Virus record (IMG/VR): IMGVR_UViG_3300050821_005819
Location: 1 to 24,629 of that record
Reading direction: 5' to 3' (one strand)
Length of the DNA stretch: 24,629 nt
Source of the DNA: a virus
Positions 1 to 24,629 of the stretch are shown here, piece after piece; position 1 is the first letter of the stretch, and each line of letters opens with the position of its first letter. The notes beneath the pieces are model-generated. The model searched no databases. It had not been told where the DNA came from and saw only the letters and a list, made by a program, of their open reading frames with translations. The position numbers were made by a program, and so were the translations under genes.

Positions 1-404
1 TCGTTCCCCAGCGTTATCTGCCCCGCTCTCTCCTGCACGATGGCGCTGTTGTTCACCGAGACTTCGCCATCCTGCATGAAGATCGAGCCGCCGTTGAGAA
101 CAGCGCCGTCGCCGTCAAGATTGAGGAGCCCGGTGTCGAACAGCGAGATGTGCCCCTTGCCCAGCGTCAGCGTGCCCTCGACGTTGAGGAACGCCGGGCC
201 GCTAAAGTCGTTGAGCGTCGCATTCGCGTCCCGCAGCGAGAGGTTGAACACGCTGTCGTCCTGCGTCACGTTGATCTGAGTCGCGGCGACGCCCGTCACC
301 GTTGCATCGTCGCCCGATCCGGGGGCGAACCCGGTGAATGGCGACCAGTTGCCCGCGTCCTCCCACGCTCCGGACGATGGGTTATTCCAGATGTAGTCGG
401 TCAT
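1..404 (-). CDS. Partial beta-solenoid-like protein, virion or surface protein candidate (N-terminal 134 aa)
   Basis: The frame is open from an ATG at 404 to the left edge, so the C-terminus is missing. A GGAGGT ribosome site lies six bases before the ATG, and the ATG overlaps the previous stop as ATGA. The protein starts MTDYIWNNPSSGAWEDAGNW and continues with short alternating hydrophobic strands rich in Asn, Gly, Asp and Thr (for example LNVEGTLTLGKG and LNGGSIFMQDG). This strand-turn periodicity is typical of beta-helix or beta-solenoid proteins. The W-x-x-x-x-NW-x-P opening resembles the N-terminal part of autotransporter-like repeat proteins. No signal peptide is visible. It is the last gene of the leftward P1 operon seen here and directly follows a DUF3383-like protein, so a structural or adhesive role is plausible. 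That role is inferred; only the fold type is suggested by sequence. Confidence 0.75.
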   Translation of the reverse strand, partial: MTDYIWNNPSSGAWEDAGNWSPFTGFAPGSGDDATVTGVAATQINVTQDDSVFNLSLRDANATLNDFSGPAFLNVEGTLTLGKGHISLFDTGLLNLDGDGAVLNGGSIFMQDGEVSVNNSAIVQERAGQITLGN

Positions 405-1903
405 CCTTTTACCTCCGTTGAACCCCAGATCGGGGTGCTTGCTCCTGGCCCGCTGTGCGTTCCAAGAGGATCTGTGATCGCGTGGCTCGTGCCTGCCGCC
501 CGGTTGGCGGTCAGGAACTCAGTGGCCATGCCCTGCGGCGTATCGGCCCACGCGGTGAACTGGTCGTTGAAGCGCGTGTCGTTGGTGATGAAGCTCCCGT
601 AATTGACCGGGTCGCCGAACTGGTCGACGTAGCTCTTGGTGAGCGTCATGAAATGGGCGAGGCTCATGTGCTGGCCGCCGGGTTCCGCCGGGAACGCGCC
701 CGACGCCTGCGTCAGGCCAAGCGCATCGGCCGCAGTGCCGGTGGGGTCGCCGCCGAACTGTGAAGGATTCTGATCGAACCCGAATTCGCCTTGCACGCTC
801 AGATCGAGAAAATCGTTGTGCTCGGTCGCCCCGATGATCGGCTGCCCGTTACGGTCCATGTAGACGCCCAGGAGGGGAGCCTTGAGCGTCATCTGCTCCT
901 CGCCGACTGCCGTCGCGTTGTTGACGATCCAGGTGTTGGCGCTCAAGGGATCGACCATGCCGGTTGCCGGCGCGAGCCCCGTCACACCGTCGCCGACGAC
1001 CTGGAGCCCGTTGGTCACCGTGCCCGAGATTACGCTGTCCACCGTGAGTACGCCGTAGGTCGCCTCAAACGTGCCGGTAACCGGATTGGGCAGATGAGCG
1101 GAGTGGAACGTCGTATAATGGCCGGGACCGCCCGCCCCGTCGATATCGTGAATGATCTGCGAGTTGGTGCCTCCCGGAATTCCTGGCCCGGTGATGATCG
1201 CGCCCACCGGCAGCGAACCGCCGCTGTCGATTTTAGTGACGGTCACCTGGGCCTTGTCGATCGTCCCTTCGAAGGTGACCGTGTGCGAGACGATATGCCC
1301 GGTGATCACCGCGGCGGTCTGCCGGTGCTGGTTGAGGTCCGCCTGGACGATCTTCGCCGCCTCGTTGATGGCGTTGTCCATCGGGCCGCTGACGCCTGAC
1401 AGGTCGATTGAGGGAGCCGAATACTGAAAGCCGTCGAACTCGACCGAAAGCGAGCCCTGGATAGCCTGCAGCTGGGCGAGCGTGTCGTTGTAGAGGTTCG
1501 CCCCGAGAATGTGCGGGCGCTGGCCCAGCGGATCGCGGGTGACGTAGAGCGTCGCGCCGGCCAGCCCGTAAACGTCGTTCGGGCCGAAGAACGTCCGCGA
1601 TTCCATGTCCTCGGTCGAGCCGACGCCGAAATAGTTCTGCACCTCCTGCACGCTGTGGAACGCCAGCGCCATGCCTTCCGGAACGATGTTCTGCCAGTCG
1701 ATGATCATGCGGTTGAGCGCGTAGGGGCTCGTGTACGTGCCTGCCGGGTCAGTGGTGGCGGCGCTGGCCCCAGCCGCGCTGAAGGTGCCCCCAGGGTCAG
1801 CGGTGGGCATCGTCGCGCCTGCGAGCGAGAACGTGCCGGCCGGATCTTTGAGGATTCGTTTCAGAACGGTGTCGTAGAAATAGCCGGGACGCGCATTAAC
1901 CAT
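401..1903 (-). CDS. DUF3383-like, beta-strand repeat-containing protein (possible virion/adhesin component)
   Basis: This 500-aa protein begins at an ATG with AAGGAG seven bases upstream; the start overlaps the preceding gene by 8 nt. Residues about 19-60 hold three imperfect repeats of the type DPAGTFSLAGA. Residues about 62-200 resemble the N-terminal part of DUF3383 (tail-sheath-like) proteins: a VQEVQNYFG segment, LGQRPHILGANL, and a strand-rich stretch with VEFDGFQYSAPSIDLSG. Residues about 208-268 and 276-345 are two copies of a common beta module (VTVTKIDSGGSLPVGAIITG and LTVDSVISGTVTNGLQVVG) found in many phage and surface proteins. The C-terminal 150 residues are unassigned. I recall similar beta-strand repeat proteins in Hyphomicrobiales genomes and prophages. 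No signal peptide is seen. Its position in the leftward operon, away from the other structural genes, is unusual. Family assignment is by pattern and moderately sure; function is inferred. Confidence 0.8.
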   Translation of the reverse strand: MVNARPGYFYDTVLKRILKDPAGTFSLAGATMPTADPGGTFSAAGASAATTDPAGTYTSPYALNRMIIDWQNIVPEGMALAFHSVQEVQNYFGVGSTEDMESRTFFGPNDVYGLAGATLYVTRDPLGQRPHILGANLYNDTLAQLQAIQGSLSVEFDGFQYSAPSIDLSGVSGPMDNAINEAAKIVQADLNQHRQTAAVITGHIVSHTVTFEGTIDKAQVTVTKIDSGGSLPVGAIITGPGIPGGTNSQIIHDIDGAGGPGHYTTFHSAHLPNPVTGTFEATYGVLTVDSVISGTVTNGLQVVGDGVTGLAPATGMVDPLSANTWIVNNATAVGEEQMTLKAPLLGVYMDRNGQPIIGATEHNDFLDLSVQGEFGFDQNPSQFGGDPTGTAADALGLTQASGAFPAEPGGQHMSLAHFMTLTKSYVDQFGDPVNYGSFITNDTRFNDQFTAWADTPQGMATEFLTANRAAGTSHAITDPLGTHSGPGASTPIWGSTEVKG

Positions 1904-2390
1904 CCATTTGCTCCTTCAGCGCCGCCGCGGCGGCTTCACAATATTTGTTCCACTTTGCCTTGGTGAGATCGATCTGCTTGGTTTCGGGCCGGCTGTCGTC
2001 GCCCATCAGGCGCTCAAGCAGCAGCATGCGGTTCTCGACTCCGACGATGCGCCACTGTTCCTGGCTGATCGATACCCACATTTGATCGTCGTATTGATAG
2101 CCGGTCGCACCGTCGCGCGGCACGTCCCTGACCGTGTGGCGCGGCGGGAAGATGCGTAAGGCGGCAAGCGCGACCATCGCGTCGATAGCGCCCGCGGGCT
2201 TGCGCTTTTCTTTGCCGTCGACGTCCACCGGCGTCCAATGAAAGCGCCGCCAGTCGAAAAGCGTCGCCTCGAAGGCCTCGGCCTCTGCGAGGTATTTCGG
2301 CAGTTTTGGCCAGCGCAGACAGTGCTCGGCGAACCGCTCGCGCCAGCAAGGTTCTTCGTAAATCACCTCTCCAGCTTCAGCAGGCGACAT
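1896..2390 (-). CDS. Hypothetical protein, 164 aa
   Basis: The open frame covers the gap between two clearly coding neighbours, and its last 8 nt overlap the start of the DUF3383-like gene. I chose the ATG at 2390 (MSPAEAGEVIYEEP). A TTG at 2402, directly after the previous stop, would add four residues, and neither start has a strong ribosome site. The protein is soluble-looking, rich in Trp and charged residues, with a Lys/Asp-rich C-terminal helix (TKAKWNKYCEAAAAALKEQ). No recognisable domain, membrane segment or Cys cluster is seen. It sits immediately before the DUF3383-like protein and is coupled to it by overlap. It might act with that protein as an assembly partner or chaperone, but this rests only on position. 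Confidence 0.75.
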   Translation of the reverse strand: MSPAEAGEVIYEEPCWRERFAEHCLRWPKLPKYLAEAEAFEATLFDWRRFHWTPVDVDGKEKRKPAGAIDAMVALAALRIFPPRHTVRDVPRDGATGYQYDDQMWVSISQEQWRIVGVENRMLLLERLMGDDSRPETKQIDLTKAKWNKYCEAAAAALKEQMDG

Positions 2391-2402
2391 GGCGATGCCC
2401 AA

Positions 2403-2717
2403 TCAAATCCATGTTTCTAAAATCTTGACGTCGTCGTCTTCCTGGCGCGGGATGCACGTCAGCCCCGCGCGGCGGAAGATCTCGCGCAGGATGACGAGGT
2501 CGCCGCCTATCCGGTGCTCCATCGGCGTCGACTTGCCGTCCCTCACTTCGTGGCGGCGCGCGACGATGTCGTCAGGATGGTCAGTCGGGTGGTCGTAGAT
2601 CACCCACAGCGTCAGCGCCCCGCGCTGCGCCGCTTCGTTCTGCGTCTTCACCACGCTGTTTATGGGATCGTCGATAGGCTCTGAAGTAGGCGTTGTAGGC
2701 TTCCCGCGAACTGGCAC
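2403..2717 (-). CDS. Small conserved phage protein, 104 aa
   Basis: I place the start at a GTG (2717) because GGGAGG lies about six bases before it; the open frame extends upstream to a TTG at 2750 without a ribosome site. The core LTLWVIYDHPTDHPDDIVAR followed by a charged stretch and DDVKILETWI matches a pattern I recall in many small proteins of alphaproteobacterial phages (TLWTIYDHPxDxPxxxVAR...DDPxIxExW). Function is unknown and there is no catalytic signature. The first 46 codons overlap the 3' part of the gene at 2581-2823 in another frame. The true start may therefore be further in, or the two could be joined by a frameshift. The stop abuts the next gene directly. Confidence 0.72.
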   Translation of the reverse strand: MPVRGKPTTPTSEPIDDPINSVVKTQNEAAQRGALTLWVIYDHPTDHPDDIVARRHEVRDGKSTPMEHRIGGDLVILREIFRRAGLTCIPRQEDDDVKILETWI

Positions 2718-2823
2718 GTGATCCCTCCCTGGTGTTCCTGGCGCTCTCAATTGCGCGCAGCAGCGGGTCTTCCCAGGCCCGCCTGATGGCCTCGTTGCGG
2801 GCCTTGAGCTGTTCAGTCGTCAT
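2581..2823 (-). CDS. Small basic helical protein, 80 aa, overlapping the next gene
   Basis: The ATG at 2823 lies inside the last codons of the upstream gene (11-nt overlap). The first 57 residues look genuinely coding: TTEQLKARNEAIRRAWEDP, then REAYNAYFRAYRRSHKQRG, charged helices rich in Arg and Ala. This frame is also the only one that fills 2718-2812, which supports it. The last 20 or so residues (SGAARGADAVGDLRPPD) look like an out-of-frame reading of the gene at 2403-2717. Either the two genes overlap by 137 nt, or this gene should end earlier through a frameshift or sequence error. The opening resembles short DNA-binding or endonuclease-linked motifs (A-x-R-x-AW-x-DP), but no domain is complete enough to assign. 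Function unknown. Confidence 0.6.
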   Translation of the reverse strand: MTTEQLKARNEAIRRAWEDPLLRAIESARNTREGSRASSREAYNAYFRAYRRSHKQRGEDAERSGAARGADAVGDLRPPD

Positions 2824-3274
2824 CGTCAAAAAGATTGTGCAGCTGCCCTTCCCAACTCAGCGGGACTACCTTTTCCGGGACGAGCTCGGTCACCACGCCG
2901 TCAGGCCCGCGCTTGATTTCGTAACACCTGACCTTGCCGCCCTCGCGATTGAAGGCGTTGATCAGCACTGTTTCGCGCCGGTCTTCGCGATCGCGTGGCA
3001 TGAGTCTGATCGGATGACGTGTGTCTTCGTTCGCCACCCAGGCCTCGCTGATGAAGCTGTAGCTGTGGATGTTGTGCGACTTGAGCATGAAGCGAATCAG
3101 AGCGATCGCAATCGCCTTGTCGTCGTCGTTCGTCCACGGCGTGGCGATGATATCGGCTCTGCCATTCTTGTACTGAATGAGGAAGCTCGGCATGATCTGG
3201 GCATTCGGCTGCTCGATCAGCACACGCTGGGCGAACCCAAGCGCGTGGTCGACCAATTGGTCGACTGTCATCAT
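2813..3274 (-). CDS. Hypothetical protein, 153 aa
   Basis: The frame opens further upstream, but that part overlaps the HTH gene. The ATG at 3274 forms an ATGA overlap with the stop of the HTH gene, the junction type used throughout this operon; a second ATG follows at once. The protein starts MMTVDQLVDHALGFAQRV and contains an alpha/beta-looking core (IMPSFLIQYKNGRADIIATP, then KAIAIALIRFML, then SYSFISEAW), followed by a strand-rich segment and an acidic C-terminus ending LFDDDD. No catalytic motif or Cys pair is seen. The pattern resembles small conserved proteins of phage early regions with no known role. Translational coupling to the HTH protein suggests shared expression timing. Confidence 0.72.
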   Translation of the reverse strand: MMTVDQLVDHALGFAQRVLIEQPNAQIMPSFLIQYKNGRADIIATPWTNDDDKAIAIALIRFMLKSHNIHSYSFISEAWVANEDTRHPIRLMPRDREDRRETVLINAFNREGGKVRCYEIKRGPDGVVTELVPEKVVPLSWEGQLHNLFDDDD

Positions 3275-3645
3275 CGCCGCGGCCTGCGCGGGCCGCGCCG
3301 CTCGGTCAGCGCCACCTCGGCCAGGAGGAGGGCATTGACCTCCTCTACCCACTGGTCCCTGACGTAGACGCGGCGCACCTCGGCTTCGCCCATCTTGTCG
3401 AACAGGGCTCTAACCTCAGCGACCGAATTGGAGCGGCTGGAAGTGGGGTAGGAATCGGCCTCGCCGGTCAGGCTTTTGTAATAGACCGTGTTTTTGCCAA
3501 CCTTGAATACCTTGGCGATGATCGGAACCTTGACCTTGCGCCGCCAGAACCAGTGCATGGCCATGCGCTCGCCAAAGGTCAATTGATCGTCGCGTACGCG
3601 CCGCCGCGTACGCAGGATCAGAGCTTCATTCAGTTGAACATTCAT
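3271..3645 (-). CDS. HTH DNA-binding protein, first gene of the P1 operon
   Basis: This 124-aa basic protein has a helix-turn-helix-like core at about residues 25-58 (ERMAMHWFWRRKVKVP, then IIAKVFKVGKNTVYYKSLTG), similar to resolvase- or MarR-like recognition helices. A second conserved block at about 76-105 (VAEVRALFDKMGEAEVRRVY) follows. The same two blocks in the same order occur in the 230-aa protein at 5333-6025, so the two look like paralogues. The C-terminus is Arg-rich (ERRGPRRPRR). The gene starts at an ATG with AGAGGA about 11 bases upstream, and an AGGACTAT copy overlaps that ribosome site. It lies directly downstream of promoter P1, whose -10 region holds a 7-bp inverted repeat, so self-regulation is plausible. 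DNA binding is inferred from pattern only. Confidence 0.78.
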   Translation of the reverse strand: MNVQLNEALILRTRRRVRDDQLTFGERMAMHWFWRRKVKVPIIAKVFKVGKNTVYYKSLTGEADSYPTSSRSNSVAEVRALFDKMGEAEVRRVYVRDQWVEEVNALLLAEVALTERRGPRRPRR

Positions 3646-3648
3646 GAT

Positions 3649-3699
3649 GACGATAGTCCTCTTTAGGCGTCATATAGTCCTAATGACGCAGGGGATCAA
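3649..3699 (-). promoter_or_regulatory. Promoter P1 with AGGACTAT operator-like repeats
   Basis: On the minus strand, TTGATC (3694-3699) and TATATG (3671-3676) are separated by 17 bases, a good sigma70-type layout. The -10 region is embedded in ATTAGGACTATATG, the core also found in P2 and P3. A perfect 7-bp inverted repeat GCGTCAT/ATGACGC (3667-3673 and 3683-3689, 9-nt spacer) overlaps the -10. A second AGGACTAT copy lies in the leader over the ribosome site of the HTH gene. The promoter overlaps the 3' end of the gene at 3680-3865. It should drive the operon from 3645 leftward. Binding by a phage repressor or activator is inferred. Confidence 0.65.
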
Positions 3700-3865
3700 G
3701 AGGACGTCCGAAGGCGCGGGCGATTGCGTCGCGGTCGATGCGGGCGTCGACCTTGAACGAGATCGGCTCTTCGATCGTGCGCTCGGCCTCGGCCAGGATG
3801 GCGCGGTCGATCGCGCGCCGCTTGGCCCCGAAGCGCGCCTGCCAGTCGTTTTTAGGTTTGCTCAT
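3680..3865 (-). CDS. Small hypothetical protein, 61 aa
   Basis: The ATG at 3865 (MSKPKNDWQARFGAKRRAID) overlaps the end of the upstream gene by 14 nt and has GAGGAAG about nine bases before it; the longer open frame is not needed. The protein is a charged, probably helical peptide with a basic N-terminal half and no Cys or membrane segment. It is the last gene of the P2 operon; its stop TAG lies inside promoter P1, so the two transcription units abut with no terminator between them. Function unknown. Confidence 0.65.
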   Translation of the reverse strand: MSKPKNDWQARFGAKRRAIDRAILAEAERTIEEPISFKVDARIDRDAIARAFGRPLDPLRH

Positions 3866-4088
3866 CTTCGTCTTCCTCGAAATAATAATTCCGTTCGCCT
3901 TTAGGACATTCCTCGCCAAGCAGGGCGAAGCATCGCCGGATCGATGCGTCGCCCGTACCGAAGCTTTCGGTTACATGCCCGCAGCGGGTGCAGGCCACTT
4001 CGACGCCTTCGACGGGTCCGTAGTCGCCATCAAGCTCGACCTCCTCGACCGTGCAGGGCACTCGTGCTCCCCATTTATCCTTGCTCAC
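3852..4088 (-). CDS. Small Cys-containing conserved phage protein, 78 aa
   Basis: I use the GTG at 4088, which overlaps the previous stop as GTGA; this junction repeats through the operon. The protein (VSKDKWGARVPCTVEEVELD) has a CTRCGH pair near the middle followed by SFGTGDASIRRCFALLGEEC, and ends in a very acidic tail (EEDEDEQ). I recall close patterns (CxRCGHxTESFGTSxxSxRRCLAxLxxECP) as a widespread small protein of alphaproteobacterial phages and prophages, of unknown function. The Cys set (CxxC plus C-x-n-C) could bind zinc. It lies among several other small Cys-pair proteins in the P2 operon. Confidence 0.75.
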   Translation of the reverse strand: MSKDKWGARVPCTVEEVELDGDYGPVEGVEVACTRCGHVTESFGTGDASIRRCFALLGEECPKGERNYYFEEDEDEQT

Positions 4089-4291
4089 GGCGCAATCCTC
4101 AGCAAAAGCTCTGCTGCGCCATAGACCTGTTTTTCGCCGCAAGCTTCGCACCGATAGCGCCGCGCGTCAGGTTCGCACCCGCCCTGCTCGTTGCCGCATG
4201 CGAGGCAAAAGCCAGGATCGTCGAGGGTGGTCATCTGACGTTTGACCGCGTCGAGAATGCGCTCCTCGGTGATTGAGGCAGGAGCTTTCAC
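4085..4291 (-). CDS. Zinc-ribbon-like small protein, 68 aa
   Basis: The GTG at 4291 overlaps the stop of the upstream gene as GTGA. The N-terminal helix (ITEERILDAVKRQMTTLDDP) precedes two Cys pairs, CLACG and CEACG, separated by about 19 residues with a further Cys between them, then KQVYGAAELLL. This matches a common small phage protein whose conserved core reads GFCxACGxExxGCEPDARxYxCExCG. The layout is that of a small zinc ribbon. Such proteins may contact RNA polymerase or DNA, but no role is established here. A longer open frame upstream exists in the same phase but overlaps the real neighbour. Confidence 0.78.
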   Translation of the reverse strand: MKAPASITEERILDAVKRQMTTLDDPGFCLACGNEQGGCEPDARRYRCEACGEKQVYGAAELLLRIAP

Positions 4292-4491
4292 AGCGCCACC
4301 GCCTTGTGGAGATCGGCGTCCCACTGGTAGTTGACCGGGTCGTCGGACGGGACCACGCGTGTTTCGCGCACGCTGGTCCAGCGCCACGAAAGGTCGAGGA
4401 CATAGGCTTTCGCCTCGTCCTCGGTGGCGAACCGGCAGGCGTTGCCGTGCCAGTCGGGATCGCTAGTTTTGACCTCTGGTTTGTAGCTCAT
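4288..4491 (-). CDS. Conserved phage protein of unknown function, 67 aa
   Basis: MSYKPEVKTSDPDWHGNACR starts at an ATG that overlaps the previous stop as ATGA. The protein has a central helix (FATEDEAKAYVLDLSWRW) and a conserved-looking TRVVPSDDPVNYQWD segment near the end. I recognise the pattern (MSYKPEV...G N..RFAT..EA......L..RW..V..TRV.ESDDPVNY.W) from many phage genomes, where it is annotated as hypothetical. No catalytic residues or metal sites are seen. Tight coupling with the flanking Cys-pair genes suggests shared early expression. Confidence 0.8.
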   Translation of the reverse strand: MSYKPEVKTSDPDWHGNACRFATEDEAKAYVLDLSWRWTSVRETRVVPSDDPVNYQWDADLHKAVAL

Positions 4492-4814
4492 GTGCGTTGT
4501 TTCCTCTTTTCGGCGTAGTAGCCGGCGAGGAAGGCGTCGCCCTCGCGCACCGTCATTGAGTGTGCGAGCCGATTGGCGGTTTCGCGCGTCACCTCATTGA
4601 GTGCAGCGAGCATGCCATTGTGAAACGCTGCGGTGTAAGCGCCATAAGGGTCGTCGCCGCGGCATTCGGGGCAGGCGTGGGTATCCATGCCGAGATAGAC
4701 GACATCGCGGCAGTCGTATTTCATTTTGCCGCAGGCGTCGCACTCGCTGCGGTGTTCTTCATGGCGCGGATACATGCCCGTGTGGACTCCGTCGCTATCG
4801 ATCAAAATTGCCAT
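4488..4814 (-). CDS. Putative zinc-finger-containing protein, 108 aa
   Basis: The open frame extends upstream to 4868, but the ATG at 4814 (MAILIDSDGVHTGMYPRHEE) has GGAG eight bases before it and lies clear of the upstream gene, so I use it. Residues about 25-52 hold CDACG and CPECRGD, two C-x2-C pairs about 20 residues apart with another Cys between, an arrangement that can hold zinc. The second half is helical (AAFHNGMLAALNEVTRET, then a segment ending AGYYAEKRKQRT). No enzyme motif is seen. It follows the DUF6011-like gene with a 29-nt gap and precedes the 67-aa gene with an ATGA overlap. Confidence 0.72.
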   Translation of the reverse strand: MAILIDSDGVHTGMYPRHEEHRSECDACGKMKYDCRDVVYLGMDTHACPECRGDDPYGAYTAAFHNGMLAALNEVTRETANRLAHSMTVREGDAFLAGYYAEKRKQRT

Positions 4815-4843
4815 GTTCTCGACTCCAGTTGGTTCGCCTTCGT

Positions 4844-5257
4844 TCAAATTCCCATTTTCCCGGAGCATTCGGGACCATACCCGCTCCGGATGCTTTCAGG
4901 CACGGTGAGCGGGCGATTGCAGCGTCCGCAGCGGCCCATGTGATGGACCTCCAGGTTGGGCGTCTCGCGGGCCTGGACCGCCATGCGCCACCACCAGTCG
5001 AACGCCTTGGCGCTGGGCGCTTCGGCGGCGATCGTCGACTTGCGTGTACCGTGGAAATAGACGCCGCGGCGCATGAAACCGAGATAGCGGTAGTCGCTGG
5101 TATTGTCGGGCCCGGTCAGGACACTGACGAAATACATCTGCGCGTTATTTTCGGCCTGACGCACGCGATAGGTGTAGCGCGCCTGGGTCTTGAGGGAGAC
5201 GAGGGTGAATGTGGCGTTGCCCGCGAGGGCGAACATGGCCGGGTTGTCGAGTTTCAC
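4844..5257 (-). CDS. DUF6011-like zinc-binding protein, first gene of the P2 operon
   Basis: This 137-aa protein ends with CGRCNRPLTVPESIRSGYG followed by PECSGK, which I recognise as the DUF6011 signature: a CxxC pair, a conserved Pro-Glu-Ser turn, GxGPEC and a closing Gly-Lys. It occurs in many phage and plasmid proteins and is probably a small zinc-binding fold. The N-terminal 100 residues are strand-rich (NATFTLVSLKTQARYTYRV, then DYRYLGFM) and end with an AFDWWWRMA helix; this part is often found fused to DUF6011. The start is a GTG at 5257 with AAAGG about nine bases upstream. Promoter P2 lies just before it, giving a leader of about 26 nt. Biochemical role unknown. Confidence 0.85.
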   Translation of the reverse strand: MKLDNPAMFALAGNATFTLVSLKTQARYTYRVRQAENNAQMYFVSVLTGPDNTSDYRYLGFMRRGVYFHGTRKSTIAAEAPSAKAFDWWWRMAVQARETPNLEVHHMGRCGRCNRPLTVPESIRSGYGPECSGKMGI

Positions 5258-5289
5258 TGGTCTGGCCTTTGCTGGTTTTGTGTGACCCT

Positions 5290-5318
5290 CACATAGTCCT
5301 AATCAAGGACCGTGTCAA
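5290..5318 (-). promoter_or_regulatory. Promoter P2 with shared AGGACTATGTG core
   Basis: On the minus strand, TTGACA (5313-5318) and TATGTG (5290-5295) are separated by 17 bases. The spacer ends in ATTAGGAC, so the -10 region reads ATTAGGACTATGTG, nearly the same as in P1. A perfect GTCCT/AGGAC inverted repeat (5296-5300 and 5306-5310) lies within the spacer. It is placed to transcribe the 5257-to-3680 gene run. The consensus -35 suggests a strong promoter unless blocked. Confidence 0.65.
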
Positions 5319-5332
5319 GTGAGGATCTGGGA

Positions 5333-6025
5333 TTATTTCAGACGGCCCTTCGGAAAGCCGCTGAGTTCCCAGATGCCATCCAGGGCGTCAGTGCTGGAAG
5401 CGAACGGTTCACGCCCGATTGCGCCGCGCAGCTGTTCGCGGCCCCAGGAAAAATGGCCCTGATTGCTTTCGCCTTCGATGTACCATCCAGGCGGGTCGTC
5501 GCGCACTACGATGTCATAGCTTACGCCCCAATCGGGGAAATCGTGGCGACCGGCATGCTTATCGGCTTGGAGGTTTGGGCCGCGTCCGGGCCGCGCTGCA
5601 TTGCCGATATCGTGTTTCACGCGCATCAGGCGGGTGTGGATATCGTGAGTGTAATAGCGCCGCGCGAATTCTTCCTCGCCCAGCCGCTCGAACTCATTGG
5701 CTACGCGCCGGTATCGTTTGACGCGGTTAGGGTTGCGGTTCGCGTTCATGTCGCGATTGCGCCATGTCGAGCCATCGCCCATTTCGACGGTGCGCGGGCG
5801 CGGGTCGCGTGCAAGGCAGCCGCCGATTAGGCTTACGGTCGTCATGGTGACGGCGAAAGTCTTGGCGACGGTGCGCGGCGGGATTCGATTCATGACGGCG
5901 TAGAAGAGGGCGCACTGATCCGAGAAGGAAAGTTTGCGCCCGGTTCGCTCATGATGCGCGCCGGCAAGCTCGCGCACCGCGCTTTCCGGATTGAAAGGGG
6001 CCTCCAGGCCGACTGGGTTCTCCAT
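5333..6025 (-). CDS. HTH regulator-like protein with extra C-terminal domain, 230 aa
   Basis: The ATG at 6025 has AGAGGTGA about six bases upstream. Residues about 31-67 (KLSFSDQCALFYAVMNRIPP, then RTVAKTFAVTMTTVSLI) look like a helix-turn-helix. Residues 102-125 (VKRYRRVANEFERLGEEEF) match a second conserved block. Both blocks recur in the same order in the 124-aa protein at 3271-3645, although identity is low. The last 70 residues form a separate strand-rich domain (WGVSYDIVVRDDPPGWYIEG) lacking in the shorter paralogue; it could be a sensor or interaction domain. The gene has its own TTGACA promoter carrying a palindrome and lies alone between two transcription units. This fits a phage regulator, though direct proof of DNA binding is absent. 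Confidence 0.75.
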   Translation of the reverse strand: MENPVGLEAPFNPESAVRELAGAHHERTGRKLSFSDQCALFYAVMNRIPPRTVAKTFAVTMTTVSLIGGCLARDPRPRTVEMGDGSTWRNRDMNANRNPNRVKRYRRVANEFERLGEEEFARRYYTHDIHTRLMRVKHDIGNAARPGRGPNLQADKHAGRHDFPDWGVSYDIVVRDDPPGWYIEGESNQGHFSWGREQLRGAIGREPFASSTDALDGIWELSGFPKGRLK

Positions 6026-6293
6026 TTGTTCACCTCTAAAAAAAATGTTGTTTGTTCTTTTAGATTTGCATCGATGAAAATCGATGTCAAGATATTCTCT
6101 TTTACAGAGTAGGGGTAAATATTGCGCGCGAGGAAATTTGCAGAGCAGTGATTACATGAGTTGTAGGTGAATTGTGTTTTTCTCGCGCGCAATAATAGGG
6201 GCGAGTTTGGAAAGGAAAAAACACCAAACATCGCTTTGCATCGAAACATGTCGGGCTGAGAAGGTAAGCTTGCGCGCGTTTTAGAGCCTTGTC
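6026..6293. other. AT-rich intergenic region with repeats
   Basis: No credible gene is seen between the 230-aa HTH gene and the terminator at 6294. The stretch is clearly richer in A and T than its surroundings. It holds a perfect 12-bp inverted repeat ATTGCGCGCGAG (6121-6132) and CTCGCGCGCAAT (6182-6193), 49 nt apart, and a third partial copy TTGCGCGCG at 6270-6278. The 10-mer TTTGCATCGA occurs twice (6065-6074 and 6235-6244). Possible roles are an operator region, a small RNA or a replication site; none can be confirmed by eye. Confidence 0.55.
6065..6090 (-). promoter_or_regulatory. Promoter of the 230-aa HTH gene with internal palindrome
   Basis: On the minus strand, TTGACA (6085-6090) is followed by the perfect palindrome CATCGAT-TTTC-ATCGATG (6069-6086), which overlaps the last bases of the -35 and fills the spacer. 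The -10 is poor (AAATCT at a 17-base spacing). A promoter with consensus -35, weak -10 and a central operator is a common layout for regulated phage promoters. It lacks the AGGACTAT core of P1-P3, so it probably answers to a different protein. Confidence 0.5.
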
Positions 6294-6320
6294 AAAAAAA
6301 AGAGCGCTCGAAAGCGCTCT
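6294..6320 (-). terminator. Intrinsic terminator of the P3 operon
   Basis: Read on the minus strand, AGAGCGCT-TTCG-AGCGCTCT is a perfect 8-bp hairpin with a stable TTCG loop, followed at once by a run of T (the A-run at 6294-6300). It lies 24 nt after the stop of the 238-aa gene. It should end P3 transcripts and insulate the AT-rich regulatory region. Confidence 0.9.
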
Positions 6321-6343
6321 AAACGTATTCCGCAGCAAGCATG

Positions 6344-7060
6344 TCAATGCGCCATGATGGCGATATCGACACGCGCTTTGCTCGAATGCCCGCCGCAGGC
6401 GTTGCACGAAAAGCAGGTCGTTTTGAAACCGGATTCTTTCGAGGCAGGGCAGGCGATTTCGCGCGGTTGAAGCGATTCGGCCTCGGACCGCACGCGAAAC
6501 AGGCGATAGCCGAGCTTGCGAGCCTCAAGGCCTTCGGAAACGCTTTCGACGCTGGCCATGACAAGGTCGGACCATTGAGGGTCTGCAGTGCGCCAATTGT
6601 GGATGTAGCCGGTATGTCCGGCTGTTTCGGCCGAAATTTCCTGCCAGAGCGCAATCGGCGCGGCGGAAGGATTGCCGTACGAGCCAAGACGCAGCTTGCG
6701 GCCAGCGAACATGGCGCGCGCCTCGGCTGGCGTGACCTTGCGATACCGGCCGCGCTTGTATGTCGCCCAAGTGGAGCGCGGCGCTTGGAACGTGCGGACA
6801 TAGCACGGCTTCTTTTTGCCGCGCGCCTTGTAGTGGATCGGGCGCAAGCTGCAATCACCGCAGACGCTGGCGTCCTGTCCCGTCTTGACGGCAACGTGTG
6901 GTGCGACGTCGGAGCGCATGATCCATGTTTGGATCATAGCGCCAGTCTTGGTGTTGTCTGTGGTGTCTGTAAGGCCTGTGGCGATAACAGCTATGGGAGC
7001 TCCATCAATCAGCGACGCGCCTTCCCACAGGATGACGCTATTGGGGTTATGTGGTTTCAT
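6344..7060 (-). CDS. Conserved Cys-rich phage/plasmid protein, 238 aa
   Basis: The ATG at 7060 opens MKPHNPNSVILWEGASLIDG, followed by APIAVIATGL and NTKTGAMIQTWIM. I recognise this as a family common in phages and plasmids (consensus ...NSVLWxGPSxxDGxPIVxIATG...NxKTGxMxQxWIL...). Cys-rich sites follow: SVCGDCSLRP near residue 67, a CYV about 20 residues later, CPASKESG, and CFSCNACGG near the C-terminus. These probably bind one or two zinc ions. GRYRKVTPAEARAMFAGRKL and RLGSYGNPSAAP are further conserved-looking segments. Family members are annotated as hypothetical; no catalytic role is known to me. It follows a 49-aa gene and a hairpin, and is followed by a strong terminator, so it is the last gene of the P3 operon. 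Confidence 0.85.
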   Translation of the reverse strand: MKPHNPNSVILWEGASLIDGAPIAVIATGLTDTTDNTKTGAMIQTWIMRSDVAPHVAVKTGQDASVCGDCSLRPIHYKARGKKKPCYVRTFQAPRSTWATYKRGRYRKVTPAEARAMFAGRKLRLGSYGNPSAAPIALWQEISAETAGHTGYIHNWRTADPQWSDLVMASVESVSEGLEARKLGYRLFRVRSEAESLQPREIACPASKESGFKTTCFSCNACGGHSSKARVDIAIMAH

Positions 7061-7106
7061 GCTGGTTTTCCTTTGGAACTCATCAGTGTGGTCTGGCCAA
7101 CCACAG

Positions 7107-7126
7107 ACACGCGCTTGGGCGCGTGT
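7107..7126. repeat. Intercistronic hairpin
   Basis: ACACGCGC-TTGG-GCGCGTGT is a perfect 8-bp hairpin in the 71-nt gap between the 49-aa and 238-aa genes. No T-run follows on the minus strand, so it is not an obvious terminator; mRNA processing, stability or attenuation are possible. A competing stem GTCTG/CAGAC (7091-7095 and 7104-7108) overlaps its edge. Confidence 0.6.
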
Positions 7127-7131
7127 TTCGT

Positions 7132-7281
7132 TCAGCGTGTGATGGTTTGCAGCTTGGTCACCACATAGCCATTGGCGCGCATGCGAATGCGTTCATTCAT
7201 GGCTGCGACCAAAGTGTCGAATGTCTTGAAGCCTCGATACCCACGCGAGGGTGAGACGAATGAGAACTGGTAGGCCTTCAT
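7132..7281 (-). CDS. Small hypothetical protein, 49 aa
   Basis: The ATG at 7281 gives MKAYQFSFVSPSRGYRGFKT, followed by a helix FDTLVAAMNERIRMR and NGYVVTKLQTITR. GGAG lies about nine to twelve bases upstream. It is the first gene after promoter P3, with a leader of about 30 nt. It is basic, with an alternating strand-helix-strand pattern that could be a small DNA- or RNA-binding fold, but no family is recognised. The open frame can be read further upstream through the promoter, which is not credible. Confidence 0.65.
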   Translation of the reverse strand: MKAYQFSFVSPSRGYRGFKTFDTLVAAMNERIRMRANGYVVTKLQTITR

Positions 7282-7318
7282 TGGGGTTGCTCCACAGGCG
7301 CACCATGCGCCCGCACAA

Positions 7319-7346
7319 CACATAGTCCTATCAGTCCTAATGTCAA
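7319..7346 (-). promoter_or_regulatory. Promoter P3 with tandem AGGACT repeats
   Basis: On the minus strand, TTGACA (7341-7346) and TATGTG (7319-7324) are 16 bases apart. The spacer carries two copies of the shared motif: TTAGGACT followed by GATAGGACTATGTG. It is the rightmost of the three related promoters and marks the start of leftward transcription near the divergence point with the late genes. Confidence 0.65.
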
Positions 7347-7649
7347 GGCCTCGGCATCAACAAAGTGATTCCGCTACCCGTGCGTTACCCGGAATGCCTG
7401 GTCCTTGGGGTAACTTCAATGATATCAGTGACTTGCTCTGATGTGTCATCTGATTGACCATCAGATGGCACGCGTGAACGCGCTTTGTTCGCGCCTGCTC
7501 GGCGCGCGAGCGCAGCCGGCGCGAGCGCAACCAGACGGCGCGCGCGAGCGCTGTGCAGCAGCGCGTCGAACCCCCCCCTAATGGTGCCCTCTAGCGGATC
7601 CGGTTCCGGGGGTGGTACCAATCGCCTAATCCGCAAAAGTATTCCACAA
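7347..7649. other. Divergent intergenic region between early and late blocks
   Basis: About 300 bases without a supported gene. It holds GTTACCC/GGGTAAC (7384-7390 and 7408-7414), with a related GCTACCC at 7373-7379. It also holds a perfect 8-bp inverted repeat CATCTGAT/ATCAGATG (7447-7454 and 7460-7467, 5-nt loop), three GGCGCG(CG)AGCGC direct repeats (7501-7551) and a C8 run (7571-7578). I see no convincing sigma70-type plus-strand promoter for the late genes; a phage-specific or activator-dependent one may lie here. Confidence 0.6.
7501..7551. repeat. Three short direct repeats upstream of terminase
   Basis: GGCGCGCGAGCGC (7501), GGCGCGAGCGC (7518) and GGCGCGCGCGAGCGC (7537) start 17 and 19 bases apart. 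They lie about 100 bp before the terminase small subunit gene, where pac or cos recognition sites are often found. A packaging role is inference from position and iteration. Confidence 0.5.
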
Positions 7650-8141
7650 ATGGACAAAGAACATCCGCATTTAACCTTAGTCGATCACGACGCTGAGTTC
7701 GTTCCGCTCCCGTACTATCCCTGGGACGAGCGACCGCACACGGTCCCGCTCGATCCGGACGAATGCGCGACCGCGATCCACGTCGCCCACGGCTCCCTCC
7801 CCAAGGCCGCCGCCCTTCTCCGCATCCCTCTGATCCGGCTCAGCCGGGCGATTCGCGCCCATCCCCGGCTCCAGCGGGTGCTCGACGAGTCTTTCCAGCT
7901 TGCCCTGCACCGTGCCGCGGCCGTTCCGATCGACACCCTGTTCGACGAAGCCGCCGACGCGCGGCGCCTTGAATGGGCCAGCACGAAGGTGCTGCAGTCC
8001 CGCCTTGCCCAGGGCCACCCGCTCTCCCCCGCGCCTCCTTCGACCGCGCAGTCCGCCAGTCTCACGCTCAACCAGCCGAACCGCAGCATCACCTTCCGCT
8101 GGAGGACCGACGCCGACGAGCCGCCCGGTGACAGCGCCTGA
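7650..8141 (+). CDS. Terminase small subunit (putative)
   Basis: The ATG at 7650 gives 163 aa (MDKEHPHLTLVDHDAEFVPL). Residues about 38-70 (ECATAIHVAHGSLPKAAALL, then RIPLIRLSRAIRAHPRLQ) form a helix-turn-helix-like DNA-binding region. A helical stretch with AADARRLEWASTKVLQ follows, then a Pro-rich link and a strand-rich tail ending in ITFRWRTDAD, typical of TerS C-termini in this type of phage. The gene is immediately upstream of and overlaps the large subunit by 14 nt. The start has only a weak ribosome site, and the frame is open further upstream to 7485, but that part reads as low-complexity. Role: recognises the packaging site and activates the large subunit. The call depends on gene order as well as pattern. 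Confidence 0.78.
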   Translation: MDKEHPHLTLVDHDAEFVPLPYYPWDERPHTVPLDPDECATAIHVAHGSLPKAAALLRIPLIRLSRAIRAHPRLQRVLDESFQLALHRAAAVPIDTLFDEAADARRLEWASTKVLQSRLAQGHPLSPAPPSTAQSASLTLNQPNRSITFRWRTDADEPPGDSA

Positions 8142-9417
8142 ACCCGAAGAGATCGTCCTCCCTTACAAGCCGCGCCGGCACTTCGTCCCGCTGCATGCCT
8201 CCCGCGCCCGCTGGAAATTCGCCGTCTGTCACCGTCGGGCGGGCAAGACGGTCGCGCTCGCCAACACCCTGATCGCCGCGGCGCTCTTGAACAAACGGAC
8301 CACGCCTCCCCCGCGCTACGCCTATGTCGGGCCCTCTTTCGACCAGACCAAGGATCTGGTGTGGAGCTACCTCAAGCAGTACACCGCCAACATCCCCGGC
8401 GTGCGCGCCCTTGAAGGCGAACTGACCATTGTCTTTCCCGGCGGAGCCACCATCCGGCTCTACGGCGGCGCGCTCGCCTATGAGCGCATGCGCGGCATCT
8501 ACCTCGACGGCGCGGTTCTCGATGAATACCCCCTGCTCGCCCCGCAGGCGTTCACCTCGGTGGTGCGGCCGTGCCTCGCCGATTACCGCGGCTTCGCCAT
8601 CGTGTCGGGCACCTCCGCGGGCGACGACCACTTCCACAAGCTGCTGCTCAAGGCCGAGGGCGATCCCAACTGGGCGATCTTCGACATCAAGATCACCGAC
8701 ACGGCTGAGGATGCGCTAACCTTCGCCGAGGTCGAGGAGATGCGGCGCGACATGAGCACCGACGAGTTCGCCCGCGAGATGCTCAATTCCTTCGATGCCC
8801 CGGTCGAGGGGGCCTATTACGCCGAGGCGCTCAATGCGCTCCAGATGCAGAACCGCGTCGCCCGCGTCACCCCGGACCTCAACACCTCGGTCCTGACCGC
8901 CTGGGATCTCGGCATTCGCCATCTTCAGGTGATCTGGCTGTTCCAGCTTGCCGGCCGCGAGGTTCACTGGATCGACTACATCGAAGGAACCGGCAAGTCG
9001 CTCAGCCACTACACCGATCTGCTCGCCTTGAAGGCGCGCACCGGCGGCTACCAGTATCGCGCCCATCTGCTGCCGCACGACGTCGAGGTGCGCGAGCTGG
9101 CGACCGGCTCCAGCCGGCGCATCGAGCTTGTTTCCCTGCTTGCCGAGCCGGTGATCACCGTGCCGCAGCATTCGACCGAGGACGGCATCACCGCGACGCG
9201 GGGCGTGCTCGGCGTCTCCTGGTTCGACGAGACGGCGTGCCGGCGCGGGCTCGCTCGGCTGCGCTCCTACCGGCGCGGCAAGTCGGGCGCTGCGGTGCCC
9301 GACGAGGCCGAGGACGCCGCCGACGCCTTCCGCACCGGCTGCGTCGGAATCCCGATGATATCCAGTGCTCATTTCGGCTCGGGCCGCCTGCGCCGGAAGC
9401 TCAGAGGCCTCGTGTGA
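8128..9417 (+). CDS. Terminase large subunit (ATPase/nuclease)
   Basis: The GTG at 8128 gives 429 aa and overlaps the small subunit gene; the longer open frame is the small subunit region read in another phase. Walker A is CHRRAGKT at residues 34-41. Walker B is GAVLDE at 128-133 with the catalytic Glu. The coupling motif SGTSAGDD follows at about 165. The nuclease half shows TAWDLGIRH at about 255, a mid-domain HDVEVRE, and DEAEDAADAFR near the C-terminus, supplying the acidic residues of an RNase H-like fold. Length and motif order are complete for a TerL. The enzyme pumps DNA into the prohead through the portal encoded downstream and cuts it. No break or missing motif is seen. Confidence 0.96.
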   Translation: MTAPEPEEIVLPYKPRRHFVPLHASRARWKFAVCHRRAGKTVALANTLIAAALLNKRTTPPPRYAYVGPSFDQTKDLVWSYLKQYTANIPGVRALEGELTIVFPGGATIRLYGGALAYERMRGIYLDGAVLDEYPLLAPQAFTSVVRPCLADYRGFAIVSGTSAGDDHFHKLLLKAEGDPNWAIFDIKITDTAEDALTFAEVEEMRRDMSTDEFAREMLNSFDAPVEGAYYAEALNALQMQNRVARVTPDLNTSVLTAWDLGIRHLQVIWLFQLAGREVHWIDYIEGTGKSLSHYTDLLALKARTGGYQYRAHLLPHDVEVRELATGSSRRIELVSLLAEPVITVPQHSTEDGITATRGVLGVSWFDETACRRGLARLRSYRRGKSGAAVPDEAEDAADAFRTGCVGIPMISSAHFGSGRLRRKLRGLV

Positions 9418-9677
9418 TGCTCGGCAACCCCAATCTTACCATGACCCCGGCCGCCCAGCTTGAAACTCAGCCGGGTCAGGCCCATTTTGCTATTCCCGAA
9501 TCGGAAAGGACTTGTCGCGAATGTCTGCATTGGGAGACGCTGAAAACACCGCGGGACCGGATGGGCAACCTCCGCAAAGCGCGCTGCCTGAAGGCGCGCA
9601 AGCTGAGTCCGCCGATCCCGCACTGGGCGAAGGCGTGCCGCCATTTCGAGGTCAGGCCGAACCCTCCAACAATCTGA
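9417..9677 (+). CDS. Small Cys/His protein after terminase, 86 aa
   Basis: The ATG at 9417 shares its A with the terminase stop (TGATG); AGAGG lies nine bases upstream, and a GTG one codon earlier is possible. The N-terminal part is Thr/Gln/Pro-rich. It then has FAIPESERTCRECLHWETLK, followed by ARCLKARKL and IPHWAKACRHFE, giving C-x2-C, C and C in an order that can bind zinc. I recognise this as a small protein found after terminase or near portal genes in alphaproteobacterial phages (HFA...TCxECxxW...CxK...IPxxAxACxxFE). Its role is unknown. Its 3' half overlaps the next gene by 157 nt in another frame. Confidence 0.82.
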   Translation: MLGNPNLTMTPAAQLETQPGQAHFAIPESERTCRECLHWETLKTPRDRMGNLRKARCLKARKLSPPIPHWAKACRHFEVRPNPPTI

Positions 9678-9835
9678 GCCTACTCGCCGACCTCGACGAG
9701 CCCGTGCTGCTCGCCCGGTCGCTGCAGAACTTCGCCGGTGAGCGAACGATCAACCAGAACTGGGCGACGATCCACGCCGGCCTCGTCGACATCAACCGGC
9801 GGCTCGGAGCATTGCAGGCCCCCGGCGCGCGGTGA
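9521..9835 (+). CDS. Small helical protein before portal, overlapping the preceding gene
   Basis: The C-terminal half (LADLDEPVLLARSLQNFAGE, then INQNWATIHAGLVDINRRL) reads as a genuine helical protein and is the only coding frame between 9678 and 9835. The ATG at 9521, with AAGGA about ten bases upstream, would give 104 aa but forces a 157-nt overlap with the Cys/His gene. The overlapping N-terminal part is Gly/Ala/Pro/Gln-rich and disordered-looking. A later GTG near 9634 would shorten the overlap. The product resembles small proteins placed between terminase and portal; a scaffold- or portal-linked role is speculative. No family is recognised. Confidence 0.6.
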   Translation: MSALGDAENTAGPDGQPPQSALPEGAQAESADPALGEGVPPFRGQAEPSNNLSLLADLDEPVLLARSLQNFAGERTINQNWATIHAGLVDINRRLGALQAPGAR

Positions 9836-9850
9836 TACAACCGGCGGGTC

Positions 9851-12661
9851 ATGGAACGCATCTTCGCGCACTTCAAGGACCAGACGTCCCCCGCGACTAG
9901 CGCTTACGATCCTTCCGACCCTGAAAGCTATAAAAACTACATTCGCTCAATGATGAGCGACAGTAGAGATTACGAAACATCGTTTCTCTGCGTCGATCGC
10001 CAGAACGCTCAGCTTTACTATTATGGCATGCAACCGTGGATTGGCCCCTACAATCCCGGTTCTCCCTACATCGGCGAAGACCCCAACGCCACGCTGGGCG
10101 AGATTCTCAACAAGGACAACAACAACCAGCCCAACCGATCGACTTACGTCTCGACCGACGTGCGCGATGCGGTGATGATGATGCTGCCCTCGCTGGTGCG
10201 CCTGTTCGGGGCTTCGGAGAGCCCGGTTTTCCTGGTGCCTCGCACTCAGGAAGAAGTCGACACCGCCGAGCAGGCGACCGATTATGTGAATTATACGTTC
10301 TGGAATGATAATCCGGGTTTTCTGATTCTATACGGCGCGATCAAGGATGCGCTCACCGTCAAGACCGGATTCGTTAAATGGTGGACGGACGATTACAAGG
10401 AAAAGCGGCGCAAGAAGTTCCTCAACGTCACCGCCGAGCAGATCCAGATGATCCTCTCGGAGGATTCTAGCGCGAAAATACTGGAGGTCGGCAATCCGGT
10501 ACCTCAACCACAGCTCCCCCCGCCCGCGATGGCTGCACCGCCCCCTGGTCCGCCGCCTCCACCGCCTGTTCCCGGTCCACCCCCCGGAGCCGGGCCGGTT
10601 CCGCCAAGCGGGCCGCCTGTACCGCCTCCGGGTCCACTCGCTGCTCCAGCGCCAGGACCGATGGCTGGAGCGCCGCCGCCTGGAGCGCCGCCTGCGCCAG
10701 TTGGGCCAGGAAATCCGCCTCCTGGAGGCCCTCCACCCGGAGCAATGGCGGGAGCTGCGCCGCCGCCTCTGCCAGCCAATCTAACTCAGCCGCCGCCGCC
10801 GGTCTTCGACCACGTCGTGATCGAGTTCGAAGTCTCGAAGCCGATCATCAAGGTTGCCGGCGTTCCGCCCGAGGAGATGCGCCTCGATCGCTACGCGCGC
10901 ACCTTTCGCGATTCCCGTCTCGTCGGCCACGAGCGCATCGTGCCGGTCGATCAACTGATTGCGATGGGCTACGACCGCGATCTCTGCCTGCAGCACATCC
11001 AGACTTCGGAGAGCGCCTTCACCGTCGAGCCGCAGTTGCGCAACGCTGCACGCTTCATGGGCACCCGGATGGGCGACGGCGTCAAATACGGCGAGTGGTA
11101 CATCAAAGCCGACAAGGACGGCGACCGTGTGCCCGAGATCCGTCACATCTGCACGATGGGCGACGATCATACGATCGTCGCCGACGAGGAGGCGAACAGG
11201 GTCAAGTTCGCGCTTTTTTCATGCGACCCGATCTCTCACACGATCGTCGGCGACAGCCTTGCGGACTTCACCGAGGACATTCAGCGCATCAAGACCAACA
11301 TGACGCGCGCGATCCTCGACTCTGCGGCCGAATCGATCAATCCGAAGACGGTGCTCAATGAGCTGACGACCACCGTCGACGATGCGCTGAACGACGATCT
11401 CGGCGCTGTGATCCGCACGCGCGGCGATCCGCGCGCGGCGGTCATGTTCTCCAATGTGCCGTTCCTCGGGCAGCAAGCTTTGCCGGTCCTGCAGATGCTC
11501 GATGCAACTTTGCAGCGGCGCACCGGGCTCTCGGATGCGGCGAAGGGTCTCGATCCCAAAGCATTGCAGTCTTCTACGATGCTCGGGGTCGAGGCCGTCA
11601 TCAACGGCGCGCAGGAGCGCATCGAGCTGGTCGCGCGCGTCTTGTGCGAAACCGGCTTCAAAGACTTGTTTGTCGGGCTCTACAACGAGATCTGCGAGAA
11701 TCCTAATCAGCAACGGACGATCAAGATCCGCGGCAAGTTCGTGCCTTACGACACTGGCACGTTCGACGCTTCGATGGCGGTCGAGGTCAACGCCAATCTC
11801 GGCAAGGGCTCAGACCTCACCCGCATGCTGGCGCTCAACCAGATCAAACAGGATCAGCAATTGATCGTCACGACTTACGGGCTCTCCAATCCCGTGTGCG
11901 GCATTCCGGAAATGTTGAACACGATCACCGACATGCTGGCGCTCGCCAACGTGAAGAACGTCGGGCGATACTTCAAGACGCCAACGCCGCAGCAGATGAT
12001 GGCGATTCAGAATGCGCCCAAGCCGCCAGATCCGATGGCGATGGCGGCGCAGGCGCAGATGGAGAAGGTGCGGAGCGATACGTCGAAGGCGATCGGTCAG
12101 CAGAATCTCGACCGCGAGAAGATGCAGACAGAGAATCAGTTCAAGCACGAGCAATTGAAGGCGAAGACCGCCTACGAGTTCCAGAAGCTTGAGATCGAGG
12201 GGGCCAAGGCGGGCGTAGATCACGCGAGCAAGCTCGGTGCGCTCGCGAGCCAGCTCATCAAAACCCAGTCGGATAGCGACGCGCAGGATCAGCAGTCGCA
12301 AGTCGACATGGCCAACGCGCAGAACGATTCGGACGCCCAGGCGCAGCAGCATCAGCAGGCCCAGAGCGACGCCCAGTTGAAGGCGATGCAATTGGCGTCG
12401 CAGCACATGCAGAAAATGCACCAGATTAATTCGCAGCACGTCCAGTCGATGACGCAGATGGCGGCTCAGCATCATCAGGCGATGACTGGCCACGCCGTGA
12501 AGGGCGCGCAAGTCGTTGCCGGCGCGCTTTCCGGTGATGCCGACCGCGACCATGAATCGCACGAGAACGAGCTTGATCGCAGCCATGATGCGCTCACCAC
12601 TGCGGCGACCCTCTCGCAACAGGAGAAGATCGCCAAGATGAAGCCGGCACCGCGGCCATGA
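9851..12661 (+). CDS. Portal protein with proline-rich insert
   Basis: This 936-aa protein lies after terminase and before scaffold and capsid. Residues about 20-215 and 320-700 match the large podoviral or P22/SU10-type portal pattern: YKNYIRSMMSDSRDYETSFL, DVRDAVMMMLPSLVRLF, FWNDNPGFLILYGAIKDAL, ISHTIVGDSLADFTEDIQRI and MLDATLQRRTGLSDAAKGL. Twelve copies would form the ring at the capsid vertex that passes DNA and binds terminase. Residues 216-318 are an insert of about 100 residues, about half proline with Gly and Ala. The last 220 residues are a Gln/Ala/His-rich coiled-coil-like tail (QLKAMQLASQHMQKMHQINS). The ATG at 9851 has only a weak ribosome site. The stop overlaps the next gene by ATGA. 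The portal call is secure; the insert is unusual. Confidence 0.93.
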   Translation: MERIFAHFKDQTSPATSAYDPSDPESYKNYIRSMMSDSRDYETSFLCVDRQNAQLYYYGMQPWIGPYNPGSPYIGEDPNATLGEILNKDNNNQPNRSTYVSTDVRDAVMMMLPSLVRLFGASESPVFLVPRTQEEVDTAEQATDYVNYTFWNDNPGFLILYGAIKDALTVKTGFVKWWTDDYKEKRRKKFLNVTAEQIQMILSEDSSAKILEVGNPVPQPQLPPPAMAAPPPGPPPPPPVPGPPPGAGPVPPSGPPVPPPGPLAAPAPGPMAGAPPPGAPPAPVGPGNPPPGGPPPGAMAGAAPPPLPANLTQPPPPVFDHVVIEFEVSKPIIKVAGVPPEEMRLDRYARTFRDSRLVGHERIVPVDQLIAMGYDRDLCLQHIQTSESAFTVEPQLRNAARFMGTRMGDGVKYGEWYIKADKDGDRVPEIRHICTMGDDHTIVADEEANRVKFALFSCDPISHTIVGDSLADFTEDIQRIKTNMTRAILDSAAESINPKTVLNELTTTVDDALNDDLGAVIRTRGDPRAAVMFSNVPFLGQQALPVLQMLDATLQRRTGLSDAAKGLDPKALQSSTMLGVEAVINGAQERIELVARVLCETGFKDLFVGLYNEICENPNQQRTIKIRGKFVPYDTGTFDASMAVEVNANLGKGSDLTRMLALNQIKQDQQLIVTTYGLSNPVCGIPEMLNTITDMLALANVKNVGRYFKTPTPQQMMAIQNAPKPPDPMAMAAQAQMEKVRSDTSKAIGQQNLDREKMQTENQFKHEQLKAKTAYEFQKLEIEGAKAGVDHASKLGALASQLIKTQSDSDAQDQQSQVDMANAQNDSDAQAQQHQQAQSDAQLKAMQLASQHMQKMHQINSQHVQSMTQMAAQHHQAMTGHAVKGAQVVAGALSGDADRDHESHENELDRSHDALTTAATLSQQEKIAKMKPAPRP
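10496..10804 (+). repeat. Low-complexity Pro/Gly/Ala tract inside the portal gene
   Basis: The DNA is a run of CCG, CCT, CCA and GGA/GCG codons coding PPPGPPPPPPVPGPPPGAGP-like sequence. Fifty-two of about 101 residues are proline by my count. The tract splits the portal core between a strand ending LEVGNP and one starting FDHVVIEFEV. Codon choice is mixed (CCT, CCA, GGT, GGA), unlike the strongly GC3-biased flanks. Confidence 0.85.
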
Positions 12662-13101
12662 CGCCGGATTGGCTGCAGAAGATTCTCGATCAGCATGCGC
12701 TGACCTTGCCGCGCAGCGTCAACAACAATTTGCCGCCCGGATCGTATGATGAGAATTTTTATGGACCCAACATAGAGGCGGAACAGAACTGGTGGCATAA
12801 CCCGAATCCTGGGCCTTTGCAGGACTTCTCCGATCCGGGAGTTCACCCCGCTTTCAGGGATCCTTATTTTTCGCCTCAACAATCGAAGTCGACCGCTCTC
12901 GTGCCGGTGTCTCAACGATCGTTGCCGCCGCCGCCCGGCGTTGGTTCTTCAGTCATGAACGCGCTTGTTCAGCGCGTGGGTGCTCGGGGTGGACCATTGG
13001 GTCTTGGTTTGACGATGGCGATGCAGCCTACGCCGACAGCGCCGCGCTCAATGGACGAAGCACCGTCATGGAGCTGGCCACAAGGGGCTTATTCGCCATG
13101 A
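12658..13101 (+). CDS. Pro/Asn-rich protein with conserved C-terminal tail, copy 1
   Basis: The ATG overlaps the portal stop as ATGA. The 147-aa product starts MTPDWLQKILDQHALTLPRS, continues as a Pro/Asn/Gly-rich, probably disordered region with Trp and Phe scattered, and ends in a hydrophobic turn and the segment MAMQPTPTAPRSMDEAP-SWSWPQGAYSP. The same tail, 24 of 28 residues identical, closes the protein at 17825-18367, which also starts with a PDW helix, so the two are paralogues. Codon use is less GC3-biased than the neighbours. The pattern is unknown to me. Position between portal and scaffold suggests a virion or assembly role, perhaps an ejected or connector-bound protein. Confidence 0.75.
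   Translation: MTPDWLQKILDQHALTLPRSVNNNLPPGSYDENFYGPNIEAEQNWWHNPNPGPLQDFSDPGVHPAFRDPYFSPQQSKSTALVPVSQRSLPPPPGVGSSVMNALVQRVGARGGPLGLGLTMAMQPTPTAPRSMDEAPSWSWPQGAYSP
13015..13101 (+). repeat. 87-bp repeat, copy 1
   Basis: This segment matches 18281-18367 at about 73 of 87 bases. It codes the shared C-terminal tail and ends with the ATGA start-stop overlap of the next gene. About six of the differences are silent third-position changes, which suggests selection on the protein rather than recent copying. Confidence 0.85.
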
Positions 13102-13346
13102 ACGATATTCCGCGAACCGACCCGGAGGTGCTCAAGGCGCTCGCCAGGGACGCCAGGGAGCTTCTCGACAATCGCGCCTTCGCCCAGGCGGTGCTTGATC
13201 TGCGCCAGCAGTGGGTCGGTGAGTGGAAGTTGGATTCGACCCCCAACAAACGGGCGAAATTGCTGCGCGCCAAGGTAATGGCGCTGGAGGAGATCCCGCA
13301 GCGGCTCGCCAGCATGGCGAAGAACGCCGAATTTGTGAGGAAATGA
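13098..13346 (+). CDS. Small helical phage protein before scaffold, 82 aa
   Basis: The ATG at 13098 overlaps the previous stop (ATGA) and has AAGGGG ten bases upstream. The product starts MNDIPRTDPEVLKALARDAR and then forms charged amphipathic helices (ELLDNRAFAQAVLDLRQQ, then RAKLLRAKVMALEEIPQRL). Similar short helical proteins sit between portal and scaffold or capsid in many phages of this type and remain unassigned. No Cys, membrane segment or catalytic motif is present. An assembly role is plausible from position only. Confidence 0.78.
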   Translation: MNDIPRTDPEVLKALARDARELLDNRAFAQAVLDLRQQWVGEWKLDSTPNKRAKLLRAKVMALEEIPQRLASMAKNAEFVRK

Positions 13347-13349
13347 TCG

Positions 13350-14585
13350 ATGCCTGAAGGAATGGACGAGGCTACGATCGCCTTTGGAAACGATCTGGAG
13401 ACGCCGGTTCAGCCGCGCGATTCTGCGGGTAAATTCGTTTCGGCATCCGAGCGGCCCGAGCCGATGTTCGGCCTGCGCCCGCTTGAAGGCGATCCGCTCA
13501 CCGGCGACACCAGCGACGGCGGCGACAATCAGAGGCTACGCGAGCGAGAAAGGGAGATAGCTGATGGTCGGTTTGACGAGAGGGAAGACAGCCAGCGTTC
13601 ATCACGATCTCGCCAAGCGCCCGCCGAAACTGAAGGGCAGGGTAGCCAACGACGTCGCGCCGACGCCGCGCAGCGCAATGATGCCGCCGCCGACGACGGA
13701 CACGCAGGAACCGAGGCTGAGCCGGAAAACATCTGGGATATCCTCGCCGAAGGCGAAGACGTTTTACGGGGAGACGAGCGCAGCCCGGCCGAGGGCGACG
13801 GGCGGAACGCCGTGCGGGACGCCGAGCGCGACGCCGAGGCCGGGGAAAAGTACGAGGTAACGGTCGACGGCAACGTCTATCACGTCACCTTTGGCGAGAT
13901 GCAGCGTGGCTACATTCGTCAGGAGACGTTTCATCAGCGCATGAATCACCTCAACGAGATTCAGGGGCAACTGGAGACTTACGACACTCAGTTGCGCAGC
14001 AACTGGGCATGGTGGGACAAGGCGCGGCGCGACTATGAGGAGGATCTTACCAATTTGATTCCGGTCGAGCCTAACTGGGATCAGGAGTTCGCCAAGGATC
14101 CGCAGCAGGCGCATGCGACGCAGAAGGTCTTTCAGGCGCTCTACGGTAAGCTGCAGCAATCGCGGGCGTTGCGCGCTCAGCGCGAGGCTGCGGAGACGGC
14201 CGAGACTGATAGACGGGTGCAGAAATATGCAGTAGACGGGTTTTCGCGGTTTGTCCTGGACAGCAAGATCCCTGATGAGCCGACGCTAACCAAGAACATC
14301 CAGTCGATGCGGCGCACCGCAAAGGCTATGGGGTTCAGCGATTACGAAGTGGCCACGGTCTACGACCCCAGGATGCTCGGTGTGCTCCTGAAGGCCAGTA
14401 AGTACGATCGGATGATGGCGGCCAGACCAAGGGCCGTCATACCGGGCAAAGGTCGAACGTTAACTCCAGGCAGCGCTACACCCCTTGGGAATGCGCCCCG
14501 GAGAGGGCTCGACGAAGCACTTCGCCGTCAGGCGAGCAGCGGTCGTCTCGATGACACCGCAGAAGTGATGCGTCGCTTGCTCTAA
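13350..14585 (+). CDS. Capsid scaffolding protein (putative)
   Basis: The 411-aa protein starts after GAGG. Its first 165 residues are highly charged and disordered (runs of Arg, Glu, Asp, Gln). Residues 167-200 (KYEVTVDGNVYHVTFGEMQR, then GYIRQETFHQRMNHL) match the conserved core of phage scaffold-like proteins. A long helical region with many Gln and Arg follows (DPQQAHATQKVFQALYGKLQ), and the C-terminus is basic with RRGLDEALRRQ. Acidic-disordered N-terminus, helical centre, basic tail and position directly before the major capsid gene fit a scaffold that guides prohead assembly and then leaves. No protease domain is visible, so maturation cleavage would need another gene. Confidence 0.85.
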   Translation: MPEGMDEATIAFGNDLETPVQPRDSAGKFVSASERPEPMFGLRPLEGDPLTGDTSDGGDNQRLREREREIADGRFDEREDSQRSSRSRQAPAETEGQGSQRRRADAAQRNDAAADDGHAGTEAEPENIWDILAEGEDVLRGDERSPAEGDGRNAVRDAERDAEAGEKYEVTVDGNVYHVTFGEMQRGYIRQETFHQRMNHLNEIQGQLETYDTQLRSNWAWWDKARRDYEEDLTNLIPVEPNWDQEFAKDPQQAHATQKVFQALYGKLQQSRALRAQREAAETAETDRRVQKYAVDGFSRFVLDSKIPDEPTLTKNIQSMRRTAKAMGFSDYEVATVYDPRMLGVLLKASKYDRMMAARPRAVIPGKGRTLTPGSATPLGNAPRRGLDEALRRQASSGRLDDTAEVMRRLL

Positions 14586-14599
14586 TCCGGAGTTATCAC

Positions 14600-15586
14600 A
14601 TGGCCGTTACACAAGGTGCCTTCACCACCTATCAGGCGGTGGGCAACAGAGAAGACTTGTCAAACGCAATCTACAATATCGATCCGTTCGACACGCCGGT
14701 GATGTCGGCAATCAGACGGCGCAACGTCAAGAATCGGTACTTCGACTGGCAGACTGAGTTCCTGCCGACCGTGAACCCGAACAACGCGCAGCTCGAAGGT
14801 TTCGTGCTCGTGAATGCTGCCGGCACGCCGACCATCCGGCTGCAGAACGCGACGCAGATTTCCGAGCGCGACGCGACCGTGTCGGGCACTCAGGAGGAGT
14901 CGGACGCCGCGGGCAAGTCGTCGGAAATGGCGCACCAGATGGCGATGGTTTCGAAGGTGCTCAAGTCCGACATGGAGACGATCATGTGCGGCCGGCAGCC
15001 GCGCAGCGCCGATACCAATCTGAACTACACGACGACTGCCCGCGCCACCGAGGCGATCTCGCACTGGCTTGCGCGGGCGACCAGCAAGCTCGGTGCTACT
15101 GCCGGCGCTGTTGCGCCGGGCACCGTTGTCACCGGCTTGCCGACATTGGCGACCGATGCGTTTCCGGTGCCGGGAACGCCGGTGCCAATCACTGAAGCGA
15201 TGCTCGGCGACGCGATGCAGCTCGCCTACACCAATGGTGCGAGCCCAAGCCTCTGGGTTGTCCCTCCCGGACCAAAGAGGACGGTTTCCACCTTTGTCGG
15301 CCGCTCCACCACCCAGGTGCTGGTTGGCAAGACCGAAGTCGTGTCGACAGTCGACGTGCTGGCGACCGACTTCGGGAGAATCAAGTGCATTCCCTCGCGG
15401 TGGGTGCCCGCCGACGTCGGGCTTCTGATCGACCCAGACTATATCGCGGTCGCGTTTTTCCGGGCGTTCCGTCAGTACCTGATGGCGAGGCTCGGCGATG
15501 CCGAGACGCGTCTGATCATCGTCGAGTGGGGCGTCGAGATGCGCAACGCTTTAGCGCACATCCTCTTTAACGGGATCACGAAGTGA
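14600..15586 (+). CDS. Major capsid protein (SU10/DUF5309 type)
   Basis: The ATG has GGAG seven bases upstream. The 328-aa product opens MAVTQGAFTTYQAVGNREDL and then SNAIYNIDPFDTPVMSAIRR, the N-terminal signature of the DUF5309 (SU10-like) capsid family, an HK97-like fold. QISERDATVSGTQEESDAAG and AHQMAMVSKVLKSDMETIMC are the long-helix region. SLWVVPPGPKRTVSTFVG and LIDPDYIAVAFFRAFRQYLM are conserved later blocks. Length is normal for the family. It forms the icosahedral shell with the scaffold encoded just upstream. No frameshift or truncation is seen. Confidence 0.95.
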   Translation: MAVTQGAFTTYQAVGNREDLSNAIYNIDPFDTPVMSAIRRRNVKNRYFDWQTEFLPTVNPNNAQLEGFVLVNAAGTPTIRLQNATQISERDATVSGTQEESDAAGKSSEMAHQMAMVSKVLKSDMETIMCGRQPRSADTNLNYTTTARATEAISHWLARATSKLGATAGAVAPGTVVTGLPTLATDAFPVPGTPVPITEAMLGDAMQLAYTNGASPSLWVVPPGPKRTVSTFVGRSTTQVLVGKTEVVSTVDVLATDFGRIKCIPSRWVPADVGLLIDPDYIAVAFFRAFRQYLMARLGDAETRLIIVEWGVEMRNALAHILFNGITK

Positions 15587-15587
15587 G

Positions 15588-15890
15588 GTGGGCGAGCAAA
15601 AGCGCAGATATCATGCCCGCGACGGGGTCACTCGCGATTTAGTCTACGACCCCGATGAGCCCGACAGGTTCGGTATCCACGTCCGTCAGGACGTGGAGCC
15701 GATTCTTGAGAGCATCGCGCGCGATCAGGAGATTATGCCCCACGGCGTGAACAAGCTCGCCGCGCGCATTCCGCTGTTCCTCTACGAAGACCTGTACGCG
15801 CGCGGTATCATTCAGGACGAGGACGCCTTCAAGAAGTGGCTCAACGGTCCGGAGGCCGCGCCCTGGCGGGTGTGGAAGGGGCAGCTCTGA
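15588..15890 (+). CDS. Small post-capsid protein, 100 aa
   Basis: A GTG at 15588 follows the capsid stop by one base. The product has RYHARDGVTRDLVYDPDEPD, a HVRQDVEPILESIARDQEI helix, and IPLFLYEDLYARGIIQDEDA followed by FKKWLNGPEAAPWRVWKG. I recall the pattern QDVEPILE...IPLxVxExxxxxGI...FxxWLNxPExxxxR from small proteins placed directly after the capsid gene in many podo- and siphophages. Their role is unknown; a head-completion or virion-minor role is inferred. The ribosome site is weak, so coupling to capsid translation is likely. The next gene starts within the stop (TGATG). Confidence 0.8.
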   Translation: MGEQKRRYHARDGVTRDLVYDPDEPDRFGIHVRQDVEPILESIARDQEIMPHGVNKLAARIPLFLYEDLYARGIIQDEDAFKKWLNGPEAAPWRVWKGQL

Positions 15891-16666
15891 TGGATGACGA
15901 TCAGAAGCGGCGTCGTCTGTTTGAGGAAGACCGAGGCGGATTGGCGTTTCGCGAGATCTTCACGCCGACGCGCGAAGGCCCTTTGCCTAAGCGTTCGCAT
16001 CCACGCCCTTCCGGCAAGGGCGGGCCATCGGTCAATCCGACGCCGCCGCCGGCCGTCACCTCGGTTTGGTCCGCCGCTGACGCCACCGCCAATGGCATGG
16101 TTCTGTCTAATGGCGGCTCTACCGTTACGGTGACGAACACTGCACTGGGGAATGTTTGGCAAATTTTAAGAGGCACGGTCAGTAAAACATCCGGTAAATT
16201 GTATATTGAGTATAGTACTTCTACAGGTATGGTGACGACTTTCCATGCTGGATTGGCGTCAGCTGGAGTTAATATTAATTCTTATCTTGGAGACAGTAAT
16301 TATTCGGCGGGCATGAATCCTATCGCAGGGGCCGTGTTTGTTAGCGCGGGGTTTACGTCAGGGGGTCCATTCACAAATTTAGGAAATTTTATTAGCGGCG
16401 ATGTAATGGCATTGGCCGTTGATTTGACGATTGGGAATGTATGGTTGGCTAAAAACAATGTTTGGTTTGGGAGTGGCGTTCCAGGTGAGGAGATTAATCT
16501 CCTTGACGGGGAAAATCCTATTGTAACCTTTATTCCAGCGACTGTTGGTGCATTGTTTCCTTCGATGGCGTTCTCCACGGCTGGATCATCGGGCGTCTGG
16601 ACTCTGCAGTCGACCGCTGCGTCGCAGAAGTACACCCCGCCAGCAGGATACAGCGCATGGGGATGA
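15890..16666 (+). CDS. SPRY/lectin-like domain protein on AT-rich DNA
   Basis: The ATG at 15890 shares its A with the previous stop. The 258-aa protein has a charged N-terminal link (MDDDQKRRRLFEEDRGGLAF), a Pro/Gly-rich segment, and from about residue 58 a SPRY-like beta-sandwich: VWSAADATANGMVLSNGGST, VWQILRGTVSKTSGKLYIEY, SYLGDSNYSAG, and DVMALAVDLTIGNVWLAKNN. Such domains in phages are usually virion surface or receptor-binding modules. The DNA from about 16150 to 16560 is visibly AT-rich and uses AT-ending codons, unlike both its own ends and the neighbours, so the domain core was probably acquired by transfer. It lies between capsid and endolysin, so a capsid-decorating or fibre-like role is possible; this is inference. 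Confidence 0.8.
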   Translation: MDDDQKRRRLFEEDRGGLAFREIFTPTREGPLPKRSHPRPSGKGGPSVNPTPPPAVTSVWSAADATANGMVLSNGGSTVTVTNTALGNVWQILRGTVSKTSGKLYIEYSTSTGMVTTFHAGLASAGVNINSYLGDSNYSAGMNPIAGAVFVSAGFTSGGPFTNLGNFISGDVMALAVDLTIGNVWLAKNNVWFGSGVPGEEINLLDGENPIVTFIPATVGALFPSMAFSTAGSSGVWTLQSTAASQKYTPPAGYSAWG

Positions 16667-16672
16667 TCCGAC

Positions 16673-17347
16673 ATGCCTTATGATCGCAAATTCTTCTTCG
16701 ACAACGTGCGCGCTAAGCTGTTCAACGGCACGCTGACCCAGTCGCAAGTCGACGGGATGAATTATCTGCTTGAGGTCTGGGAATGGGGCTTCGAGGCGAA
16801 CAACCCCAACGACGGCACGATGTGGCTCGCCTACGCGCTGGCGACGTTCTTTCACGAAACCGCGCAGACGATGCAGCCGATCGAGGAATACGGCAAGGGA
16901 TCGGGCAAGTCGTACGGGCAGCCTGCCGGCCCTTATGACCAGTGCTACTACGGGCGCGGCCATGTCCAGTTGACCTGGGAGGATAATTACAAAAACGGCC
17001 AGCAATATTGCCAGGATCGGTATGGCAAGGACGTCAACATCTATCCCGATGCGTCAGGCATGCTCGACAGCGAGACTTCGGCGCTGGTGAGCTACGACGG
17101 CATGGTGTACGGCTGGTTCACCGGCGTCGGCCTCCCGAAATACTTCTCGAAATCGAAGGGCATCGAAGACCCGGTCAACGCGCGCAAGATCGTCAACGGT
17201 ACCGATCAGGCGAGCAAGATCGCTGGTTATTATTGGTCCTTCAAAGCGTCGCTCAAGCAAGTCCCGGCCGAGGCGACGCAGGCCAGCCTGGAATCGATCC
17301 TGCCCAACCTCCCGCAGCATCCTCATATGCCGAAGCCGCATTCATGA
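16673..17347 (+). CDS. Endolysin, GH19 chitinase/lysozyme-like
   Basis: The 224-aa protein has a GH19-type lysozyme pattern: WLAYALATFFHETAQTMQPI (Glu62 in the HET motif is the likely catalytic acid), EEYGKGSGKSYGQPAG, YYGRGHVQLTWEDNY at 92-106, and KIVNGTDQASKIAGYYW near the end. These enzymes cut peptidoglycan glycan strands. No signal peptide or transmembrane arm is visible, so export should depend on a holin, and a holin-like gene follows with an ATGA overlap. GGGGATGATC before the ATG gives a moderate ribosome site. The C-terminus is a short His/Pro-rich tail. Length fits single-domain phage GH19 lysins. Confidence 0.92.
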   Translation: MPYDRKFFFDNVRAKLFNGTLTQSQVDGMNYLLEVWEWGFEANNPNDGTMWLAYALATFFHETAQTMQPIEEYGKGSGKSYGQPAGPYDQCYYGRGHVQLTWEDNYKNGQQYCQDRYGKDVNIYPDASGMLDSETSALVSYDGMVYGWFTGVGLPKYFSKSKGIEDPVNARKIVNGTDQASKIAGYYWSFKASLKQVPAEATQASLESILPNLPQHPHMPKPHS

Positions 17348-17652
17348 GCCCGAGCGAACTCGTCGTTCCGCCGCCGGTCGTAAAGACGGTCGATTTCCCG
17401 GTCGGGGTCACGATCTCGTTCGCCGTTCTGCTCACCGTGGTCTTGATATTCGTCGCCGGCCGGTTTGATCCGACATTCGGCATCCTCACCATCAGTTTGC
17501 TGGTGGTGGTGGTGTTTCTTTCCGTCGTGGTTTTCTGCTTGTTTTTCACGATTCCCAACGATGAGATCACCTCGGGGGTTGTCGGCGGGCTGATCGCGGC
17601 GTTCGGCGCGGTGGTCGCGCACTGGATCGGCAGGGTACAGGAGCCGAAATGA
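17344..17652 (+). CDS. Holin-like membrane protein, 102 aa
   Basis: The ATG overlaps the endolysin stop (ATGA). Three hydrophobic segments are seen at about residues 20-38 (VGVTISFAVLLTVVLIFVAG), 46-70 (ILTISLLVVVVFLSVVVFCL) and 77-95 (SGVVGGLIAAFGAVVAHWIG). The tail IGRVQEPK is short and charged. Size, membrane segments and place directly after the lysin support a holin that forms the lysis pore. No named holin family is recognised, and the number of spans (two or three) is uncertain. A small membrane protein of DUF3309 type follows with an ATGA overlap. Confidence 0.75.
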   Translation: MSPSELVVPPPVVKTVDFPVGVTISFAVLLTVVLIFVAGRFDPTFGILTISLLVVVVFLSVVVFCLFFTIPNDEITSGVVGGLIAAFGAVVAHWIGRVQEPK

Positions 17653-17825
17653 GCCCGCTCGGCATCATCCTCGTCGTCGTTTTGATCGTCGTGCTGTTCG
17701 GCGGGCTCGGCGGCGGAACGATCGGCCCCTGGCCCTATGGCTACGGCGTCGGGCACTACGGCATCGGCGTCGTCGGGGTGATTCTCATTGTGGTGATTGT
17801 GCTTTTGCTGATGGGAAGAATCTGA
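17649..17825 (+). CDS. DUF3309 small membrane protein, 58 aa
   Basis: The frame runs from ATG at 17649 to a stop at 17825, overlapping both neighbours. The product is a hydrophobic hairpin: MSPLGIILVVVLIVVLFGGL, a Gly-rich turn, GPWPYGYGVGHYGIG, and a second helix VVGVILIVVIVLLLMGRI. This is the DUF3309 layout (two short membrane helices around a WPY-GYG loop), common in Hyphomicrobiales. In phages it often sits in the lysis region. A role as a second holin, holin modulator or membrane stress protein is inferred. Codon usage matches the GC-rich neighbours. Confidence 0.82.
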   Translation: MSPLGIILVVVLIVVLFGGLGGGTIGPWPYGYGVGHYGIGVVGVILIVVIVLLLMGRI

Positions 17826-18367
17826 TGGAAACCGGACCTCTTCCGGATTGGTTTGAGGCGCTGAAGACTCAGTTTGCGGACAATAATCGGGTGCCGCCGG
17901 TGACGCCCGACTATTCAACGATGAACCCGAGGATGTCGCCGACAGAGTGGAATAATTTCACTCATTTTGCATCCCAGCCTCCAGGGGTGACCTTAAATCG
18001 GAGCGGCGGGGCTAGATTTTCTTATTTGCCGTCCGATCTTCCGCCCAATACAGAGCCGTGGTTCCGCGCGGATTATGGAGGCGGGTTTAGTCCGCCGACG
18101 CCGCCCAGGTCTGGGCCGCCCCCCGATCCTTTTGCGATTCGAAAGATGATGCTGGGGCTGGATCCGGGGACGGCGAATTTACCGCCTGATACTCCGATTG
18201 GCACTCAGCCTAATGTGCTCGGCGCTCTTGCTCAGCGTTATGCTGGCGCTGTGGCGGGTCCGGTCGGTGCGGGCTTGATTATGGCGATGCAGCCAACCTC
18301 GACAGCGCCGCGCTCGATGGACGAAGCGCCGCGTTGGAGTTGGCCGACCGGGACTTATTCGCCATGA
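17825..18367 (+). CDS. Pro-rich protein with conserved C-terminal tail, copy 2
   Basis: The ATG shares its A with the DUF3309 stop (TGATG). The 180-aa product starts METGPLPDWFEALKTQFADN, is rich in Pro, Asn, Ser and Gly in the centre (PPTPPRSGPPPDP), has a hydrophobic Ala/Gly stretch (AQRYAGAVAGPVGAGLIMAM) and ends QPTSTAPRSMDEAP-RWSWPTGTYSP. The tail and the PDW start match the protein at 12658-13101. Codon use is mixed compared with flanks. No known family. It precedes the head-tail adaptor and overlaps it by ATGA, as copy 1 does with its own downstream gene. A virion or ejection role is possible but unproven. Confidence 0.76.
   Translation: METGPLPDWFEALKTQFADNNRVPPVTPDYSTMNPRMSPTEWNNFTHFASQPPGVTLNRSGGARFSYLPSDLPPNTEPWFRADYGGGFSPPTPPRSGPPPDPFAIRKMMLGLDPGTANLPPDTPIGTQPNVLGALAQRYAGAVAGPVGAGLIMAMQPTSTAPRSMDEAPRWSWPTGTYSP
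18281..18367 (+). repeat. 87-bp repeat, copy 2
   Basis: This is the second copy of the segment at 13015-13101, again coding the shared tail and ending in the overlap start of the next gene (TATTCGCCATGA in both copies). Confidence 0.85.
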
Positions 18368-19023
18368 CGCTTCAGCTCACCAATTTCACCGCGACGCTTC
18401 AGGACTGGGCGAACCGCCAGGATTGGTCGAGCGCGCTCGTCCAGAGCTTCATCCAAATGTGCGAGCAGAAGCTGAACGCCGAACTGCGCGTCGACCGGAT
18501 GATCTCGACCGCGACCAACACCGTGACGTGCTCGTGCTCGACCCTGCCTGACGACTGGCTCGAAACCGACCTCATGCTGATCGCCAATCCGACTACGCCG
18601 ACCGGCTGGTCGCCGATCAACTACAAGCCGCGCGACGAGTTCTTCAGGCTGCCCAACACGCCTTATGCGGGCACCTGGGCGAGCTGGATCAGCACGCTCG
18701 GGACGTACACGCTCGAAGGCCGCACGCTGTGGTTCGGCGGTCAGCCCGACACGATCGAGGGCACCCAGTTTCAGATGAGCTACTACGCCGAGGTGCCCCC
18801 GCTCAACGATCAGACCGACAGCTGGCTTTTGATCAAGTACCCGACATTGTACCTTCATGCTTCGCTGATGCACGCCGATCTGCATGCGGTCGGCGAAGAG
18901 GACAAGGCGGCGATGATGAAGCAGCTCGCCGAGGACACGATCACCAAGCTCAACGCCGATCATCAGCGCGCCAGGGCGTCGAGTTCGCGGCTCACGCGCA
19001 CGAGATTCCGGAGCTTCGGGTAA
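18364..19023 (+). CDS. Head-tail adaptor protein (SU10-type adaptor)
   Basis: The ATG overlaps the previous stop (ATGA). The 219-aa product starts with helices LQDWANRQDWSSALVQSFIQ and MCEQKLNAELRVDRM, then TCSCSTLPDDWLETDLMLI, strands around TYTLEGRTLWFGGQPDTIEG, MSYYAEVPPLND, and a C-terminal helical part KYPTLYLHASLMHADLHAVG. This order (N-terminal helices with an ELR element, LPxDxLE, a beta middle, and a Y-LY-AL helix) matches phage adaptor proteins that join the portal to the tail. The C-terminal Arg-rich tail is common. Its location before the fibre genes supports the call; alternative names are gp4-like or head completion. Confidence 0.85.
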   Translation: MTLQLTNFTATLQDWANRQDWSSALVQSFIQMCEQKLNAELRVDRMISTATNTVTCSCSTLPDDWLETDLMLIANPTTPTGWSPINYKPRDEFFRLPNTPYAGTWASWISTLGTYTLEGRTLWFGGQPDTIEGTQFQMSYYAEVPPLNDQTDSWLLIKYPTLYLHASLMHADLHAVGEEDKAAMMKQLAEDTITKLNADHQRARASSSRLTRTRFRSFG

Positions 19024-21053
19024 TGACTGATCAATGGGTGCCGGGGCCGCCTAATCCGATACCGCCTCCGACGTCGCCGGGCCTGCCGCCGAGCAACAGT
19101 TGGAATGTGGCTGCGCCCTGCACCACGTCGAGCGCCCCTCCTTCGATCACCGGCAGCATCATCCTCACCGATCGCCCGGCGACGATCGTCGCCGTGCCGT
19201 GGCGGATTACCGTCAACGACGGCGGCTCGCCGCCGAACTTCACCATCGATCAGACCGACAGTTCGGGGAACGTGATCGACAGTCCGATCGAGATCTCGGG
19301 CGTCGACGGCAGCATCAGCGTTCTCGCCGATCCGACTCAGCCGCTGGGGGTCGCGACCAAGCAGTACGTCGACAACAATAGCGGGGGCATCGGCGAAGCG
19401 CCGATGGATAGCTATCCCTACGCCCGCTACATGGCGACCTGGGAGCGCCTGCCGCAGGCCTACATTCCCGAAGCGCCGAACACCTCTCAGCGATTTGGCC
19501 GCTTCAATTCGACTTGGCAGCTTGACGCGATTCAGACCGACGCGGCGAGCGACGGCAACGCTTACGGGCGCATCAATGCCGGTTGGGGGACGGTCCTCCC
19601 GACCACCGGCGGCACGATCACCGGCAGCCTTACGGTTAACCAAGTTCTCACCGTGCAGGGCTCCAACTCTATGGTGCTCAACGCGCCGCTTGGAGGGTTG
19701 CGTGCCATTCTCGGCATGGCTGTGAATGTCGCTCGCTGGTCGTTGGCGCTGGGCGACAGCACTGGGGAGGGATTGAACAACGTCGGGGCGAATTTTACTC
19801 TTTCGGCCTACAGCACGACGGGTGCGTTTCTCGGCAATTGGCTGACGATCGCACGTGCGGACGGCAGTACCGCTTTCAACGGGTCTGGCGTCACCATCGC
19901 AGGCGGCCTTGCGGTCAATGGACTGCTTGCCCTTGCGGGTCCAAGCAATCTCGCGATCTTCGGCGGCACGGCGGGCCAGTTTCTCTCGACCAACGGCTCG
20001 GGCATTCTTTCGTGGGCGACACCGGCGGGTGGGGGCGGCGGCATTACTGACGCGCCCATCGACGGCACAGCCTACGCGCGCAAGAGTGCGGCATGGTCGC
20101 ATCTCGCGCACACCGACATCACCGATTGGACAGCGACGCTCGCGCCTTATGCGCTGACGACGAGTGTGCCGGTGGCTTCGACGACGACGCCGGTGATGGA
20201 TGGGACTGCTGCGGTCGGCGTCGGGACGACCTGGGCTCGTGCCGACCATGTTCATCCGAGCGACACTTCGCGTTACGCGGCTTCGAATCCTTCGGGCTAC
20301 CAGACCGCGGCCCAGGTCGCTGCTTCGACGGTCAATTCGATTGATTTTACCGGCGTCGGCATGACGCCCGGCCCAGGCGCGACCGGCGCGGTCACGGTCG
20401 GGGGAATCCTCAACGTCGCGAATGGCGGCATGGGTTCTGGGACGCACGTCCTCAACGGCGTGCTCATCGGCGCGGGCACCAACGCGGTCAAGGCTTCGGC
20501 CGCAGCTCCTGGTGCGGGTGCTCTTCTGATCGGCGCGGCGGCTGCGGTGCCGACGTGGCTCGGTATCGGCGCGACTAATCAATTGCTGACGGTCGTATCG
20601 GGCACGCCCGCCTGGACGACCGGCATTCCAGGGACCACGACCAACGACAATGCCCTGCCGGGACAGGTGGGTGAGCTTATTTCAAGCGCCGTCAGCGGGC
20701 CCGGTGTCACGTTGACGACCGGCACAGCGGCCAACGTCACCTCGATTTCGCTTACTTCCGGCGACTGGGACGTGCGCGGCGAAGTGTGGATGGGCGTCGG
20801 GACCGGCGGCGCGACTTCGCTCACCGCCGGCATCGCGACAACGAACGCGGCTTTCCCGACGCAGCCTTCAGTCAATAGCGCAAGAAGCGGCTTCACTGCT
20901 GCTTTCACTGCGAGTGTGACGCATACGTTCGCGCTTTCGCCGCTTCGCATGTCGCTCGGGGTAACGACGACCGTCTATCTCCTGGCGCAGGCGGGTTTCC
21001 CTTCGGGGACGACAAGCGCCTATGGCGTCATTTCAGCACGGCGAAGGCGGTGA
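19023..21053 (+). CDS. Tail fibre protein with repeated DAPxDGxxYxR motifs
   Basis: The ATG shares its A with the adaptor stop (TAATG). The 676-aa protein has a Pro-rich start and a strand-rich N-terminal domain ending LADPTQPLGVATKQYVDNN. Four copies of a short fibre motif follow: EAPMDSYPYARYMATW (125-140), EAPNTSQRFGRFNSTW (150-165), DAASDGNAYGRINAGW (173-188) and DAPIDGTAYARKSAAW (343-358). Between them are Gly/Thr/Ser-rich beta repeats (TTGGTITGSLTVNQVLTVQG, VGANFTLSAYSTTGAFLG). A C-terminal domain has GQVGELISSAV and SISLTSGDWDVRGEVW, typical of fibre receptor-binding ends. It should form a trimeric fibre that contacts the host surface. The NxGxNxxLSAYSxTGAFLG module also occurs in the next gene. 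Confidence 0.9.
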   Translation: MTDQWVPGPPNPIPPPTSPGLPPSNSWNVAAPCTTSSAPPSITGSIILTDRPATIVAVPWRITVNDGGSPPNFTIDQTDSSGNVIDSPIEISGVDGSISVLADPTQPLGVATKQYVDNNSGGIGEAPMDSYPYARYMATWERLPQAYIPEAPNTSQRFGRFNSTWQLDAIQTDAASDGNAYGRINAGWGTVLPTTGGTITGSLTVNQVLTVQGSNSMVLNAPLGGLRAILGMAVNVARWSLALGDSTGEGLNNVGANFTLSAYSTTGAFLGNWLTIARADGSTAFNGSGVTIAGGLAVNGLLALAGPSNLAIFGGTAGQFLSTNGSGILSWATPAGGGGGITDAPIDGTAYARKSAAWSHLAHTDITDWTATLAPYALTTSVPVASTTTPVMDGTAAVGVGTTWARADHVHPSDTSRYAASNPSGYQTAAQVAASTVNSIDFTGVGMTPGPGATGAVTVGGILNVANGGMGSGTHVLNGVLIGAGTNAVKASAAAPGAGALLIGAAAAVPTWLGIGATNQLLTVVSGTPAWTTGIPGTTTNDNALPGQVGELISSAVSGPGVTLTTGTAANVTSISLTSGDWDVRGEVWMGVGTGGATSLTAGIATTNAAFPTQPSVNSARSGFTAAFTASVTHTFALSPLRMSLGVTTTVYLLAQAGFPSGTTSAYGVISARRRR

Positions 21054-21056
21054 TTC

Positions 21057-22043
21057 GTGGCAGGAGTAACGCATAATTACGGTTGGGGACTGCCAACGGT
21101 TCACGCCGACAATTCGACCTGGGGCGCGGAACTCAACACCACGATCGGGGCGATCGACGGTCAGATGTTCACCAACCAGCAGTCGGTGGTGGCGGTCCAG
21201 AATCAGCTTAGCGTTTCTCAGCTCAATTTATTCACGGTCCCGGCGACCTCGACGAATGCGGTTGTTGTTTTTCTGAACAGTGCGGTTCCCGGCTTGCCGG
21301 GAATACGCTGGGAGTTCGGTGCGGGAGCCGGCAGCGAAACCGGCGGCAACGCCGGCACCAACCTTTCGCTGAGCGCCTACAGCGACACAGGCGCTTTTCT
21401 CGGTCAAGTGTTCACCGCTACTCGTTCCAGTCAGCGCATGCAGATCATCAACGGGCCAGTCGGTCCGAACGATGTTGCGCATAAGGGCTATGTCGACAGC
21501 GTCGCCGCGCCGGTCGGCTCGATCGTGATGTGGCCCCAATCGACGCCGCCGACGGGATGGAATTTTTGTGTCGGGGAAGCGGTCAGCCGAACCGCTTATC
21601 CGGCCTTGTTTGCGCTTATCGGAACCGCTTACGGCGCAGGCGACGGCTCGACGACTTTCAATCTGCCTAACATGGGCTCGCGTTCGCCCTTTGCCTGGGA
21701 CGGCACTACCGGAATAGGCGCGGTAGGCGGCGAGACGACGCATACGTTGGCGGCGCAGGAATTGCCGGTGACGGCCTATGGCGACGTGGGCCATACGCAT
21801 CCTGCCACTGAATCGTCTCATACCCACGCTTCGGGCTGGGCGGCCGGCGGGCTCAATGGCGTTGGTAATTTTGCGCCGAATTTGCCGCAGCCGGCAGCCG
21901 GCAGCAGCACCAGGACCGATGCGACTTCCGCGACCGTTACGGTTGGAACGGGCAACGCCGCCATCAGCAATCCTGGCGGCGGCCAGCCGCACAACAACAT
22001 GCATCCCTACTTTGTCATCGGCTTCATCATTCGCTGCATATGA
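21057..22043 (+). CDS. Phage tail collar domain protein
   Basis: A GTG at 21057 follows the fibre stop by three bases. The 328-aa product has an N-terminal strand-rich part, an NLSLSAYSDTGAFLGQ module shared with the fibre, a KGYVDS joint at about 143-148, then a collar domain: PVGSIVMWPQSTPPTGWNFC (152-171), AYPALFALIGTAYGAGDGST and FNLPNMGSRSPFAWDG. The His-rich end (GHTHPATESSHTHASG) and NNMHPYFVIGFIIRCI are typical of phage tail-collar and short-fibre proteins, where His pairs may bind a metal ion along the trimer axis. It probably forms a second fibre or fibre tip with the upstream protein. The stop overlaps the next gene by 4 nt. Confidence 0.92.
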   Translation: MAGVTHNYGWGLPTVHADNSTWGAELNTTIGAIDGQMFTNQQSVVAVQNQLSVSQLNLFTVPATSTNAVVVFLNSAVPGLPGIRWEFGAGAGSETGGNAGTNLSLSAYSDTGAFLGQVFTATRSSQRMQIINGPVGPNDVAHKGYVDSVAAPVGSIVMWPQSTPPTGWNFCVGEAVSRTAYPALFALIGTAYGAGDGSTTFNLPNMGSRSPFAWDGTTGIGAVGGETTHTLAAQELPVTAYGDVGHTHPATESSHTHASGWAAGGLNGVGNFAPNLPQPAAGSSTRTDATSATVTVGTGNAAISNPGGGQPHNNMHPYFVIGFIIRCI

Positions 22044-23881
22044 GCACACCGTTTAAACCGCTTCAGATTCCCCCAGGCGTCGTTGCGATGCCGACCAAGA
22101 AGATGATGTCGTCCAACTGGGCGGAAGTGAACCTCGTGCGCTGGCGCGAGCAGCGCATGTCGCCGGTCGGCGGCCAACTCAAGTACAGCTACCCGATTCC
22201 GATGGCCTCGCGCTGCAAGCTGGTGCATGCGTGGTACGGGCTCGACGGCATCTTTCGCGTCGCATACCTCTGCGAAACCAACATTTATGTCGACGTCGGC
22301 GGCATCGGCGCTTCGCTGATCGACATCACGCCGGCCGGCGGCATGACGGCGCTGCCGCTGTTCACCCAGGGCGGGTACGGCGATGGCGCTTACGGCATGG
22401 GGATCGAGCTGAAAACGACAGCTGCGTTCACCACCGGCTCGCCCAACATCACGATGGTCGCCAATCAGAATCAGATCACCCCCGGCATGGTGGTCTTCAA
22501 CGTGACGAGCGGTCAGGCCGTAGGCACGGTCGCGACCTATGTCGGCACGGCGCTGGTCCTGACGGCGAACGCCCTTTCGGCGGGCAATGCTGGCGACACT
22601 CTCGACTTCGGAGGCTACGGCGATCCGCGCGGCGCGACGCCGGCCAACCTCCAGATCACCTCGCTGCCGAATGCGTTCAGCCTCGATAATTTTGGATCGA
22701 TATTGTACGCGATGACTTCGGCTGACGGGCGGCTTCTGATGTGGGATCCGGCGGTCGGCGGTTCAGCCGTCGTGCAACCGCCCGCTTCGGGGCGCGGCCC
22801 GGTGCCGCACGGGCGCTGTTTCGTCGTGACGGCCGAGCGCTTCATCATCATCTTCGGATCGAACCAGGACGGCACCACCGGCGGGGGCGGCGGGCCGAGG
22901 CGCTTCGCGTGGTGCGACCAGGAGAACCCCGGTGCCTGGGATTATTCGAACGTCACCTCGCAGGCGGGCTTTCTCGATATCGAGCCGGCGAGCCCGATCA
23001 TCTGCGCGGAAGCGACGCGGGTCGGCAACATCTTCTGGACCGGGAAGAAGGCCTACGTTTCGCGCTTCCTCGGGATTCCGTACGTGTACAACTATACCGA
23101 GCTAGCCGACGCGACGACCCCGTGGAGTCCTCAATCGGTAGTGACCACCTCTTCGCTTACGCTGTGGATGTCGGAGCAGGGGCTGTTCTCGTTCGACGGC
23201 ACCTCGGTCATGCCGGTGGCGTGCCCGGCGCGGCCCTGGGTCGACGCCGACATCGACGTCATCAACGTGCGCGAGCAGGCCTGCGCGGTGCATGTCGAGA
23301 CTCACAACGAATGGTGGTGGTTCTTCCCGCAGAAGAGCGTCGCGCCGGATCCGGTTACCGGGCTGTGCTACAACACCCGAGCGATAATCTACAACTATAA
23401 GGAGGGTTGGTGGAGTCAGGCCAACATGTGCCGGTCGGCCGGGGTCACCGCGGCCTATAATTCGCACACGATCATGGTCAACGGTACGATCGTCTACGAG
23501 CACGAGAGCGTCTCGTCGAACACTTATTCCGTCGACGCCGAATTGCCCTTCGCCGAGACGTTCGACCTCAATCTCTATGCGGGCGGCGGCGCGCGGCTGA
23601 TCACGGTGAAGCAGCTCATCCCCGACATCGATTCGGACGACGCCAACAATCCGCTCGGGGCGATCGCGAATATTCAGTACGTGCTGTTTTATCGCAATTC
23701 GCGCACGCTCGGTGCGCCCGAGCAGGCGACAGCGCCGCTTACCATTCGCCCTGACGGCTATGTCGACGTCAGGACGACCGGGCGCGACGTTCGGTTGCGC
23801 TTCGAGGTGATCGGCCCGACTGTTCCGGACTTCACGGTCGGAGCCCATTTGATCGACGCTGTGCCGCGAGGAGACAGGTGA
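22040..23881 (+). CDS. Large tail protein, nozzle/stabilisation-like
   Basis: The 613-aa protein starts MSTPFKPLQIPPGVVAMPTK and carries blocks I recall in a large conserved tail protein of alphaproteobacterial podovirus-like prophages: SSNWAEVNLVRWREQRMSPV, LDNFGSILYAMTSADGRLLM, CFVVTAERFIIIFGSNQDGT, FAWCDQENPGAWDYSNVTSQ, and YNYTELADATTPWSPQSV. The pattern of strand repeats and Trp-rich turns suggests beta-propeller-like structure, as in tail nozzle or DNA-stabilisation (P22 gp10-like) proteins. Residues about 128-190 look like an inserted beta module (TTGSPNITMVANQNQITPGM), flanked by GGYGD on both sides. It likely plugs or extends the tail below the adaptor. Function is inferred from position and shape. 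Confidence 0.82.
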   Translation: MSTPFKPLQIPPGVVAMPTKKMMSSNWAEVNLVRWREQRMSPVGGQLKYSYPIPMASRCKLVHAWYGLDGIFRVAYLCETNIYVDVGGIGASLIDITPAGGMTALPLFTQGGYGDGAYGMGIELKTTAAFTTGSPNITMVANQNQITPGMVVFNVTSGQAVGTVATYVGTALVLTANALSAGNAGDTLDFGGYGDPRGATPANLQITSLPNAFSLDNFGSILYAMTSADGRLLMWDPAVGGSAVVQPPASGRGPVPHGRCFVVTAERFIIIFGSNQDGTTGGGGGPRRFAWCDQENPGAWDYSNVTSQAGFLDIEPASPIICAEATRVGNIFWTGKKAYVSRFLGIPYVYNYTELADATTPWSPQSVVTTSSLTLWMSEQGLFSFDGTSVMPVACPARPWVDADIDVINVREQACAVHVETHNEWWWFFPQKSVAPDPVTGLCYNTRAIIYNYKEGWWSQANMCRSAGVTAAYNSHTIMVNGTIVYEHESVSSNTYSVDAELPFAETFDLNLYAGGGARLITVKQLIPDIDSDDANNPLGAIANIQYVLFYRNSRTLGAPEQATAPLTIRPDGYVDVRTTGRDVRLRFEVIGPTVPDFTVGAHLIDAVPRGDR

Positions 23882-24321
23882 TGGACAAGTATCCTCCGAC
23901 CAAACAGCGTCCGGAGCTTCTGAAGCTCGTCGAGGCGCTCGGGTGTCGAAGCGTTGCGCTTCGCCGTGATGAGAACGGCGATTGGCGGATCAAGGGGCGA
24001 TTTGGGGACATCCATGCTGTCCCCGAGGGGTTTCAGATTTACTTTCGTGGAGCGAATGAATTTGAGGAGCCGACCACATCAAAGGGCTGGACCTACGCTC
24101 AGGAGGCGATGTCCTTCGCCAAGGTGATGCAGGACGGCGACATGGAGGGGGTTCTCCTTCTTGATCGCTTACCCACCTCCAAGGAGGCGATGATTATTCG
24201 CAACAAGCTGCGCATCGCAAAGCGGGCCGAGTACAGCGAGGAGGTTCTGGCTCGAAAGCGCGAAGGAATGCTGAAGGTGAAGGCCCAAATCGGGCAAAAA
24301 CCGACCTCGGAGGCCCTCTGA
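23881..24321 (+). CDS. Conserved phage protein of unknown function, 146 aa
   Basis: I use the ATG at 23881 because GAGGAG lies seven bases upstream; a GTG one codon earlier is possible. The protein has KLVEALGCRSVALRRDENGD, WRIKGRFGDIHAVPEGFQIY, WTYAQEAMSFAKVMQDGDME, and GVLLLDRLPTSKEAMIIRNK followed by a basic helix RIAKRAEYSEEVLARKREG. I recall this order from phage genomes of Hyphomicrobiales, next to the large tail protein, where it has no assigned function. A mixed alpha/beta domain with a helical, Lys-rich C-terminus is likely. It may be a small virion or tail assembly protein; this is inferred from its place. Confidence 0.8.
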   Translation: MDKYPPTKQRPELLKLVEALGCRSVALRRDENGDWRIKGRFGDIHAVPEGFQIYFRGANEFEEPTTSKGWTYAQEAMSFAKVMQDGDMEGVLLLDRLPTSKEAMIIRNKLRIAKRAEYSEEVLARKREGMLKVKAQIGQKPTSEAL

Positions 24322-24614
24322 TGGCCAACCAGCCTTCCTCGCCTGCTGCACAGCCGCCGCCGGACCTCCCGAGCCTGCCGGGCGCGAGCGCGGCGCTGAC
24401 CAACTATTTGACCCGGTTTTCGCTCTGGTGCCGCCAGGGCTTCGCCGCCAAGCTCAACGCCAATTCCGCCCTGCCGGGGATCATGCTGATGGCCTACGAC
24501 GCTCCATCAGGAACCACGCCCGCGGTCTGGTTGGTTCGGGTCAACACGGCGGGAGTCGTTTCGACTCTCGCGGTGCCGCTCGGCGGGGCTGATCCGGAGA
24601 CGTCGGGGACATGA
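24321..24614 (+). CDS. Conserved small phage protein, 97 aa
   Basis: The ATG shares its A with the previous stop, and GGAG lies eight bases upstream. The product starts MANQPSSPAAQPPPDLPSLP, then has ALTNYLTRFSLWCRQGFAAK, LPGIMLMAYDAPSGTTPAVW and LVRVNTAGVVSTLAVPLGG. The pattern LPxLPxAxxALTxYLxxFSLWCRxxFxAKL...LAYDAPxGTxPxVW is one I recall from fibre-region genes of similar phages. The N-terminal helix with a Trp-Cys pair and a strand-rich end suggest a small fibre-attachment or chaperone-like protein, but that is a guess. It ends in an ATGA overlap with the next gene. Confidence 0.8.
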   Translation: MANQPSSPAAQPPPDLPSLPGASAALTNYLTRFSLWCRQGFAAKLNANSALPGIMLMAYDAPSGTTPAVWLVRVNTAGVVSTLAVPLGGADPETSGT

Positions 24615-24629
24615 ACGCCCACCCCTACA
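24611..24629 (+). CDS. Start of a further late gene (fragment)
   Basis: An ATG overlaps the preceding stop as ATGA, as at most junctions here, and opens MNAHPY before the right edge. Only six codons are visible, so identity cannot be judged. Confidence 0.45.

Follow-up and report, generated by a model that had tools for sequence, protein, structure and literature searches.

A conserved AGGACT motif at the leftward early promoters of uncultured podovirus-type phages is a predicted operator

Do the leftward promoters of an uncultured soil phage share a binding site for one regulator and, if so, which protein binds it? The window, the whole 24.6-kb stretch of virus record IMGVR_UViG_3300050821_005819, is a fragment of such a phage. 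Its rightward genes encode TerL, portal, major capsid and adaptor proteins; the latter three match SU10 families, and the phage is of the podovirus type with an SU10-like head. Among annotated phages, Ochrobactrum phage OH (vB_OspP_OH, MT028492, Wolominvirus; 53%) is nearest by TerL. The TerL search gave 71 loci, about 30 of them near (mostly 79–85% identical) and about 40 distant (mostly 40–65%). In phage OH the replication genes and TerL are on opposite strands, and in relative G031 DUF5906, Pam3_gp34 and SNF2-helicase proteins lie beyond HTH1, the smaller of two HTH proteins in this region. Because these layouts correspond, the leftward genes upstream of TerL are taken as the early region, a label that rests on synteny, not expression. 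A family A DNA polymerase was considered as an early-region marker and dropped, being present solely in OH. No Rfam match was found in 3500–7700 and no tRNA in the window. At the left end of the window, a DUF3383 gene (401–1903, minus strand) follows a conserved gene (1896–2402); it has no homologue in the searched relatives, there or elsewhere in their records. In the structural region, the proteins encoded at 12658–13101 and 17825–18367 share near-identical tails (AMQPTxTAPRSMDEAPxWSWPxGxYSP), a duplicated C-terminus. A long insert rich in proline and glycine (GPPPPPPVPGPPPG..., window about 10500–10800) is present in the portal protein.

The leftward features are summarized in Table 1. The three promoters described in the initial annotation, with −35 and −10 elements and spacers of 16–17 nt, are found at their positions on the minus strand. 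The alpha-proteobacterial sigma-70 promoter consensus is CTTGAC-N17-CTATAT (PMC2873474), and P1–P3 are of this type (TTGAC, CTATAT, spacer of 16–18), with TTGAT in P1 and the shorter spacer in P3. The further elements reported there are also present: the inverted repeats of P1 and P2, the extra AGGACTAT in the P1 leader over the possible ribosome site, and a further AGGACT copy within the P3 spacer. A fourth leftward promoter probably precedes the HTH2 gene (TTGACA 6090–6085), and it lacks the AGGACT motif. This separate promoter-like region of HTH2 (6026–6343, with TTGACA at 6085–6090) contains CATCGATTTTCATCGATG. The proposal that the three leftward operons are coordinated thus holds for the presence of the motif on P1–P3, and HTH2 is a further leftward unit whose upstream region is without it; the regulation itself and the transcription starts are predicted.

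Table 1. Leftward promoters, sites and genes of the window
Feature	Position	Strand	Remarks
HTH1	3271–3645	-	124 aa; candidate operator-binding regulator; recognition helix residues 51–59 (KNTVYYKSL)
Extra AGGACTAT in P1 leader	3653–3660	-	overlaps possible ribosome-binding site (AGAGGA) of HTH1
P1 promoter	3671–3699	-	TTGATC 3699–3694, 17-nt spacer, TATATG 3676–3671; drives HTH1
P1 AGGACT	3676–3681	-	in P1; GTCCT upstream at 3701–3705
P1 7-bp inverted repeat	GCGTCAT 3689–3683 / ATGACGC 3673–3667
AGGACTAT at P1, P2 and P3	3674–3681, 5293–5300, 7322–7329	-	exact copies
DUF6011 protein gene	4844–5257	-	first gene after P2; also follows P2 equivalent in L105
P2 promoter	5290–5318	-	TTGACA 5318–5313, 17-nt spacer, TATGTG 5295–5290; drives DUF6011 gene
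P2 5-bp inverted repeat	GTCCT 5310–5306 / AGGAC 5300–5296
HTH2	5333–6025	-	230 aa; homologous to HTH1; divergent recognition helix
Terminator-like hairpin	6301–6320		after P3 unit
P3 transcription unit	6344–7281	-	49-aa ORF 7132–7281 and conserved gene 6344–7060 (phrog_2554)
P3 promoter	7319–7346	-	TTGACA 7346–7341, 16-nt spacer, TATGTG 7324–7319
P3 AGGACT copies	7324–7329 and 7333–7338 (spacer)	-	direct repeat
TerL	8131–9417		rightward

The exact AGGACTAT occurs four times in the window versus 0.13 expected, and 0 of 100 shuffles reach four; all copies are on the minus strand, in or just below P1–P3. The degenerate 11-mer with two mismatches allowed is at chance level in the window (5 versus 3.9 expected), and the signal is therefore the exact core. 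CTATRT, the 3′ part of this core, corresponds for the most part to the −10 element of alpha-proteobacterial sigma-70 promoters (PMC2873474), so that the informative extra shared part is TAGGA. The core proposed across the −10 is thus exact at all three promoters, while part of it is simply the −10 element itself.

Conservation was examined by scanning 15 near records, with the window excluded, for promoters of the form TTGACN-16..18-TA, masking the −35 and −10 hexamers and counting all remaining hexamers. At the 80 promoter-like sites, AGGACT is found 36 times versus 0.9 expected and TAGGAC 31 times versus 0.49. They are the two most enriched hexamers, far above all others, and AGGACT is present in 12 of the 15 records. 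The enrichment p-values are too strong, as they count sites in related records as independent; what can be relied on is the fold enrichment, together with the presence of AGGACT in 12 records. Repeating the count on deduplicated near loci gave 40 versus 1.0 and 41 versus 0.64. The motif is therefore enriched at relatives' promoters with the index genome left out, and neither a chance-level count nor a lack of conservation in relatives, the outcomes that the initial annotation had set against itself, was found. The distant TerL group shows no enrichment (no AGGACT and three GTCCTA at promoter-like sites), phage OH has no AGGACT at its −35 and −10 elements, and AGGACT promoters are rare or absent in one subclade (G001, G003, G005 and L013). 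Several OH (L107) promoters share another word before the −10 (GTGTGC or GTGG), perhaps an operator of OH's own. The syntenic record L105 retains sites at all three orthologous promoters. The P2 inverted repeat recurs there (GTCCTtgttatgGGAC), and no counterpart of the P1 7-bp inverted repeat was seen in it. An HNH-endonuclease-like ORF lies in L105 (4570–4995) between the P1-equivalent promoter and HTH1, so the P1 unit of this relative may have acquired a mobile gene.

We compiled 33 promoters by hand for the arrangement of the sites; these were picked for carrying a site, so the fraction with a site is uninformative. Counted from the first −10 base, the starts of the sites concentrate around −36, −16, −5 and +6, with a range of −41 to +16, and both orientations occur. 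Two or three sites are present in 19 promoters. The commonest arrangement, TTGACT-AGGAC-N7-AGGAC-TAT, is found at P3 of L075, L151, L152 and L153 and at internal promoters of G006 and G018. The site is kept between orthologous promoters, but not its position, orientation or copy number: direct repeats 12 or 9 apart, inverted pairs and a triple GTCCT all occur. This variability suggests that the sites are retained by function, and it speaks against a fixed-geometry activator. A 10.5–11 bp phase of sites relative to the −10 is only suggestive (R 0.52–0.57, p about 0.001), being weak and taken from a period scanned post hoc.

AGGACT is thus a conserved, promoter-linked motif by computation, to which a single, shared switch protein very probably binds. 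The binder is most likely a small phage-encoded DNA-binding protein, and the best candidate from co-occurrence and autoregulatory placement is HTH1. Nearly all near records that include the region encode one HTH1 and one HTH2. The AlphaFold2 model of HTH1 (mean pLDDT 80) is a three-helix HTH with helix 51–59 in the recognition position. K51, N52, T53 and Y55 are invariant in 12 sequences (KNTxY), and the helix as a whole is nearly invariant in the family; such a frozen helix would fit the frozen half-site. In the 80 nt before the gene, AGGAC is present for 12 of 15 HTH1 and 3 of 16 HTH2 cases (Fisher 9e-4; background 11.5%), and the full AGGACT upstream for just 5/15 and 0/16, respectively. 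The distant TerL group, where the motif is not enriched, is also without HTH1, and OH has an HTH2 homologue (p08) and neither HTH1 nor the motif at promoters, although few evolutionary events lie behind this co-occurrence. Counted against HTH1 are G001, G003 and G005, which keep the HTH1 helix core yet hardly use the site. Pfam HTH_38 and HTH_23 are each matched by 8 of 12 HTH1 members (best E 1e-6 and 6e-6); the HTH1 of the window has no match, and that of G031 (L139) is below the curated cut-off. The HTH1 model had no PDB match at E<0.001 in a fold search, and HTH1 belongs to no known family that would settle its specificity.

Binding by HTH2, or competition of HTH1 and HTH2 for the sites, is a rather improbable alternative. 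In its favor, HTH2 is an HTH1 homologue whose gene is found in this region of nearly all relatives and directly upstream of P2, but the HTH2 recognition helix has no invariant residue and diverges even among genomes that share AGGACT; the site counts upstream of its gene and the motif-free OH, given above, point the same way. Palindromes upstream of HTH2 were considered as a second operator and dropped, as most are no better than shuffles; in the CATCGATTTTCATCGATG region of the window, 7 of 40 shuffles are as good, and the palindrome of L012/L105 is stronger (1 of 40). A host alpha-proteobacterial regulator could also bind AGGACT, the phages having adopted a host site. Promoters of host sigma-70 type agree with this, and a host factor would also explain the site-poor subclade, perhaps with another host. 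We consider it unlikely, as a scan of 85,462 species with one strict architecture, which may not have included the true host, gave no bacterial promoter with the tandem operator, the bacterial matches being two simple TAGGAC repeats. The exact pattern is found in eight viral contigs, all within this phage family, which fits the earlier suggestion of an undescribed phage operator. No earlier description of the site was found in the literature, and the matches listed for TAGGACTA with promoter include no phage study.

That the sites serve an activator or an anti-terminator loading element, as for lambda Q or T4 MotA, seems very improbable. Lambda Q binds in the promoter spacer, where many of the present sites lie, and the weak phasing would also agree; however, a fixed-geometry activator does not tolerate the observed range of positions and orientations, and the promoters have good −35 and −10 elements, so that activation should be unnecessary. 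Chance or common descent alone, with similar promoters inherited without a regulator, is scarcely credible. Some promoters are indeed orthologous and the −10 part is sigma-70 consensus, but the enrichment is about 40-fold without the window, and between orthologous promoters the sites differ in place, orientation and number.

Lambda Cro, Mu Ner and, at early promoters, phi29 p4 are phage repressors that turn off early genes. The present system resembles them in having a small HTH protein whose gene adjoins its own promoter, in multiple operator copies over the −35 and −10 of early promoters and in predicted autoregulation, and differs in its loose site geometry. Neither sequence nor fold comparison linked HTH1 to these three families. 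Tyrosine integrase (PF00589) is found in 0 of 15 records, many of these fragments, so the temperate trait of a Cro-like circuit is not seen and the case for an immunity repressor is weakened. The C-boxes of restriction-modification systems, for example that of C.Esp1396I (PMC4041747), consist of inverted-repeat sets that precede the control genes. They share with our system the repeated short GAC/GTC half-sites at promoters and a small autoregulated HTH regulator, whereas spacing and orientation of the AGGACT sites vary and fixed-spacing paired inverted repeats were not found; none of the HTH1 members scanned matches a C-protein family. Phage OH is alike in terminase, capsid, genome layout and HTH2 homologue, and differs in lacking HTH1 and the motif. 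Promoters are not mentioned in the paper describing it (PMC7139368).

On balance, we favor AGGACT as an operator half-site bound by a phage HTH protein, most likely HTH1, which would repress P1–P3 and itself. The half-site, usually within TAGGACTA with its CTA overlapping the −10, would be placed on the leftward early promoters. HTH1, made from P1, would bind one to three copies that overlap or flank the −35 and −10 or lie in the spacer, and would block RNA polymerase. Sites over or flanking these elements in any orientation suit a steric repressor, not a fixed-contact activator, and we infer repression as the sign of regulation. P1, P2 and P3 would shut down together while HTH1 limits its own synthesis. 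Because P1 precedes HTH1, the simplest circuit would be a delayed shut-off of early promoters with negative feedback. A doubtful extension is a paired circuit in these apparently virulent phages, a two-repressor switch without lysogeny in which HTH1 keeps a frozen specificity and HTH2 diversifies at its separate promoter; the companion idea, that HTH1 operators turn over freely in number, orientation and place, is just as tentative.

The motif is real and conserved, and appears to be an undescribed operator of a familiar type, for which HTH1 is a good candidate regulator. This yields a predicted regulon with a named candidate regulator in a phage group represented here solely by metagenomes, and shows that cross-genome promoter comparison can read regulatory code in uncultured phages. 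If true, the operator and HTH1 would be a new repressor–operator pair, testable without culturing phage or host.
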